NCBI GenBank assembly: GCA_016840825.1
Contig: JAEORN010000212.1
Coordinates: forward strand, 8,399-72,398
Direction: 5' to 3'
Length of the DNA: 64,000 bases
Source of the DNA: Candidatus Thorarchaeota archaeon
Lineage (GTDB): Archaea > Asgardarchaeota > Thorarchaeia > Thorarchaeales > Thorarchaeaceae
The notes beneath the pieces were generated by a model that saw only the letters and a list, made by a program, of their open reading frames with translations, made no database searches and was not told where the DNA came from. This document shows, one piece after another, positions 1 through 64,000 of this stretch (its first letter is position 1; each line of letters starts with the position of its first letter). Both the position numbers and the translations under genes were made by a program.

Positions 1-17
1 AACCTCGATTTTTCTAA

Positions 18-1787
18 CTAGAGATGGGCAATTCGTAATTTTTCTAAGGTTTCTCTAGTAGGTACTCCATTTGAATCCCATCCCATCAATTCGTAGTATC
101 TGTCGATTGACTGCTTGAAATCCTCCCTATCAACAAAAGCAGTCATACCCTTTCGCGGACCATGAGTTTGAGGCTCCCAAAAGCGTTGAGGAAGTGAATC
201 ATCATCCCTTGAAATTCCTTCTCGAATATTGAACAAACGGATGAGTGTTTCAATCCGCTTAGCAATAGTATCAAGATCCGAAAGGGTGTACTTCTCACCA
301 GTAGCTCCATTCAGCAGTCGCCTCATCTGATCCATAATAATTGGAAGGCGATTTGTGAAATGGCATATCACGAGGCAATCCTTAATGGTCTTCTCTATCC
401 TTCCTGGAAGTAGTTTTTCTACAAATTCTACAGTAGATGAATCAGGAGCATTTGATGTGGGAGGCCATCCCCGAAGGTGGCTAGCTCCGATGTCTCCGGT
501 AGCATAAAGAACCCCTTGTCCCATACGACCTCTTGGATCCCAAGCAGCCGCTTCTAGACCTTTTACATGTACTGCAAATGCATCACTGTTTTTCCCAATT
601 ATTTTCGAAGCCTTCCTAACACCTTCTGCAAGGGTGTGCCCAATTCCCTCTCTATTGGATATCAAATGAATTAGTTTCATTGCGGCCTCAGCATCTCCAA
701 AAGATAGATCAAAACCCACATCATTAACTGAAAGAATTCCTCTTTCAAAAGCCTCCATGGCGAATCCAATAACTGAGCCTGTGGTAATAGTGTCTAATCC
801 TAACTCATCACATAGATAATTCATCTGTAGAACTTCAATAGGATCTGAAACTCCCAGATTTCCACCGAGGAGTCCCAGAGTTTCGTACTCAATCATAGAT
901 TCTATCTCAGTTGTTGAATCATTAGGATTTGGTGCCCTGAAGGCATGAGTACATCTCATAACGCAGTGAGGACAAGAATGATGTGCCCCGATACTATATT
1001 CCTCCATCTTGATGTGTGAGAGTTTCTCATGTTCATCGAAATATCCATTCTTCCAATTCTTCGTGGGGAACTGTCCATATGCATTTGCGACCTCTACCAG
1101 ATGTCGAGTTCCATATCTTTTGAAATCAATATCCAATGAATTCCAAACGAGATTATACTCCTTATTGACTTCACGAACCATATCAATATCATGAGCAGAT
1201 ACAGTCTTAGTACCTCTAACCAGAATTGCCTTCAGATTCTTTGAACCTAGTACAGCTCCTGCGCCACCTCGACCTGTTTGATGTGCTATCTCACAACTAG
1301 CTGTTGCAAATAGGACCTGATTCTCTCCGGCGGGGCCAATGGCATAGACTGAGAAATCCTTTCCATATTTCCTATGAAGAAGCTCGGTCGTAGTATAAAT
1401 CCCCATACCCCAATATGCAGTGGCATCTTCGATTCTTATTGAATTGTCTTCTATCACGAGGATAGAAGGCGAGTTTGCAATACCTCTAATGCAAACTGCA
1501 TCGTACCCTGCTTTCTTTATCTCACGTCCAATTGGACCTCCACAATGAGAATCCAGATAGATACCAGTCAGTGGTGATTTTGTCACTATACTCCATCGGC
1601 CAACACTTGGACCAGGTAAACCTTGAAGTGGTCCATTTAGAAGGATGAAGATGTTCTCTGGTCCTAAGGGGTCAATACCTGATTTTAATTTGGTAAAGAG
1701 AATAAAAGCTCCTAAGCCCTTTCCACCTATGAAATCCTGATAAACCTCTGAATCGAGTGTTTCTTCATAAGAGGAGCCATTAGACAA
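18..1787 (-). CDS. Aldehyde:ferredoxin oxidoreductase family protein
   Basis: Tungsten- or molybdenum-pterin enzyme of the AOR family, which oxidises aldehydes to acids with ferredoxin as acceptor in the cytoplasm. Seen: the family N-terminal stretch FIGGKGLGAFIL, the cluster motif CPHCVMRC near residue 272, and a late cysteine in KDCLVICHF near 470, which fit the four [4Fe-4S] ligands known in AOR. Length of about 590 residues is usual. The TTG start used here is probably too short: the frame stays open upstream and encodes HGWNQRILWVDL, which matches the conserved AOR N-terminus. A CTG at 1829 with GGAGG eight bases before it may be the real start. It follows a 49-aa gene and probably shares its transcript. 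Substrate cannot be told from sequence. Confidence 0.9.
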   Translation of the reverse strand: MSNGSSYEETLDSEVYQDFIGGKGLGAFILFTKLKSGIDPLGPENIFILLNGPLQGLPGPSVGRWSIVTKSPLTGIYLDSHCGGPIGREIKKAGYDAVCIRGIANSPSILVIEDNSIRIEDATAYWGMGIYTTTELLHRKYGKDFSVYAIGPAGENQVLFATASCEIAHQTGRGGAGAVLGSKNLKAILVRGTKTVSAHDIDMVREVNKEYNLVWNSLDIDFKRYGTRHLVEVANAYGQFPTKNWKNGYFDEHEKLSHIKMEEYSIGAHHSCPHCVMRCTHAFRAPNPNDSTTEIESMIEYETLGLLGGNLGVSDPIEVLQMNYLCDELGLDTITTGSVIGFAMEAFERGILSVNDVGFDLSFGDAEAAMKLIHLISNREGIGHTLAEGVRKASKIIGKNSDAFAVHVKGLEAAAWDPRGRMGQGVLYATGDIGASHLRGWPPTSNAPDSSTVEFVEKLLPGRIEKTIKDCLVICHFTNRLPIIMDQMRRLLNGATGEKYTLSDLDTIAKRIETLIRLFNIREGISRDDDSLPQRFWEPQTHGPRKGMTAFVDREDFKQSIDRYYELMGWDSNGVPTRETLEKLRIAHL

Positions 1788-1852
1788 ATCTACCCAGAGA
1801 ATCCTTTGATTCCATCCATGCTTCGTCAGAAAGATTTCCTCCAGTCAGAGGT

Positions 1853-2002
1853 CTAGGAAATATCAACTCTATTTATTGTTTCCAGTTCAATGCCTTGAAG
1901 GTTTGCAAGAATTGCCATCACAACATCATGAACAAGATCGCTAACGAACTCGTTCATGGGTATCTTCTTCCCCTTGACAAATAATTCAAAGTCTGCAGCC
2001 AT
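1853..2002 (-). CDS. Small conserved-looking 49-aa protein upstream of AOR
   Basis: A short reading frame beginning MAADFELFVKGKKIPMN and ending INRVDIS. It starts with ATG, has a GGTGG element about six bases upstream, and stops 23 bases before the proposed CTG start of the AOR gene, so the two are likely co-transcribed. The pattern of a short beta-hairpin-like 'VKGKKIPMNEFV' followed by an amphipathic helix resembles tiny archaeal proteins that I recall only as hypothetical. No cysteines or membrane segment. Function unknown; a role connected with the AOR is a guess from position alone. Confidence 0.6.
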   Translation of the reverse strand: MAADFELFVKGKKIPMNEFVSDLVHDVVMAILANLQGIELETINRVDIS

Positions 2003-2035
2003 TTGAACCACCAACCATGAGTAAATCGAATTCTA

Positions 2036-2043
2036 CCTTATAC
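2036..2043 (-). promoter_or_regulatory. TATA-like box for the 49-aa/AOR unit
   Basis: On the minus strand this reads GTATAAGG, about 35-40 bases before the ATG of the 49-aa gene. An archaeal start site about 25 bases downstream would leave a leader of roughly 12 bases containing the GGTGG element. Position and sequence only; no BRE was clearly identified. Confidence 0.35.
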
Positions 2044-2118
2044 GATTGTTGGTATATCGGAAGCGAAAGCTACTTAGATTTGTTTTGCATTCCAACTTTA
2101 AGAGCGCACTCCGATACG

Positions 2119-2165
2119 GATATATACCCTGTCGAATCGTAGGCGAGCTTGATGATGACCATCAT
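2119..2165 (+). promoter_or_regulatory. TATA box plus 14-bp palindrome before a membrane protein gene
   Basis: GATATATAC at 2119-2127 is a good archaeal TATA box, placing transcription near 2150. Just at that point lies ATGATG-AC-CATCAT (2152-2165), an inverted repeat with a two-base centre. A palindrome at the start site could be an operator, or simply chance. Confidence 0.4.
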
Positions 2166-2182
2166 AAGTGAGGAATTTAGTC

Positions 2183-4099
2183 ATGACTGAAGACTTCTCG
2201 ATAGCAGGAGTAATCTCCCAGAGAAAGCGGGATGGAACAAGATATGATCCCATTGGTAAATTAGCTGGAATTGGAGGTCTCCTTGGTATCTTTGTAGGTG
2301 TGTACGGATTACTATTTAGCAATACAGAAACAATTTTCCAACTCCATGGTGAGTCCCCTTCTAGCGGCTTGGTACTGCTGATACTCGGACTTGGATTGAT
2401 TCTACAATCGTTTGGAGGCCGAGAATTAAGGATCAAGCTTGGATCGTCATATTCTCAGATTTCACTGATAGCGGGAGTGATGGGAGTGATATATTTTCCA
2501 TTCCTTATTATCTCATCAAGCTGGGGAATTTCTCTGTATGAAGACTTTGTCATTATTAGTGCAATGCTGACAGCATTCTTCATTATTTTTTGGCAGATGT
2601 ATCAGGTTGTTTACACTGATTCTACCAATAGTTGGATCGGTGTTCTTGCAAGTATAATAAATGGTTTCTTCTTCCCTGTCCTAGCCATTGGTACAATCTA
2701 TGGCGAACTTATCACAATGCTAGCATATGTTATGCTAATATTGGGTCAGTTCCTCGTTTTGGTATATTGGTGGAGTCCTTTGGATAATGTGAGAGAGTAT
2801 GCTAGAAGCCCTGAAAAGGCGAAGTTCTCCTTTGGACTTTCAGGCCTATTAGCATTCTTAGTTGGAGCAGTAGCAGTATTTGCCAATGCTCGGACCACAT
2901 TAGAGGGAGAAGTGTGGTATCCATTTAGTGCTCCTTTTGATTGGAATTTCACCTTGGCAGGAGGTTTCCTCGCAGCATTATTGTTCTGGGTCATGCAGGG
3001 TCCAAGGCTGGGAAAGAAAGAATTGAAAGCAGCTGAAATCAGTGATGACCTCATACATGGTGGAAGTAAATACTTCCCAGCATTTCTGACCGCAGTTGGC
3101 ATCCTTGGAGCTGTTGAGGCAGCTACATTCATACCTAGTGCAATAGAAACATGGTCACTCATTATAGTATGGGCTGTATCTGGAACGATGTTTCTGATCG
3201 GTGCAATCCATATGGGCCGAACTGATGTGGTAACTGGACTCCCATTGGTTGTAAGTGCGATTATGCTTTCAATACATCCAGCTGCGATTCAGATATTCGT
3301 AATAGTCCCGTATCTGCTTGTTATACTAACACAAGCACTACTCATGGTTGAAACCAAGATACGAGGATTTACATACTACTCGCAACCAGTGCTATCTGTA
3401 ATTGTTACAATTGGATTCTCATTGATATTCTTAGGTTTCATGCTAGGTCTCTTTGGTAGTGGACCTCCAGCAATTTGGCCGACTAATCGTTGGTTCAACG
3501 TAGCTCTGTTTGCACCTCTATACGACATGGACACGCAAGCAGCTACTGTAATGGTCTTGCCAATAACAGCATTGATGATAAGAAATGTCGCAGTGGTCGG
3601 ATTTGGACAGAAGCAAACTGGAGAAGCTAAAGATGTCATTAGTGGAATAACTATGCTCTTTGCACTGCTAGTTCCTATCATCGCAGCAGCGTTCAAAGGA
3701 GTAGCTCATCAAGCACTAACCGCAGCTGCAATTATGCTGGCTCTCTATATGATCAGCTTTGTGTTAGTCCTCTCATTGAATCTTTCATTAGCAGGACAAG
3801 TGGAAGACACTGGTAATCCTCTTGAGGGAATGCTTCTAAGAATGACTGCTATTGTGTCGCTAGTCTTTGGTGCTATCATAGCCATTGTAGTCCTAGGAAC
3901 GTTCTCAAGCACTGCAGTCACTGCACTAGAAACTGCTGCTGTCATTACCTGGTTGGTAATTCTAATCTCAGGTCTAGAGATTCTCCTTGCCTTGGGATGG
4001 ATAATTGCAGGTATAAGACTACATATGTTCAGTGCCGGATTCAAATTCACAAGAGCAGAAGAAGCTTTAGCTGAAGTTGAATACGTACCAGTTCAATGA
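2183..4099 (+). CDS. Large polytopic membrane protein, unknown function
   Basis: About 638 residues and almost entirely hydrophobic, with an estimated 15-17 membrane segments and only short loops. The N-terminus (MTEDFSIAG) and C-terminus (ending EEALAEVEYVPVQ) look cytoplasmic. No transporter signature, histidine cluster or cysteine motif that I recognise; no obvious soluble domain. The ATG at 2183 is preferred over the in-frame GTG at 2168 because GAGG lies about nine bases before it. The next gene, a hydrolase, follows after 21 bases and is probably in the same transcript. An unassigned transporter or a respiratory-chain-like membrane subunit are possible, but nothing here decides. Confidence 0.75.
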   Translation: MTEDFSIAGVISQRKRDGTRYDPIGKLAGIGGLLGIFVGVYGLLFSNTETIFQLHGESPSSGLVLLILGLGLILQSFGGRELRIKLGSSYSQISLIAGVMGVIYFPFLIISSSWGISLYEDFVIISAMLTAFFIIFWQMYQVVYTDSTNSWIGVLASIINGFFFPVLAIGTIYGELITMLAYVMLILGQFLVLVYWWSPLDNVREYARSPEKAKFSFGLSGLLAFLVGAVAVFANARTTLEGEVWYPFSAPFDWNFTLAGGFLAALLFWVMQGPRLGKKELKAAEISDDLIHGGSKYFPAFLTAVGILGAVEAATFIPSAIETWSLIIVWAVSGTMFLIGAIHMGRTDVVTGLPLVVSAIMLSIHPAAIQIFVIVPYLLVILTQALLMVETKIRGFTYYSQPVLSVIVTIGFSLIFLGFMLGLFGSGPPAIWPTNRWFNVALFAPLYDMDTQAATVMVLPITALMIRNVAVVGFGQKQTGEAKDVISGITMLFALLVPIIAAAFKGVAHQALTAAAIMLALYMISFVLVLSLNLSLAGQVEDTGNPLEGMLLRMTAIVSLVFGAIIAIVVLGTFSSTAVTALETAAVITWLVILISGLEILLALGWIIAGIRLHMFSAGFKFTRAEEALAEVEYVPVQ

Positions 4100-4120
4100 A
4101 ACTCACGAGGTCATCAAACA

Positions 4121-4873
4121 TTGACTCCGCAGGTTGAAGGAATCTCCAGAAAACCTGCAGGAGCCAATGTCGCTTTTCTTTTGATTCATGGATTTTGCGC
4201 GGATTTGGATGAATTAGCTAGTTTAGGCGAAGAGCTAGAGAAGATAGGAATTGCCTCCTTCGCCATGAGAGTGGCAGGACACGGAACATCACCAGAAGAC
4301 CTCGCTGAAACAACTAGATCGGATTGGTATGACTCAGTAGTTTCTGCATTGGAAGAAGTGAAATCCTGGAATCCAGAGTACCTGTTTGTTGCAGGTCTTT
4401 CTATGGGAGCAGCCCTTGCACTATCTCTTTCAACAAAGGAGAAAGGAATTGACGGACTTGTTATTCTATCTCCTGCAATTAGAATAGATGGATTGGCTCC
4501 AAAACTTGTCCCTCTTCTTAAATACTTCAAGAAATATAGATCGGTCGATTTGTCCTACATTCCAAAGATGTATGACCTTCCCAGAACCAAATATGACCGA
4601 GAGCCTCTTTCAGCGATTCATGAATTCTTGAAGCTAATCAAAGAGGTAAGATTTGCGCTAAAGGAGGTGACACTCCCAACGCTTGTCATTAAGGCTGGTG
4701 CGGATAAGACTGTCAATCCCAATAATGCTGACTTTGTATATAACGAGATCTCCTCTATTGAGAAAACACTCAAGGAAATTCCTAGAGCTGAGCATGTAAT
4801 TTCATGCCATCCCTCTAGAAAAGAAGCGTACCCACATGTATTTGAGTTTGTAAAAGGAATAGTCGGTGAATAG
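4121..4873 (+). CDS. Alpha/beta hydrolase (carboxylesterase / monoacylglycerol lipase type)
   Basis: A 250-residue single-domain cytoplasmic hydrolase. Motifs: the oxyanion-side LLIHGFCAD near residue 25, the nucleophile elbow GLSMGAA near residue 92, a likely acid in KAGADKTVN, and the catalytic histidine in AEHVIS. Spacing and length match small esterases of the Est30/carboxylesterase group that cleave acyl esters. Start is TTG, supported by GAGG ten bases upstream. It follows the membrane protein closely and ends four bases before the stop of a convergent glycerophosphodiester phosphodiesterase. Both act on ester-linked molecules, but a shared pathway is only suggestive. Confidence 0.82.
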   Translation: MTPQVEGISRKPAGANVAFLLIHGFCADLDELASLGEELEKIGIASFAMRVAGHGTSPEDLAETTRSDWYDSVVSALEEVKSWNPEYLFVAGLSMGAALALSLSTKEKGIDGLVILSPAIRIDGLAPKLVPLLKYFKKYRSVDLSYIPKMYDLPRTKYDREPLSAIHEFLKLIKEVRFALKEVTLPTLVIKAGADKTVNPNNADFVYNEISSIEKTLKEIPRAEHVISCHPSRKEAYPHVFEFVKGIVGE

Positions 4874-4877
4874 AGAA

Positions 4878-5582
4878 TTAAATCCCTAATTCAGAGAATA
4901 ACTCAAAGCAAATCTCAGGCACGTCAGTAATGATTCCATCTACACCCATTTTAATCAATTCGGAAATCATCTCTTTATCATTCGGAGTCCATGGATATAC
5001 TTTCAGACCTTCTGCATGGGCATCTTCAACAATACTTGGTTCAAGAGTGAAGAAAAGGGGATTAATCGCATCCGCTTTCAAATCCTTAGCATACTTTGTC
5101 ACATTTTCGATTGGCATAGAATATAGGATTCCTGTCGTTGCGTATGGTTCTAAATCACGAATCTTGACAAGATAGTCATGTTTGAAAGAGGAAAATAAAA
5201 TATCATCAAGCATTCCTCTATCTCTGATTAATTGAAGAACATGTTGTTCGATATTTGCAGCCTTGAGTTCTATATCAACCATCACCTTTCCTTTCGCTAA
5301 ATCAAGTACCTGATCAAGTTCAGGTATCTTTATTCCTTTACTAAGACCAATTTCTAGAATTTCTTCGAATGGTATTTCTGAAAGTAATCTGTCATCACCA
5401 ACTAGTGATTTGAAATCGTCATCATGAAAGATGATAAGATGTCCATCTGAGCTTACTTGAACATCCAGCTCTATCATATCTACATTTGAAGCAATTGCAG
5501 CCTCAAATGATGCAAGTGTATTTTCCATCGCTACCCTTGGTGCTCCTCTATGTCCAATAACAAGTGGCCTATTCAGACGCAT
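4878..5582 (-). CDS. Glycerophosphodiester phosphodiesterase
   Basis: GDPD-family enzyme of 234 residues with a metal-dependent TIM barrel, splitting glycerophosphodiesters into an alcohol and glycerol phosphate. Visible signatures are GHRGAP near residue 10, ENTLASFEAA, the metal-binding ELDVQ, the catalytic IIFHDDD, a central MVDIELK and the C-terminal GVDGIITDVPE. No signal peptide, so it is probably cytoplasmic and acts on phospholipid breakdown products. GGGAGGAG sits directly against the ATG, unusually tight, so initiation a few codons downstream is possible. It lies 20 bases after a small membrane protein gene on the same strand. Confidence 0.92.
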   Translation of the reverse strand: MRLNRPLVIGHRGAPRVAMENTLASFEAAIASNVDMIELDVQVSSDGHLIIFHDDDFKSLVGDDRLLSEIPFEEILEIGLSKGIKIPELDQVLDLAKGKVMVDIELKAANIEQHVLQLIRDRGMLDDILFSSFKHDYLVKIRDLEPYATTGILYSMPIENVTKYAKDLKADAINPLFFTLEPSIVEDAHAEGLKVYPWTPNDKEMISELIKMGVDGIITDVPEICFELFSELGI

Positions 5583-5602
5583 CTCCTCCCATCAATTGAT
5601 AA

Positions 5603-5893
5603 TTACTTGTCATCTTGACGAGCGAACCCAGTTCCTCCACACCTAGGACATATTCCTCCTTCGGAGTCTGAGCCGGTTCCCTTACAATAATAGCATTGCT
5701 CGACAGGTTCATCAAGTGATTTATCAAACCCTTTGAGGATCGCTCCTCCAATTCCTATCATGATTACTCCAACAAACATTAGCACAAGAGAAAGGATATA
5801 CAACTCAGGAATCTGAAGAACGAAGAAGAATGAGAAAAGGAACAAGATAACTCCGAAGACTGTGATTAACCCCGCATTCTGCTTTCGTTCCAT
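5603..5893 (-). CDS. Small membrane protein with DnaJ-like zinc motif tail
   Basis: Ninety-six residues: two membrane segments in the first 55 (GLITVFGVILFLFSFFF, then a second ending GIGGAIL), and a tail with CYYCKGTG and CPRCGGTG. The paired CxxCxGxG repeats are the hallmark of the DnaJ central zinc domain, here with only two of the usual four repeats, so one zinc site. It probably binds one zinc ion on the cytoplasmic side. It is upstream of and likely co-transcribed with the phosphodiesterase. A role in chaperoning is not implied by half of the motif set. Confidence 0.7.
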   Translation of the reverse strand: MERKQNAGLITVFGVILFLFSFFFVLQIPELYILSLVLMFVGVIMIGIGGAILKGFDKSLDEPVEQCYYCKGTGSDSEGGICPRCGGTGFARQDDK

Positions 5894-6024
5894 TCCTTAC
5901 CACCAATTCAAATGATGTTGGAATAAAAGCGATTCTAAAGTCCCTAAATAGGTTGTGGATATTGTGTGCAGAAGAATTTTGTTTTGTCTACACAAGAGAT
6001 AATAGAATAAGAAAGATAAGATTG

Positions 6025-6036
6025 CACCTCGAGGTG
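6025..6036. promoter_or_regulatory. 12-bp perfect palindrome over the ribosome binding site
   Basis: CACCTCGAGGTG is a perfect palindrome whose right half, GAGGTG, is also the Shine-Dalgarno element of the following gene (ATG eight bases later). It could be an operator placed so that a bound dimer blocks the transcript start. A coincidence with the SD sequence cannot be excluded. Confidence 0.3.
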
Positions 6037-6043
6037 TCCATTA

Positions 6044-6961
6044 ATGTCCAAGTCGGATCTCTTTTCACGATATTCACAGCTCTACCAGAAGGAAACCATC
6101 AGAGAGATAGTTCCTGAGGGAGTCTTTGTTCGGCAACTTGTCGATATCCCAACACAAGGTTTGGATGTCGGTCTCTTCTTTAAGCAGAAAGGTATCAGAG
6201 ATCCGAGACAGATTTACTTCAACAATCCTGTGCCTTCGGCAGTAGCAAAACGGGATGGATTCCTTGAGGCTGAAGATAGGACTTTCCTAAGTCATACGAT
6301 TTTGGACAAGTTCAAGAAATTAGATTTTCTGAAACTAGTCATCGGAGCAGATTCGGTTCTTGATAGTAGAGATGAGAGAATCAGATTCTTAAAAGTCTGT
6401 CAAAAGATAATCGATGTTATCTTGAGGAAAGCAAAGAACGTGATTCATTTCGGTGATTTCACACCTTTCTTATTCTCTCAAAAAGTTAGAACCCTTGATT
6501 GGTTCCTATCAAAAGACCTAAAGCTCGATGAGGTGTCAGCAGAAGCAGCTGCAATTCCATTCAACTTGGCTGAGCCAGAATATATACTGTTGACAGGACA
6601 GAATCTTGTAGTAGTAAAGGAAGAGCCAATTGTTCCTCAAGGAATATTCTATCTTGTTGGTGGTATAGGCTATAGCTTCGATACATCCGTGGGTGCAGTA
6701 AATGAAGAAAGAATGTTTCGAACTACAGTGGATCTTTCACCAATGGGAATCGACGAAGCATACATTGAGAACAATATATCTCGTGTAACTGAGGATTTCC
6801 AAACAAATGTTCATTCACTGATATTCAGCGATATTTGGAAAAAGAGCCCTGCTAAGCCTGTGGGAGTTAATATCGGCAATGACTTACTAATCAAGCCTGC
6901 TCAAGATAGTGAGATTTGGACTGGTGTCTTTGAAGTGTATCTCAGGAGTCCTAAAGCATGA
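6044..6961 (+). CDS. Hypothetical soluble protein, 305 aa
   Basis: I do not recognise this protein. It has no membrane segment or signal peptide and mixes charged helical stretches (residues 90-180) with a beta-rich C-terminal half that includes GIFYLVGGIGYSFDTS. A few aromatic-rich motifs (FGDFTPFLF, RTLDWFLS) suggest a folded core. The ATG is backed by GAGGTG at good spacing. Its last codons overlap the end of a convergent membrane protein gene by 11 bases, so the two transcripts are antisense at their tails. Confidence 0.7.
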   Translation: MSKSDLFSRYSQLYQKETIREIVPEGVFVRQLVDIPTQGLDVGLFFKQKGIRDPRQIYFNNPVPSAVAKRDGFLEAEDRTFLSHTILDKFKKLDFLKLVIGADSVLDSRDERIRFLKVCQKIIDVILRKAKNVIHFGDFTPFLFSQKVRTLDWFLSKDLKLDEVSAEAAAIPFNLAEPEYILLTGQNLVVVKEEPIVPQGIFYLVGGIGYSFDTSVGAVNEERMFRTTVDLSPMGIDEAYIENNISRVTEDFQTNVHSLIFSDIWKKSPAKPVGVNIGNDLLIKPAQDSEIWTGVFEVYLRSPKA

Positions 6962-8591
6962 TGGAGTCGAATGAATCTATTGCCATCATCACTGCGCGAA
7001 ATGCATAGATCCTGAATGTGTAAGTCACTTCTGCTTTCTCAATGTTCTGGAATGCATCTCGAAGTAGACTAAGACCATCCTCGCCAAATGATGCAAGAAT
7101 TGATGGAAGAGAACTTATCACTATCTGTGAAGCACCATTGCCGCTTGAAATCGCAATGTCATTTGCCAAAACTTCAAGATTATCATATACAGGATTCTCA
7201 ATAGGTAAGATTCCGGTATTATTCCCAGCAATCCCTAACCTAATTGCGGATGCCATTGCTGACCTGGAGTATGTATAGCTCAAGTACTCACCAACATCTC
7301 CCTGCATTGCATCTGAATACTGTGTACGGCTGCAGGAGACCTCTAATTTCAATTGATATTCTTGAATAATCCCAGTCGGGATACAATCAAGCTGTGCTAT
7401 TGTAGAATCTCCATCCACTAAATCGTCGATCACAAACCCATCCACGAGAAAGCCATAATCAAAACCAAAGCTCTCAGCATCGCTTATCAAAGATATGAAA
7501 TTACCCAATAGACCAGTCTCTTTGATTGAATCTAACTGATTACGAATGTATTCACTGAAACCAACTAGATTTACATTTCTTACTGGTGTCATCATAGATT
7601 GCCATTCGTTCTCCGAAACCATCATGTCAAAGAATACAGGTAAACTTGAGGCATTGATAGACTGAGTATCTGTGATGTTTGACAAATCAAGTAGCACCGA
7701 CCAAAACTCACTCACCATAATATCAAGAACCGATATGTGTGAATCATTCAATTCATCTAACATTGAAAGGATTGCATTTCGGTCTGATGAAATAGTGATG
7801 CGAAATGGAATATCATATGAGTTGAGCATCTGAATCCAATCGCTTAGTTCATCCAGTTTAGAGGAATCATTCGAAGGATATCTCAGGTCGACTCCAAAGC
7901 TAGCTGCACTCAAAGACTCGATCAAATCAACATCTGGAGGAGTATCTTGGAATCCGGCCCCAAAATCTGCAAGAGGTACCTCTACAAACAGCGCAACATC
8001 GTGATTTGACTCAACAGTGGCTATGGGTGTTTGTCCCATTACAACAACAGAGATCGGCATCATGAAACCTAGTACATTCATGAGCAAGAACCAAGCTACT
8101 CCCTTCTTTCCGATGGAACGAATAGGTTGTGATGGTCTGAATCCGCCCATGATGAAAATGAGAACACATGATACGATATTCACAAGAACAAGTACAAAGA
8201 AACCCCTCACCAAACTAGAAATCAATCCAAATATGAAAGCAGAAATCGCGAGAATAAGAATGCTAAGGAAAGCTGACCTTGTTCGATATAGATCAAGGAG
8301 AATCTTTGGTAGGATTACCATCAAAGGAAGAATATAGAAAGCGAGAGGGAGTGTATCCAATAGAGGAACGTTGCTCACTAGATTTCTCAATGTGATTGAA
8401 AGAAGCGCATAAACAATCAGAGAGATATTTAGCGCTAGAACTGCAGTAGAGAAGAGGTGTAGTCCTCGATCCAAGCGAATGTTGAGCTTGATCTTAGATC
8501 TCAAGCGTCTTCTTGAAGTGATGAACTTCGAACCAAATTCCTTGATTGAATGAACAGCCAGATTATGATTGGAATCCTTCGAAGAAGACAT
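6951..8591 (-). CDS. Membrane protein with large extracytoplasmic domain, unknown
   Basis: Of 546 residues, about 1-45 are basic and cytoplasmic, 45-195 hold roughly five membrane segments, and the rest is an acidic, probably external, alpha/beta domain. That domain repeats a strand-helix rhythm (VALFVEVPLADF, FGVDLRYPSND, IPFRITISSD, LPVFFDMMVSE, NLVGFSEY) reminiscent of a TIM barrel such as glycosidases or polysaccharide deacetylase-like folds. I see no certain catalytic pair. The gene is divergent from a geranylgeranyl reductase-like gene 100 bases away. A cell-surface glycan enzyme is possible but unproven. Confidence 0.65.
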   Translation of the reverse strand: MSSSKDSNHNLAVHSIKEFGSKFITSRRRLRSKIKLNIRLDRGLHLFSTAVLALNISLIVYALLSITLRNLVSNVPLLDTLPLAFYILPLMVILPKILLDLYRTRSAFLSILILAISAFIFGLISSLVRGFFVLVLVNIVSCVLIFIMGGFRPSQPIRSIGKKGVAWFLLMNVLGFMMPISVVVMGQTPIATVESNHDVALFVEVPLADFGAGFQDTPPDVDLIESLSAASFGVDLRYPSNDSSKLDELSDWIQMLNSYDIPFRITISSDRNAILSMLDELNDSHISVLDIMVSEFWSVLLDLSNITDTQSINASSLPVFFDMMVSENEWQSMMTPVRNVNLVGFSEYIRNQLDSIKETGLLGNFISLISDAESFGFDYGFLVDGFVIDDLVDGDSTIAQLDCIPTGIIQEYQLKLEVSCSRTQYSDAMQGDVGEYLSYTYSRSAMASAIRLGIAGNNTGILPIENPVYDNLEVLANDIAISSGNGASQIVISSLPSILASFGEDGLSLLRDAFQNIEKAEVTYTFRIYAFRAVMMAIDSFDSIML

Positions 8592-8607
8592 ATCACAACT
8601 TGCACTC

Positions 8608-8622
8608 TCACTAGTTTATACA
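8608..8622. promoter_or_regulatory. AT-rich divergent promoter region
   Basis: ACTAGTTTATACATG lies in the 100-bp gap between two divergent genes and reads as a TATA-like element on both strands (TTTATACA forward, GTATAAAC reverse). It is 17-30 bases from the minus-strand ATG, giving a nearly leaderless transcript there, and about 75 bases from the plus-strand ATG. Confidence 0.3.
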
Positions 8623-8691
8623 TGTGATGGTGACGTCTATCATGACCTAAGACTATTAAGCCAAGCAAAGTTATCAAATCTCGACCAGAGA

Positions 8692-9879
8692 ATGTACGAC
8701 GTGCTTGTTGTTGGAGCTGGACCAGGAGGATCAACTGCTGCTAGATATCTTGCGAAAGCTGGCTATTCAGTAGCATTGATAGACAAGGACCATTTCCCAC
8801 GAGACAAACCATGCGGAGGTGGTTTTGGGTATAGCATCCTAGATGAGTTCCCATATCTAAAGAGCAAGACCGAGAGATTTCTTACAGGAATAAGCGAGAT
8901 AGGTGTACTGCACTCTCCAAATGGACGAATAGTATTGAGTGGGAGTGTGAATATGGCAACAGCATTGAGATATGATTTTGACAATGTTCTTTTTCAGGTA
9001 GCAGTCGATGAAGGCGCTCAACCATTCTTAGGCACGAGAATAAAGCAGGTCCTTGTCGATGATGATAGAGTCAGGATCAAATCTTCCACAGGCGAAACCT
9101 ATGAAGGGAAAGCGATTATAGGTGCTGATGGAGTAGGGAGTATCGTTGCACGAAGCTTGAATTTGCACAAACGATGGCCAAGCAAACAAATCACTGCATG
9201 CCGGGTAGCAGAAGTCCCTGAGAAACCAGAATTCATTCAGGATAGATTTGGGAAAGAGTATCATTTCTTTGCAAATGTGGGAGGGATGCCAGGTTATGGA
9301 TGGATATTTCCAAAGCATAAGACAATCAATATTGGTCTTGGTATTGTTGGCACACACGCACAAGGACTTCCAAAGAACTTCAATAGATTTGTTAACTTAC
9401 TGAAAGCAAAGGGACTTCTACAAAAAGATGCAGACTTGACCAAAGCACGAGGTGCATTGGTACCAACTGGAGGCACCATAGAAAAGACATTCGCGAATCG
9501 AGCCTTATTGGTTGGAGATGCAGCAGGAATGGTTTCTCCATTAACGGGAGGTGGTATCCATTACGCAATGAAAGCTGGAAGAATTGCAGCTTTGGTTCTC
9601 AAGAAGGGATTTGAGAAGGATACGCTTTCAGAAAAGGAACTTGGCATTTATCAGAAATTATGGATGAATGAATTCGGTAAAGAGATCAATCCTATGCTTT
9701 TAGCACAGAGGATATTCACAGGACCTTTCGCGGACCTCCTCTTTGATATAGCTAGCAGAGACCTATCTCTTCAGAATATGGTATCTGAGGCAATGGCTGA
9801 AACTAGTGAAGGCATCAACGTATCAAGGCTCGTTCTAAGGACACTCAAGGTAATTGGGATGAGTGCGTTCCATCTCTGA
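8692..9879 (+). CDS. Geranylgeranyl reductase family FAD-dependent oxidoreductase
   Basis: FAD enzyme of the digeranylgeranylglycerophospholipid reductase family, which in archaea saturates the isoprenoid chains of membrane lipids. Seen from the chosen ATG: MYDVLVVGAGPGGSTAA, the dinucleotide-binding fold at the very N-terminus, then the family motif DKPCGGG near residue 40, and the second FAD motif GDAAGMVSPLTGGGI near residue 275. The frame runs 41 codons further upstream, but this start puts the FAD motif at the usual distance and avoids overlap with the divergent gene. About 395 residues is typical. Followed by an acyl-CoA synthetase. Other family members reduce other polyprenyl substrates, so the exact substrate is open. 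Confidence 0.88.
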   Translation: MYDVLVVGAGPGGSTAARYLAKAGYSVALIDKDHFPRDKPCGGGFGYSILDEFPYLKSKTERFLTGISEIGVLHSPNGRIVLSGSVNMATALRYDFDNVLFQVAVDEGAQPFLGTRIKQVLVDDDRVRIKSSTGETYEGKAIIGADGVGSIVARSLNLHKRWPSKQITACRVAEVPEKPEFIQDRFGKEYHFFANVGGMPGYGWIFPKHKTINIGLGIVGTHAQGLPKNFNRFVNLLKAKGLLQKDADLTKARGALVPTGGTIEKTFANRALLVGDAAGMVSPLTGGGIHYAMKAGRIAALVLKKGFEKDTLSEKELGIYQKLWMNEFGKEINPMLLAQRIFTGPFADLLFDIASRDLSLQNMVSEAMAETSEGINVSRLVLRTLKVIGMSAFHL

Positions 9880-9975
9880 ACAAGAAGTAATATTCTGCTT
9901 TTGAACGGAAGCAATAAATGCTACGACAACAGTTGGTCAGTATAGTTGAACCATTTTATTTCGGGAGAGATAAGC

Positions 9976-11646
9976 TTGGAAAGACCATGGTTAAAGAACT
10001 ACGTGGGTGGAACCCCACATGATATTGAAATTCCTGAAGGACCGCTATTCGGATACTTGGATAGGGCGATAAAGGAATTCCCAGATAACATCGCTCTACA
10101 CTATCAAGGTGTAGAGATGACATATCGAGAGCTTGGTGAAGCAGTGGATAAGGCAGCGTACGGATTCTCTAAGATGGGAGTCAAGAAAGGTGATAGTGTA
10201 GCAATCATGTTACCAAATTGTCCACAATTTGTGATTGCATATTATGGCGCTCTAAAATGTGGAGCTATCGTCACACCTGTAAATCCCCTAGCTATGCCAA
10301 AAGAATTGAGGATATATTTGCAGGACACCGGAGCAAAGACAATCGTTGTTCTCAACTTCTTCTATAAAATTGTCAATGCGATCAGAGAAGAGACCAATCT
10401 TGAGAATGTGATTGTTACTGCCGGATGGGATCCAATGAGTAAGATCAAGCAGATCCTAGCACCTAAACTTGTATACAAGAAGGAAATGAAAGAAGTTCCT
10501 CCGCTCAGAGAGGGAGACCTCAGGTGGAACGAATGGATGGTAGGTCTTATTCCGCAACCTCCGTCGGTCAGCATCGATCCTGCCAAGGATTTGGCAATCT
10601 ACCAATTCACTGGTGGAACAACAGGCATTCCTAAAGCAGCCATGCTTACTCATGATAATCTCAAGGCAAATTGTGAGCAATGCTCAGCATGGATGGAATG
10701 GATGGCTGAGAGAGGTAAGGAAAAATTCGTGGCAGCGCTACCAATACAACATATCTTTGGACAAACGGTTTCTATGAACTTGGCGATATCTTGGGGAAGT
10801 ATGATTATCCTCATTGTGAATGCCCGAGACATGAAGGCACTTCTAAAGACGATGAACGACTTGAAGCCAACCATGTTTCCAATAGTTGCTACCCTAGCCA
10901 TAGGTATCTACAGCTATCCAGAGGTCTCAAAGTATGATATCACATCGTTGAAACTTTCGATAGCAGGAGCAATGGCATTGCCACCAGAAGTGACCAAGAA
11001 GTTCGAAGCTGCTACAAACTCCATTATAATAGAAGGGTATGGTCTCTCAGAGGCTAGTCCAGTCACCCATGCCAATCCACTCGACAAGGAGAAGCGTAAG
11101 ATTGGGTCTATCGGACTAGCATTCCCGAGTACTTATTGCAAGATTGTAGATCTTGATGATAAAACTAAGACCCTATCCTATGGAGAGGTGGGCGAACTTG
11201 CCGTCAAAGGGCCTCAAGTAATGAGGGGATATCACAATCGACCAGATGAAACAGCTGATGTCCTCAGAGATGGTTGGCTCTTTACAGGAGATATTGCTAG
11301 GATAGACGAGGATGGTTGGACCTACATCGTTGATAGAAAGAAGGATCTCATCAACGCATCTGGCTACAAGGTCTGGCCAAACGAAGTCGAAGAGGTTCTC
11401 TTTGAGCATCCAAAGATTATGGAAGCTGCAGTTATTGGCGTTCCAGATGAGACCCGTGGCGAAACTGTCAAAGCATTTATCGTCCTCAAACCAGGACAAT
11501 CCGCTACTGTGGATGAGATTAGGACCTTCTGCAAGGAGAAGATGGCAGTCTACAAAGTACCAACGGATGTTGAGTTTGTAGAGACCTTGCCTAAATCTCA
11601 AGTTGGAAAAGTTCTCAGAAGAGAACTTAGAGAGTCAGAGAATTAG
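9976..11646 (+). CDS. Acyl-CoA synthetase (AMP-forming, long-chain fatty-acid type)
   Basis: ANL-superfamily ligase that activates a carboxylic acid to acyl-AMP and then acyl-CoA. Motifs in order: the P-loop-like YQFTGGTTGIPKAAML near residue 210, GYGLSEASPV near 355, GWLFTGDIARIDEDGW near 435, and KDLINASGYKVWPNEVEEV followed by the C-terminal lysine region PKSQVGKVLRRELR. Length (556) fits long-chain fatty-acyl-CoA ligases. TTG at 9976 is preferred because GGGAGAG lies eight bases upstream; a TTG at 9946 is also in frame. Same strand as the reductase gene 96 bases before; a strong hairpin terminator follows directly. Chain-length preference cannot be read here. Confidence 0.92.
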   Translation: MERPWLKNYVGGTPHDIEIPEGPLFGYLDRAIKEFPDNIALHYQGVEMTYRELGEAVDKAAYGFSKMGVKKGDSVAIMLPNCPQFVIAYYGALKCGAIVTPVNPLAMPKELRIYLQDTGAKTIVVLNFFYKIVNAIREETNLENVIVTAGWDPMSKIKQILAPKLVYKKEMKEVPPLREGDLRWNEWMVGLIPQPPSVSIDPAKDLAIYQFTGGTTGIPKAAMLTHDNLKANCEQCSAWMEWMAERGKEKFVAALPIQHIFGQTVSMNLAISWGSMIILIVNARDMKALLKTMNDLKPTMFPIVATLAIGIYSYPEVSKYDITSLKLSIAGAMALPPEVTKKFEAATNSIIIEGYGLSEASPVTHANPLDKEKRKIGSIGLAFPSTYCKIVDLDDKTKTLSYGEVGELAVKGPQVMRGYHNRPDETADVLRDGWLFTGDIARIDEDGWTYIVDRKKDLINASGYKVWPNEVEEVLFEHPKIMEAAVIGVPDETRGETVKAFIVLKPGQSATVDEIRTFCKEKMAVYKVPTDVEFVETLPKSQVGKVLRRELRESEN

Positions 11647-11654
11647 TCCAAACT

Positions 11655-11688
11655 GGAGACCCTCTGGAGGGTCTCCTATCCTATTTTT
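11655..11688. terminator. Hairpin and T-run after acyl-CoA synthetase
   Basis: GGAGACCCT, loop CTGG, AGGGTCTCC: a perfect 9-bp stem starting nine bases after the stop codon, followed by CTATTTTT. It lies between convergent genes and could also serve the opposite adenine phosphoribosyltransferase transcript. Confidence 0.75.
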
Positions 11689-11734
11689 CAAAAATAATCT
11701 CTTCATACAATGAACTTTGTCTGAAATGTTTCAA

Positions 11735-12295
11735 TCAATCGACAGGTTGGAAAACATCTGCTTCAAGATTATCTATCAATGAATGAATCTCTGGGCGTCC
11801 AAGAAGCTTCCTTCTTGCTTCAGTTAGATTGTTAATGACACATGCCACACCAACAATGTGAGCTCCGAGCTTTTCCACAATTCGTTCTACTGCGAGAACA
11901 GAAGTTCCTTGAACAAGCCAATCATCAACGATTGCTACACGGTCACCTGCATCAATTGATTCAGCAACCAGAGCAAGTCGTCTATCTGCTAGTCTCTCGG
12001 TAGGAATGAACTCAACAGGGCGACTGTAATCATCTGGAAGATATGCAATTGATCTAGCAGGGATAATCCCGCATCCTAAATAATACGCTATTGCACTTCC
12101 GAGTGCAAGACCACGTTGTTCAATACCAATTACTTTGTTTGGCTGGACATCAAGAAATGGTTTTGCCAATCGTACTACAGCTTCATGGAACACAGTGGGA
12201 TGCTCGAGTAGGCGACTGATATCACAGACCGCTTTCCCTGGCTCTGGCCAGTCCCTAATTACCTCAACATAGTCTCTAAAATTAATCTCGCTCAT
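11735..12295 (-). CDS. apt: Adenine phosphoribosyltransferase-like protein
   Basis: Type I phosphoribosyltransferase of about 186 residues. It resembles Apt, which makes AMP from adenine and PRPP in purine salvage. Seen: FRDYVEVIRDWPEPGKAV near the N-terminus (the bacterial counterpart is the 'I.d.P.Pgi.F.D' stretch), GIEQRGLALGSAIAY, the EDR-like region, and the PRPP motif VAIVDDWLVQGTS near residue 125. The PRPP motif differs from the usual VDDLLATGGT, with WLVQGTS instead, which may affect substrate choice. The ATG at 12295 is taken because GGTGA sits eight bases upstream; an in-frame ATG at 12331 would add 12 residues. Divergent from the GTPase gene. Confidence 0.82.
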   Translation of the reverse strand: MSEINFRDYVEVIRDWPEPGKAVCDISRLLEHPTVFHEAVVRLAKPFLDVQPNKVIGIEQRGLALGSAIAYYLGCGIIPARSIAYLPDDYSRPVEFIPTERLADRRLALVAESIDAGDRVAIVDDWLVQGTSVLAVERIVEKLGAHIVGVACVINNLTEARRKLLGRPEIHSLIDNLEADVFQPVD

Positions 12296-12431
12296 TGTAA
12301 GTTCACCATTGGATTTGAATAAGGTAGACATAATTCTTTCTGTCTGAGGTGGATTATTGTTCTATTTGAGAAACATTCACGAAACAGTTAAGACTATCAG
12401 AGGTGTTGATTGTGTATAGCATGCATGGGGA

Positions 12432-13895
12432 ATGAATTCTCTGAGAGTACCAGGCACAACTATCGCAATTACATTGCTCCCCGGATTTGTGGAAGTACGC
12501 GACAAAGGACTTGTGAAAAAGAAGATCTCAGTGCGTAATAGGGCATTTGAAGAAGTCTTGGAAGACCTAGAGATCTTCTTCCAAGCCCATGGAAAGAGGC
12601 TTCCACCGGGAGTACTCACTGATACCTTGATCAGGATAGGAGTGCCCAGAGCAAAACGAATCATCACACAGGAAACATTCGAAACAGAAAAGAAGGAAGA
12701 GCCAGTGGAGGTTGTAGCTCCACCACTTGATATTCGACCTGATGAACCAGAAGAACCAGAGGAGATTATGCCTCAACCCCTTGATGTTCACCTTGAAGAA
12801 CCTCAAATAGAAATTAAAGAATATGACTCGTCTTCGAGAATAGAAACATCTCAACATATTGACATAAAACCTGGCGAAACTCTAAAATTATCAGAACAAG
12901 ATCTCCCAGATATCGAAGAAGCCCTCATGACTGTCGAGGCTTTGAGCGATTCATTCATGGCGCCTAAAGAGAACTCTGCAAGAATCAATACAAAACCACA
13001 GATTAGGATATCCATCAGTGGTACAGAGGAAATCCAAGCTTCTGACACCTCTACAGCTAGCGTGCCAAGTCAATATGCGGAAGAGGAACAGGAAATTGAA
13101 GCTCCACCTGATGTTGACGATATCGATGTTACCGGCATCGGAGATTCATCTGAAATAGAACTCCACGAGGAAATGGGAATCACCTATGAAATCCCTGATG
13201 AAGAGATAGAAGCACATGAAGAATTGGTGGTAGAATCGAAAATTGAGGAGGAAGCTACTGAGTATTCTCCAGCATCATTCACACTAGAAGAAGCTACTCA
13301 TACAGCACGAAAGACACCTGTACATGCCGTGAAACCTCTTGTATCAGCTAAAGCTGTGATACTTGGTGAAGATGGAGTTGGAAAACACAGTCTTCTCGAA
13401 AAGGCTGAGCTCCGTCTTGGAGATGCTGATGAAGGAGAAGTACCTACTTACATTCGTTCAGGTATTATTCAGTTGGCAGATCATCGCGTAAATCTATCCG
13501 TTTGGTCTTTTGATGATGCGGCTAATGAGAGAATCCCAAGGAAAGAATTCTATAGCGATGTTGATGTCGTCATAATAGTCTATGCAGTATCAGATAGATG
13601 GAGCTTTGAGAGTATTGATTTCTGGCTAAGAGAAGCCATGGTAAAGAATCAGGATATGGCTCCAATCGTAATTGTTGGCAATAAGAAAGATATTCGTGAA
13701 GCTGGGGAACCTGACCCGTTAGAGCCAGCAGTTACTAGCGATGAAGGATTTAGGATGGCTGAAACATTAGCGAAACGTTTTGGGACCAAAGAGAAGTTGC
13801 ATCCAGTTGCATTCATAGAAACTTCGTGCCTCACCGGCGAAGGAACAAAAGATGTCTTTAAGACGGCATCAGAGTTTTATACTACAATGCTATAA
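12432..13895 (+). CDS. Atypical Ras-like GTPase domain on a long acidic arm
   Basis: Three parts in 487 residues. Residues 1-80 form a small basic domain (MNSLRVPGTTIAITLLPGFV) that is not recognised. Residues 80-300 are acidic, proline-rich and probably unstructured. The C-terminal 180 residues are a Ras/Rab-like G domain. Its motifs: GEDGVGKHS (Lys318, then His319 where Ras has Ser17), PTYIRSG as switch I, FDDAAN in place of LDTAGQ, the G4 box GNKKD and the G5 box ETSCLTG. Expanded Ras-like GTPases are a known Asgard feature. The altered Mg-binding and DxxG positions make normal GTP hydrolysis doubtful. No lipidation cysteine at the C-terminus. Divergent from apt. Confidence 0.82.
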   Translation: MNSLRVPGTTIAITLLPGFVEVRDKGLVKKKISVRNRAFEEVLEDLEIFFQAHGKRLPPGVLTDTLIRIGVPRAKRIITQETFETEKKEEPVEVVAPPLDIRPDEPEEPEEIMPQPLDVHLEEPQIEIKEYDSSSRIETSQHIDIKPGETLKLSEQDLPDIEEALMTVEALSDSFMAPKENSARINTKPQIRISISGTEEIQASDTSTASVPSQYAEEEQEIEAPPDVDDIDVTGIGDSSEIELHEEMGITYEIPDEEIEAHEELVVESKIEEEATEYSPASFTLEEATHTARKTPVHAVKPLVSAKAVILGEDGVGKHSLLEKAELRLGDADEGEVPTYIRSGIIQLADHRVNLSVWSFDDAANERIPRKEFYSDVDVVIIVYAVSDRWSFESIDFWLREAMVKNQDMAPIVIVGNKKDIREAGEPDPLEPAVTSDEGFRMAETLAKRFGTKEKLHPVAFIETSCLTGEGTKDVFKTASEFYTTML

Positions 13896-13972
13896 GGTTG
13901 GATGCACATCACCAACTCGCCATCCTCAACACCCACTGATAAAAGAAATAAGGCGGTCAGCTATAGAGGTGC

Positions 13973-14320
13973 ATGCCTTATTTATCACGCCAGCTAGATA
14001 GGAAGTTGATCAATATAACTGGAAACCAATGCGAAAGCTGTGGAGAAGACATCGGACCAATGCCTGTAGCAAAAACTCTTGAAGATAGCTTCATGGTTGA
14101 TGAAATGAAGAAGATAGGCATATGTGGAGAGTGCTTTAATAGGAGATTCAAAATCAGTACTAAGAAGCGTAGCGGTTACGGTGGAACAATTTACGAGCTC
14201 GAAGAAAAAGCTCCTCCTCGATTTGGACTTGGTAGTCGAAAGCTCAGCTGTCTAAGATGCGATTGGGTGTCATGGACAGAGGAAGGTCTCGCGGTGCACA
14301 CACGCAAAAGACATCCCTAG
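13973..14320 (+). CDS. Small zinc-finger protein
   Basis: 115 residues with two putative metal sites. The first is CESCGED near residue 21 together with CGECFNR near 51, a zinc-ribbon-like pair of knuckles. The second, at the C-terminus, is CLRCDWVSWTEEGLAVH followed by RKRH, which fits a C2H2 finger (CxxC-x13-H-x4-H). C2H2 fingers occur in many small archaeal proteins that bind nucleic acid or partner proteins. It starts 77 bases after the GTPase gene on the same strand and ends 12 bases before a convergent membrane protein gene. Role unknown; nucleic-acid binding is the obvious hypothesis. Confidence 0.75.
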   Translation: MPYLSRQLDRKLINITGNQCESCGEDIGPMPVAKTLEDSFMVDEMKKIGICGECFNRRFKISTKKRSGYGGTIYELEEKAPPRFGLGSRKLSCLRCDWVSWTEEGLAVHTRKRHP

Positions 14321-14332
14321 GTAATTTATCGC

Positions 14333-14971
14333 TTATTTAGCTATCATGGGATCATGTATTTTTACTATCAAATGACCCCGAACTCGTACACCAGATAACT
14401 TAGTAGCAGCATTTTCTAGCATACCCATTCTGTAGACAGATGTCCTAGGACCTAGTCCATGGAGCCATTCCAACGTAGTCAAATCCAATGTAGAATTCTT
14501 AGAAAGATAACTTTCCAAATCCCTTGCGATTGCAGATGTTCTATCAAACATACTAACAGAGAATCCCGCACTTGGTGCAGCAAATCCAACAATGACCCAT
14601 ATGAAGATGAACGGATCTGAACCGAAGTAAGGATAGAAGAAAATGAATCCTGCAAGCATCGGCTCAATTAACGAGAGTATGACCAAGAAAAGCGCAATAT
14701 GCTGAGTAAGGTCATCGCTACCCAAGCCAGCAACTCCAATTACATCCTGATCAGGAGGAAATAGGAATACTAGAACACTTCCAGATGCGAGTGCAACAAT
14801 AAACGCAGATGTAATGATGAAAGCAATATACTGTGATGCTTGTTCCATCCATGCTTGTGGAAAACCGATGAGAGACTGTAGAACGAGAGCTACTATCGTT
14901 ACTGCAGCTCCAGCTATAGACCCTTTGATACTGAAGAATTCATACCTCATCGTCAAGATATTATCAGACAT
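14333..14971 (-). CDS. Hypothetical membrane protein, four segments
   Basis: 212 residues with about four hydrophobic segments in the first 145 (for example SIAGAAVTIVALVLQSLIGF and PFIFIWVIVGFAAPSAGF) and a cytoplasmic C-terminal tail of about 65 residues containing LEWLHGLGPRTSVYRMG. I do not recognise a family. It is divergent from the ABC export cluster, separated by 251 bases that contain an inverted repeat and a TATA box. Confidence 0.6.
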   Translation of the reverse strand: MSDNILTMRYEFFSIKGSIAGAAVTIVALVLQSLIGFPQAWMEQASQYIAFIITSAFIVALASGSVLVFLFPPDQDVIGVAGLGSDDLTQHIALFLVILSLIEPMLAGFIFFYPYFGSDPFIFIWVIVGFAAPSAGFSVSMFDRTSAIARDLESYLSKNSTLDLTTLEWLHGLGPRTSVYRMGMLENAATKLSGVRVRGHLIVKIHDPMIAK

Positions 14972-15028
14972 ATGCAGCGGTCTCTCTCAAAGTATTATAT
15001 GAACGAAGAATACATTTACCGAAATAAA

Positions 15029-15047
15029 CCTATGGCTTATCCATAGG
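15029..15047. promoter_or_regulatory. 7-bp inverted repeat between divergent genes
   Basis: CCTATGG-CTTAT-CCATAGG, a perfect inverted repeat in the divergent intergenic region ahead of the ABC cluster and about 75 bp upstream of its TATA box. As neither gene ends here, it is not a terminator; an operator is the plain alternative. Confidence 0.35.
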
Positions 15048-15120
15048 AGTATCAGAGGTTCTTCCAACTCTACTCAGATTATGTTAAAATCTATGGAAAT
15101 TCATTTACTGATAACCTCTA

Positions 15121-15129
15121 TTTTATAAG
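15121..15129 (+). promoter_or_regulatory. TATA box of the ABC export cluster
   Basis: TTTTATAAG, a close match to archaeal TATA boxes, about 100 bases before the first permease start, predicting a leader of roughly 75 bases. The leader ends with GAGAGG, the likely ribosome site. Confidence 0.5.
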
Positions 15130-15222
15130 ACCCTCTCATTTGTAGCGGTGTAACAACGTTCGTCCAAGTAGGTGGAATAAAGAGAATCTCATCGCAGGCA
15201 GACGAGGAGTAGAGAGGACTTC

Positions 15223-17985
15223 ATGTGTGCACTGGTAGGATATGAAGCATTTCAAAGTAGAAAGAGATGGCTTGTTACTATAGTGACTCTTATGCTTGTT
15301 TCATCATCCATATCATGTATCATAGTCTATGTCGATTCTTTTGCTCTTTCCATTTGGGAAGATGAAACTGATACAGGACCTGCGACTCTGATTGTAAGTG
15401 GATATCATGTGAACTATTATGCCAATGATATCTCTGAGATTCCCGGGATAATGAAAGCTGCACCATTAACTGGATCTTATGCCCGTGTGTCCTCAATCTA
15501 TAAGAATCTCCTATTCAAATCAGACTTCTTCGCAGTGCATCTCGAACAGGATTTCATTGACGATTTTCCAACCGTCTTTCAACTGCAGGAAGGCAGGTTT
15601 CCAGAGAATGAAACTGAGATTGCGTTAGAGTTGGGAATAGCAGACGTCCTAAATGTATGGATAGATAGTACAATAAACTATACGCGATTTGCATCAGAGA
15701 CACCTGTGGAATTAGCAGTCGTAGGCATCTACGTGCATCCAGAACTAGAAACAGATTATTCATGGTATTATACTCGAGGCTCAGGAGTGGTACTATCATC
15801 TCTACTTTCATCCTTTGAATCACAAACGGGATATGTTTACGCAACGACTGAAGAGCATCTTGCAAACCCTGCTGATGTGAGGGGTTCTATTGAACGTTTG
15901 AGTGAGATAGACGAGAACATACGGGAATTAGACTATAGCTATTCGGGACCAGGAGATTCATCTCAATTTGTAGTTCAGAATTTGCTATTGGAAGGAATAA
16001 CCAAATATTCAGACTTTCTTGATTCCACAAGGGTCAATGAATTTGTGCGATCGAGTGGAGTGCTCCTTCTGGTCATTATTGCAGGGTATATTGCTGTCAA
16101 GTACAACATTAACGACCGCAAGCTTGAAACTAATATGTTACAAGCTAGAGGGGCATCTGAGTCACACATAGTTCGAATTAGGATAATGGAGATATTTGGA
16201 CTAAGTATACTGTCAATTCCATTTGGAATTCTTCTTGGAATATTATTGAGCAAACTAGCCCTTTCAGCAATAGGTTTCTTTGCATTTGATGTCGCTCGTT
16301 TGATTGATAGTGAACTAGTGATAAGCATTGAAGCGATTGTGATCAGCATAATCTTTGGTTTATTGATACCAATTCTTTCTTTTGCATTTCACACTCTGAT
16401 TCTTACAACTCAGTCATCTTTACAAGTTGATTCTGGCAAGCTGGCAAAACTTTCGAAAGGCTTGGGTTTGATGAAGTGGGATCTTTTCATCATCGTTTTC
16501 GGAATCATTATGCTTCTTACATTGGGACAGATAAGAGTACTGACACAGTTCCCGATTTTAGCCCTATTCGTGCAATTGATTCCCTATGTAATATTCATAG
16601 GTTTTACAAGCTTGGTTACGAAGGGATTAAGACGTAGCAATAGAATTATCTCGAAACCATTCTCTCGAATTACAGGTCAAATACCATCGTGGATTGGAGT
16701 CAGAAGAATTTCAAAGGAAGCTTCTGCTGCCGGTCCTGCAATTATGATTCTCGTCTTGGCAATGAGTCTATCTTGGAATTCAGCTATCATTGATGCTTCC
16801 CTTCCTATCACCATACTAAATCAATCTCGATTGGCGATAGCAGGTGATTTGGCTTTTCAACTGAATCCAAATAACATAGAAAGTTGGGTGAATTTTGAAG
16901 GTGCTATAGAGAGCAGTAATTTGTCAATCGCAGAAACAATCGTTTCAGTCATTCCGATGCATTTGTCAACAGGTAGTGCAGGCACTTCGAAGTTTCTGGC
17001 CGTGAACCCTTCAGAATTCGTTGATGTTGCATATGACTATCTAGGTTTGCAGCTTGATGAATCGGAAACAGGGACATTGATCGAGAGTCTAGAAGATTTA
17101 GAAACAGGAGCAATTATCTCGAAGGATATAGCACTGGATTATTCTCTTCAAGAGGGAGATATTCTTAGAGCCTATCTTTACAATGGAAGCGCATTGATAA
17201 ACTTCGAGTTTTATGTAATCGGAATTGAAGAAGCACTCCCAGACAATCTTATGTCAATTGCCGATTACTCATCAGTTGTTGGTCAGTCAGCAACATATGA
17301 GGTGGGGATGAACAGAATTCTCATAAATCAAAGGTCTATACAGGCATATATTGAGATTGCTTCTGATACCGAGTTCTTTCTTTGTGTGCGAACCACGACG
17401 CCTTCAGCGTCATCGATCCTATTGGAAGAAGCACTGGGATATACCAATGCAGAAGCAATACTACAAGATCAGTATGTAGCTGTAGAGGACGAATTAGAGG
17501 AGTATGTATTGCAAGATTCCTATCGACTTGATAGGGGTGTAGATACCATGCTTACTCTTCTCACAGCAACTGTTGTGGCTGGGACTTTTACGATATATGC
17601 GGCTGAAGGGGTAAAATCAAGAAAGAGGGAGATTGCACTTCTACGGGCTATGGGGGCTCCTGACTCGCTTGTCATAAAGAATCAAATTGCAGAGATGATG
17701 ATGATTGCTCTCGCAAGCGTCGTTATTCTTGGTGTATATACACCACTCCTAATAATAAATTCATTAATGAGCTCAATTATTCATTATGGTGAATCTCCGT
17801 TCACTTTTCCAATAGATTGGTATCTCGTAATCCCTTGGCCTATGCTCTTCTTGGTTTTGGTATTTTTCCTAACATGTTTTACAGTATTCATATTAGCAAT
17901 AGCATTCCTAGGATCAAGATTGAATCTAGTAAGCACCCTCAATGCTACATGGACTGAATCAGGGATTTCTGGAGGTGAGGAATGA
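15223..17985 (+). CDS. ABC export permease P1 (FtsX/MacB type, two FtsX units)
   Basis: A 920-residue permease of the MacB/LolCE/FtsX superfamily, which moves lipoproteins, peptides or other substrates out of or along the membrane by mechanotransmission. Layout: one membrane segment near residue 20, an external domain to about 270, three segments (270-400), further segments (420-520), a second external domain, and three final segments (770-910). The second half carries the FtsX signature KSRKREIALLRAMGA. It is a paralogue of P3 in the same cluster (shared YVDS near the first segment and the shared end LNATWxESG). Start ATG with GAGAGG before it. Its stop overlaps the start of P2 (ATGA), so the two are translationally coupled. 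Confidence 0.85.
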   Translation: MCALVGYEAFQSRKRWLVTIVTLMLVSSSISCIIVYVDSFALSIWEDETDTGPATLIVSGYHVNYYANDISEIPGIMKAAPLTGSYARVSSIYKNLLFKSDFFAVHLEQDFIDDFPTVFQLQEGRFPENETEIALELGIADVLNVWIDSTINYTRFASETPVELAVVGIYVHPELETDYSWYYTRGSGVVLSSLLSSFESQTGYVYATTEEHLANPADVRGSIERLSEIDENIRELDYSYSGPGDSSQFVVQNLLLEGITKYSDFLDSTRVNEFVRSSGVLLLVIIAGYIAVKYNINDRKLETNMLQARGASESHIVRIRIMEIFGLSILSIPFGILLGILLSKLALSAIGFFAFDVARLIDSELVISIEAIVISIIFGLLIPILSFAFHTLILTTQSSLQVDSGKLAKLSKGLGLMKWDLFIIVFGIIMLLTLGQIRVLTQFPILALFVQLIPYVIFIGFTSLVTKGLRRSNRIISKPFSRITGQIPSWIGVRRISKEASAAGPAIMILVLAMSLSWNSAIIDASLPITILNQSRLAIAGDLAFQLNPNNIESWVNFEGAIESSNLSIAETIVSVIPMHLSTGSAGTSKFLAVNPSEFVDVAYDYLGLQLDESETGTLIESLEDLETGAIISKDIALDYSLQEGDILRAYLYNGSALINFEFYVIGIEEALPDNLMSIADYSSVVGQSATYEVGMNRILINQRSIQAYIEIASDTEFFLCVRTTTPSASSILLEEALGYTNAEAILQDQYVAVEDELEEYVLQDSYRLDRGVDTMLTLLTATVVAGTFTIYAAEGVKSRKREIALLRAMGAPDSLVIKNQIAEMMMIALASVVILGVYTPLLIINSLMSSIIHYGESPFTFPIDWYLVIPWPMLFLVLVFFLTCFTVFILAIAFLGSRLNLVSTLNATWTESGISGGEE

Positions 17986-20792
17986 TGTATCTCTTTGCTC
18001 GATTGACTTCCCGAAAACCTCAGGTGCTAGCTACATTGCTTGTGTTCTCTCTATCAGCTGGTGTATTGGGGGGTATTCTGTTCTTCATGGATAGTACGAG
18101 CACAGAGGTCCTTGAAGATATGAGGAATCAAATAACTATTGATATGGAAGTACGATTCACTAGCTCATTTTACAATTCGTACAGTATTTCCAGAGAAGAA
18201 ATAGAATCCATTGTGCAGCAACAGGAAGAAGTTGCGGCTTCGGAGCTTGTCATTCAAATAGACAACTACGATTATTTCATTCAAGATGAACGATATAGAA
18301 GCTCGACATGTCTTGGTATTGATGATACGTTTTTCGAATCCTTCAACAACCTTATACAAAACAGGTCTGGGAATTCCATCTTGGGTGACTCCACATGTTA
18401 TTTAGAATCAGCGACATTGGAACGACTTGGTCTCGAAATTGGTGATACATTCAACTTGTCGATCCTATTCTTTGATGAGTGGTATAAACCTCTTAGAATA
18501 AATGCTAGCTATATCATTGCAGGTTCATTTACAACCAGCATATACTACAACTATTATCCAGCATCTGAAGAATCTATTACATCGCTGCAAGTACTTGTAA
18601 AAAGAAATCAACTAATTCAGGATTTCAATTCTCTGATAGGTGGGGGTTTTTCGGGGATAAAGGACAGTATTTGGGCGACCATAGAAGACTCCATTCTCAA
18701 AGAAGGAGATATTAACCAAATTAGAACCACATTGGACAATGTAAAGAAGCGAATAGAGCAAAGCTCATTGCCATATGCCGTTGTTGCTGAATACAATGTA
18801 CTAAGTGTAGTCAATAGCTATTCATCATGGTCCTCTGCTCTAGTAACTGTGGCACTTGCATTTTCTATTCCCAGTCTTGTCATGGGAATAATGCTTGTTC
18901 AATATCAATTCTTTTTGCTTAGCGATGAAAGAAGAAAGGATGTAGGAACACTGGTTACACGAGGCTCTTCTGGTTGGCAAGCGTTCAATTGGATCATCAG
19001 TAGTGCGCTCGTTACTGGAATCGTTGGTAGTCTAGGTGCAATTGTAACAGGTCTACTGGCATCTATATTATCAGCAAGTGTTAGAGAAGCGATGAATTTT
19101 GATTTCAACAGAGTTGCCACATTCAGCTTTACAATACTGCCCACTTCTGTTGCAATGGTCTTCTTCTTTACTTTTGCAGTGGGCATCGCAGTTTCCCTAC
19201 CTGCAGCGATCAAAGCACTTCTAATCTCCCCTACTGAAGCTCACGCCGTTGTAGAGCGACAGGATTTTTCGAAGCAGGAAAAACTGGGGAATCCTGTTCT
19301 GGAGATAATTGCAGGGAGTTTTGCATTTGTACTACTAGTGCCTATGCTAATGCTTTTCCAATCAAGTGGATTTCTTGGCATATCCAATATCATCAATGCG
19401 ATATCTTTCATTATGCTTATTGGAATCCTAATTATCACCGTAGCTAGATTGCTTTCAAGACCAGCTGCCAAGTTAAAATCAAGAATACTGGAAACTTGGG
19501 GAAATCGTACAAAAACCATAGGTTCACAGATTATCGCCCGCAATCTCTTGGTATTTAGCAAGACTGAAGCAACAGGAGCATTTTTTGTTGCAATGGTTTT
19601 CACAGCAGGTCTATTTTCAGCAGTTGCCTCAAACACAGGAACTCTACACATGAAGAACCTAGTGAGATTTGAGACTGGGGCAGATATCCTCTTAGAAGTA
19701 AAACATGGTCTATCCAATGTCACCCTTGATACAGTGGATGAAATCATGAACATAGATGGGGTCAAATCTACTTCAGGCATGCTAACCATAACTGCATTTC
19801 TGACTTATCGCGCAAAAGGTGAAGCTGGCCTGGCAAATATCAATAGGTCAATAAGATTGTACGGAGTCGAACCCATCAGATGGGCCGAGAGTGCTCAGTG
19901 GAAAAACTACTACGCGATTTCAGGAGAACCCACCGCGTCGCTTAGTGAACTTGAATTTGATAATTCTAGTATTATCTCATCATTTCGCCCTCTGTGGGAT
20001 GTCACTGAAACAGGAGCTATATATCACAGCAATCTAACCGTTGAAATCAGAACACCTTGGGAAAATTACTCTAAGGTTTGCTCTATAGTAGATGTGTTCG
20101 CCACCGATGAGAATGCTGGCGGCGATACCTATCTGCCAGGACAACCAGATGCCTCTGATTTCATTATCATGAATATAGCTTACATTCATAGCTGCATCAA
20201 TTCCACGCGAGTTGACCGAATATATGTGAGTTTAGAGGATGAAGCAGATTATCAAAGGATTGCGGAGGAAATCTCCAATCTATTACCCAATAGTTTCGAT
20301 AACATAAGGGTGTCTGAACAGATAATTGACACTATCCTTGATTCAAGAACCGGTCAATCAATTCAAGGTGTATACACGTTGAATATCGTATTTTCAATGA
20401 TCTATCTAACGATAGGATTGACAATTGTCTCTATCGTCAAATCAAGGAATTTGAGGAAACAATATTCTGTATTGAGAGCTCTTGGAGCTCAAGAGAAATC
20501 AATAATGATGTCGACATTAGCGGATTCTACAATTGGTCTATGTTTTTCAGCATTGATCGGTCTGCTATTGGGTCTTTTCCTGACACTTATTGTGCTACAA
20601 ATACCATTAGTATACACAGGTATATCCACCACTATATCGTGGACCCGATTACCTGTGGTAGTTTCCATTCCATTGACCCTAGTCACTGGAATTGTAGGAA
20701 CGTCTTTCCTATTCACATTGGGATCCACATATCTTGTAACACGAAATACTATGAGCAAGAACATCGCTGAAGAGATTCAACACAGTGAATAG
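17982..20792 (+). CDS. ABC export permease P2 (FtsX/MacB type)
   Basis: 936 residues with the same two-unit FtsX plan as P1 but from the other subfamily. The N-terminus MMYLFARLTSRKPQVLA is shared with P4 (RLLAKSPQVITTF), as is the SLSAGVLGGILF first segment. FtsX-type signatures are RRKDVGTLVTRGSSGWQA mid-protein and RNLRKQYSVLRALGAQ near the end; the C-terminus NIAEEIQ is also shared with P4. P1 and P2 very likely form a heterodimer, as permeases of this type pair across the ATPase dimer. ATGA overlap with P1. The ATPase that energises it is probably A1, encoded 241 bases downstream. Substrate unknown. Confidence 0.85.
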   Translation: MMYLFARLTSRKPQVLATLLVFSLSAGVLGGILFFMDSTSTEVLEDMRNQITIDMEVRFTSSFYNSYSISREEIESIVQQQEEVAASELVIQIDNYDYFIQDERYRSSTCLGIDDTFFESFNNLIQNRSGNSILGDSTCYLESATLERLGLEIGDTFNLSILFFDEWYKPLRINASYIIAGSFTTSIYYNYYPASEESITSLQVLVKRNQLIQDFNSLIGGGFSGIKDSIWATIEDSILKEGDINQIRTTLDNVKKRIEQSSLPYAVVAEYNVLSVVNSYSSWSSALVTVALAFSIPSLVMGIMLVQYQFFLLSDERRKDVGTLVTRGSSGWQAFNWIISSALVTGIVGSLGAIVTGLLASILSASVREAMNFDFNRVATFSFTILPTSVAMVFFFTFAVGIAVSLPAAIKALLISPTEAHAVVERQDFSKQEKLGNPVLEIIAGSFAFVLLVPMLMLFQSSGFLGISNIINAISFIMLIGILIITVARLLSRPAAKLKSRILETWGNRTKTIGSQIIARNLLVFSKTEATGAFFVAMVFTAGLFSAVASNTGTLHMKNLVRFETGADILLEVKHGLSNVTLDTVDEIMNIDGVKSTSGMLTITAFLTYRAKGEAGLANINRSIRLYGVEPIRWAESAQWKNYYAISGEPTASLSELEFDNSSIISSFRPLWDVTETGAIYHSNLTVEIRTPWENYSKVCSIVDVFATDENAGGDTYLPGQPDASDFIIMNIAYIHSCINSTRVDRIYVSLEDEADYQRIAEEISNLLPNSFDNIRVSEQIIDTILDSRTGQSIQGVYTLNIVFSMIYLTIGLTIVSIVKSRNLRKQYSVLRALGAQEKSIMMSTLADSTIGLCFSALIGLLLGLFLTLIVLQIPLVYTGISTTISWTRLPVVVSIPLTLVTGIVGTSFLFTLGSTYLVTRNTMSKNIAEEIQHSE

Positions 20793-21033
20793 AGGCGATA
20801 GAGTACTGGTATTCCCTGTCTTGTAGAGAAAAATCATAGTACGTTATTTGATTCATACGTTCATTCATTAATAGTTGGTAGCTAGATTGAAGATACTGTT
20901 GTCCAGAAGTTAGAACAGCTGTTTCAAAGAGTAGAATAATATCAACTCTTGACAGACCAAGAATATACTTGAAGGGAAATCCTAAAATGCGTTCAGGATT
21001 GCATCAATCAGGGTCCTTTCGGAGAGGGAATAA
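20793..21033. other. Intergenic gap inside the ABC cluster
   Basis: 241 bases without a gene. AATATACTT near 20961 could be a TATA box, predicting a start about 45 bases before the A1 start. An imperfect hairpin AATCCT/AGGATT (20978-21000) sits in that leader. This suggests A1-P3-P4-A2 may be transcribed separately from P1-P2. Confidence 0.3.
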
Positions 21034-21735
21034 TTGAGCAACGACGTGATTGTTGATATTGATAATGTGTCGAGAATTTACTCGATGGGTGAAATTGAAG
21101 TTGCCGCTTTACGAGGAGTAACTCTTCAGGTAAAACGCGGCGAAGCAATTGGAATCATGGGCCCCTCAGGCTCAGGAAAGACTACTCTACTGAATCTAAT
21201 AGGTGCTCTTGATAGACCTACGACAGGCAATGTCACCATAGATGGAGTGAATATCACGGCTATGGGCGAGAAAGACCTGACAAAGGTAAGGAGAAACAAG
21301 ATTAGCTTCGTCTTTCAATTCTTCAATCTTCTTCCAGTACTTTCTGCCTATGAGAATGTGGAGCTACCTCTCTTGATTGGAGGAGTTGAAGAAGCAATTC
21401 GAAAAGAACGAGTCGATCATCTTTTAGAACTTGTAGGCCTCGCAGATAGGGCAGACCATCGGCCTGATGAGTTGAGTGGTGGTGAACAGCAACGAGTTGC
21501 CATCGCCAGGGCTTTAGCTAAGCCTCCTCAGTCATCGAGTTCAGTTGTTGTCCTTGCAGACGAGCCAACAGGAGATCTTGATACGAATACTGGCGAGGAA
21601 ATCATGAGGATTCTAATTGACCTGACAAAAGGAGAAGGTGGTACACTATTGGTTGTGACACATGATCCGGATGTTGGGGAGAGGATGGACCGAGTCTACA
21701 ACATGCGTGACGGAAGAATAGAGAACGTAACCTGA
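21034..21735 (+). CDS. ABC ATPase A1 (MacB/LolD type)
   Basis: 233-residue ATPase energising the FtsX-type permeases. All ABC motifs are present: Walker A GPSGSGKTT (43-51), Q-loop FVFQFFNLLP, signature LSGGEQQRVAIARAL, Walker B VVVLADEPTGDLD and the H-loop VVTHD. The LolD-type NLLPxLxxxENVELPL segment is intact. A short serine-rich insertion (PPQSSSSV) precedes Walker B. Start TTG with GGAGAGGG seven bases upstream. P3 follows after nine bases. Being a standard MacB-like ATPase, it could serve either permease pair. Confidence 0.93.
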   Translation: MSNDVIVDIDNVSRIYSMGEIEVAALRGVTLQVKRGEAIGIMGPSGSGKTTLLNLIGALDRPTTGNVTIDGVNITAMGEKDLTKVRRNKISFVFQFFNLLPVLSAYENVELPLLIGGVEEAIRKERVDHLLELVGLADRADHRPDELSGGEQQRVAIARALAKPPQSSSSVVVLADEPTGDLDTNTGEEIMRILIDLTKGEGGTLLVVTHDPDVGERMDRVYNMRDGRIENVT

Positions 21736-21744
21736 GGGCTTGAC

Positions 21745-24519
21745 ATGTCAGCGATACCAGTTGGATACGAGTCATTGCAGGGTCTTAGGAGGAAGGGGGT
21801 TTCGTTACTCTGCATTCTATTAGCATCAGCATTAGCGATGGGAATTTTTGTCTATGTTGATTCCTATTCTGTTCATGAATGGAATAACCAACTTGGTCAA
21901 GTTGGCGATGTAGCAATGACTGCTGAAGGGGATAACGTTGGAAGATGGCTTGAAGATATCCAGAACCTTCCAGAGGTGATCAAAGCAGCTACACTACGAT
22001 ATGACTATGGAGATTTCAAGTTAGCAAATGCTACAGAATGGGACTATTGGTTTGGTGGGAAGATAGTCGACTTAACTGACGAATATATTGAGGCATTTCC
22101 AAATCAATACAAACTGATACAAGGCGCTTTCCCTGCGGACGATAAGGAAATAGCGATCTCATTATCTATCTCAGAATATGGTAATTTTCATCTTGGTGAC
22201 TATCTCAACTATTCCTTATATTGGAATTATCCTGATGAAACATGGACGGTATTGGAAATCGTTGGCATCTTTGAAGTAGCAAATGATGTTAATTACGATT
22301 ATTGGTGGCGCCCCACAGCAGCAGCTGTGGTCGTATCTGATCTTTTTGATCCATATGGCAATAATTTGGAAATCTCGATCGAGATCGATAGAACTCCACT
22401 CACTCCATTCAACGCAGGAGGTTCCTTATCATATGTCCTAGGAATTGAAGATAAAATCAGATCTGTAGATCCTAATTACGGTCCACCATATTACAATTCA
22501 AGAATCTATATTGATAGTCCTCTTGCTACAGCAGTGTCAAGGTATATAGGATGGCAAATGACGATGAGAATAAATCAAGTATCCAGAGCTGCTGGCACTT
22601 TACTTCTTGTCGTCCTAGTGATGTTTCTAGCAATCCGACACAACATGAATGAACGTCGTTATGAGAACAATATGTTAATGTCAAGAGGTGCGGCTCAAGG
22701 AGACATAGAGAAAAGGGTGCTAAAGGAAATCGCTGCACTATGTTTCATAGGTACAATTTTAGGATTTGGAATTGGTATTCTATTCAGTAGAATAGGTTTG
22801 GCATCAACGGGTTTCTTTGAATTCAACTATGTTCTCTTCTTCACGGAACCCTTCCTGGTAACACTTGAATCGTTGATTTTGACAATTGTGATTGGTGTCA
22901 TTTTACCAGTTGGAACTTGGTTTTTGTATAATGCATTCTATTCGACCAAAAAGAAGGTTGATGAAAGTACTGGAAAAGTTGAGAAGGCTGCCAGAATTCT
23001 AAGCATCATTCGATGGGATGTGATTGTATTTGTATTATCAGCGCTATTCCTCCTAGGTCTCCTTAGCACTGGACAATTACTGCAATACAACTTCATACTC
23101 TCAACAATAGCCAGTATGTTACCTTTAGCAATGTTTGTTTCATTGGGAAGTTTGACAATCAAAGCTCTTAGGAATGGCGCACACATAATGTCAAAGGGAA
23201 TGAATCGAGTAGTGGGGGTATTGCCTTCATCCGTTGGAGTACGGAGATTGGGAAAGAGCGCATCGTCCGCAGGTCCTGCGATATTGGTTCTTGTTCTTGC
23301 TGTCAGTATCTCTTGGACATATGCAGTGATTGGAGCTTCAATGCCTCTTACAAAACAGAATCAAGGACGGTTTGCATTTGGTGGAGACATCGCCTTTCAC
23401 CTAGGAAGCTATGAAACAACAGATTGGACAAACTTCACATTGAATGTCACGAATCATGAATCGTGTTCAGCCGCATCTTTGATCCACAGATCTGAGATTC
23501 TTCTTTCTTCGGAGTACTATGACTATGCGTACATGGTAGGTATGGATCCCTCAGAATACAAGTTCGTAGGATATGACCAATGGGGTAATCAGCTAAATGG
23601 ATCAGACTTGGCACCATTATTGGATTCATTGACTACTTCACCAGCAGGCGCGATCATTACATCAGATATTGCAGAATCATATAACCTTGCTATTGGTGAT
23701 ACGATTCGAGGATTTAGCGGATACTATTATGATAGTGAGGATATCTATGTCTTCACAGTAGTTGGCATAGTTAACGCTCTATCCAATTCTGGAGTAACGA
23801 ATACTGGAACAGACCAGGATGATTACTACTATTACTATGTCGATGAAATTGGCAGTAGAACAATGTGGGTAAATAGAGATTACCTAGGATCCCTCATCTC
23901 ACTCACCAATGAAACTGAGAATATTCTATGTGTGAGAACGAATCCAAATACAAATGGTACAGAATTTGTTAATGAGATAATGGAGAATGGTGGTAGAGCT
24001 GTCATACCAGAATATGCTTGGGCTGCAGTATCCTACGAGATTGATACTTACACATCTGCAATTGCATACCAAATAGATAGAGCAGTAGATACAATGCTGG
24101 CAATTTCTACTTCAGCAATCATTTTCGCAGCGTTCATAATCTATGCTTTCGAAGGGATAACCGCAAGAAAAAGAGAGATTGCACTAATACGCTCAATGGG
24201 CGGAAATAGAGCGGATGTGGTCAAAGCACAGGTAGCTGAAATGACCATTCTCATCTTTACAGCTTTGATCCTTCTAGGAATCTATGGACCACTCCACATC
24301 ATCAATGCACTAATCGGGTATCGCACATCAAACTACACGTTCCCGGTTACGGTTTTCCCCATATTTCCATTGTACACAATGCTTTCAGTCTTGCTCTTCT
24401 TCGTGGGTTCAGCAATCATCTTTGTGATAGCGGTAGCCATGCTGAGTTCGAGGGTAAAATTGGCAGAGGCGCTGAATGCAACATGGGCTGAAAGCGGACC
24501 CTATGGAGGTGACATGTAA
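21745..24519 (+). CDS. ABC export permease P3 (FtsX/MacB type)
   Basis: 924 residues, paralogous to P1: same opening (GYESLQGLRRKGVSLLCI against GYEAFQSRKRWLVTIVT), same FVYVDSYSV external junction, and the same end LNATWAESGPYGG. FtsX signature in the last third is RKREIALIRSMGGNRADV. External domains are rich in Tyr and Asp (for example DQDDYYYYYVDE) and in N-glycosylation sequons. Nine bases after A1 and one base before P4, so part of a tight operon. Pairs presumably with P4. Confidence 0.85.
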   Translation: MSAIPVGYESLQGLRRKGVSLLCILLASALAMGIFVYVDSYSVHEWNNQLGQVGDVAMTAEGDNVGRWLEDIQNLPEVIKAATLRYDYGDFKLANATEWDYWFGGKIVDLTDEYIEAFPNQYKLIQGAFPADDKEIAISLSISEYGNFHLGDYLNYSLYWNYPDETWTVLEIVGIFEVANDVNYDYWWRPTAAAVVVSDLFDPYGNNLEISIEIDRTPLTPFNAGGSLSYVLGIEDKIRSVDPNYGPPYYNSRIYIDSPLATAVSRYIGWQMTMRINQVSRAAGTLLLVVLVMFLAIRHNMNERRYENNMLMSRGAAQGDIEKRVLKEIAALCFIGTILGFGIGILFSRIGLASTGFFEFNYVLFFTEPFLVTLESLILTIVIGVILPVGTWFLYNAFYSTKKKVDESTGKVEKAARILSIIRWDVIVFVLSALFLLGLLSTGQLLQYNFILSTIASMLPLAMFVSLGSLTIKALRNGAHIMSKGMNRVVGVLPSSVGVRRLGKSASSAGPAILVLVLAVSISWTYAVIGASMPLTKQNQGRFAFGGDIAFHLGSYETTDWTNFTLNVTNHESCSAASLIHRSEILLSSEYYDYAYMVGMDPSEYKFVGYDQWGNQLNGSDLAPLLDSLTTSPAGAIITSDIAESYNLAIGDTIRGFSGYYYDSEDIYVFTVVGIVNALSNSGVTNTGTDQDDYYYYYVDEIGSRTMWVNRDYLGSLISLTNETENILCVRTNPNTNGTEFVNEIMENGGRAVIPEYAWAAVSYEIDTYTSAIAYQIDRAVDTMLAISTSAIIFAAFIIYAFEGITARKREIALIRSMGGNRADVVKAQVAEMTILIFTALILLGIYGPLHIINALIGYRTSNYTFPVTVFPIFPLYTMLSVLLFFVGSAIIFVIAVAMLSSRVKLAEALNATWAESGPYGGDM

Positions 24520-24520
24520 G

Positions 24521-27358
24521 ATGTTTCTCTTCTCAAGACTGCTTGCTAAAAGTCCACAGGTGATAACAACATTCCTGATTTTCTCCCTATCAGCGGGTGT
24601 ACTGGGAGGAATTCTATTCTATATGGAAACTTCAGGACCCAATGTCCTTGCTGATCTAACTCAGGATCTTGATGTGGACATGGAGGTTTCGATCACTTCA
24701 TCGTTCTATAGACAAAACACAACAGACATCGCATATATCGAAAGTCTACTAGACTTTGATGAGATAGACAATATAGAACCACTAAGTGTGATCGATACAT
24801 ACCTAAGAGAGGACGATTATTATTACTACTATAGTCATGCGATTTTCCTTGGAGTTGAAAATTCATTCTTTGATTCATTTCCTGATTCAGTATCTGTGAG
24901 CTCTGATGCACCACTTCTTACTGATACAACTTGTTACATGGAGATAGAATTCTTTCACGAAGGAGATTATTCAATCGGGGACAACTATACCGCAGAAGTA
25001 GTAACCTATGATGAACATTGGGACGAGGTCATAATTAATGTCACCTATGAGATTACAGGCACCTTCGAATCTGCGATCTTTATGGAAGAGTATTATCCTT
25101 ACTATTACTATGATGACTATAATCCAAGATCTACTGCGCTGACCATTATAACCACGAAGGATTCAATTAATGAGAACTTTGAAGGGATGGGATTCAGTCA
25201 GTATGATGGTATATCAGAAAGATACTGGATATCTATCGATTCCAGCAAAATACTAGACAATGACGTAAACACAGTATACGACTCATTGGATTCATTAAGA
25301 AAGCAGTTCGAGCAGGATGCACTTCCTTATGCCATTGTTTCATCGTTTGGACTCCGTCAAGCTGTTCAGCAATATCAGGCATGGTCATTATCAATGACCA
25401 CGCTTTCATTGGCGTTCTCTATCCCTACTGTCGTGATGGGCATCCTATTGGTCTATTATAATACAAATCTGATAAGAGATGAAACCCGTAGAGATGTAGG
25501 GACAATTAAGACACGCGGTGCTTCTGGCTGGCAGGCATTCAGTTGGATAATGAGTAGCGCACTCATCACTGCGATATTAGGAAGCTTTGGAGCAATCCTG
25601 ATGGGAATTGCTGCAGCATTGCTTTCTTCAACCGTGAAGGTCTTCTTTGTATTCGAGCTATCACAATTATCAGGTCTCTCGCTCATACTTAGCACTAATG
25701 CTATCATTGCCGTTTTTGTATTCTCATTTGGCGTTGGATTGATAGTTGCCTTCCCAATAGCAGTGAAGTCGTTCTTGATGACAGCAACTGAGGCCCATTC
25801 TATCCTTGAACGCGATGTTTTGCAGTCAAAGGAAAATCTGGGGAGTCCTCTTGCAGAATTAATAGCTTTAGGAATCTCAGCCTACTTCTTGATTCCCATT
25901 CTATCACTTGTATCAATCCTGAGCTACTATGGAATGTTCTACCTTTTCTTCATGATAATGATCATTCCTATGATGGGGCTATTCGTGCTTTCTTTCGCCA
26001 GATTGATGGCTAGACCAGTTGCTAGTGTAAAGGCATCGATACTTAGGAGAGTAAGCAATAGAACCGCAAGAGTAGGTACCAAAGTAATGAGTAGAACTTT
26101 GCTTTCGTATAAGAAAAGTGAGGCTATGGGAGTCGTATTCATTGCGATGGTTTTTGTTGCTGGAATCATGTCTGGAATCTCAGCAGCTACAGCCATGCAA
26201 CATACAGATTCTGTTTACAAGTTCTATACTGGAGCGGATATCACGATCAAGGTCAAAAATAGCTTAAATAATGTAACATTAGATATGCTTGAGAATCTTA
26301 CTGAAGTGGATGGAGTGGCTTCTGTCTGTCCGGTTCTTAAGGTCAATCAATATGTGTCATTCTGGTCGTACGACTGGAATAGAAGAGTATTCTATAATCA
26401 GTCAATGCTTCTTTATGGAGTAGATCCAAGTGCTTGGTTAGAGTCCGCATTCTGGTTACCATATTTCACCCTGGACAATAGTCCAGAGGGTGCGATAGCT
26501 TTGATGCTCGCAAGTGAGACAAATGTACTCTCTTCATTCAGACCAATTGATCATTACATTGGTGAAGGATACAACCAAAGGCCCGTATATGGAGATGAGA
26601 TCTCTCTGTCTCTAAGAACTGATGATTATGTGAATGTCACAGAGATGAATATTGTTGATGTAATGGCTGGTAGTAATGAGATGTGGGGCGAAAAATACCT
26701 ACAAGGAGAACCTAGCGAGTCACAATTCGTTGTGGTGGATCTTGATTTTCTCCAAAGGTATCTGAATACCACAAGTGTCAACAAATTCCTAATCAGAATA
26801 ACTCCAGATGCGAATTATACGGATGTGATGAGAGACCTCTATGATGTCGCTCCAAATAGCTTTGAGTCAGTTGAATCCCCATATACCGGTCTTGAACAGG
26901 TTCAAAATTCAAAGGCAGGACAGACTATCTATGGTGTTTATACTCTCAACGTGTTGTTCACGATAATCTACCTATCCATTGGCATGATGATAGTTGCATC
27001 AGTTAGGATACAGAACCTCAGAAAACAATTCTCAGTTCTTAGAGCGTTAGGAACAGATGCAAAGGAGATAATCCGCTCAGTCCTAATGGATACTTCACTA
27101 AGTGTGTTGATATCTTTGGGTATTGGAGCGTTAATAGGACTGATACTTGCTTCATATTCAATTAATATGCCATTGATATACTTTGGAACGACGACATTGA
27201 ATATGTGGCAGCGGCTACCAGTATTCTTGGCTATACCTTGGGTGACACTTGGTATAATCATTTCAGTGAGCTTTGCGTTCGCATTGCTTTCATCATATTT
27301 TGTCACAAAATCAACATTAAGGAAGAATATCGCAGAGGAAATACAATATGCGGAGTGA
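24521..27358 (+). CDS. ABC export permease P4 (FtsX/MacB type)
   Basis: 945 residues, paralogous to P2: MFLFSRLLAKSPQVITTF, the SLSAGVLGGILFYMETS first segment, RRDVGTIKTRGASGWQA, RNLAR-like signature RIQNLRKQFSVLRALGTD, and the NIAEEIQYAE end. The ATG chosen sits one base after the P3 stop; the frame is open 45 bases further upstream into P3, but the paralogue begins at the chosen place and GGAGGTGA precedes it. External domain again Tyr/Asp-rich (EDDYYYYYSHA). A2 follows after eight bases. Confidence 0.85.
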   Translation: MFLFSRLLAKSPQVITTFLIFSLSAGVLGGILFYMETSGPNVLADLTQDLDVDMEVSITSSFYRQNTTDIAYIESLLDFDEIDNIEPLSVIDTYLREDDYYYYYSHAIFLGVENSFFDSFPDSVSVSSDAPLLTDTTCYMEIEFFHEGDYSIGDNYTAEVVTYDEHWDEVIINVTYEITGTFESAIFMEEYYPYYYYDDYNPRSTALTIITTKDSINENFEGMGFSQYDGISERYWISIDSSKILDNDVNTVYDSLDSLRKQFEQDALPYAIVSSFGLRQAVQQYQAWSLSMTTLSLAFSIPTVVMGILLVYYNTNLIRDETRRDVGTIKTRGASGWQAFSWIMSSALITAILGSFGAILMGIAAALLSSTVKVFFVFELSQLSGLSLILSTNAIIAVFVFSFGVGLIVAFPIAVKSFLMTATEAHSILERDVLQSKENLGSPLAELIALGISAYFLIPILSLVSILSYYGMFYLFFMIMIIPMMGLFVLSFARLMARPVASVKASILRRVSNRTARVGTKVMSRTLLSYKKSEAMGVVFIAMVFVAGIMSGISAATAMQHTDSVYKFYTGADITIKVKNSLNNVTLDMLENLTEVDGVASVCPVLKVNQYVSFWSYDWNRRVFYNQSMLLYGVDPSAWLESAFWLPYFTLDNSPEGAIALMLASETNVLSSFRPIDHYIGEGYNQRPVYGDEISLSLRTDDYVNVTEMNIVDVMAGSNEMWGEKYLQGEPSESQFVVVDLDFLQRYLNTTSVNKFLIRITPDANYTDVMRDLYDVAPNSFESVESPYTGLEQVQNSKAGQTIYGVYTLNVLFTIIYLSIGMMIVASVRIQNLRKQFSVLRALGTDAKEIIRSVLMDTSLSVLISLGIGALIGLILASYSINMPLIYFGTTTLNMWQRLPVFLAIPWVTLGIIISVSFAFALLSSYFVTKSTLRKNIAEEIQYAE

Positions 27359-27366
27359 TTGCTAGG

Positions 27367-28242
27367 ATGACAGAGAATCTAGAGCAACTAGTAGAAGAAA
27401 ACAAGATAGTCGTTAGAGACCTAATGAAGGTTTACAAGAGAGGGATGAAAGAAGTAATCGCTCTAAGAGGACTGGACTTTGAGGTGGGAACAGGAGAGTT
27501 TCTTTCGATTGTGGGGCCATCAGGCTCTGGAAAGTCGACTCTTCTAAAAATGCTTGGAGCTTTGGACAAGCCAACTGCAGGTTCTATATTGTATGATGGC
27601 CATAGCGTAACTCTTCTGGATGATAGAAGATCGATGCTCTATAGACGTCAGAAAGTTGGTTTTGTATGGCAAACGGGAAATCTGGTTCCAGGCCTTACCG
27701 CCTTGAATAACGTCATGTTACCAATGCGCCTTGCAGGAGCTCCCAAAGGACCTTCAAATGAAAGAGCTCGAATGCTTCTTGAAACAGTTGGACTACAAGC
27801 TAGGATGAGTCACAAACCTCATCAACTATCAGGTGGCGAAAATCAACGTGTTGCAATCTGTGTAGCACTTGCGAATAAACCTGAGCTTCTACTTGCAGAT
27901 GAAGTGACTGGGGAGCTTGACACTGAAACAGCAGAGATGGTAATGAACACACTGAAGACAATGAATGATGAATTTCAAACCACAATTGTCAATGTAACGC
28001 ATTCCCCTAGAGTTGCAGGCTATGCGGATAGAGTCCTACGAATTAGAGATGGTCTAATCGAAGGACAGAAACATACCATCTTTGGAGATATCACAGAGAT
28101 TGATGCCAAGGGGAGAATGGTAATTCCTGAAACAGTTCGACGACTTGCCGGGATTGAGAAGCGGGTTGTATTAAAAGTCACTAGTGAGGGACTCCTAATA
28201 ACGCCACTTGAGATGGAAGAAAACAATCATCAGAACCAGTGA
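27367..28242 (+). CDS. ABC ATPase A2 fused to a SpoVT/AbrB-like domain
   Basis: Residues 1-235 are a MacB-type ATPase: Walker A GPSGSGKST (50-58), Q-loop FVWQTGNLVPGL, signature LSGGENQRVAICVAL, Walker B LLLADEVTGELD (Val where Pro is usual) and H-loop NVTHS. Residues 240-291 read GDITEIDAKGRMVIPETVRR and continue with LVLKVTSEGLLITPLE-like strands, a typical AbrB/SpoVT swapped-hairpin DNA-binding domain as in antitoxins and AbrB. The ATG is preferred over the upstream frame, which runs into P4; GGAG lies upstream. Fusion to AbrB could make the ATPase a reporter of transport state to a promoter, or serve dimerisation only. Confidence 0.88.
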   Translation: MTENLEQLVEENKIVVRDLMKVYKRGMKEVIALRGLDFEVGTGEFLSIVGPSGSGKSTLLKMLGALDKPTAGSILYDGHSVTLLDDRRSMLYRRQKVGFVWQTGNLVPGLTALNNVMLPMRLAGAPKGPSNERARMLLETVGLQARMSHKPHQLSGGENQRVAICVALANKPELLLADEVTGELDTETAEMVMNTLKTMNDEFQTTIVNVTHSPRVAGYADRVLRIRDGLIEGQKHTIFGDITEIDAKGRMVIPETVRRLAGIEKRVVLKVTSEGLLITPLEMEENNHQNQ

Positions 28243-28291
28243 TGGCTCTCGTAGATAGATAGGAATAGATACACAACTGAGTAATTCCGCA

Positions 28292-28819
28292 TTAGGTCGA
28301 GGTGGAGAGGTACCGAGCGATGATCCCATCTATAATTGAGATGAGAATCACATAGAATAGAATAAAGATCATCTGTTCAATAAATAGTCCTGAATTCCAA
28401 AGCCAATAGAATAAGGATAATGGGAAATGGACAGCGAATAGGAAGACAACGAGAACGAATCCTTGGCCAATCTGTCGGTCCCAAACAGTACTCTGTTTGT
28501 CGCCCCAGATTCTCTCTGTAAGGATTCTGTTGAGATATCCATAGAAGAAGAATACTCCAATACATCCAAACATAATTAGGACAAGGAAGATGGCAGAAGA
28601 TGCATATGGACTGGCTAGGATATCAGGCTCTTCAAATATAGAAAAGACGACCAGATTGCTAAGAGCAGACATTGTTCCGAGAATGAAGTCGGAAAATAAT
28701 ACCAAAATAGTCGTTATAATTAGAAAGGGCAAACCATGTAGAAAGTATTCCTTGATCTCTAGCTTTGCACCTTTAGATCTCATATCGAAATCTCCAGACT
28801 TAATGCTTAATTCGTTCAT
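28292..28819 (-). CDS. Hypothetical membrane protein, four segments
   Basis: 175 residues with about four membrane segments (FLIITTILVLFSDFILGTM, AIFLVLIMFGCIGVFFFYGY, QGFVLVVFLFAVHFPLSLFY and MIFILFYVILISIIDGII). Short soluble N-terminus. No recognised family. It lies convergent to the ABC cluster, with 49 bases between, and divergent from the next small membrane protein. Confidence 0.6.
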   Translation of the reverse strand: MNELSIKSGDFDMRSKGAKLEIKEYFLHGLPFLIITTILVLFSDFILGTMSALSNLVVFSIFEEPDILASPYASSAIFLVLIMFGCIGVFFFYGYLNRILTERIWGDKQSTVWDRQIGQGFVLVVFLFAVHFPLSLFYWLWNSGLFIEQMIFILFYVILISIIDGIIARYLSTST

Positions 28820-28907
28820 TTGTCTTCATATCCTATACAAGAAGTGAGATATAAGCTGTCTTACAGAAGGTCTATATTGTTCGTCAATCAGTTCAGTACT
28901 GTTCAAA

Positions 28908-29156
28908 ATGAGTTACTTCGAATTGCCATGGTCATATTCAGCTGCTATAGTCACGTTTGGAATTTTCTTCTTTTCTCTGAATGTATATTTGTTCACATTG
29001 GTATTGAGCCATCCATTTGCTAGTCCATGGTGGATTGTGCTTTCAGTAATTGGATTGATAGGTTTCATTTATTCTCTAAGAATGGCGAAGGTGCATCAAG
29101 CAGAGTTAGTAGTGAAGAAGCAGAGTGAGGAGTCACAGGTTTCTTCAGACAATTAA
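28908..29156 (+). CDS. Small two-segment membrane protein
   Basis: 82 residues: two hydrophobic segments (AAIVTFGIFFFSLNVYLF and WWIVLSVIGLIGFIYSL) and a charged, probably cytoplasmic tail rich in Lys, Gln and Ser. Not recognised. Start ATG at MSYFELPW. It ends shortly before a bidirectional hairpin that separates it from asnS. Confidence 0.55.
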   Translation: MSYFELPWSYSAAIVTFGIFFFSLNVYLFTLVLSHPFASPWWIVLSVIGLIGFIYSLRMAKVHQAELVVKKQSEESQVSSDN

Positions 29157-29167
29157 AAGAAAGAGTA

Positions 29168-29190
29168 CCAATCGGTATTTCACCGATTGG
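29168..29190. terminator. Hairpin between convergent genes (asnS side)
   Basis: CCAATCGGT, loop ATTTC, ACCGATTGG: a perfect 9-bp stem. Read on the minus strand it is followed by a T-rich stretch (ACTCTTTCTTTT), as expected for termination of the asparaginyl-tRNA synthetase transcript. Confidence 0.65.
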
Positions 29191-29201
29191 CTAAAACACA
29201 T

Positions 29202-30497
29202 CTATGGGTATACGCGACTAACAGTACGCGGAAATGGGACACAATCACGAATATGCTCTAATTTTAGCATCCAAGTGATCAAGCGATCCATTCCGACACC
29301 AAATCCTGAATGTTCAACACTTCCGTATCGACGGATGTCTATATACCACTTGTACTTCTCAGGATCATCGCCTATTCGTCGAAGATTCTCAAGAATCCTA
29401 TTGGCATCATCCTCTCGTTGACTACCTCCGATTATCTCACCATAACCGTGAGGAGCAAGAAGATCATCGTTCTTGTATGTACGAGGATCATCAGGATTGT
29501 GCTTCATGTAGAAAGACTTGATCTCTTTTGGATAGTATTCGATGAAGACGAAGGTATCCCGATCTTTCGATAGTATTTCCTCTGCTTCAGTGCGAATATC
29601 TTCGCCCCATGCTATCTCTAGACCAGCAGCTTGGCATACCTCAATCGCTTTATCATATGTCATCCTTTCAAACGGAGGTTTAATCCTCAATAGACGTTCA
29701 GGATCAACCCCAAGTTCCTCAAGCTCATTTGGGCGATTCTTCACAACCGCATCACACATGTAGCTAATCAGCTCTTCTTGACGCTTCAAGTTGCACTCAT
29801 GATCACACCATGCTTCCTCAACTTCCAGATGCCAGAACTCTGTCAGGTGCTTCCTGGTTCTAGATTTCTCACCTCTGAATGAAGGTGCTAGGATGAACAC
29901 CTTTTCCATAGCAAAAAGCTGTGGCTCAAGATGCATCTGACTCGTTTGCGTCAGGTAAACTGGTTTACCGAAGTAATCGACTTCAAAGAGCTCAGCTCCT
30001 TCCTCACCCATCGTACTTACGAACATTGGACACGTGGTTTCATAGAACCCTTGTTCTCTAAGATACGCACGAGCTGCTCTAAAGACCTCATCTCGAACTT
30101 TCAGAATATTGCTCATCTGGCGAGATCGCATCCAAAGGTGTCTATTATCATTTAGGAATTCAATACTCTGATCTTTGGTTATGGGGAAGTCTTCAGCAAA
30201 GTGCAGCACTTGAATATTCGTTACTTGCACTTCATAACCACCGGCTGCTCTTGAATCAGCCTTTACACTACCCTCTATTGCAATGAGGGATTCCACTAAC
30301 ATCTTACTCGCAGCATCGAATTGGTCTTCGCTTACTGCGTCCTTCTTTATTACCGATTGAACGAGTCCTGATGGATCACGAAGTGTGACAAAGACCATCT
30401 TACTTTGTGCACGGGTTCTATGCACCCATCCACGAAGACGGACCATCTTTCCTTCATATGCTCCATCAAGTACATCGCGTACTTTGATGAATTCCAT
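29202..30497 (-). CDS. asnS: Asparaginyl-tRNA synthetase
   Basis: Class II synthetase that charges tRNA-Asn. The N-terminal anticodon-binding OB fold covers about residues 1-110 (VRLRGWVHRTRAQSK, FVTLRDPSGLVQSV). The class II core follows: motif 2 APSFRGEKSRTRKHLTEFWH, the AsnRS-typical EVEEAWCDHE, and motif 3 GFGVGMDRLITWML at the C-terminus. 431 residues from the ATG chosen for the GGTGA six bases upstream, matching archaeal AsnRS. AsnRS and archaeal AspRS are close relatives; the EEAW segment favours AsnRS. Single gene between two terminators. Confidence 0.88.
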   Translation of the reverse strand: MEFIKVRDVLDGAYEGKMVRLRGWVHRTRAQSKMVFVTLRDPSGLVQSVIKKDAVSEDQFDAASKMLVESLIAIEGSVKADSRAAGGYEVQVTNIQVLHFAEDFPITKDQSIEFLNDNRHLWMRSRQMSNILKVRDEVFRAARAYLREQGFYETTCPMFVSTMGEEGAELFEVDYFGKPVYLTQTSQMHLEPQLFAMEKVFILAPSFRGEKSRTRKHLTEFWHLEVEEAWCDHECNLKRQEELISYMCDAVVKNRPNELEELGVDPERLLRIKPPFERMTYDKAIEVCQAAGLEIAWGEDIRTEAEEILSKDRDTFVFIEYYPKEIKSFYMKHNPDDPRTYKNDDLLAPHGYGEIIGGSQREDDANRILENLRRIGDDPEKYKWYIDIRRYGSVEHSGFGVGMDRLITWMLKLEHIRDCVPFPRTVSRVYP

Positions 30498-30575
30498 AAT
30501 AGTCACCAATAATCTCGCAGCCTTACCAAGAAAGGCAAGACTAGTTCATCAGATTTGACTTATGGATAAAAGGAT

Positions 30576-30595
30576 GACGGCCAAAACCGGCCGTC
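30576..30595 (-). terminator. Terminator hairpin for a surface-protein gene
   Basis: GACGGCC, loop AAAACC, GGCCGTC: perfect 7-bp GC-rich stem eight bases past the surface-protein stop codon, followed on the minus strand by ATCCTTTTATCC. Confidence 0.6.
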
Positions 30596-30603
30596 CTCCA
30601 AAA

Positions 30604-32508
30604 CTAACGGTATTTGATGTACCAAATGATTACTCCAGCAAGAATGACTACTCCGCTAAGAGCTGCAGCGAATAAGATTACCATGCTGGTAGTGGATATT
30701 GAAACCTCAACTGTAACGGTAGAGGTTGCAGTGTTTCCACCCAAATCAGTCACCGCCAAAGTGACTTCATGAATCCCTGCAGCCAACCCTGAGAAGTCAA
30801 ACTCGATTGATTCTGAGGTCCAATCGTCTTCAACGACTACGAACCCATCAACAGAGATCGTATAAGACTCCATGAAATCATCCGTTGCTGTCCAATTCCG
30901 GACTATTCGGCCTGCTCCTTGGGCATAATAAACTGTAGGTGGTTCATAGATGATTAGAGGGGCAATATCATCTTGCATTACTGTTACCATAACCTCATCT
31001 GTCACCCAGTTCCCACTTGTATCATTGACCCAGAGAGTGTAATTATAGTTTCCAATAGCAATCCTATCCACTATATGATAGATATAGAATGGATTGTTTT
31101 GATCAAGGGAACCATTATCAACAGAAACACCATTCTTGTATAAATTGAAGGAATCCATATTCTCTTCAGTTATATTCCAACGGAGAGAGTTATCCGTTTC
31201 AGTATAGTAGAACTGAAGGTCATCAGGTCCTTCAATAACTGGAGTCACATTTTCATAAATCCTGAGAGAAACAATATCCTCTGCCGTGTTATCATTCAGA
31301 TCGATAGCTCTGAGCTTCAACTCATACACGCCAATTTTGAATCCTGTTGCATTGAATGTGTAGTATGTTTGATTGGTCCAAGTAACAGTTTCGTTTAGAT
31401 CATCATCGATGTAGAATTTTAATTGTGCAGGATACTCATCAGTAACGTTCCACGTTATAGTGATATTCTCTGTTCCAACCAAGAATTCTTTATCACCGGG
31501 TGAATCAAAAACAGGACTTCTTATGTCAGCGCTAACCATTGTGAGGTTATAGAAACCAATCCCATTCACGACTGGTGAACCCAGATAGGATACAGTCCAA
31601 TTGATGAATGCAATTGGTAGGTCTAGGAATCTCACTGTTCCATTCACAGGAGTGTATTGGTAGTCAATTACTGTACCGTTGTAGAAAGTAACGTTAACAA
31701 GAGCACCTTCTACAGGAGCAAGGGTGGTTTCGTAGTGAGTGAATACTTCCAGATCATAATACTCTGCAAGACCAGCAAATGGACCTAGTGTCTTGTGAGC
31801 TTGAATAGTTGTACCATCAGTAGTGAAATTCTCAGCAATTAGTACAGTTCCCAAGTATTCAAGCGCTGCAACAGTTAGATAATATGTATAGTTGCCAATT
31901 GGAATGTCAGTAACATTTGCGATTCCATCTTCACCTAGATTGAAGTAGTCATAGGTTGTATTTGTATCGCGGCTATAGATAGTGAAGTTCAATCCTTCTC
32001 CAGGATATCCAGATACATCAGTCACTGTAACGATGATGTCATCATCATCATCTTCCCAATCCAGATTTCCAATCTTGAATGTTGAGAATGCTTCAGGCCC
32101 ATCAGAGATCATGCTACCATTGAGGGATACTCCTGGCGCTTCAGCCCATGTAACATTCCACTCATAGGTTCCCTGTGGAACATCTTTGAAAACTGCGGAA
32201 CCATCACCGATTGTGTATTTAGAATCATATTTGGATCCATCAGTTGCATTATAGAGCGTAACATTAGCTGTTGATATCTCAACAGTATTATTATAGACAT
32301 AGAATTCGAAATCGTCGTCGTTGAATTCTGAATCAACATTAATTGTATTATTCTCGACGACTAAATTCGTTGCTGCAATTGTCCTCGGTTGATCCATTGG
32401 CGTTGTTACGTGCGATGTTGAAACTTGCACAACCGCCATAGGTATCACGGTACTACTCAGTACCAGTATGGCGAGGAGAAATGTGAAAGCCTTGTGTTTA
32501 TTGTTCAT
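30604..32508 (-). CDS. Secreted, membrane-anchored surface protein with Ig-like repeats
   Basis: 634 residues: an N-terminal signal peptide (MNNKHKAFTFLLAILVLSST), a long acidic external part rich in N-glycosylation sequons, and a C-terminal anchor (SMVILFAAALSGVVILAGVI) with a short basic tail. The external part has two types of repeats: first, carboxypeptidase-regulatory/Cna-B-like beta-sandwich stretches (YNATDGSKYDSKY, GNYTYYLTV), and later cadherin/Ig-like modules of about 95 residues with DLNDNTAEDIVSLRI, DTSGNWVTDEVMVTV and DLGGNTATSTVTVEV. Such proteins are likely cell-envelope components. No S-layer-specific signature is seen. Own transcript with a terminator. Confidence 0.75.
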   Translation of the reverse strand: MNNKHKAFTFLLAILVLSSTVIPMAVVQVSTSHVTTPMDQPRTIAATNLVVENNTINVDSEFNDDDFEFYVYNNTVEISTANVTLYNATDGSKYDSKYTIGDGSAVFKDVPQGTYEWNVTWAEAPGVSLNGSMISDGPEAFSTFKIGNLDWEDDDDDIIVTVTDVSGYPGEGLNFTIYSRDTNTTYDYFNLGEDGIANVTDIPIGNYTYYLTVAALEYLGTVLIAENFTTDGTTIQAHKTLGPFAGLAEYYDLEVFTHYETTLAPVEGALVNVTFYNGTVIDYQYTPVNGTVRFLDLPIAFINWTVSYLGSPVVNGIGFYNLTMVSADIRSPVFDSPGDKEFLVGTENITITWNVTDEYPAQLKFYIDDDLNETVTWTNQTYYTFNATGFKIGVYELKLRAIDLNDNTAEDIVSLRIYENVTPVIEGPDDLQFYYTETDNSLRWNITEENMDSFNLYKNGVSVDNGSLDQNNPFYIYHIVDRIAIGNYNYTLWVNDTSGNWVTDEVMVTVMQDDIAPLIIYEPPTVYYAQGAGRIVRNWTATDDFMESYTISVDGFVVVEDDWTSESIEFDFSGLAAGIHEVTLAVTDLGGNTATSTVTVEVSISTTSMVILFAAALSGVVILAGVIIWYIKYR

Positions 32509-32644
32509 CCAATGTCACTCTCATTGTCGTAGACAGACTCTCTAGTGTCATCTCACTACTTAGCGGCTCGAAGCCTGCATGGAGCATAAAAGGGTTTTCA
32601 TAGACTTAGTGTTGTATTACTTTTGAGAAGATTGGCGAATTGAA

Positions 32645-33562
32645 CTATACTCGTTCATCTAACCATCTTAGCATATCAGCAAGGACTTGGTCGCCACCGT
32701 CATCCTCAAAGGGTTCATGATAGAGACCCTCGTATAGTTTCCAAGTCTTGTCCTCTGACGAGATTCTGTCAAAGAATTTCTTGTTCTCTTCAGGAATCAA
32801 TATCTGATCTTCACCAGTCTGAAGTAAAATGATCGGGGTTGTGATATCCTCAGCTTTGTTGAAGATTTCTTCTCTCAGGTTCAAACCTTCTATTGCAAAG
32901 CGAGGGGTTGCTTTATCAAAACGAAGTGGGTCTTCCTTATTACGTCTAACAACTTCAGGATTACGTGCTATGAGGTTGAGATCCAATCCTGTATCGAAGT
33001 ATTGCTTGACATTCAACCGGGACAAGCCTTTTGCAATAGCCCTCGTTGCAGCGCTAATCTTCAGGCGTTCAGACACAGCAGGGCAAGGAGTAACGAGACC
33101 GTCAATTCCCTCAGGATGCGCGAGGGTGTATTGATATGCCCAAAGGCTTCCTAGTGAGTGTCCATAGAAGAAGAACTTTTCATCGGGATGAGAGAGTTTC
33201 AGATAGGATACGAGTGAATCCAGATCTTGCACATATTCATCAAAGCTATCGACATGTCCTTTGATTCCCGTATATTTACCAAAACCACGCATATCAGGAG
33301 CATAGAAGAGATATCCGTTTTTTGCAAAGAATTCACTTACAAAAGTAATCGTGCCGCTATGAGCACCAAGACCATGTAATCCAAGGATGATAGCCTTTGG
33401 TTTGCCCTCGGGTTTGTAAACACGCATGAACATCTGCGTTCCATCATACCCAAGATATTCGCTTTCTTCGTATGTCACTGAATACCACTCTCGTTGAGAT
33501 TTATTTCTATTATCTCTCTTGCTTTTGTGGTTATTGGTACAAATTGAGTCTTTCCTACTCAT
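32645..33562 (-). CDS. Alpha/beta hydrolase, lysophospholipase/monoacylglycerol lipase type
   Basis: 305 residues. After a basic N-terminal tail of about 25 residues comes a hydrolase fold close to PldB/monoglyceride lipase: ILGLHGLGAHSGTI, APDMRGFGKYTG (the RG.G motif of this family), nucleophile elbow YGHSLGSLWA, an Asp in QTGEDQILIP and a His in YEGLYHEPF. It probably hydrolyses monoacylglycerols or lysophospholipids. Its ATG overlaps the stop codon of the upstream LigB-type gene by four bases, so the two are co-translated. Confidence 0.85.
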   Translation of the reverse strand: MSRKDSICTNNHKSKRDNRNKSQREWYSVTYEESEYLGYDGTQMFMRVYKPEGKPKAIILGLHGLGAHSGTITFVSEFFAKNGYLFYAPDMRGFGKYTGIKGHVDSFDEYVQDLDSLVSYLKLSHPDEKFFFYGHSLGSLWAYQYTLAHPEGIDGLVTPCPAVSERLKISAATRAIAKGLSRLNVKQYFDTGLDLNLIARNPEVVRRNKEDPLRFDKATPRFAIEGLNLREEIFNKAEDITTPIILLQTGEDQILIPEENKKFFDRISSEDKTWKLYEGLYHEPFEDDGGDQVLADMLRWLDERV

Positions 33563-34332
33563 AATCCAAAAATATAGGATGTCATCGCTATAGATCCAAA
33601 TACGTACCCTTCAGCAAATGATTGTATCCTGTCATTCGAATCAGTTGCTCCCAAGGCATAAAGTAAAGGATAGAAATGATCAGGGGTGGGATGTGCCTGT
33701 TTGGATATGGGACCAAGCTTCTCATATCCAACAACAGATGAATGATCATGTTTTTTGAGAGCCACATCGATTAGTGATGCAAATTCCTGATTCCAATCAT
33801 ATGCTCCTTCTGGCATGTCCCAAGCGATTGCTCTGAGATTATGAACAAGATTTCCACTTCCGACAATAAGCACTCCTTCATTTCGAAGATCCTTCAATTT
33901 TCTCATTAGCTCATAGTGATACGAAGGTGCTTCTTTGTAGTTTATACTAAGCTGAATCGTAGGAATGTCAGCATCTGGATACATTCGTTTCAAGATACTC
34001 CAAGTCCCATGATCAAGTCCCCAATTTGTGTCGAGTTCAGCCCTTACAAGATCGCTGATTTCTTTAGCCAAGGGAATATTCCCCTTTGCAGGATATTGCT
34101 GTATATAGAGTTCTTCAGGAAATCCATAGAAATCGTGAATTGTACGAGGTTTTTCAACGGCAAGAATTCGTGTGTCATGAGTATACCAATGTGCAGATAT
34201 GCACAGGATTGTCTCTGGTCGTGGAAGGAGATGTGCCATCCTTTGCCATTCATTCGTAAAGAAATTATCTTCAATCGCATTCATTGGAGACCCATGACCT
34301 ATGAAAATGACAGGCATTAACTCATCACTCAT
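33559..34332 (-). CDS. LigB-family extradiol dioxygenase (DODA/YgiD type)
   Basis: 257 residues of the class III extradiol ring-cleavage dioxygenase family, the group containing plant and bacterial 4,5-DOPA dioxygenases. Likely metal ligands are the His in FIGHGSP, SAHWYTH, and DHGTWSI, with the C-terminal HPTPDHFYPLLYALGA typical of the DODA clade. Known members use Fe(II) or Zn(II) and open catechol rings. ATG at 34332 has GAGG ten bases upstream; an earlier ATG at 34341 is also in frame. Overlaps the downstream lipase by four bases. In an anaerobic archaeon an oxygen-dependent reaction would be surprising, so another substrate or a hydrolytic activity is possible. Confidence 0.82.
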   Translation of the reverse strand: MSDELMPVIFIGHGSPMNAIEDNFFTNEWQRMAHLLPRPETILCISAHWYTHDTRILAVEKPRTIHDFYGFPEELYIQQYPAKGNIPLAKEISDLVRAELDTNWGLDHGTWSILKRMYPDADIPTIQLSINYKEAPSYHYELMRKLKDLRNEGVLIVGSGNLVHNLRAIAWDMPEGAYDWNQEFASLIDVALKKHDHSSVVGYEKLGPISKQAHPTPDHFYPLLYALGATDSNDRIQSFAEGYVFGSIAMTSYIFGL

Positions 34333-34451
34333 CGAAATCATACCTCATCAAACCCCTTGTTTCTCGTTCTAACCTAATAACAGAGGTGATATAGCAAAAT
34401 CCATCTAAAGATCATGCCACCCCTTCCTGCTGAATCTCAGCATACTTGAGA

Positions 34452-34460
34452 TTTAAATAT
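34452..34460 (+). promoter_or_regulatory. TATA box of tandem-family gene 1
   Basis: TTTAAATAT, 55 bases before the ATG. The same nonamer at exactly the same distance precedes paralogue 2, which supports both as real promoters. Confidence 0.6.
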
Positions 34461-34506
34461 CGGATTTGCAATGCAGTAATAGCTGGTGTTCCAGCGGAGA
34501 AGAACT

Positions 34507-35163
34507 ATGAGGGTAGTTAGAATCATTTTTCCTTTGTTCTTATTGATGCTATTAGCAGTGAATACAGCGAGTGCAGCAAACACTCAAGGATTGACGTGGG
34601 CTTTCTCGCCGGGAGATAGAATAGATTATACATATCGAATTGATTTCGGCGATACTACTTATCCCTATTCAATATTGGAGGGGACCTATGAATGCTACGT
34701 AATAATAGATACCCTTCCTGAAATCTCAGAAGTGGTTGGAATAATTCCTACTATTACCAATATGAATGTCGATCAGTACCTTGCTAATGGAACTGAATTC
34801 TATTTCTTGTGGATTGCAGTACCAATTGGCAATTGGACTTTGTTGACTGAACTCCTTGAGAACTCAATGGGCTCTTCGACCAATGTTACACTGATAAATA
34901 CTTTCACAGAGTGGGGCTATGATCAAAGCTACTCATATGGAGGAACTCAGCAGAATACAGTCCTGAGGATAGCAAAATCAGATGGTGCCATCCAATATCT
35001 CAAGCAGGAGATGATCTATACTGATGAAACACATAATACATTGATTGAATTAACTCGAGTTGGCGGGTCATTCTTACCAATCGATGATACTTTGTTAATT
35101 CCAATTGGTATTGGTGCAGTTGCTGTGATCATAATCCTAGCAGTTTTAGTAAAGAGAAGGTAG
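34507..35163 (+). CDS. Tandem-family protein 1: secreted, C-terminally anchored
   Basis: 218 residues from the ATG that follows CGGAGAAGAACT; a GTG at 34486 in frame would break the signal peptide. Signal sequence FPLFLLMLLAVNTASA, then the family opening NTQGLTWAFSPGDRIDYTY, the central WIAVPIGNWTLLTE, the WGYDQSY stretch and a C-terminal membrane segment ending in KRR. Two to four N-glycosylation sites. The fold looks like an all-beta external domain of about 160 residues. I do not recognise a described family. First of four paralogues in a row; ends in a hairpin terminator. Confidence 0.75.
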   Translation: MRVVRIIFPLFLLMLLAVNTASAANTQGLTWAFSPGDRIDYTYRIDFGDTTYPYSILEGTYECYVIIDTLPEISEVVGIIPTITNMNVDQYLANGTEFYFLWIAVPIGNWTLLTELLENSMGSSTNVTLINTFTEWGYDQSYSYGGTQQNTVLRIAKSDGAIQYLKQEMIYTDETHNTLIELTRVGGSFLPIDDTLLIPIGIGAVAVIIILAVLVKRR

Positions 35164-35166
35164 AGG

Positions 35167-35196
35167 GCTGGATTAACTCCAGCTTCTCCTGTTTTT
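35167..35196 (+). terminator. Terminator after tandem-family gene 1
   Basis: GCTGGA, loop TTAAC, TCCAGC starting a few bases after the stop codon, then a run of six T within CTGTTTTTTAT. Confidence 0.6.
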
Positions 35197-35216
35197 TATA
35201 ATGTGTATACATTTCG

Positions 35217-35225
35217 TTTAAATAT
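35217..35225 (+). promoter_or_regulatory. TATA box of tandem-family gene 2
   Basis: TTTAAATAT, 55 bases before the ATG, identical in sequence and spacing to the box of gene 1; CAGCGGAG before the start is also shared. The promoter was apparently duplicated with the gene. Confidence 0.6.
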
Positions 35226-35271
35226 GCGTTCTATTACAGGACAGTAGCTGATACTTCAGCGGAGCAGAAAA

Positions 35272-35943
35272 ATGAGGGTAAGACTAGTAATTATCTTTGC
35301 ACTAGCAATGATGCTCCTAGGAACATCATTCAGTGCTGCGGCAAATACACAGAATCTATCCTGGGGTCTTTCAGTTGGAGACAGAATTGATTATGTTCTT
35401 TCTGTAGACGCAGGTGATTCTGCAGCAGTCTCATGGGAGAATGGCGTCTATAATCTATATGTCATCGTAAATCAGCTTAGGGAAATTCCGACCACTGCGA
35501 CCTCAATGATGGATGTGACATTGTCACAATTCTATGTTACAGTGTATTTCACAAACGGGACGACATTCCCAACGAGTCTCACATGGATAGCAGTCCCTAT
35601 TGGTAATTGGACATTATTGACCACACTTTTGAACAGCTCTACCCCACTCACCGGCGAGGTTACCTTTATTGATACTGCAACGGAATGGGGCTATGACTAT
35701 GTTGTCGATTATGGATTGGTAGTTCAAACCACCATCTTTCGTATTCTGAAGGACGATGGAGCACTCAACCGATATGAGATTCGTAGTGTTGATGACAACC
35801 CTGCTGCAAATGCGGTAGTTTCTATCTATAGACCGGGACCTCTGAATCTCCCAGTTGACAGCTCATTGGTTCTACCAATTGCGATTGGCGCTGGAGTTAT
35901 CATAATCGCACTGGTGATTATTGTCATCAAGGGAAGGAAATGA
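35272..35943 (+). CDS. Tandem-family protein 2: secreted, C-terminally anchored
   Basis: 223 residues. Signal peptide LVIIFALAMMLLGTSFSAA, family opening NTQNLSWGLSVGDRIDYVL, central WIAVPIGNWTLLTT, FIDTATEWGYDY, and a terminal segment (LVLPIAIGAGVIIIALVIIV) followed by KGRK. Compared with protein 1, the TATEWG stretch is closer to proteins 3 and 4. Its own TATA box and ribosome site suggest independent expression. Function unknown; an envelope protein is likely. Confidence 0.75.
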   Translation: MRVRLVIIFALAMMLLGTSFSAAANTQNLSWGLSVGDRIDYVLSVDAGDSAAVSWENGVYNLYVIVNQLREIPTTATSMMDVTLSQFYVTVYFTNGTTFPTSLTWIAVPIGNWTLLTTLLNSSTPLTGEVTFIDTATEWGYDYVVDYGLVVQTTIFRILKDDGALNRYEIRSVDDNPAANAVVSIYRPGPLNLPVDSSLVLPIAIGAGVIIIALVIIVIKGRK

Positions 35944-36028
35944 GCTGGTGAAAAGCTAGCTCGCTCATTCCATTTATAGGGAGGTTCATCTCGAAAAAGA
36001 TGAAAACTATTTTGATTGAGGGAGTAAC

Positions 36029-36694
36029 ATGAAGAAGAAACTCATTCTTTGCGGATTCTTATTGTCACTGATATTAACACCAACTTTTGCAAGTGCTGCA
36101 AATTCTCAGAATTTGTCATGGGGCTTTGCGGTAGGAAATAGGTTCGATTATACCCTAACAGTCGAGGCAAATGAAAACGCTACACCAGTCTATAGGCCAG
36201 GCACATATGAGTTGTATTTTGTTGTAGAGGTGCTTCGGGAAATTCCAGAAACTGTGACTTCGATTTATGATACACTAATGTCACAATCAGGTACCAGTCA
36301 ATACTTTAGTAACGGCACCGAGCTACCGTATCCAGTTGAATGGATTGCCTACCCAATTGGCAATTGGACGTTGATGAGAGAACTTCTGGAGATTGTTGCA
36401 GAACCCTATGAAGATGTTACATTTATCGATACTGCAACAGAATGGGGACATGAATGGACACAAGTCGCTGGCCCTTCCAGTGTGACGTATACGGTTCGAC
36501 TCTCCAAGGGAGACGGAGCTTTGACATTCTATAATCGGGTATACGAGTATGATACCATAGCCTATAATTCAAGGGTGGAATTGGTTCGAAAGGGTGGAGA
36601 TATCCTTCCTGTGAATGATCTAATTCTGCCAATTGCTGTCGTAGCTGTAGGAATCATAGTGGTACTCGCTGTGATTTTCTTGAAGAAAAGATAA
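36029..36694 (+). CDS. Tandem-family protein 3: secreted, C-terminally anchored
   Basis: 221 residues: signal peptide (LILCGFLLSLILTPTFASA), opening NSQNLSWGFAVGNRFDYTL, WIAYPIGNWTLMRE, FIDTATEWGHEW, and the anchor LILPIAVVAVGIIVVLAVI with KKR end. GGGAG precedes the ATG at five bases. The spacer to gene 2 is only 85 bases with a weak TATA candidate (CATTTATAGG near 35971), so read-through from gene 2 is possible. It is followed by a terminator hairpin. Confidence 0.75.
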   Translation: MKKKLILCGFLLSLILTPTFASAANSQNLSWGFAVGNRFDYTLTVEANENATPVYRPGTYELYFVVEVLREIPETVTSIYDTLMSQSGTSQYFSNGTELPYPVEWIAYPIGNWTLMRELLEIVAEPYEDVTFIDTATEWGHEWTQVAGPSSVTYTVRLSKGDGALTFYNRVYEYDTIAYNSRVELVRKGGDILPVNDLILPIAVVAVGIIVVLAVIFLKKR

Positions 36695-36698
36695 GAGA

Positions 36699-36725
36699 GA
36701 GGGTACACCCTCATCTCCTCTTTTT
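36699..36725 (+). terminator. Terminator after tandem-family gene 3
   Basis: GAGGGT, centre AC, ACCCTC directly after the stop codon, followed by CTCCTCTTTTT. The rest of the gap to gene 4 (to 36980) is AT-rich and shows no gene; I see no strong TATA box in it. Confidence 0.55.
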
Positions 36726-36980
36726 ATATTGACTTATTGTACATGTGTCAAAAAACTCATAAATTGGCTAATCTAGAAAGAATCAATTATTCTCTTCTCT
36801 TGTTCTTCTGAGCAGGAACGAGTTCTGTTTGAGTACAGTTTAACCACGAAGATTTACCATTTTGTTGCTGACAAGAAAAGATTGTTTTAGGAATCATTCA
36901 AATCGTCAAGTATCTAAAACTTATCCAAAGGAAGTTGATAGAGAATATCTAGCATATCCCCATTCGAATGGTGTTGAATA

Positions 36981-37658
36981 ATGAGGGGTAGATTGCCGAT
37001 TCTTTTCCTGTTAGTGACCCTCCTCTTTTTGGGAGTAAATGTAAGCGCAGCAAATACACAAGGTCTTTCTTGGGGTGTATTAGTTGGTGATCGAATCGAT
37101 TACACATTGAGCGTCTATTCTGAAGGATATGAAACAACATACTTGACCAACGGTACTTTTGATTGCTATGTAACGATAAAGTCACTTCCAGACATCCCTG
37201 CCACCGTTAATACAATCCCAAATTTGCAGCCACAGAATTACAATCAGTCGTTCCTGAATGGAACAGAGTATGCTTTCGCATGGATTGCTGTTCCTATAGG
37301 AAATTGGACTCTATTTACGGAGATACTAGAACAATCCATGACGAGTTTTGATAATGTGACCTTCATTGATACTGCAACGGAATGGGGCTATGATGCTTTT
37401 CTGAGATTTTTATCCTCTAACCTGACTCAAATATTGCGTGTATCAAAGTCTGATGGTGCAATGAATTACCTTAGGCATGTGCAATCTTGGACTTCAGGAA
37501 TATCATATTATAGGACGGAAATGATAAGGAAAGGCTTGCTAGGTCCTTGGAGTGTCCCTCAGACAATCTCAATCGTCATCACAGTGGCAAGTATTGGAAT
37601 TATTGTTAACTTTGGTGTAATGATTATTCGACAGAAATCAAGAACAAGCTTCAGCTGA
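36981..37658 (+). CDS. Tandem-family protein 4: secreted, divergent C-terminus
   Basis: 225 residues with signal peptide (ILFLLVTLLFLGVNVSA), opening NTQGLSWGVLVGDRIDYTL, WIAVPIGNWTLFTE and FIDTATEWGYDAF. The C-terminal part differs from the other three: the conserved LPxD element before the anchor is replaced by GLLGPWSVPQTIS, and the protein ends QKSRTSFS instead of a short KRR-type tail. The ribosome site is weak (GGTG). It is the last and most diverged copy, directly upstream of the tbp promoter. Confidence 0.72.
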   Translation: MRGRLPILFLLVTLLFLGVNVSAANTQGLSWGVLVGDRIDYTLSVYSEGYETTYLTNGTFDCYVTIKSLPDIPATVNTIPNLQPQNYNQSFLNGTEYAFAWIAVPIGNWTLFTEILEQSMTSFDNVTFIDTATEWGYDAFLRFLSSNLTQILRVSKSDGAMNYLRHVQSWTSGISYYRTEMIRKGLLGPWSVPQTISIVITVASIGIIVNFGVMIIRQKSRTSFS

Positions 37659-37707
37659 CCTAAGGAATGAAGATTCTCTGTTTAGCTCCTAATGACTTAT
37701 TGCACAG

Positions 37708-37760
37708 CTTTATAAGGGCCCCCTTTATAAGCCCCCTTTATAAGCAAGTCCCTTATAAAT
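37708..37760 (+). promoter_or_regulatory. Array of four TATA boxes upstream of tbp
   Basis: CTTTATAAG occurs at 37708-37716, 37723-37731 and 37736-37744, and CTTATAAAT at 37752-37760. The middle two are within a perfect tandem 13-mer, CCCCCTTTATAAG (37719-37731 and 37732-37744). One TATA box would suffice for a promoter. Spacing between units is 13-16 bp. The last box would start transcription almost at the ATG (leaderless); upstream boxes would include the AGAGGAG ribosome site. Because the gene encodes the protein that binds TATA boxes, autoregulation is a natural reading. Confidence 0.7.
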
Positions 37761-37779
37761 AGAGGAGATTCGTTATACC

Positions 37780-38364
37780 ATGCCCAGACCGCAACCAAAG
37801 ACAAAGATCGAGAATGTAGTCGCTTCAGTTATCCTAAACCAGAGGCTTGACTTGGACGAGATTGCTGCCACCATGCCGAACGTCGAGTTCGACCCTGAGC
37901 AATTCCCGGGTCTTGTCTATAGGCTCAAGAAACCGAAGACTGCCACCCTGATCTTCAACTCGGGCAAGATGGTCTGCACTGGCGCTAAGAGTGAGAAGGA
38001 GGCAAAGCGTGCAGTCCACCGAATTGTTAAGAACATAAAAGAGGCAGGAATTGAGATAACTGGCAAACCCATCATTGTAGTTCAGAATATTGTTGCCAGC
38101 GCTAGCCTAGGTGCAGAGCTCAACTTGGAGCTTGCAGCAATGAAGCTTGAAAATACGCTCTATGAACCAGAGCAGTTCCCAGGTCTTATCTACCGAATGA
38201 GAGACCCTAAGGTTGTTATTCTTCTATTCGGTTCTGGTAAGCTTGTTATCACTGGTGCGAAGTTCGAACCTCAGATTGATGAAGCAGCAGAGAAGGTTAT
38301 GGACAGACTCCTTGAATTAGGAGTCATGCGAGTACCTGAAGGCGAAGACTGGGATATCGATTAG
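37780..38364 (+). CDS. tbp: TATA-binding protein
   Basis: Archaeal general transcription factor that binds promoter TATA boxes and recruits TFB and RNA polymerase. Two direct repeats of about 85 residues: repeat 1 (residues about 8-92) with FPGLVYRLKKPK and IFNSGKMVCTGAKS; repeat 2 (about 98-182) with FPGLIYRMRDPK and LFGSGKLVITGAKF. The phenylalanines that intercalate in DNA and the saddle's beta strands are conserved in both. Short acidic C-terminus (EGEDWDID). 194 residues, normal length. Codon use looks more GC-rich than its neighbours, as in highly expressed genes. Preceded by a TATA array, followed by a terminator. Confidence 0.97.
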   Translation: MPRPQPKTKIENVVASVILNQRLDLDEIAATMPNVEFDPEQFPGLVYRLKKPKTATLIFNSGKMVCTGAKSEKEAKRAVHRIVKNIKEAGIEITGKPIIVVQNIVASASLGAELNLELAAMKLENTLYEPEQFPGLIYRMRDPKVVILLFGSGKLVITGAKFEPQIDEAAEKVMDRLLELGVMRVPEGEDWDID

Positions 38365-38382
38365 GCATTATACGATGCATGA

Positions 38383-38419
38383 ACCCCAGTCCAAATCTGG
38401 GGTCATCTTTTCTTTTTTT
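38383..38419 (+). terminator. Terminator after tbp
   Basis: ACCCCAG, seven-base loop, CTGGGGT, then CATCTTTTCTTTTTTTA. A clear intrinsic-type hairpin with T-tract. Confidence 0.7.
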
Positions 38420-38462
38420 AGAATAATTGGAAATATCAGGAGAAGCAGTCACATCGGACAAA

Positions 38463-38471
38463 CGTTATATA
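38463..38471 (+). promoter_or_regulatory. TATA box of the histidine kinase gene
   Basis: GTTATATAG about 85 bases before the kinase ATG; a start near 38495 would give a leader of about 55 bases. Confidence 0.4.
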
Positions 38472-38550
38472 GGTGAATATTTCCTAATAGTATATCATAG
38501 GATAAGATTATTTCCAAATTGAAACTTGAAAACTGAGTGGCGGTGCTGCG

Positions 38551-39855
38551 ATGCAATATCTACCCATTGAATTCGTCTTAGAATCATCTGCAATCTTCTC
38601 AGGGGTAATATTTGCATTAGTTTCACTTTTTGGAATCTACTATTATTCTACTGATATCCAATACAGAAGATGGGCTATTACGCATCTGGCATTCTGGATA
38701 GCATTCCTTCCGCCAAATATCTTCATAGGTCTACCCTACGCAGGGGATTTCGTTAGTATGCTGCTAAGAGTATTTGCATGCATACTCTTACTCAGAGCAT
38801 TCAACTTTAGGAGATTGTCAAAACTCTCCAATCATATTACCCATCCAGCCACTTTCTTAGGAATTTCGATGTTCTGGATTGTTGTTGTAACATCCTCCCT
38901 CCCCTCAAATGTATCAGCCATTCCAACATGTACACTAATGGCGATGACTTTCTTTTATGTCTCCAAAGAGATACTTTGTAATAGAAAAGATAGGAGTAAG
39001 ATATGGCTATCAGCGGGAGTTTCATATCTCCTGTGGGGTCTTGCTAGCATTCCGATGATATTCTTCCCTATCTTCCCTGAGCTAATTATCGCTGGATATG
39101 TTCAGTTCATAGGACAAGCTTTGGTCATGATTACCATGTTCCTTTCCTTCATAGGCAGCACTCGAAGACGTGTTCAAGAGAATCTCAGGTTGACGACAGT
39201 CCTTTCCAGTCTCATATCACACGACCTTCGGAATTATCTAAATGTCACACAAGGAGCAATTCAGTTGGTTGAAGGAAATGATGAAGAATCTCGCGAAATG
39301 CTTCAAACTGCAATGAGATCCTTAGACTCAGCGTCAGATTTCATCAACCGTGTGAGAAGTGTATGGATAGATTTGGGGGCCCAAATAATCCACATCGATG
39401 ATTTCGATATATGTGAAATCATAAGAGAGGTGACGAATCGTGCAATTAAAGAACATTCACTGAAAGAAGGTCAGATCATAATTGATTGTGAATGTAAGTC
39501 CTATGTAAGCACCACTCCATTAATTTCTCAAGTAATATGGAATATTATTGATAACTCAATTCGTCATTCACGCACCGAACCAGAAATTTCAATATCAGCA
39601 TATTCTTCATCATCAATTGACCTTGTAATCATGGACAGAAGTGGAGGCCTTTCACCTCAAATCAAGAAGGCGCTTCTCACGAAGGAAGAGTCCAAGAATG
39701 GTTATGGATTGGGACTCATGCTAATCAGGGAAATTACTGACATTTTTAGCATTCCAATCGATGTCATTGATAGAGTTGAGGGACAAGATGTTGTTGGCTC
39801 AATATTCAAATTATCACTCCCCCACTCGGGGGGAGTTCCAGTCAGCAAGAGCTAA
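38551..39855 (+). CDS. Membrane sensor histidine kinase
   Basis: 434 residues. The first 210 contain about six to seven hydrophobic segments forming a membrane sensor domain with little external loop. The H-box SHDLRNYLN has the phosphoacceptor at His224. The ATP-binding domain has the N-box QVIWNIIDNSIRHS, the D-box VIMDRSGG and the G-box GYGLGLMLIREI. Thus all catalytic motifs are present. No response regulator lies nearby, so it is an orphan kinase; the partner must be elsewhere. What is sensed is unknown; the all-membrane sensor suggests a lipid-phase or membrane-state signal. Possibly single-gene transcript. Confidence 0.88.
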   Translation: MQYLPIEFVLESSAIFSGVIFALVSLFGIYYYSTDIQYRRWAITHLAFWIAFLPPNIFIGLPYAGDFVSMLLRVFACILLLRAFNFRRLSKLSNHITHPATFLGISMFWIVVVTSSLPSNVSAIPTCTLMAMTFFYVSKEILCNRKDRSKIWLSAGVSYLLWGLASIPMIFFPIFPELIIAGYVQFIGQALVMITMFLSFIGSTRRRVQENLRLTTVLSSLISHDLRNYLNVTQGAIQLVEGNDEESREMLQTAMRSLDSASDFINRVRSVWIDLGAQIIHIDDFDICEIIREVTNRAIKEHSLKEGQIIIDCECKSYVSTTPLISQVIWNIIDNSIRHSRTEPEISISAYSSSSIDLVIMDRSGGLSPQIKKALLTKEESKNGYGLGLMLIREITDIFSIPIDVIDRVEGQDVVGSIFKLSLPHSGGVPVSKS

Positions 39856-39884
39856 ATCCCTAGGGGAATTCTTCTTTCAGATCC

Positions 39885-41135
39885 CTAGAAGAAAGATAAT
39901 GTCAGTGGAGGGATTGACAGAACCAACACAATCATTGCAATTACGAAAAGTATGATTCTTGATTTCGATACAGGAACCGTATCATCAAGTGCTCCCGGAT
40001 GCCCGCTTCCCGAGGACAATGCAAAGACAAGTATCGCCATCAACCAGAATCCAAGTAGAAACATTACGACAATAGCACCATATCCAACATATTTGTGGAT
40101 TCGCTCATCCATTATGGCTCTTAGCGCATGACCTCCATCCAATTGACCAGCTGGGAATAGGTTCAAAGCTGTAACCAGACAGCCCACCCATGCTGCAAAA
40201 CCAACTGGATGCAAATAGATTGTTCCTCCAGCAGGGATATAGTCCACAAAGATCATCTCAAGTAGAGAGAATATCAATGGGACTGCAAGACTTCCCGACT
40301 GATTTGGATAGGCTGCATCTATTGCGGCAATTTGGTCAGCTGTCACTGGAACAGATAAGAAGAAACCAACAACTAATGCAACAAGAGTAACGATGAATCC
40401 CGCGAAAGGACCTGCTAGACCAAGATCAAGTAGGTCACTCCTGTTCTTTGGTGGACTCTTTTGTTGAATGAACGCACCAAATGTGCCACCAATTTGCGGT
40501 AAGCCAGGTATGAAGTATGGTGGTGTTGCATCGATACCTCGATGCTTTGCCATTTGATAGTGTCCCATCTCATGAGTGCCAATAATTCCCATTAGTGCAA
40601 GCATGAAGATTCCAGTAGTGAAGACGACATCCCATGGAGTATATCCTTGTGGATAGAACAACGCAAGAAAGACCTCACTTGAAGCCTGTAAGAATCCTCC
40701 AAGGGCGATTGAAGCGAGAGTAGCGATGAAAAGTGCTTTGTTTATTCTTGTGTCACTCTTTGGTTGTCGTTCCTCTGGAACGAAGCGTGTATAATAGATA
40801 CCCTCAGCCTTATCCTTCCATCTAATGATAGGCCACACCTTGAGTTCCTTGGACCGTTGATGAATCTTTTCAAATACCTCTCGCTGAATTTCAGGCTCCG
40901 GTATATTATTAGCATCCACGTTCGCAGGTTCTGAATAAGTACCATCACTTGTCTGAGATTCACTGAAAACTCCTATTGTCTTGGAACCTGCTCGTTTCCA
41001 TCTGTAGAGAAAGGTCGGCATACCGTATTCCATTTGACTAGCAAGAATTTCAAAGTCTTCCTTCAGAATTGTCTCAACCTCAGTGAAGGTGGGATAGCTT
41101 AGTACACTGCTGTAAGGGGAATCATCAACAGACAA
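39885..41135 (-). CDS. Site-2 protease-like membrane metallopeptidase (M50)
   Basis: 416-residue intramembrane zinc protease. The first about 135 residues are a soluble cytoplasmic region (YPTFTEVETILKEDF). Then comes a membrane part with the zinc motif HEMGHY (near residue 187), the family's GIDATPPYFIPGLPQIGG segment, and the third ligand region LDGGHALRAIM. These are the archaeal/plant EGY-type M50 signatures, including the PPKNRSDLLDLGLAGPFAGF stretch. It probably cuts membrane-bound regulators or signal-peptide remnants. Start TTG with GGAG upstream. Tail to tail with the histidine kinase, 29 bases apart. Confidence 0.9.
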   Translation of the reverse strand: MSVDDSPYSSVLSYPTFTEVETILKEDFEILASQMEYGMPTFLYRWKRAGSKTIGVFSESQTSDGTYSEPANVDANNIPEPEIQREVFEKIHQRSKELKVWPIIRWKDKAEGIYYTRFVPEERQPKSDTRINKALFIATLASIALGGFLQASSEVFLALFYPQGYTPWDVVFTTGIFMLALMGIIGTHEMGHYQMAKHRGIDATPPYFIPGLPQIGGTFGAFIQQKSPPKNRSDLLDLGLAGPFAGFIVTLVALVVGFFLSVPVTADQIAAIDAAYPNQSGSLAVPLIFSLLEMIFVDYIPAGGTIYLHPVGFAAWVGCLVTALNLFPAGQLDGGHALRAIMDERIHKYVGYGAIVVMFLLGFWLMAILVFALSSGSGHPGALDDTVPVSKSRIILFVIAMIVLVLSIPPLTLSFF

Positions 41136-41216
41136 TTTATCGCATACTCCATGTTCTCAAGATTGTTCGGAATCTCTCGGCTATGCCTATAAGAGTATCC
41201 GCTTGTGCAGATACAT

Positions 41217-43130
41217 CTATAATTCGAAATTATTAGCAAATTCAAAGGCATCATGGATACATTCTAGCAGATTCATATTCCTTTTCGCGGAACCAATTAC
41301 TCCCACAGGATGCTCTGTTTTCTGGAGCTTTTCGAGTAATCTAGTTCGTGGGACAGGAGAACTTGCCACGATGACAGTATCAGTTTCGATCATAGACATT
41401 GCATCACCAAAACTGATCATTATGTATTTTGATGTGATCTGAGAGATCTCTGCTTGCTTGTGTATATTCACACCTCGTTCTTTAAGGGCTTTCATAATCA
41501 CCCATCTAGTAGACAAACCTATGTCTTCGCCTACTCGATCTTCGAGGACAAACAGGTCCACCGATTCGGATCGCCCAGCGGCATAAAGGGCGGTATGGCA
41601 CCCTATTGAATTGCCACCAATAACAGAAACTTTACCCAGATCATCACTTCTGGAACTAAGCACATCAAATGCGGATGTGACATTGGGTCCTTCCACGCCA
41701 TCTATGGGAGGAGCACCTGGGATGGTCCCTGCCGCAATTATTGTGAAATCGAAACCACCGGAGGTAAGACCAGATAAAGTAGCTTCATGACCAAGTTTGA
41801 CGGTCACACCCAGACGATCAAGTTCTCTCCGCATATGGATGACATATGATACATACTCTCCTCGAAGTGGGACTCGTGCCAGCAGATTTAACAATCCTCC
41901 CAAGTGCTTTTCCTTTTCATAGACAGTGACATCGAATCCTCTCATAGCTAAGATTCGTGCTGCCTCCATTCCAGAAACACCACCTCCAACTATAGCGATT
42001 CGACCATTCCCCTTTGGACCCAACTGTCGTTCTGTTTCGTAACCAGCAAGTGGATTAATGGCACAAATTACAGGTTCAAGTTTGAATACATTATCCAAAC
42101 ATCCTAGATTGCATGCTATGCAATTTCTAATCTCTTTACTCCGGTTTGTTCTGATTTTTTCTAAAATCTCAGGATCGGCAATAAAACCACGTGACATTCC
42201 GATAAGCTTCGCTTTTCCTCGTTGTAGGATTTTTTCTGCGACTGTAGGACTGTTTATCCTATTGCAAGCCACCACCGGAACATCAACAACATCAGAGATA
42301 GCCTCAGCCAAATAGGCATAATGACCACGAGGAACATCCATTGTTGTTTGAGGAATCCTTGTTTCATGCCAACCTCCAGTTACATTGATACTATCAACAC
42401 CAGCCCGAACCAACCAAGGTGCGAGTTTCATATTGTCCTTGAGTTTCATACCATTCTCTATGAAGTCCTCTCCACTCATTCTATAGAAGATTGGATAGTC
42501 ATCGCCAACATGAGCTCGGACAGATTCAATAACCTCAAGCACGAACTTTGCTCGGGATTTCAAATCGCCATTGTACTCATCCTTTCTCTTATTTGTGGAT
42601 CTTGCTAGAAATTGATTGATTAGATATCCTGCAGACCCTATTATTTCTACAGCATCAAAGCCAGCTTCTTTCGCTCTTGATGCTGCGGTACCAAAATTCT
42701 CAGTAGTTCGTTTAATCTCATCAATTGATAAAGAACGAGGAGTTGACCTAAATAATCGACTGGGCACATTTGAAGCCGAAACAGGTTCTGCTCTTAGGAG
42801 TATGGGATGCGAATATCGACCTGCATGATACAATTGAGCTGCTACAGGAACATCGAAGTCATGAATTGCCTTCACTAATTGTGTAAGCCCTTCTATGTGG
42901 GTTTCATCACTAATTCCAATCATAGTAGGCCCACTTCTACCTAGATTATCAATGTAGCAGCCACCAACAATGATTAGTCCAGGATGATATCTAGCACGAG
43001 CACGATAGAACTCGATGACTCTATCATTGATGATGCCATTACCATCGCAATAGCCAAGATGCGTAGCCAGCATAACGGCTCTATTCCTAAGATATAATCC
43101 GCTAATGTTAATTGGTTCCAACAGAATCAT
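41217..43130 (-). CDS. Old-yellow-enzyme / FAD oxidoreductase fusion (2,4-dienoyl-CoA reductase type)
   Basis: 637 residues with the two-domain plan of 2,4-dienoyl-CoA reductase FadH and trimethylamine dehydrogenase. N-terminal FMN TIM barrel (residues 1-360): ATHLGYCDGNG, QLYHAGRYS, and RMSGEDFIENG. A [4Fe-4S] motif follows: CIACNLGCLDNVF, with a further Cys in PVICAINP. C-terminal FAD/NAD(P) Rossmann part from GRIAIVGGGVSGMEAARILA near 375. It likely reduces an enoyl or related electrophile using a hydride donor. Eight bases downstream of a metallo-beta-lactamase gene in the same operon. Substrate cannot be told. Confidence 0.88.
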   Translation of the reverse strand: MILLEPINISGLYLRNRAVMLATHLGYCDGNGIINDRVIEFYRARARYHPGLIIVGGCYIDNLGRSGPTMIGISDETHIEGLTQLVKAIHDFDVPVAAQLYHAGRYSHPILLRAEPVSASNVPSRLFRSTPRSLSIDEIKRTTENFGTAASRAKEAGFDAVEIIGSAGYLINQFLARSTNKRKDEYNGDLKSRAKFVLEVIESVRAHVGDDYPIFYRMSGEDFIENGMKLKDNMKLAPWLVRAGVDSINVTGGWHETRIPQTTMDVPRGHYAYLAEAISDVVDVPVVACNRINSPTVAEKILQRGKAKLIGMSRGFIADPEILEKIRTNRSKEIRNCIACNLGCLDNVFKLEPVICAINPLAGYETERQLGPKGNGRIAIVGGGVSGMEAARILAMRGFDVTVYEKEKHLGGLLNLLARVPLRGEYVSYVIHMRRELDRLGVTVKLGHEATLSGLTSGGFDFTIIAAGTIPGAPPIDGVEGPNVTSAFDVLSSRSDDLGKVSVIGGNSIGCHTALYAAGRSESVDLFVLEDRVGEDIGLSTRWVIMKALKERGVNIHKQAEISQITSKYIMISFGDAMSMIETDTVIVASSPVPRTRLLEKLQKTEHPVGVIGSAKRNMNLLECIHDAFEFANNFEL

Positions 43131-43138
43131 TGAATCAC

Positions 43139-43975
43139 TTATCCATAGAATTCATAGAAATGGTCAACCGTAATTGGCACTCTGTGTTGAGCGCCACCCT
43201 CATGATATGTGGGAAGAAGTCCTCGCTCAAGGAAATCGTCTTTCGTGATTCCCTTCTCTAATGCATCTTTTACGCTATCTCTTAATTGAGATAGAAAATC
43301 AATAGGATTCTCCAACTCATTATTATCGCATATAGAACCGTGTCCAGGTATTATGACATTATAGTCCTCTTGGATTATGTTCTTCAGGGTTAATATCCAA
43401 TCATCAGGATTACATGAGGGGTCCGCAGCATATGGAAATGATCCGTTGAAAATAAGATCGCCAATAAAGAGGATCTTCTCATCTCGGACAGCGATTGTAC
43501 TTGATCCTGCTGTATGACCTCCTCTGTGTTCTACTATGAGCTCACTCGAGGTCCCAATGTATATTTGACTATCAAATAGAATATCTGGTAATTTTAGATC
43601 TAGATTTTGAACAGCAGTCCATAAATCGGGTCGTTCATCCTTTCTACTCCTCATGGACTCGATAATCGCATCTAATTTCCAGTGATTCATTAGGTTCTCA
43701 TTACATATCGCTCTCATCTTTGTTGAACCAATGCAGCATACATCACCAAGACCTTGAGCACCAAAGACATGATCACTATGACTGTGAGTGTATATCAGTT
43801 TAGTAATAGGTTTGCTAAATTGCTTGGTTGCCCATTCTCGAACCTTTTGTGTATGTGTATGAACCATCCCAGCATCAATGAATACAATTTGATCTTCCAG
43901 AACAATTAGACCAAAGTTACCTCCCGTTTTCCCTGAAATATCTGCATAGACTATGTCTGATACCTTATCTAGCAT
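43139..43975 (-). CDS. Metallo-beta-lactamase-fold hydrolase
   Basis: 278 residues. Zinc-binding motif HSHSDH at 64-69, then GGHTAGSS, the bridging Asp in LFIGDLIF, and the C-terminal His in IIPGHGS. A two-zinc hydrolase, similar to lactonase/thioesterase-type family members rather than glyoxalase II. No signal peptide, so cytoplasmic. First gene of a pair with the flavin reductase; hydrolase plus enoyl reductase fits a small catabolic or detoxifying step, but the substrate is unknown. Confidence 0.85.
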   Translation of the reverse strand: MLDKVSDIVYADISGKTGGNFGLIVLEDQIVFIDAGMVHTHTQKVREWATKQFSKPITKLIYTHSHSDHVFGAQGLGDVCCIGSTKMRAICNENLMNHWKLDAIIESMRSRKDERPDLWTAVQNLDLKLPDILFDSQIYIGTSSELIVEHRGGHTAGSSTIAVRDEKILFIGDLIFNGSFPYAADPSCNPDDWILTLKNIIQEDYNVIIPGHGSICDNNELENPIDFLSQLRDSVKDALEKGITKDDFLERGLLPTYHEGGAQHRVPITVDHFYEFYG

Positions 43976-44056
43976 AACCTAGGAACTGGGATTCTCCTTC
44001 ATATAGTTGCTCTTTTACTATAGAAATAGTCAGCGAGAGAACTGCAAAATCCATGA

Positions 44057-44491
44057 CTAGTCCTTGCGAGCTTTCATGTATTTCATGATCATCCAGACTA
44101 TCATAATTGCAACTCCAATAGATGCTAATAATAAGTAGAGTAGCAACAATGCTATGGGAGTATCAGCAATATCAAAGACCATTATATCTGCATACACTGC
44201 TAGCTGCATTGCAACGAAGAACACATTGATGCAACCGATGAATGAAATTGCCAATGGATTTGCACCTGCAACAAAGAGGGCACGAAGCATCTCAACTGCA
44301 ACAACCGCAATCAATAGTGAAGACAACCACAATAGGGTATAAGCTCTCATTCTTTGATCAGGAGTAGCAATTATAAGAAATGTAGTTGCGTAAAAGAGAA
44401 TTACATTGAATAGATTCAACATCACGTAGAGCATACCATATACTTTCGCTCTCTCTACTGATACCGCGCGAATACTGTTCTCCAAATTCAA
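44057..44491 (-). CDS. Hypothetical four-segment membrane protein
   Basis: 144 residues with four hydrophobic segments (LYVMLNLFNVILFYATTFL, LLWLSSLLIAVVAVEML, NPLAISFIGCINVFFVAM, PIALLLLYLLLASIGVAI) and a basic C-terminal tail (KYMKARKD). TTG start. No family recognised. Separate from the lactate permease, with an intervening terminator. Confidence 0.55.
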   Translation of the reverse strand: MNLENSIRAVSVERAKVYGMLYVMLNLFNVILFYATTFLIIATPDQRMRAYTLLWLSSLLIAVVAVEMLRALFVAGANPLAISFIGCINVFFVAMQLAVYADIMVFDIADTPIALLLLYLLLASIGVAIMIVWMIMKYMKARKD

Positions 44492-44576
44492 ACCTCAAAA
44501 TACTTTGAATAGTATATTATACAAATAGAGATATGATTTTTGATTCGATTAGAGAATCATATTCCGCGATACGAAG

Positions 44577-44596
44577 TTGGGCCCTCAAAGGCCCAA
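44577..44596 (-). terminator. Hairpin after lactate permease gene
   Basis: TTGGGCC, loop CTCAAA, GGCCCAA directly past the permease stop. No T-run follows closely on the minus strand, so efficiency is uncertain. A second inverted repeat TGATTC/GAATCA lies at 44541-44559. Confidence 0.4.
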
Positions 44597-44599
44597 GGG

Positions 44600-46225
44600 C
44601 TAGATGAATGCCCATATCATTGTCATAATTGCTACCATAGCAGTCATGAGAATCGCAACCACTAGACCATAGCGTATGACTTGCCCTTCAATACCAATCT
44701 CATCAATAACTGCTGCGGCATTTTGTATCTTCGCAGGACTCAGAACAGAAGCAAGACCTCCTCCAATCCCATTGGAAGCAGAAACTATTACTGCGTTTGC
44801 GCCTATTGCTGTGCTGGCCTGATAGTGATAGTTTGTAAACATGGCTATCGCGGAAGTCTCAGACCCAGAGATGAAACCAGCAAGAAGTCCCAGAAAAGCG
44901 GCTGTTAAAGGATACGCCGTGCCAAGAGATGTTGAAGTGAGTGATGCCAGAAGGTAAACCATATTGTTTGTTGGATCGCTTGGGAAAATCCAAATACCAC
45001 CTGTATCGGGAATAAAGCCGCTGAAATTCATAACCTCGGCCATAGCAAAGAAGATCGCAGCAGCTAGAACAGGTCGTGGAGCCCGTTTCAAGAACTTGTT
45101 GAATGTATTCCTTAGTACTATCTTATCATTCCTAAAGAACGGCATAGATACAATCGTAGCAATTAGCATGAGGGTATATGCTTGCCAAAGGTATCTGGTA
45201 TTAATAATGAGGTTTCTGACTACAAGGTCTGCTCCTTGATACTGCGCGAAATTAAATGCAACATCTAATTGTACCGCGAGCAGGTATTTGATGGGTTCGA
45301 CGAGGGTAGTAACTAATGAAAGAGCTACTAGGACGAGCCAGGGAATGCTTGCCCTTAGCAAACTCATATTATTCTCTATAACAAGATCCTGATCATCCAA
45401 TTGCTCTCTATCAATGAAAGGCTTCTTCGTGACTTTGTTGTAAATGTAGAGCACTCCAAGGACAGCAGCCCCAGCAAAGACATTGGTCAACCTAGTCATG
45501 TTGACAATTTCGAGGTTGCAGATAATAGCAGTAAGTCCAGCAGTACCTCCAGCTATGATTGCCAGAAAGAGTCCTTCCCTATTAAGAAGCATTTTTCTTC
45601 CGCCAGCTATCCATAGCATAGCGATTGCTATTCCAACAGAAACAACGGGCATGAACGCAGCGAATACAGAACCAGCAAACCAGAGTTCAATTGGACTGCC
45701 AGATACAGATGAATACACATCAGTAAAGACTTGGGCAGGAACTCCAAGAAGTGCAAATGTTGTTAATGGGTCATACCCAATTGAAGGAAGCGCAACAGCT
45801 ACAAGAGGTGAAAATCCTAGAGCAAGCATGACAGGAGGCAACATAGAAACCGGAGTCGCTCCAATTCCAACAAGAAAGAGACCCAACCCCAAGCTGATAA
45901 TCATTATTTGCATTGGTCGACTTCCTCCACCCAAAGTCTTGAAGAAAACAATCAACCTTTGCAGTGCTCCGGTTTCTTGCATGTAGGTCATCATAAGGAT
46001 AGAAGTAGCAACCATTAGAGATATTGGAAATGATCGAACGATTCCAACAACACTTGCTGTAAGTGCCACTCCGAAATCAGTTTGAAATGCTACAATTGCT
46101 ATGATCATTGTAGTTAGCCAAACGACAACACCAGTTGTATCAGCTGCCCGGTGAAGAACTATTAACATTATCACAGCAAGAATAATGGGAGCTATAATCA
46201 AAAGAAATCCAATAAACGCATCCAT
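44600..46225 (-). CDS. L-lactate permease family transporter
   Basis: 541 residues with about 13-14 membrane segments, matching the LctP/GlcA family that imports lactate or glycolate by proton symport. Telling stretches: VWLTTMIIAIVAFQTDFG, TGALQRLIVFFK, GIGATPVSMLPPVMLALGF, ALPSIGYDPLTTFALLGVP, and the late GLLAGFISGSETSAIAMFTN, which resembles the conserved GSFISGS.T.SN region. Length fits. Four bases downstream of the SDR gene, so in one operon with it. Actual substrate may be another 2-hydroxy acid. Confidence 0.86.
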   Translation of the reverse strand: MDAFIGFLLIIAPIILAVIMLIVLHRAADTTGVVVWLTTMIIAIVAFQTDFGVALTASVVGIVRSFPISLMVATSILMMTYMQETGALQRLIVFFKTLGGGSRPMQIMIISLGLGLFLVGIGATPVSMLPPVMLALGFSPLVAVALPSIGYDPLTTFALLGVPAQVFTDVYSSVSGSPIELWFAGSVFAAFMPVVSVGIAIAMLWIAGGRKMLLNREGLFLAIIAGGTAGLTAIICNLEIVNMTRLTNVFAGAAVLGVLYIYNKVTKKPFIDREQLDDQDLVIENNMSLLRASIPWLVLVALSLVTTLVEPIKYLLAVQLDVAFNFAQYQGADLVVRNLIINTRYLWQAYTLMLIATIVSMPFFRNDKIVLRNTFNKFLKRAPRPVLAAAIFFAMAEVMNFSGFIPDTGGIWIFPSDPTNNMVYLLASLTSTSLGTAYPLTAAFLGLLAGFISGSETSAIAMFTNYHYQASTAIGANAVIVSASNGIGGGLASVLSPAKIQNAAAVIDEIGIEGQVIRYGLVVAILMTAMVAIMTMIWAFI

Positions 46226-46229
46226 ACTA

Positions 46230-47225
46230 TCACACTCGTTTTTCTAGTAGATTATGTTTCCAGGCCCATTCGATCTGACGGCTGATTCCTTCTTCCATAG
46301 TGACTTTAGGAACCCATCCAAGAAGGCGCTTTGCTTTTGCATTCGAATACCATCTGTCTTCATCCATGCTCTGGATTGTCTGCATATGCCATAGGAAAGT
46401 ATTCTTTCGGCGATTCTTAATCGGACTGAGAAGGCCAATACCTAACTTTGCTACACTTGTTGGGACTCTACGCGTTGGGATTTTCACACCCAACTTCTCA
46501 CCTAGGAAATTGATCAAATCTTTGTATTTCATAGGCGCATCCGGACAAATTATAATGGTGTTATTCAAGGCTGCATTTGATGTGACAGCCAGCGCGAAGG
46601 CTTCAATGACATCATCGATATGAGTGTACATGAGGTGTCTCTCTCCATCTCCGGGGAGAACAGGTACTTCTCTGTTGTTGATAGCTTCAATCAGTTCCAT
46701 GGCGGTATAGGTATCACCCTCACCCATCACACCAGTAGGTCGCAGGATGATATGATTCAATCCAGTATCCTTACTAATCTCTCTAATAGCGGATTCTGCC
46801 ATCACCTTGCTCTTGGAATAGTCAAATTGAGGGAGTAGCTCAGTATCCTCATTACCCGGAGGGTATCTTACAGGGCCGATTACCTCAGTAGTAGAACCGT
46901 AGATGAATCTCTCAATATTAGTCCCCACACAGGCATTCATTAGATTTCTAGTGCCCTCAACATTGACTTGGTAGAGCAAATCCACATCAGATGGGTAGAA
47001 ATCAAAATACGCAGCTAAGTGAATGACTACTTCGGCTCCTTCTACTATCTTCTCAAGTTCATCAAACTTGAGAAGGTCAGCTTCACGAAACTCAACACTT
47101 TCTGGAAGACCTGCTGTATTGCTTGTTGGTCGAACAAGAGCGATAATCTGATGTTCGTCCTCAACCAGACGATTTGCAAGTTTTCGCCCTATGAATCCAG
47201 TTGCTCCTGTCAACAAGATTTTCAT
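46230..47225 (-). CDS. NAD-dependent epimerase/dehydratase (extended SDR)
   Basis: 331 residues of the extended short-chain dehydrogenase family, closest in pattern to dihydroflavonol-4-reductase/3-beta-HSD-like members. Rossmann motif GATGFIGRKLA at 7-17, VIHLAAYFDFY, the catalytic YSKSK with Ser at an earlier GSTTEV, and ILRPTGVMGEGDTYT. The C-terminus contains RLLGWVPKVTMEEGI, a common ending in this group. Cytoplasmic. It is the first gene of an operon with the lactate-type permease, which hints at 2-hydroxy or ketone substrates, though SDRs of this type also act on lipids and sugars. SD-like GGTGG is nearby. Confidence 0.85.
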   Translation of the reverse strand: MKILLTGATGFIGRKLANRLVEDEHQIIALVRPTSNTAGLPESVEFREADLLKFDELEKIVEGAEVVIHLAAYFDFYPSDVDLLYQVNVEGTRNLMNACVGTNIERFIYGSTTEVIGPVRYPPGNEDTELLPQFDYSKSKVMAESAIREISKDTGLNHIILRPTGVMGEGDTYTAMELIEAINNREVPVLPGDGERHLMYTHIDDVIEAFALAVTSNAALNNTIIICPDAPMKYKDLINFLGEKLGVKIPTRRVPTSVAKLGIGLLSPIKNRRKNTFLWHMQTIQSMDEDRWYSNAKAKRLLGWVPKVTMEEGISRQIEWAWKHNLLEKRV

Positions 47226-47292
47226 GCAGCGCCACCTTGGAAGTTAGACTCATTCTTCCACCATTTATCTCTTACCGAGGGAGGTGAAATCG

Positions 47293-48573
47293 ATGAAATC
47301 AGAAGCCTCATTAGGTTTCAAGAGAAATTCAGAACAGAAAAACGTGGTGGAAGGACAAGTGACTTCAGACGAGCAATCTCAACATGCTGAAAAGGCAACA
47401 GTTGGGGAATCCCAGAGCTGGCAAATCTGGTTGGATGCGGCTCGTCAAAGTAAGCGGAATGGCAAATTGAGTGAAGCTGAAGCCTGCTATAAGCTAGTTG
47501 TTGAGCATAATCCACGATCAATTGAGGCATGGACAGAACTCTGTGTCTTGCTGCTTGAGCAACGAAAAGAAACAGAGGCAGAGAGGGTTGGAAAGAAACT
47601 TCTAAAGCTAACTGGAGGCAAGGGTCTCTCATGGGCCCGCTTGAGAGGTCAGCTTCGAGAGAAGTATATTGGAAACGAACCTAGTGCATCAGAGAAGGGT
47701 ACAACAGAAAAACCAGCGACTCAAGAATCCGAAGAAACTGAACAAGAGTCATCAATGTCATATCCATCTAGAAAGGCTCATACAAAAATTGAGAGAGAAC
47801 CATTCCCAGAGCTAAGGAAAAGAGATCAACCAGTCAAATCCAGTCCCGCTAGAAGTTCGAAGAAGGTGATGCATGAGAAGCAATCACAGGAAGTCAGACA
47901 CAGTGCCGCGGGGGATATTGGCTCTACAGAGAAGACAGCTGATCAGTGGTTAAGCTTTGCCAAGCTCTATGCAAAGCAGGGCAAATATCCTGATGCAGAA
48001 AGGGCACTTAGAAGTGCACTGAAAATGGACCCCGATAATACAGAAGCAATACAGTTACTTGCAGAGATTCTCCATAAAGTAGAGAAATACGAGGAAGCAA
48101 CCGATGTGCTCTTAGAAGTACTTGAGTTTGATCCTGTAAACACACGTACTCTTTACTTGTTAGGTACATCATATATGAAGCTGAGAAAATACCGTGAAGC
48201 AAGTGAGGTGCTTTACAGGTGCGTTGTTCTTGATGAGAGATATATTGATGCCTGGGCAGAGCTAGGAATCTCTCTTTCGAAACAGGGTAGATATGAACAA
48301 TCACAGAAGACACTACTGAGAGCAATCAGAGAGAGAAAGAAGGATCCTAGATTACTGACCTATTATGGAGTTTCACTCCGTGAAACTGGAAAATTAGCTC
48401 GCGCAGAAAATGTATATAGAATGGCAATTGCCGCAGATCCTGAATTCGCACCAGCATGGGAGGAATTAGCTAGGGTGCTTTCTCTCCAAGGCAAACAAAC
48501 CTCAGCACGCGAGGCTAAAACGAGAGCTAGAGCGATTGCTATTCGAAAAGGCGGATCCGTGAACTTAGAGTAA
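47293..48573 (+). CDS. TPR-repeat protein
   Basis: 426 residues. Residues about 35-110 hold one TPR-like pair (NGKLSEAEACYKLVVEHNP). Residues 120-215 are a charged, probably disordered linker. From about 220 to the end run at least five canonical 34-residue TPRs, seen as QGKYPDAERALRSALKMDP, VEKYEEATDVLLEVLEFDP, LRKYREASEVLYRCVVLDE, QGRYEQSQKTLLRAI and TGKLARAENVYRMAIAADP. A scaffold for protein-protein contacts. Start ATG chosen because GGGAGGTG sits well before it; the GTG at 47284 is also in frame. Convergent with the sirtuin gene, overlapping by nine bases. Partner unknown. Confidence 0.88.
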   Translation: MKSEASLGFKRNSEQKNVVEGQVTSDEQSQHAEKATVGESQSWQIWLDAARQSKRNGKLSEAEACYKLVVEHNPRSIEAWTELCVLLLEQRKETEAERVGKKLLKLTGGKGLSWARLRGQLREKYIGNEPSASEKGTTEKPATQESEETEQESSMSYPSRKAHTKIEREPFPELRKRDQPVKSSPARSSKKVMHEKQSQEVRHSAAGDIGSTEKTADQWLSFAKLYAKQGKYPDAERALRSALKMDPDNTEAIQLLAEILHKVEKYEEATDVLLEVLEFDPVNTRTLYLLGTSYMKLRKYREASEVLYRCVVLDERYIDAWAELGISLSKQGRYEQSQKTLLRAIRERKKDPRLLTYYGVSLRETGKLARAENVYRMAIAADPEFAPAWEELARVLSLQGKQTSAREAKTRARAIAIRKGGSVNLE

Positions 48574-49302
48574 TTGATCAATAGCTGGAAGCAACTCTCC
48601 TGCCTTTCCAAGAAGGTGAATATCTGCATACGAGGTTAGAGGAGTATCCTCTATGTTGATCTCCATAATCTTGCCACCATTTTGCTTTACAACAAGTGGA
48701 AACGATGCAGCAGGTTGGACTAAGCCCGATGTTCCAACTACCAATATTGTATCAGCTTTCTCAAGTTCCTCATAGATCGTTCTCATTACCATAGGATTCA
48801 GACTTTCTCCAAACCAGACAACATCGGGACGAAGATTTGCATGACACTTTGGGCAGATAGGAACATCATTAGGAGGCGTTTCAAGATTGGTATTATAATC
48901 ACACTTTGAGCACTTTATCCAGAATATATCTCCATGCACTTGAGTGATATTCTTCGAACCACCACGGTAATGTAGGTCGTCTACATTTTGAGTAATCAAA
49001 TGCTGGAGTCTGCCATGAGATTCCCATTTAGCAAGTACTAGATGTGCAGGATTTGGTTCGCACCCTCGAATTAGTGTTTGACGCCATTGATACCACTCCC
49101 ATACAAGCTTTGGATTCTTTGCAAAGGCTTGAGGAGTAGCTAGTTCCATTGGGTCATAATTTCGCCATAACCCATCCTTACCTCTGAATGTAGGTACATT
49201 CGATTCTCGACTAATACCAGCGCCAGTGAGTGCGATAAGATAACCAGATGATGAAATTAGCCGTGCGGCACTCTCAACATCTTCTCTTGGCACATCCATC
49301 AT
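48565..49302 (-). CDS. Sir2-family NAD-dependent deacylase
   Basis: 245 residues, class III sirtuin, removing acyl groups from lysines with NAD. Motifs: ALTGAGISRESNVPTFRG near residue 20, LITQNVDDLHYRGG with HGD including the catalytic His (QVHGDIF), the zinc knuckles CSKCDYN and CPKCHANLRPDVVWFGE, and VVGTSGLVQPAASFP. ATG at 49302 is preferred because GGGAG lies seven bases upstream; the longer GTG frame adds a non-homologous 15 residues. The tail overlaps the TPR gene. Archaeal homologues act on chromatin protein Alba and metabolic enzymes; the target here is unknown. Confidence 0.92.
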   Translation of the reverse strand: MMDVPREDVESAARLISSSGYLIALTGAGISRESNVPTFRGKDGLWRNYDPMELATPQAFAKNPKLVWEWYQWRQTLIRGCEPNPAHLVLAKWESHGRLQHLITQNVDDLHYRGGSKNITQVHGDIFWIKCSKCDYNTNLETPPNDVPICPKCHANLRPDVVWFGESLNPMVMRTIYEELEKADTILVVGTSGLVQPAASFPLVVKQNGGKIMEINIEDTPLTSYADIHLLGKAGELLPAIDQLL

Positions 49303-49433
49303 TGAATGTCTCCCACACAATGGTCGTAAGTATGAAATTGGCTCCACAAGAATGTACGTGCCGTCATGCTTATATTGTCCTTCTTAACAATGATGAATAG
49401 TAAACCATAGTAAATTTTCAAGAGGGTTCTGCC

Positions 49434-49874
49434 GTGTCAAATAGTGGATCAGACAAGCGAAGAAAAAGAAGAACTTGGCTTATGCCACAAGAGGTTGAAG
49501 TATGGTATGTACTTCCAGCAATCAGGCGAGAACTCACACGAACAATGATTGAGAAAGGAATTCCTCAGAAGCAGATAGCCCAGATGCTTGGCGTCACTGA
49601 ACCAGCAGTGACCCAGTACAAGCTAAACAAGTCAAAGCGGTCTCGAGGAGATCAAGTTGACATCCCAGAGAAAATTATCCCTGAAATAAGAAAATCCGCC
49701 GAAGTTATCATTGATGCGTGGGAAAATAAGGACTCAGGTGAATACGTCTACGAGATAATGACACGAGAAATCAATAGACTCATCGAAGTCCTAAGAGATG
49801 AGGGAACCTTATGTGATGTGCACAGAGAGTATTGTGCACATGTTGACGGTGAATGTTCAGCGTGTAAGGACTGA
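49434..49874 (+). CDS. HTH regulator with C-terminal cysteine cluster (Fe-S locus)
   Basis: 146 residues. The N-terminal half has a Xre-like helix-turn-helix: GIPQKQIAQMLGVTEPAVTQY near residues 42-62. The C-terminal tail has four cysteines, 127, 134, 141 and 144, arranged C-x6-C-x6-C-x2-C, a plausible [Fe-S] or zinc site. It resembles the archaeal COG2522-type predicted regulators. Start GTG with GAGGG upstream and a TATA-like TTATATTG near 49371. It sits five bases before a cysteine desulfurase homologue, and iscU follows about 1.4 kb on, so control of cluster assembly by cluster state is likely. Confidence 0.8.
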   Translation: MSNSGSDKRRKRRTWLMPQEVEVWYVLPAIRRELTRTMIEKGIPQKQIAQMLGVTEPAVTQYKLNKSKRSRGDQVDIPEKIIPEIRKSAEVIIDAWENKDSGEYVYEIMTREINRLIEVLRDEGTLCDVHREYCAHVDGECSACKD

Positions 49875-49879
49875 GATAC

Positions 49880-51094
49880 ATGGCATATTTCGATAATGCG
49901 AACTCCACGAGAGTGGATGAGAGAGTCATCGAGGCCATGCTACCATATTTTCGAGAACACTATGGAACAGCAGGTCTTGAATTGAGCCATGCTCAAGATG
50001 TTGGAGCAGTAACAGGACTGGAAAATGCCAGGAAGATTATTGCAGATTCACTCAATGCAGATTCTCGTGCGATTGTCTTCACTTCTGGAGCAACTGAATC
50101 GAATAATCTAGCGACGAGAGGTGTAGCCAGAGCGAACAAGAGCAGCGGGAAACACATCATCTCATCACCAATTGAAGTTCAATCAGTGTTACAATCCTTG
50201 AAACGACTTGGTGAAGCAGGATATGAAATCGAATATCTGGATGTTGATGAGCATGGACTTGTGAATTTGGATCAGCTCAAGAGTATGATACGAGATGACA
50301 CTGTGCTTGTTACGATTCAACATGGAAATGGCGAAATAGGAACAGTACAACCAATTGAAGAGATAGCGAACATAACAAAAGAGCGTAAGATTCTCTTTCA
50401 CACTGATGCATCTCAAACCTATATGAAAATACCACTAGACACTGAGAAGATACCGGTGGATCTCATTACTATTGATGGACATCTTATTCATGGGCCAAAA
50501 GGTGCAGGAGCTCTCTATATTCGGCGAGGTACCAGAATCGATAGACTCCATGAAGGCGGAGATGAGGAGAGAAGGCTTCGGCCCGGGATTGAAGACATTC
50601 CAGCGATAGTAGGATTTGCTAAGGCCGCAGAGATATGGAAACCAGAAGATACGAAGAAGCTACAGGAGTTGAGTGGGTATCTAAAAGAGAGGATATCTCA
50701 TAAACTAAGCGATATTAGATTCACTGGACATCCAGAGAAGCGGATACCAGGTCTCTTTAGTATGCTCGTCCAGTATATCGAAGGAGAGAGCATGCTTGTT
50801 CAATTAGACATGTTTGGCTACTCGGTTTCAACAGGATCGGCATGTTCTTCAAAAACACTACAGGGAAGTCATGTGCTAAAAGCAATTGGACTTCCTCCCG
50901 AGCTGTCACATGGGTCTCTGCGAGTTTCATTCTCAAGGTTCAACACAAAAGATGAGATTGATGACTTTATTGAAACTCTGGTTCCAGGAGTGGAAAGACT
51001 GAGGGAGTTCAGTCCTATAAGGCATGGAGAATACTTCGCAAATACAGAGGAGGAAGATGATCATCATCATGATATTCCGGATGATGATTGGTAG
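49880..51094 (+). CDS. Cysteine desulfurase homologue lacking the PLP lysine
   Basis: 404 residues, IscS/NifS-like fold type I. Conserved: FTSGATESNN, HGNGEIGTVQPI, FHTDASQ and the mobile catalytic-cysteine loop GSACSSK (Cys322). But the pyridoxal Schiff-base site reads DGHLIHGPKG: Leu202 replaces the lysine (Lys206 in E. coli IscS), and the ring-stacking His104 is Val100. The enzyme should therefore not form the usual internal aldimine. As I recall, an archaeal IscS (Archaeoglobus fulgidus) also lacks this lysine. C-terminus ends with EEEDDHHHDIPDDDW, a metal-binding-looking tail. Five bases after the regulator gene. May receive sulfur or iron for IscU without desulfurase activity. Confidence 0.88.
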   Translation: MAYFDNANSTRVDERVIEAMLPYFREHYGTAGLELSHAQDVGAVTGLENARKIIADSLNADSRAIVFTSGATESNNLATRGVARANKSSGKHIISSPIEVQSVLQSLKRLGEAGYEIEYLDVDEHGLVNLDQLKSMIRDDTVLVTIQHGNGEIGTVQPIEEIANITKERKILFHTDASQTYMKIPLDTEKIPVDLITIDGHLIHGPKGAGALYIRRGTRIDRLHEGGDEERRLRPGIEDIPAIVGFAKAAEIWKPEDTKKLQELSGYLKERISHKLSDIRFTGHPEKRIPGLFSMLVQYIEGESMLVQLDMFGYSVSTGSACSSKTLQGSHVLKAIGLPPELSHGSLRVSFSRFNTKDEIDDFIETLVPGVERLREFSPIRHGEYFANTEEEDDHHHDIPDDDW

Positions 51095-51364
51095 TTCTTT
51101 CGTGAATACATCAACAATAGATTTCATCCAAACCCAAGAGAAGGCAATACTGAAACAAATAGCACCCTATTGCTCTTCTAGGATTTCAAGGAAATACTCA
51201 GAAATATGGTATAAGCTAACAATGTAACACCTTATTATATAGTCGGGAGAATATATCTGCTTAACACATTAGAGTTCAGAGAGTTGACAATGTAAATCAC
51301 CAGCAAGTTTCGTAAGATTGCTATGAATGGCTTCGATATACATAATCCGTGTATAGGAGGTCAT
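51095..51364. promoter_or_regulatory. Intergenic region with a likely promoter before a surface protein
   Basis: 270 bases without a gene. CTTATTATATAG (about 51231-51242) is the best TATA candidate. The nonamer ACAATGTAA occurs on either side of it (51219-51227 and 51287-51295), and GGAGG at 51356 is the ribosome site of the next gene. Confidence 0.35.
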
Positions 51365-52441
51365 ATGATGAAGAATAAGCACCTTGCACTTTCGATACTT
51401 CTGGTATTGATTATTGGACTCGGAGCAATGAAATTCTCTACGCCATCGATTATAACTAATAGACCAATTCATCGTTCATATCATGAAGCTGGAACAGTTT
51501 GGTCAGATAATTTTACAGATGGTGATATGGACGGTTGGACTACCTTTGCGTGGCCGGATTCTGAACTTCCAGCGAACTTCACCATTATAGATGGGATTGT
51601 CTATGCTCAAGATGAAGAGCGGATGAATATCGCAGCTCATGAGAGCGCTGAAACTGAGGGGACATGGTCCTTTGACATTCTGATAGGAAGCGATAAGGCG
51701 GCAGGCGTTGAATTCATTTCATCTGGTTCATTGGTCGAGTCAGATGAACGCGGATATGAGTTGATTTTTTCTACCGCACCTACCAATGGTATTTCCGGAC
51801 CTTCAATCCAATTAGTCAAGCTGTCTGTAAATTCTGCCTCACAATTTGTTTACAAGGTCTTAGATCATTACAACATGAACCCCTTAGGCTGGCATCATGT
51901 TGATATCACTAGAGATCGTAAGGGATACATATGTGTATATTTCAACAATACACTCATTCTTGATGCAGTTGATGAATCTATAACATCATCAAATCAATTC
52001 TCATTTGCTTTTCAAGGAGATTCAGGAGGGGCATTTGATAATGTGGTCGTCAGCAACTCAGTTGATATCGACTTGGTTGGACCAAGGTTTGTCGAAGAGC
52101 CAACTGATCAGAATATCACAGAAGGAGAAGCATTCAGTTATAGAATAAATGCCACAGATGTTAATTATGTGGATGGCAACTCTTGGTCGGTAAATGACAC
52201 AGTTAACTTTGCTATCAGTACTTATGGTAAAATAACAAATGCTACAGAGTTGGTTGCTGGAGTCTATGGTCTTGAAGTATCTGTAAGTGATGGAATCGGT
52301 AATACACGAAGCGCAACATTTCGTGTAACTGTTGAAGATTCATTATCAGTAGTGGACCCACTGCTATTCATTGTAGGTGGAGGAGCAATTGTAGTGGTTG
52401 TGATTATAGCGCTTATCGTCTTTATGAAGAAACGAGCATGA
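51365..52441 (+). CDS. Secreted surface protein with LamG-like and Ig-like modules
   Basis: About 358 residues. ATG at 51365 or 51368 follows GGAGG; upstream frame to 51323 is unlikely. Signal segment MMKNKHLALSILLVLIIGL. A first module (residues about 40-230) looks like a concanavalin/LamG-type beta-sandwich (WSDNFTDGDMDGWTTFAWPD, HHVDITRDRKGYICVYFNN). A second module (about 230-325) matches the Ig-like unit repeated in the giant beta-helix proteins downstream (SWSVNDTVNFAISTYGKITN). C-terminal anchor LLFIVGGGAIVVVVIIALI. It interrupts the two Fe-S assembly genes but has its own promoter-like region, so is probably unrelated to them. Confidence 0.72.
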   Translation: MMKNKHLALSILLVLIIGLGAMKFSTPSIITNRPIHRSYHEAGTVWSDNFTDGDMDGWTTFAWPDSELPANFTIIDGIVYAQDEERMNIAAHESAETEGTWSFDILIGSDKAAGVEFISSGSLVESDERGYELIFSTAPTNGISGPSIQLVKLSVNSASQFVYKVLDHYNMNPLGWHHVDITRDRKGYICVYFNNTLILDAVDESITSSNQFSFAFQGDSGGAFDNVVVSNSVDIDLVGPRFVEEPTDQNITEGEAFSYRINATDVNYVDGNSWSVNDTVNFAISTYGKITNATELVAGVYGLEVSVSDGIGNTRSATFRVTVEDSLSVVDPLLFIVGGGAIVVVVIIALIVFMKKRA

Positions 52442-52515
52442 ACGTAGACCATTGATGTGTCACAAAGGAAAAGTCCTAAAGTGGAAATTGTCCGGTTCTA
52501 CTTGAGGCACAACCA

Positions 52516-52896
52516 ATGTACTCTGACAAAGTCCGAGAGAATTTCACGAAACCACAGAATATGGGGAAGATGGAGAATCCAGATGGTGTTGGAGAGGTCG
52601 GAAATCCCGTGTGTGGGGACATGCTTCGTTTATACATCAAAGTAGAGGACGATGTCATTGTAGATGCCAAGGTCGAAACATTCGGGTGCGTGGCTGCAAT
52701 CGCGACTTCATCAATGACGACACAGATGGCTATAGGCAAGACTATCGAAGAAGCAAAGCAACTTACCCGCGGAGAAGTCGCTGAAGCTCTTGATGGTCTA
52801 CCTCCTCAGAAGATGCACTGCTCAAATCTAGCTGCTGATGCACTTCACAAGGCGATTGAGGATTACGAATCAAAACACTTCAAAGCTAGCGAGTAG
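52516..52896 (+). CDS. iscU: IscU/NifU-type iron-sulphur cluster scaffold
   Basis: 126 residues. The scaffold cysteines are all present: Cys33 in NPVCGD (with Asp35), Cys58 in FGCVAAIATSS and Cys102 in KMHCSNLA. This is the full three-Cys-plus-Asp site on which [2Fe-2S] and [4Fe-4S] clusters are built. ATG with GAGG about eight bases upstream. It is 75 bases after the surface protein and 1.4 kb after the desulfurase homologue, on the same strand. The LPPQK segment that contacts chaperones is present (GLPPQKMHC). Confidence 0.94.
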   Translation: MYSDKVRENFTKPQNMGKMENPDGVGEVGNPVCGDMLRLYIKVEDDVIVDAKVETFGCVAAIATSSMTTQMAIGKTIEEAKQLTRGEVAEALDGLPPQKMHCSNLAADALHKAIEDYESKHFKASE

Positions 52897-52939
52897 GAAA
52901 GAATCCCTTACGACGAATCAATGAAGAGAATAGTACTAT

Positions 52940-53083
52940 TCAGATAATGAAACCGATAATAGTTTCACATTTCTTGCATACAATAGCGTGATAGTTTGTA
53001 AGAATGCCTCCCTTTACACTTCGATTTTCAATATCTCTTGCCCTTAGCATTTCATGACAGTTCGGGCATTTACCGATCTCCAT
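52940..53083 (-). CDS. Tiny zinc-ribbon protein
   Basis: 47 residues: MEIGKCPNCHEMLRARDIEN at the N-terminus and CKKCETIIGF near the end. Two CxxC knuckles about 30 residues apart make a classic zinc ribbon. The ATG at 53083 has GAGG eight bases upstream; the longer open frame adds residues with no likeness to anything and is rejected. Function unknown; such ribbons bind nucleic acids or act as subunits. Confidence 0.6.
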   Translation of the reverse strand: MEIGKCPNCHEMLRARDIENRSVKGGILTNYHAIVCKKCETIIGFII

Positions 53084-53190
53084 ATCGTTTTCCTCTTGAG
53101 ATGCTTCATTTGAAAGAATATAGCATTTTGCAGAGAAAACAGCCATGTCAAGCCAAGAAATAAGGTCAAAACAGACAAGTGGCAGTGCAA

Positions 53191-53685
53191 TTATTTCATC
53201 GAATAGCAATGATTACAACAATCATCTCCTCCCATCAGTGTCTTGGAGATCTCGAAGTTAATGTTTTTATTAAAACCTGCAACGATGTGAGGATCGGTAC
53301 TGCAATGGAATATGAGTCCAAACTCTTCCTTTCCTATCTTCCTGTAAGTATCAGCCATTGGGCATTTGGTTGCGTGAATCTGGACTTTCCCGCCTTCTCG
53401 ACTTACAGTAAATTCGCCACCTACAGAGCCAAACGAATTCCACAGTGTGTCAAGAAGATCATCGATGGAATTGCTCCCTCTCTCTCGCGCGAGTTCCGAC
53501 CAAGCGTATTGGGTTTCTTCAGCAATTATCTCAAGAACATCTTGATCCGCTTCCCTTCCATACTCACTCACATATTTCTCAAGGAGCGAATTCAGCTTTG
53601 ATGGATCATTTCTGGCAGCGCGGATTCTGTGAACCAACGCTGCAAGCTTATTCCTCTGCTTTTCATCCAATTGTATCAATTCCAT
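53191..53685 (-). CDS. L-2-amino-thiazoline-4-carboxylate hydrolase-like protein
   Basis: 164 residues. The C-terminal half carries the pattern of the ATC-hydrolase family (Pfam PF14196): KCPMADTYRKIGKEEFG, then FHCSTDPHIVAGFN and KTLMGGDDCCNHCY. Family members open a thiazoline ring in a bacterial cysteine-synthesis route, but most archaeal members are uncharacterised. The N-terminal half is helical (AALVHRIRAARNDPSKL). The conserved cysteines and the GD-x-C region suggest an active site or a metal site. It lies near the Fe-S/cysteine locus, which makes a sulphur link attractive but not shown. Confidence 0.55.
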   Translation of the reverse strand: MELIQLDEKQRNKLAALVHRIRAARNDPSKLNSLLEKYVSEYGREADQDVLEIIAEETQYAWSELARERGSNSIDDLLDTLWNSFGSVGGEFTVSREGGKVQIHATKCPMADTYRKIGKEEFGLIFHCSTDPHIVAGFNKNINFEISKTLMGGDDCCNHCYSMK

Positions 53686-53832
53686 TAAAGGTGTCCAGAG
53701 ATTTCAATTAAAGAATCATTGCTCTACGCCAACCACAACTACTACCCATCCAAGAGGCTAAATCTGGAGACGAGACTGCTAGTATTAGCATAATCGGTAT
53801 TATCTCCATTCAAACCAGATGGATAGGAGCTT

Positions 53833-53841
53833 GTTTATATT
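53833..53841 (+). promoter_or_regulatory. TATA-like box before the acyltransferase gene
   Basis: GTTTATATT about 42 bases ahead of the ATG; predicts a short leader of about 15 bases containing the weak GCGAG ribosome site. Confidence 0.35.
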
Positions 53842-53877
53842 CCCCCTCATCCTTAACATGTGAATTGAAATTGCGAG

Positions 53878-55080
53878 ATGAACGAATCTGATGCTTATCG
53901 TTCTCAAAAGCCTCGATATCTTTTCCTTGATAACATAAAGGTCCTATTCACCATCTTAGTGATATATTGGCATGTGATGGTCACATATGTCGACGCAGGA
54001 TGGTGGTACTATAAGGAGTCTAATCCGACTGATCCAAGTAGCTATATCTTCCTTCTATTACTGGTCTCAATTGGTGGTATATTCCAGACCTCGCTTTTGG
54101 GATTGTTCTTTTTGCTAGGAGGATACTTCACTCCAAATAGCTATGACAGAAAGGGGGGTTATCTGTTCTGGAAAGAACGCATCATTCGTATTGGAATTCC
54201 CCTTCTGCTATATGTTGTGTTGATCAATCCCGTGATGATATACACTCTGTCCCTATTGGGAATACCTCCTTGGGATACTTCCCCCTATCTCCAAGGCTCG
54301 TTTTTTGATTATTACTTCATCATGTTCCAAACATGGCAAGGCATCATTGATTTCTTCTCATTTGGGGGACCAATGTGGTTCCTAAGAGTACTTCTTCTAC
54401 TAACAGCAATCTATACACTACTGCGACAAACTATGAAATTCGATACTGTGCGACGGAGAATACCTCACGAAATAGAAATTCCAAGATTCATCTATTTGCT
54501 ATTTCTAGCTATCGTGCTTGGTCTGCTCACTTTTGTGGTTCGCATCTTTCTACCTATCGACGATAGACCCTTAGAGATACCATGGGGACAACTCATCCAA
54601 TATTTTATGATGTTCGGTGTTGGTGTCATGTGCGTACGCAATAAATGGTTCGAGAAGATAACTAAACGACAGGTCCAATTCTGGATGTTCGCAATAGTCA
54701 TCTCTATGCTTCTTATCTATCTCGATTTCTTTTTTGTTCTTGGAGTCGAAGCAGACCTTGCTGTTTTTTCAGGGGGATTTAATATTCATGCACTTCTCTT
54801 TTCCATTGCAGACAATGTGATTTGCATAGGTGTAATCTTTGTCATAATCAAGGTCTTCTATGCAAAATGCAATAAACAAGGGCCCTTCCTTCAGCGCTTC
54901 TCAAGAAGTGCATATCATATGTATCTAGTTCATCCACCTATTCTTGTTTCGCTGTCCCTTGGAATTGCATTTCTTGATCTCAATCCATTGGCAAAAATCG
55001 GGATAGTGTTTTCTTTAGCTGTAATCCTCTGCTATCTAACAAGTGAGCTTATCAGAATCATTACGAATGTTGCGAGATGA
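53878..55080 (+). CDS. Acyltransferase 3 family membrane protein
   Basis: 400 residues with about 10 membrane segments, Pfam Acyl_transf_3 in plan. The N-terminal segment YLFLDNIKVLFTILVIYWH carries the family Asp and the active-site His near residue 32. Other family-like stretches are LGLFFLLGGYF, WKERIIRIGIPLLLY, and the late SAYHMYLVHPPILV, a typical end motif. Such proteins acylate sugars, lipids or surface polymers at the membrane. Single gene. Glycan or lipid modification is expected, target unknown. Confidence 0.85.
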   Translation: MNESDAYRSQKPRYLFLDNIKVLFTILVIYWHVMVTYVDAGWWYYKESNPTDPSSYIFLLLLVSIGGIFQTSLLGLFFLLGGYFTPNSYDRKGGYLFWKERIIRIGIPLLLYVVLINPVMIYTLSLLGIPPWDTSPYLQGSFFDYYFIMFQTWQGIIDFFSFGGPMWFLRVLLLLTAIYTLLRQTMKFDTVRRRIPHEIEIPRFIYLLFLAIVLGLLTFVVRIFLPIDDRPLEIPWGQLIQYFMMFGVGVMCVRNKWFEKITKRQVQFWMFAIVISMLLIYLDFFFVLGVEADLAVFSGGFNIHALLFSIADNVICIGVIFVIIKVFYAKCNKQGPFLQRFSRSAYHMYLVHPPILVSLSLGIAFLDLNPLAKIGIVFSLAVILCYLTSELIRIITNVAR

Positions 55081-55262
55081 ATCTTATTTCTGGACTCACA
55101 CACTTACTACCACAGGTGGTCTGCGATTTTTGATGTCGTTAATACAATCAGAGTATAAATTTCGCATATGTGAAAGTCTATTACAAGTCAATACCTATCA
55201 CTCATGCAATAATTCAGATTGAACGTTCGTTTTATTTTGAAGATAAATAGTTGGTTGATCTA

Positions 55263-55511
55263 ATGAGAAGAGGCAGTTTAAAGGGATTCGACGGAACCAT
55301 AACAAGAGTCGTGAAGATTAAGGGAACGAAGAAGGAATTCTTCATTGAAGGTAAAGAGGAATTTACATTTGAAGAAGCTATTCGAAATTCCTGGCCATTT
55401 GAAGACCATGACGTTGATGAGAAGTGGATAGTCACTTCATCATCAGGAGAAGACCTTGCGGGACGTACACTCATGTCTTATAGCAACACAGTCATTGTCG
55501 AGTTTATCTAG
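55263..55511 (+). CDS. Small beta-rich protein, possibly ubiquitin-fold
   Basis: 82 residues, starting MRRGSLKGFDGTITRV. Predicted order is strand-strand-helix-strand-strand. The stretch KWIVTSSSGEDLAGRTLMSY ends with NTVIVEF and is suggestively like the ubiquitin segment that carries the GRTLSDYN motif and last strand. There is no C-terminal Gly-Gly, so it cannot be conjugated as ubiquitin is. ATG follows a TATA-like GATAAATAG by about 20 bases, so the transcript may be leaderless. Asgard archaea are known for ubiquitin-fold proteins; a simple beta-grasp protein of other use is equally possible. Confidence 0.5.
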   Translation: MRRGSLKGFDGTITRVVKIKGTKKEFFIEGKEEFTFEEAIRNSWPFEDHDVDEKWIVTSSSGEDLAGRTLMSYSNTVIVEFI

Positions 55512-55525
55512 TTGAGATTCCTTGG

Positions 55526-55577
55526 GTGACTGTGAGGTCACGCCACTGTGTCAACCACGATGTCCAGCGTGGCACAC
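55526..55577. other. Two adjacent hairpins downstream of the small beta-rich gene
   Basis: GTGAC/GTCAC (55526-55541) and an extended stem GTGT-CAA-CCACG / CGTGG-C-ACAC (55548-55577) with an 8-base loop. Not followed by T-runs. They lie between the 82-aa gene and a broken acetyltransferase. Could be a terminator, a decayed RNA gene, or a recombination scar. Confidence 0.3.
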
Positions 55578-55606
55578 GAATCAGGATTAACATCTTTAAA
55601 ATGTGA

Positions 55607-55801
55607 CTAGATTTTGGCATTGCTATTCATAATCCTGAGAACTTTGGCAAGGGGTATGGCACAGACGCAATCAAAGTGATGCTTTGGATAGGATTCAATG
55701 TACTAGGTCTCAATAGTGTCTACCTTTCTGCATATCTCACGAACAAGAGAGCGCTGAGAGCATTCAAGTCAGCTGATTCCCAGAATAGCGCATTTGAATA
55801 G
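55607..55801 (+). pseudogene. GNAT acetyltransferase, 5'-truncated middle fragment
   Basis: An open frame without a start codon, directly after a stop at 55604, ending at a TAG. It encodes the acetyl-CoA-binding core of a RimJ/RimL-type GNAT enzyme: IAIHNPENFGKGYGTDAIK, then LGLNSVYLSAYLTNKRALRA and FKSA. A normal protein would continue with the GF.E.G motif, but here the frame runs into unrelated sequence after the 18-bp repeat. The first about 90 residues of a normal GNAT are also missing. The 3' half of the same gene is found 1.25 kb downstream. Confidence 0.7.
55756..55773 (+). repeat. 18-bp direct repeat, left copy
   Basis: GAGAGCATTCAAGTCAGC, identical to the copy at 57021-57038 and in the same codon phase of the GNAT gene (coding RAFKSA). 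It marks the place where the gene is interrupted. Confidence 0.8.
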
Positions 55802-55947
55802 GCGAGTTTCGCAAGTTTAGTGGTTTGCTTGAGCTATTACATATCAGTGTGAAAAGTTGTACTATAGCCAAGATTACAACCAGAGTGAACACACTTAATA
55901 CTAGGAAAAAACGTAATAACAATCATTAGGAAGCGGAGAGATTTTAT
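55774..55947. other. Noncoding start of the interrupting segment
   Basis: From the 18-bp repeat to the next start. The broken frame ends at 55801; the rest is AT-rich, with no recognisable gene or inverted terminal repeat. GCGGAGAG before the following TTG is its likely ribosome site. Confidence 0.4.
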
Positions 55948-56751
55948 TTGAAATATACCAGACCTCTTCTTGTATGGATAATCGCCATTATCCCCTTAAC
56001 AATTATATTCAGTGTTACAGCCTCAGCAGGATGGGTTCTTCTACTCTTCCCAGTAATGGCGATTGTTGGAACATTAGTTGGTTTTCTTCTTGCACCTATC
56101 TTATTATGGCTCTACAAGAAGGTAATTGGAAGAAATCATGTATTTGCATTCCACGAGAAATCTTCTGATGCAGGTGCTCATGGTATGTTCATGGGATTTT
56201 TCCCAGCATTAATGGCAACAAACTTTGCACTAAGTCTAATATTCAATCCTGTCATAATGGAGTTCGTTTTATTTCAAGAGTACTATCTTCAATGGAACGG
56301 CATCATTTTCCTATTCTTTAACTTAGGAGCATACCTTCAAGCTCCTGCTTTTGCGTTCTTTGCTGCCGCATGGATTATCGATGATTCTGGAATGATCACC
56401 ATGGACAAAGATGAAGCAACCATAGAGACTGGGCCTATTGAGCTTCAAGTTGTTGGCAGATGGTTTCTGTCTTTCCTAAAAGGTTATGCTGGAATAGGAG
56501 TCGTACTCGCCCTGTACCAGTTTACTTTCGAGTTTCTAGGAACCTATGGCTCTCAAGTGCATTTTTCAGCTGTCATCTTTCTGATTATACTCCCGATCAT
56601 CACCGTGTTGTGGGTGATTCCTGCAATCGTCTTAGTAAATGCCTCTCATGGTGTGAGACAGAATTATATCATGAACATTGCTACAAGAATGGGAATCAAG
56701 GATGAGTTCGAAGCTACAATTACAATGATCGATACACAAGATGGGCTCTAA
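55948..56751 (+). CDS. Hypothetical membrane protein within the GNAT-interrupting segment
   Basis: 267 residues with about six hydrophobic segments (WIIAIIPLTIIFSVTASAGW, VLLLFPVMAIVGTLVGFLL, GMFMGFFPALMATNFALSL and later ones) and a C-terminal tail containing MGIKDEFEATITMIDTQDGL. TTG start with GGAGAG upstream. I do not recognise a family; it is not a transposase or recombinase. It lies wholly between the two halves of the split acetyltransferase gene, so it may have moved in with the interrupting DNA. Confidence 0.6.
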   Translation: MKYTRPLLVWIIAIIPLTIIFSVTASAGWVLLLFPVMAIVGTLVGFLLAPILLWLYKKVIGRNHVFAFHEKSSDAGAHGMFMGFFPALMATNFALSLIFNPVIMEFVLFQEYYLQWNGIIFLFFNLGAYLQAPAFAFFAAAWIIDDSGMITMDKDEATIETGPIELQVVGRWFLSFLKGYAGIGVVLALYQFTFEFLGTYGSQVHFSAVIFLIILPIITVLWVIPAIVLVNASHGVRQNYIMNIATRMGIKDEFEATITMIDTQDGL

Positions 56752-56844
56752 AACCATAAGAATTGAAACAATGGGTGTATCTAGGCCATTAGAGAAAGAA
56801 GAAGATTAATCTCATAGCTCTTACCATCTTCACTTTGGTTGGAG

Positions 56845-57180
56845 ATGAAATCATTAGGCTCAATTGCTATGCATTTCCCATTTATCGAAGAATCTGTGAA
56901 AATAAAACTCCAGCAATTAATGAATTCCGCCTCTAATTATCACGATTTTATGGTACAACTTTGTGATGAAGTATGTTCAACCGATTTAGATGATACTATG
57001 ATTTCTCTAGCATTTGTTCAGAGAGCATTCAAGTCAGCAGGATTCAAAGAAGTAGGCATTCGGAGGAAAGCATACTTTACAATGGGAGAATTCAGGGATA
57101 TCATAATAATGGATATTCTGAAAGAGGAGTTCTTTGAAAAGTATCCACCAGGGATTACTATAGAAGATTCGATTCAGTGA
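56845..57180 (+). pseudogene. Chimeric frame: unknown N-terminus fused to GNAT C-terminus
   Basis: 112 residues in one frame. Residues 1-59 (MKSLGSIAMHFPFIEESV and onward) are not recognised. From residue 60 it reads RAFKSAGFKEVGIRRKAYF and ends with FRDIIIMDILKEEFFEK, which is the classic GNAT C-terminal motif (AGF.E.G.. then DVIIMGIL.EEF). The join is at the right copy of the 18-bp repeat. Joining the left fragment to this one at the repeat restores a normal GNAT sequence in phase. The chimeric product might be expressed (ATG with TTGGAG upstream), but probably has no acetyltransferase activity. Confidence 0.65.
57021..57038 (+). repeat. 18-bp direct repeat, right copy
   Basis: GAGAGCATTCAAGTCAGC, exact match to 55756-55773, 1265 bases downstream. 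Confidence 0.8.
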
Positions 57181-57321
57181 ACTCCACATGCTTAATAAGT
57201 GATGGAACCTCTCTACTGGTGACTACTGAAAGAAAGAAGATTATCGTAGAATATCTCTGATGTGTGGTTCATAATATGCATTAGCAGTCTTTGAGAGCTT
57301 TCTTCGTCATGGGGAGTGTTC

Positions 57322-60300
57322 ATGTTGAAGAATATCAGACATTGCTGCGCCGTATTTTATCTCATACTAATATTGAGTTTAGGGAGTGCTATTTCTACCA
57401 TTGACTGCGATAATCTTCAGCTTCAGATGACCTTGAAATGTACCAAACCGACTGAATTAGGCAAGACTCTCGCATTCGATCCTCATGATCCGATTATTAT
57501 TGACGGAGATGCAAACTTCAGCGACACAGCTCTAGATAATGGATGGATTGGTGATGGGAGCTCAGAAAGTCCATATATCATTGAGGACTTAGAGATTAGC
57601 GTTGGAGAATCCTCAAGTCACTGTATCAGTATTGGTAACACTCGTGCCAATTTTACGATTCTACATTGCAATCTTACAGGGGCAAGTGTATCTCTAGGGA
57701 GTGGCATTCATCTCGATAACGTGACGTTTGGTAAAATATCGGATAATATCCTTGAAAATAACTATGTCAGTATATACCTCAGTCTATCCCACTATCTTTT
57801 GATAGAGAATAACACCTGTTCTACCAGTGATTATGGTATTAGGCTACTGCAAGATTCCTCTTACAACAACCTAACCAGAAATACATGTCCTTCAAACGCA
57901 AACACTGGTATAAGTCTAGAGAGTGGTTCTAACCACAACATTGTTGATAATAATACCTGTAATGATAATAAATATGGCATTTCACTGTATCACGCTACCC
58001 TCAATATTGTTGCAAATAATTCATGTCTTGACAATACATATGAGTATGATGGCTCAGGAATCGATCTCCATTCAAATTCGAATGAGAATGACATAATCAA
58101 CAACACCTGTGTCAACAATCATTTTGGAATATTTATCGATTCATCAATTGATAATACCTTGAGTAACAATACATGTCAATATGGGACAGTGGGAATTCTT
58201 TCTGACGGGGCGGATTTGAATATATTGACGAATAACACATGTACGAACAATGACTACGGAATTAGCCTGCAAGATTCTAGGTGGACTCAGGTCTCTTGGA
58301 ACATTCTTGAAGACAATCTCGTTAATGGTTATGATTTCTCGGTTGACCCTGGATCCCTGCTGAATGGCTTTGAGTACAACTACTGGTCAGACTATGATGG
58401 ATATGACGCTAACGGGGATTTCTTCGGTGATACACCATATCTAATTAGTGGAAACGAAAACAATCAAGACCCACATCCTCTGATGCTATATCCTGGAACA
58501 CCTATTACATGGCTTAGTCCCACTGAAGATCTCGTGCTATATCAAGGTGCATTCTTCAGGTGCGATTTGAATGCGACAGCTTATGGCGGCCTGGATCATT
58601 GGTGGCTAAATGATACAGAGAATTTCGAAATTGACGAGAATGGCATCATCACAAATTCAACGACACTTTCATTGGGTACATACGGTCTACATGTAATTGT
58701 GTATGACACTCAGGGGGATTGGATTGAGGGATATTTCGCTGTTGACATCGTTAAACTGGAAGGCTCTATCATAATTAATGGAGATGTTGATTTTGAATTG
58801 AAGGCATCAGATATGGGATTTGCTGGTGATGGCACTTCGACTTCGCCATATCGAATTAGGATAATATCTATTGATTTAGCTGGTGACTTTGGTCATTGCA
58901 TCAATATATCGAATACTCGGGCCTATTTTGTGATAAGTGGTTGCACTCTCGTGGGAGCAAATGTAAGCCAAGGAGCTGGCATTTATCTAAGAAATGTCAC
59001 CAATGGAATCCTGATTGATAATACTTGCAACAATAATCAATACGGCATTCATCTTGTGAATTCAACATACAATCACATGATGAGAAATAACTGTTCTGAC
59101 AATATCAACACAGGAATGTGCTTGGAGGATGGATCTAATATCAACGAATTGGTGAACAACAGCTGCTCCAATATGGTATATGGCATCGCACTGTATTCAT
59201 CCCACTCCAATACGATTGAAGAGAACAACTGCACTCTCAATACTAATGATGGGATTCTAGTGGACAGCGGAAATAAAAACATCTTTTCGCGAAATCTCTG
59301 TAATAATAACGCAAGATATGGATTCTATATGACTGGTTCTTCAAGCAGCAACTCGTTTACCAATAACAATTGCAGTGAGAATGACGAGTATGGCATCTAT
59401 TCGAATTCGTTGAACCCCAATCTGTTGACGGATAATCTCTGCGTTCTCAACAATGTGGGCATCGTGATCTCAGGACCAATCACCGGAGGGCTGATAGCAA
59501 ATAATACTTGCAATTACAATAGTGTCTACGGTATCCTCATTCAATCTACCCATAGTACGGTTGTAATTCATAACTTCTGCAGCCATAATGCGCGCGGCAT
59601 CGCTGTCATAATCGGAGGCGAAAACAATGTGACTTGGAACACTTTTCTAGATAATTCACTTAGTGGTGGTATTTGGGAGGGTTATAATGATTTCATCGAT
59701 TATAATTACTGGTCAGATTATACTGGGTATGATGAAGATTTGGATGGAATAGGCGACACCGTCTACTTGATTTATTCTTCTGAACCTGAATTCTGGCAAG
59801 GAGAGGATCCGCATCCATTAATGATGCCGCATACATCTCTAACATGGACTATGCTGCTGGTTGATCAATTAATTGAACTTGGTAATTTTCTCAGATATAA
59901 TTTGAACGTAACTCAGTTTTCTCCTCTGGAAGGTTGGTGGTTGAATGATACGCGCTTTTTTGTTATTGATGATGATGGAGTGATTACTGCCCCGAGCATA
60001 GTACCAGTAGGAGTTTATGGTATTCAGGTTTCGGTCATGAACTCATGGGGCAATATTCTCGATGGCAGATTCACAGTAAACATTGTTGATACAACTCCTC
60101 CAAGCTGGGTAAAAGGCCCCTCAGATAGGTACATAGAGTGTGGGGAATCATTGGATTATCAAATCTCAGCAACGGATCTCTCATCAATCAATTACTGGAT
60201 CAATGATACAACATATTTTTCCATTTCACAATCAGGCATCATTCGTAACAAGACGTTCTTGCCTTGTGGAGTGTATGGTCTCTCAGTGAATGTTAATGAC

Positions 60301-61050
60301 ACATTTGGTAATCATCTAGTCGGTATCTTCACATTGAATGTAATTGATACCACTTCGCCAATTTGGATTGAAACACCATGTTCTCAAATCATTGAATATG
60401 GAGTAGGTTTCTATTACAATCTGAATTCATCAGACCTTTCTGGATTGAGTTCGTGGTGGGTAAATGACACATTCTTCTATTCGATTGATTCTTCAGGGAT
60501 TATAGTAAATAACACCTTTCTCCCTGTAGGAACATACGGATTGCGTATCTGTGTCAATGATACACTTGGTAATGTACTTGAAACAAATATCACCATAGAA
60601 GTTGTTGATACAACTCCTCCGGTCTTACTCAGTCTAGTCACAGATAAATATCTTCAACAGGGAGTGCCTTTCGAATATCAAATAAACGCATCCGACCTTT
60701 CAGGTATTGACTGGTGGCATGTCAATAACACCATCGAATTTGAAATAGATACGCAAGGTCGAATCACTAGTATAGGTATACTTCAAACTGGAGAATATGG
60801 TTTGAATGTCACAGCTTCAGATCCATATGGTAATGAATTATGGTTTGTATTCACAATCTATGTGACTCCTGCAGACACAACGGGAACGACAACCGCAACT
60901 TCTACAGCAACAACTTCATCTTCCACAAATCATACCTCTCCTACATTGCAAGGGGGTATGGACCCAGTTGTGATCCTCTTTATAGTAATGGGTGCTGGAT
61001 GTACCGCCGTTGTAGCTGTTGTAATCATCTTGCAAAAGCGTCGATCATAG
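57322..61050 (+). CDS. Giant NosD-like beta-helix surface protein
   Basis: 1242 residues from the ATG that follows GGGGAG; a GTG six bases earlier is in frame. Signal peptide (CCAVFYLILILSLGSAIS). Two right-handed beta-helix blocks with PbH1/NosD repeats such as NNTCNDNKYGISLYHA; each starts with a near-duplicate opening (GDGSSESPYIIEDLEI; GDGTSTSPYRIRIISI). Each block closes with YNYWSDYxGYD and is followed by an Ig-like module of about 85 residues; five such modules exist in total (WWLNDTENFEIDENGIIT and the later versions). A Thr/Ser-rich stretch and anchor (DPVVILFIVMGAGCTAVVAV) end the protein. Heavily glycosylated by sequon count. Likely an envelope protein binding polymers. Confidence 0.85.
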   Translation: MLKNIRHCCAVFYLILILSLGSAISTIDCDNLQLQMTLKCTKPTELGKTLAFDPHDPIIIDGDANFSDTALDNGWIGDGSSESPYIIEDLEISVGESSSHCISIGNTRANFTILHCNLTGASVSLGSGIHLDNVTFGKISDNILENNYVSIYLSLSHYLLIENNTCSTSDYGIRLLQDSSYNNLTRNTCPSNANTGISLESGSNHNIVDNNTCNDNKYGISLYHATLNIVANNSCLDNTYEYDGSGIDLHSNSNENDIINNTCVNNHFGIFIDSSIDNTLSNNTCQYGTVGILSDGADLNILTNNTCTNNDYGISLQDSRWTQVSWNILEDNLVNGYDFSVDPGSLLNGFEYNYWSDYDGYDANGDFFGDTPYLISGNENNQDPHPLMLYPGTPITWLSPTEDLVLYQGAFFRCDLNATAYGGLDHWWLNDTENFEIDENGIITNSTTLSLGTYGLHVIVYDTQGDWIEGYFAVDIVKLEGSIIINGDVDFELKASDMGFAGDGTSTSPYRIRIISIDLAGDFGHCINISNTRAYFVISGCTLVGANVSQGAGIYLRNVTNGILIDNTCNNNQYGIHLVNSTYNHMMRNNCSDNINTGMCLEDGSNINELVNNSCSNMVYGIALYSSHSNTIEENNCTLNTNDGILVDSGNKNIFSRNLCNNNARYGFYMTGSSSSNSFTNNNCSENDEYGIYSNSLNPNLLTDNLCVLNNVGIVISGPITGGLIANNTCNYNSVYGILIQSTHSTVVIHNFCSHNARGIAVIIGGENNVTWNTFLDNSLSGGIWEGYNDFIDYNYWSDYTGYDEDLDGIGDTVYLIYSSEPEFWQGEDPHPLMMPHTSLTWTMLLVDQLIELGNFLRYNLNVTQFSPLEGWWLNDTRFFVIDDDGVITAPSIVPVGVYGIQVSVMNSWGNILDGRFTVNIVDTTPPSWVKGPSDRYIECGESLDYQISATDLSSINYWINDTTYFSISQSGIIRNKTFLPCGVYGLSVNVNDTFGNHLVGIFTLNVIDTTSPIWIETPCSQIIEYGVGFYYNLNSSDLSGLSSWWVNDTFFYSIDSSGIIVNNTFLPVGTYGLRICVNDTLGNVLETNITIEVVDTTPPVLLSLVTDKYLQQGVPFEYQINASDLSGIDWWHVNNTIEFEIDTQGRITSIGILQTGEYGLNVTASDPYGNELWFVFTIYVTPADTTGTTTATSTATTSSSTNHTSPTLQGGMDPVVILFIVMGAGCTAVVAVVIILQKRRS

Positions 61051-61194
61051 AAATTAGTGTTGATTTAATATCTCCTGATACAGATTGGGTTCATTTTCTG
61101 TATTATACAATTCATCAATTGCCAATTTAAAATTAAAAATGTTCAATAGATAATTAGTACATTATACGTATATCGCGTTCAAGGAGGTTAGAAC

Positions 61195-64000
61195 ATGAGA
61201 GATAAGAGAGAGAGCTCTCTCTGTCGCGAGTCAAGACTTCTCTTGGTTCTATTCATGATGCTACTTCTGCTGATTGGTACTACACCTGTTGCTATAGATA
61301 TAGTACCAGTGAAGTGCATCAACATTCAGAAGTCGGATAGATCTCTGAGTGAAATCAGCGACTCGCAAATAAAGAAAACAATAAACAATGAAAATTCTAT
61401 CACTGTTGAAAATGAATATGTAACACTGAATGAACGATATTCCCCTGATCAGACTGAAGAAGCATCGGCTATTATTCCGATGTTTCCGAGAAGTACTGAT
61501 AATCCCCTTCGTGGCTCAGACTACGCAGATGTGATTGAACCCATATCACTCGACAACGGATATGTGACACATGACCCAATTCAAATATTCAGTGACGAAG
61601 ATTTCGATACCCAAGGTTGGCCTGGAACTGGAGATCTTGGAGATCCATACATCATCTCGGGATTGGAGATAACAACCCCTGGAGATGGACGGGATTGTAT
61701 TGAGATACATCATACTCGAGCGTATTTCAGAATAACAGGATGCCATTTGATTGGCGGAGAGTTTGCTGGTATGATATTCGCGCAGAATGGTATTCGATTG
61801 TACAATGTAAGCAAAGGACAAATCTGGGGCAATGAGATTCATAATCACGGAGAATCAGGCATTTCTGTTGAGAATTCATCATATTGTGACATTGATGGCA
61901 ACTACTGCTATGATAATTATTGGGGAGGAGTTGGTCTATACAAATCGTTCTACAATAATGTCACAGACAATACTTGTGCTATTGAGAATCAACATGGAAT
62001 AGTACTCACTCAATCCGGGAACAACATTGTACGAGGCAATGATGCAACGAGTCCAGGATATGCTGGAATATTCATCCGGAACTGCTTAAATGGAGAGAAC
62101 AAGATCTCATTCAACACATTACCAGGTAATGAGCATGGGATTGCTATTGTTTACTCAACGTACAATGATGTATTCAACAACACCTGCAATAATAATGATA
62201 TTTCTGGGATTTACTTGGGCAAGTGGGAGTATTGGAAAACACCTTCATTCAATCTAATAGCGAACAATACTTGTAACAACAATGTGAATTCTGGAATCAA
62301 AATCGTTGACACATCTCACTCCAATACTGTCGTAAATAATACTTGCAGCAATAATGTGAAGGGGATTCACCTCAATAATGCATACTACAACACACTGAGA
62401 GCCAACGACATTGGGAACAATGACATCCTTATCCATGTTAAAGACGGTAGCGGAAATATCCTCGAGAAGAATACTGGTACTGGCGCGGGAAATGGAATCC
62501 ATATTGAAACTTCAAACGACAATATGGTGATTAACAGCTATTGCCATGACTTGGTCTGCGGAATCCTTGTAGAGGATGCAGATAATAACACCATAGATAT
62601 GAATGACTTCGTAGACAACGAATACGGAGTATATGCGAACTTCTCAATCGCACTTAACATAACAAACTCTCACTTCACAGGGAATAACTATGGCATTCTT
62701 CTAGAAGACAGCCCACATAATTGTACGATAGAATACAACAATTGCTCATTCAACAGCAAAGGCATGAAAGTGGAGTCACACTATGGAATCATTGCAAACA
62801 ACCTATGTGCTAACAATACTGGCATTGGAATTAACTTGGGATCAGCAGAACACACTGAGGTGTTCAATAATATCTGTAGCAACAATACAGGAAGAGGAAT
62901 CTACGCCGCGTATTGCGAATACTGCAACATCTGGGATAATGAATGCAAGAATAACCAGAACACTGGAATTGAATTAGGGGCTTTCAGTTCGCATTCAAAT
63001 GTCATCGACAATCTTTGTGAGAATAATCCAATAGGCATCTTTCTTGATCTTGCAGATCGCCATCTTATTGCCAATAATACATGTCGTTTCGGTGACATAG
63101 GAATCAAACTTGACTATGCTTGGTTGAATCACATAGAGAATAACATCTGCAATAATTTCACTGTTGGCATTCAGCTAATCGATGAATCCAGACAGCCGAC
63201 TATCAGAGAGAACACCATTCAGCACAATGAATATGGTCTAGAGATTCGGGCTAACTCCTACACTGGAACCGTCGAACGGAACTTCTTTAGCGACAATGAC
63301 CTTGCCTTCTATCTGAAGAAATCAAATAATTACAAAATCGCTGAAAATGAGATTAATGATTGCGACGAGGGATTGCTAGTCGAGAATGCTAACAATACAA
63401 ATGTATACGACAACTGCTTCACAGATTGCAGTACCTATGGAATTCTACTATATTACTTGATCACTGCGACATTAACTAATAATACAATTTCTATTGCTGA
63501 AACAGGACTTGCATTATCAAACGCTAATTCAACGACCATTGGTAACAATACAATCAGTGATTCTGTACACGGGCTCATCTTCTACGAGAATTCATCCGAG
63601 AATATGTACCATTGGAATATCTACGAAGATAATAGCAATGCAGCTGTTGACAATGGCACGGATAATGATGCAACGTACAATTATTGGTCAGAGTATGGTG
63701 GGGTAGATGCGAACGCAGATGGGTTCGGGGACACTCCATATACAATTCCAGGATCTGCTGGTAATCAGGACATGTATCCACTTGTCTATCGCCCAACGAT
63801 ACCAGTTTGGATAGACACACTAGCTGATTGTACAATCGAATGTGGCGAGTGCTTTAGTTTGGATGCGAATGCCTCAGCCTCGACTACCATTCGTTGGTGG
63901 ATCAGCGATGAAGCAAACTTTGACATAGACTCAGACGGTGTAATAACCAACAGTACTTTCCTTCCATATAATGTGTACCCATTAGAAATCAGAGCATACA
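61195..64000 (+). CDS. Second NosD-like beta-helix surface protein (cut by window end)
   Basis: At least 935 codons, open at the window end. ATG follows AAGGAGGT at seven bases, the strongest ribosome site in the window. Signal peptide LLLVLFMMLLLLIGTTPVA. Residues about 150-860 are beta-helix repeats (NNTCNNNVNSGIKIVDTS and many like it), opening GTGDLGDPYIISGLEITT and closing with NYWSEYGGVDANADGFGD. An Ig-like module WIDTLADCTIECGECFSLD begins near residue 870 and runs to the edge. Same architecture as the preceding protein, so they are paralogues in tandem. The missing 3' end probably has further Ig-like modules and an anchor. Confidence 0.85.
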   Translation, partial: MRDKRESSLCRESRLLLVLFMMLLLLIGTTPVAIDIVPVKCINIQKSDRSLSEISDSQIKKTINNENSITVENEYVTLNERYSPDQTEEASAIIPMFPRSTDNPLRGSDYADVIEPISLDNGYVTHDPIQIFSDEDFDTQGWPGTGDLGDPYIISGLEITTPGDGRDCIEIHHTRAYFRITGCHLIGGEFAGMIFAQNGIRLYNVSKGQIWGNEIHNHGESGISVENSSYCDIDGNYCYDNYWGGVGLYKSFYNNVTDNTCAIENQHGIVLTQSGNNIVRGNDATSPGYAGIFIRNCLNGENKISFNTLPGNEHGIAIVYSTYNDVFNNTCNNNDISGIYLGKWEYWKTPSFNLIANNTCNNNVNSGIKIVDTSHSNTVVNNTCSNNVKGIHLNNAYYNTLRANDIGNNDILIHVKDGSGNILEKNTGTGAGNGIHIETSNDNMVINSYCHDLVCGILVEDADNNTIDMNDFVDNEYGVYANFSIALNITNSHFTGNNYGILLEDSPHNCTIEYNNCSFNSKGMKVESHYGIIANNLCANNTGIGINLGSAEHTEVFNNICSNNTGRGIYAAYCEYCNIWDNECKNNQNTGIELGAFSSHSNVIDNLCENNPIGIFLDLADRHLIANNTCRFGDIGIKLDYAWLNHIENNICNNFTVGIQLIDESRQPTIRENTIQHNEYGLEIRANSYTGTVERNFFSDNDLAFYLKKSNNYKIAENEINDCDEGLLVENANNTNVYDNCFTDCSTYGILLYYLITATLTNNTISIAETGLALSNANSTTIGNNTISDSVHGLIFYENSSENMYHWNIYEDNSNAAVDNGTDNDATYNYWSEYGGVDANADGFGDTPYTIPGSAGNQDMYPLVYRPTIPVWIDTLADCTIECGECFSLDANASASTTIRWWISDEANFDIDSDGVITNSTFLPYNVYPLEIRAY

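Follow-up and report, generated by a model that had tools for sequence, protein, structure and literature searches.

The window analysed here is a stretch of 64,000 nucleotides that includes a tbp gene (coordinates 37780..38364, plus strand) encoding a TATA-binding protein (TBP) of 194 aa. The gene product matched PF00352 (E value 2.8e-63), and its closest PDB match was 1mp9_A (E value 2.2e-64), itself a TATA-binding protein. The kin of the gene are Thorarchaeota, and the FPGL and F-SGK motifs, which we take to be the carriers of the DNA-intercalating phenylalanines, are kept in both repeats of the protein. A hairpin (CCCCAG-CTGGGG) followed by a T-rich run (38384..38419, plus strand), found by sequence reading with the stem located by script, probably serves as a terminator 3' of tbp, and tbp is therefore probably monocistronic; the next listed plus-strand ORF begins at 38551. 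The ORF upstream of tbp (36981-37658, plus strand) is co-directional. Three tandem ORFs of 221-225 aa, mutually similar in a FIDTATEWGY-type stretch, occupy positions 35272-37658 just 5' of tbp, and a Pfam search with them returned no match.

A scripted coordinate check placed four TATA boxes ahead of the tbp start codon (ATG at 37780). Box 1 (37708..37716, plus strand; CTTTATAAG) is the probable core TATA box, with columns that do not vary across 22 aligned regions and a conserved 5' flank, TTGCACAGC (37700..37708, plus strand), which is of the TTGCTCAC type, sits at the position of a BRE and was aligned over 32 of 34 orthologous regions. Boxes 2 (37723..37731) and 3 (37736..37744), both CTTTATAAG on the plus strand, are held by the two copies of a perfect tandem 13-mer, CCCCCTTTATAAG (37719..37744, as 37719-37731 and 37732-37744, plus strand; script check). 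Box 2 has nearly invariant columns and is a TBP-type site in the expected melting region, and hence a putative operator, while box 3 is a lineage-specific extra copy, an insertion relative to most relatives with a similar one only in locus L003. The proximal box 4 (37752..37760; CTTATAAAT) is inverted by sequence, because the minus strand reads TTTATAAG; its TATA columns are invariant and it lies over the start-site and ribosome-site region, making it a further candidate operator. It is followed by a Shine-Dalgarno-like AGAGGAG (37761..37767, plus strand; script check). The A/T-rich TATA-type octamer of an archaeal core promoter is thus present upstream of tbp in four boxes, and the description in the earlier note of a tandem array with two boxes inside a perfect 13-mer is accurate.

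Two definitions of a box were used. The strict box, an A/T run of 6-10 nucleotides holding TWTAWA, was adopted after the fact, when the loose definition had failed to single out tbp in the AT-rich genome G015; the loose definition underlies the counts for orthologues, control genes, tfb, the 115-bp shuffles and non-Thorarchaeota. The window contains 35 strict boxes, and no 60-bp stretch outside the array holds more than one, while by the loose definition one further place (59682) reaches three. The total of the word TTTATAAG in the window is ordinary (5 vs 2.9 expected; 16 of 100 shuffles reach 5), and four of the five fall within 53 bp at tbp. Of 2000 dinucleotide shuffles of the 115-bp tbp upstream region, 5 produced at least four boxes. 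The 36 tbp rows together hold 119 boxes, where shuffling gave 29.9 on average and at most 43 (300 shuffles).

The tbp cluster was the densest by the strict definition in 800 kb of genome G001 (4 boxes vs 2 elsewhere), where no other place exceeded two boxes by either definition. It was also the densest in 400 kb of G015 and in 160 kb of G123 (3 vs 2 elsewhere in each), and in G088 another place equalled tbp at three strict boxes. Of 40 loci, 33 had their densest cluster in the tbp region, 4 had an equally dense one elsewhere and 3 a denser one (strict definition). The array of L003 is the closest in likeness to that of the window, and in the genome that carries it (G002, 3.5 Mb) TTATAA pairs 5-11 bp apart were found at three overlapping places, all in the tbp promoter. 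Such pairs occur in 28 of the 47 genomes of the class and lie just upstream of tbp in 9, the remaining sites being at other places that include the thi-type array described below. A palindromic double box, CTTATATACTATATAAGG (up to 2 mismatches), was detected in 16 of the 47 genomes, at tbp in all 16, and at three other places. In one part of G001 (G001:C1:1225001-1625000; loci L082-L101), 160 of 198 upstream regions carry no TATA box even by the loose definition. As TATA boxes are rare upstream of ordinary G001 genes, tbp may be among the highest-affinity TBP targets in that genome.

A genome scan returned 51 loci, mostly Thorarchaeota tbp, from which an orthologous set of 34 distinct upstream regions (at least 90% identity) was drawn. 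Three to five boxes were present in 31 of the 34, with three boxes in 15, four in 11 and five in 5; L012 and L021 have two each and L025 has one. The 36-row set includes the downstream tandem copies of L028 and L029, both excluded from the 34. In these two loci, from two Thorarchaeota genomes, tbp is duplicated in tandem ~50 bp apart, and the second copy is without its own array (zero boxes). For tbp copies of lower identity, the count was four boxes at the first copy in L028, two at the first copy in L029, none in L030, and two or three in each of the seven rows of an 81%-identity group. None of eight divergent Thorarchaeota tbp paralogues (65-71% identity) has three boxes, each having none or one. 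At least three boxes were present in 5 of 410 other upstream regions, sampled as controls from the window, from related loci and from part of G001, and one of the five belongs to a divergent neighbour in L008 and reads the tbp region backwards; Fisher tests of tbp against control genes ignore kinship.

Retention of the array by relatives, on which the earlier note had made its case depend, is therefore borne out by the 31 of 34 orthologous regions with 3-5 boxes. By sequence, these 31 regions carry sites for the gene's own product beyond the one needed, as expected of an autoregulatory cluster, and a conserved and nearly gene-specific cluster of TBP-type sites at Thorarchaeota tbp is well supported. 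The box words vary among relatives yet remain TATA-like. In a column alignment of 22 of the 34 regions, chosen by hand, the non-coding columns without any variation belong to the distal and proximal boxes, and nearly invariant columns were found within the second box. Read from this alignment, three boxes are ancestral and conserved in position, and the third box of the window is a local duplication of 13 bp, of a kind also seen in L003; other tandem additions were seen in L014, L018 and L038.

Three general causes for such clusters were considered and rejected. A shared divergent promoter does not fit, the upstream neighbour being co-directional in 30 of 41 loci (two of them non-Thorarchaeota; one further locus had no neighbour), and the 11 tbp loci with a divergent neighbour are possible shared promoter regions. 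A general habit of strong promoters was set aside more tentatively, as at most two boxes occur elsewhere in 800 kb of G001, a stretch with only three tRNA genes. A trait of general factor genes was also rejected, as none of 29 full-length tfb genes reached three boxes (of 30 loci, one lacked a full-length ORF; the first ATG was assumed to be the start codon).

The flank of the distal box was aligned in 32 of the 34 regions, with L012 and L025 dropped. Its 5' side has T at -5 in 24 of the 32, C at -4 in 23 and A at -3 in 25, and on the other side G is found at +7 in 21 and at +8 in 27, so that GG follows box 1 in most rows. Most of the 32 regions thus show a TTGCTCAC-type flank, a box TTTAWAAGG and a second box ~13 bp further on. 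The classical BRE is purine-rich, and the conserved tbp flank is not of that type. The TTGCTCAC-type flank nevertheless occupies the BRE position in most of the 32 rows, and it did not emerge as a motif common to Thorarchaeota at large. A conserved flank at this position suggests that the distal box is probably the core TATA box. The composite TCASNTTTAWAAGG had 12 matches in the 47 genomes, 8 of them at tbp, and a reversed control pattern had 16; as the control outnumbers it, the composite shows no overall enrichment, but its matches gather at tbp.

Archaeal TATA boxes lie ~26-28 nt before the transcription start according to the available portions of two papers (PMC8707807; PMC8553660). At this spacing, transcription would start at ~37735-37739 from box 1, at 37750-37754 from box 2, inside AGAGGAG from box 3 and at the ATG from box 4. 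A ribosome-site-like motif is present in 24 of the 36 rows, of which 21 have both a box distant enough for an mRNA carrying the motif and a box too close for it. Two motif rows have close boxes only (L012, L025), and the tandem copy in L029 has the motif without a box. The motif is absent from the other 12 rows, and leadered mRNA is thus unsupported in those. The conserved flank of box 1 together with the ribosome site favours box 1 (or box 2) as the productive box, with the others as presumptive operators. With the distal box as core TATA box, box 4 seems more likely to block transcription than to give rise to the leaderless transcript that the earlier note had named as one option.

The conserved cluster of 3-5 boxes before tbp in an Asgard group suggests, from the sequence comparisons, that TBP may throttle its own production. 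We estimate at about 0.52 the probability that the TBP sites clustered in the tbp promoter act as a sensor of free TBP, i.e. negative autoregulation by a general transcription factor. Box 1, with the flank at the BRE position, would act as the core TATA box and give a leadered mRNA with AGAGGAG, and boxes 2, 3 and 4 would extend over the melting region and across the start site to the ribosome-site region. An excess of TBP over TFB and RNA polymerase would fill the inner boxes with unproductively bound TBP, which would exclude or road-block a complex on box 1. At 13-15 bp apart, the sites appear too tightly spaced to accommodate two full TBP-TFB-polymerase complexes, and a productive complex should therefore be excluded once the inner boxes are occupied. 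The gene would accordingly be active while TBP is scarce and silenced once TBP outnumbers TFB. For such words TBP is the single factor expected as binder, and we infer TBP occupancy, the direction of regulation and the choice of productive box. Against this reading stand the three orthologues with fewer than three boxes and the shortfall in L029 and L030, the rows lacking a ribosome-site-like motif, the flank unlike the classical BRE, the loose-definition result in G015, the tie in G088 and the 35 of 51 other Asgard rows with at most two boxes; extra TATA boxes could equally add promoters. The direct autoregulation that the earlier note had put forward is partly supported: retention in 31 of 34 regions, near-specificity for tbp, words that vary but remain TATA-like and boxes placed over the expected start and ribosome site fit feedback by TBP, with TBP binding and repression as its presumed part.

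The boxes could instead be alternative productive promoters that increase or stabilise tbp expression, or allow a change from leadered to leaderless transcripts and back, with no repression, a reading to which we give a minor share. Every box is plausible as a TATA box, the spacing of box 4 fits a start at or near the ATG (26-28 nt in the portions available of PMC8707807 and PMC8553660), and proximal boxes lie at -30 to -41 in group A relatives. However, proximal boxes also range from -16.5 to -33, many of them too near the ATG for transcription to begin at or upstream of it. That no other place in 800 kb of G001 exceeds two strict boxes, and that a conserved flank is seen at the distal box, the one box with its flanks tallied, also speaks against multiple productive promoters.

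Somewhat less probable again is that the array is the operator of a dedicated repressor that reads TTTATAAGG-like words and is not TBP. The GG after box 1 in most rows (G in 21 of 32 at +7 and in 27 of 32 at +8) would fit such a protein, as would the placement of 8 of the 12 matches of composite TCASNTTTAWAAGG at tbp. A separate repressor is plausible because a TATA-like array adjoins an HTH-ThiN gene in these genomes. In loci L105-L112 (e.g. L105:2806-2834), TTATAAC..TTATAA..TTATAA lies between a gene for a solute-binding protein and one for an HTH-ThiN regulator, presumably a thiamine regulator of the ThiR type. This gene setting was found in 8 of the 11 regions read (domains checked in two), and the triple array is probably the operator of the adjacent regulator. 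Like the tbp array it consists of three TATA-like repeats close together in the same Thorarchaeota genomes, but its words are near-fixed and 11-12 bp apart, whereas the tbp boxes vary in word and spacing yet remain TATA-like. The tbp array as an operator of this thi type was rejected on the GGG/CCC flanks, the different spacing and the different genes. Furthermore, tbp arrays in other phyla carry other flanks, which, like the varying words and spacing at tbp, speaks against a dedicated repressor.

That the array arose by chance, or by neutral growth of repeats in an AT-rich spacer, is very improbable, for although the tandem 13-mer shows boxes arising by slippage, box positions are conserved where spacers otherwise align poorly, and the contrast of 31 of 34 tbp regions with 5 of 410 other genes (Fisher test, kinship ignored) disfavours it. 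Equally improbable is a hairpin formed by the repeats in the mRNA leader: the fold of 37700-37780 is slightly better than that of shuffled sequences, with a weak z of -1.68 (13 of 200 shuffles as good), and the leader itself (37750-37800) is unremarkable (z -0.39).

A phylum search gave a tbp match in 139 of 148 genomes. The sample of Asgard archaea other than Thorarchaeota comprised 51 rows from 70 loci read, which include paralogues and were assigned by score only; at least three boxes were present in 16 of the 51 rows, at least four in 10 and at most two in 35. Among the 20 rows with a GC content of at least 0.40, seven have at least three boxes and five at least four. The clearest arrays in this sample are those of Hermodarchaeota (L048, L049), together with those of similar loci. 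In Thermoproteota, 21 of 50 tbp rows have at least three boxes, and at a GC content of at least 0.48 the count was 13 of 29 versus 10 of 200 other genes from four genomes of such GC content (Fisher p 7e-8, kinship ignored), the tbp genes of those four genomes having 2, 3, 3 and 3. Twin boxes end 5-7 nt ahead of the ATG in three Thermoproteota loci (L248, L254 and L280). Chance boxes are commoner in AT-rich genomes, and in G123 at least three boxes were found at 8 of 78 genes, tbp among them. Similar tbp arrays thus appear, on sequence grounds, to recur patchily in other Asgard groups and in Thermoproteota. In Thermofilaceae, a short GC-rich insertion interrupts the PEQFPG region of tbp (L046, ~5113-5145; L047, ~1677-1709) and could be an archaeal mRNA intron.

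A pattern search located a leader element in 16 of 30 Thorarchaeota tfb loci (L199:2422-2531 on the minus strand, L201:738-847, L205:746-855 and 13 further loci), laid out as GGGTYCCGGGAGACTGTC ... CTGRCGGTC ... CCGGTTCC followed by GGAGGAG and folding into a hairpin. Both partners change in 5 of the 13 pairs of this hairpin, and 94% of cells pair, compared with at most 50% in a slid-alignment control. An Rfam search of five element-bearing loci gave no match, and the hairpin is perhaps an RNA-level control of tfb. A wider scheme, which we offer tentatively and consider unlikely to hold in full, is that a TATA-box cluster on tbp acts as a sensor of the TBP:TFB ratio and gives archaea TBP homeostasis. 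Such a sensor would be kept in Thorarchaeota, with other layouts in other Asgard groups and Thermoproteota, and Thorarchaeota would pair it with the structured tfb RNA leader, each factor having its own feedback.

To our knowledge, the setting of general transcription factor levels has been little studied in archaea. The level of TBP matters in that nearly every promoter needs this general factor. Turning a general factor's own site into an operator is a simple design, here proposed for relatives of eukaryotes, and it invites comparison with eukaryotic TBP genes. Lrp-like and MDR1-type archaeal regulators repress their own promoters near the core elements. Their operators lie over or beside the core so that the basal machinery is blocked, as proposed for the tbp array, except that at tbp the role of repressor would fall to TBP, a general factor, and that of operator to TATA boxes. 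Within the open-access literature, with subscription papers and preprints outside this scope, no account of tbp genes with such an array of TATA boxes was found, and nothing on tbp promoter control was found in the available parts of PMC12993045 and PMC2121645.

Halovirus promoters of the HF2 type are described, in the part available of PMC8707807, as having several TATA boxes derived from a repeat motif, with only one box rightly spaced; as at tbp, an archaeal promoter region thus holds several TATA boxes, though the gene is not tbp. The Acanthamoeba TBP gene likewise has a dedicated promoter circuit with both activation and repression, in which the factor TPBF binds an upstream element and there is a single TATA box (available sections of PMC11965365), whereas Thorarchaeota tbp has a TATA-box array and no known extra factor. 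A model of TBP autoregulation in eukaryotes, in which the TBP promoter is called TATA-less (available sections of PMC2928763), has the TBP level set by TBP acting on its own gene, as proposed here. That model involves positive feedback, whereas the array in Thorarchaeota suggests added negative feedback.
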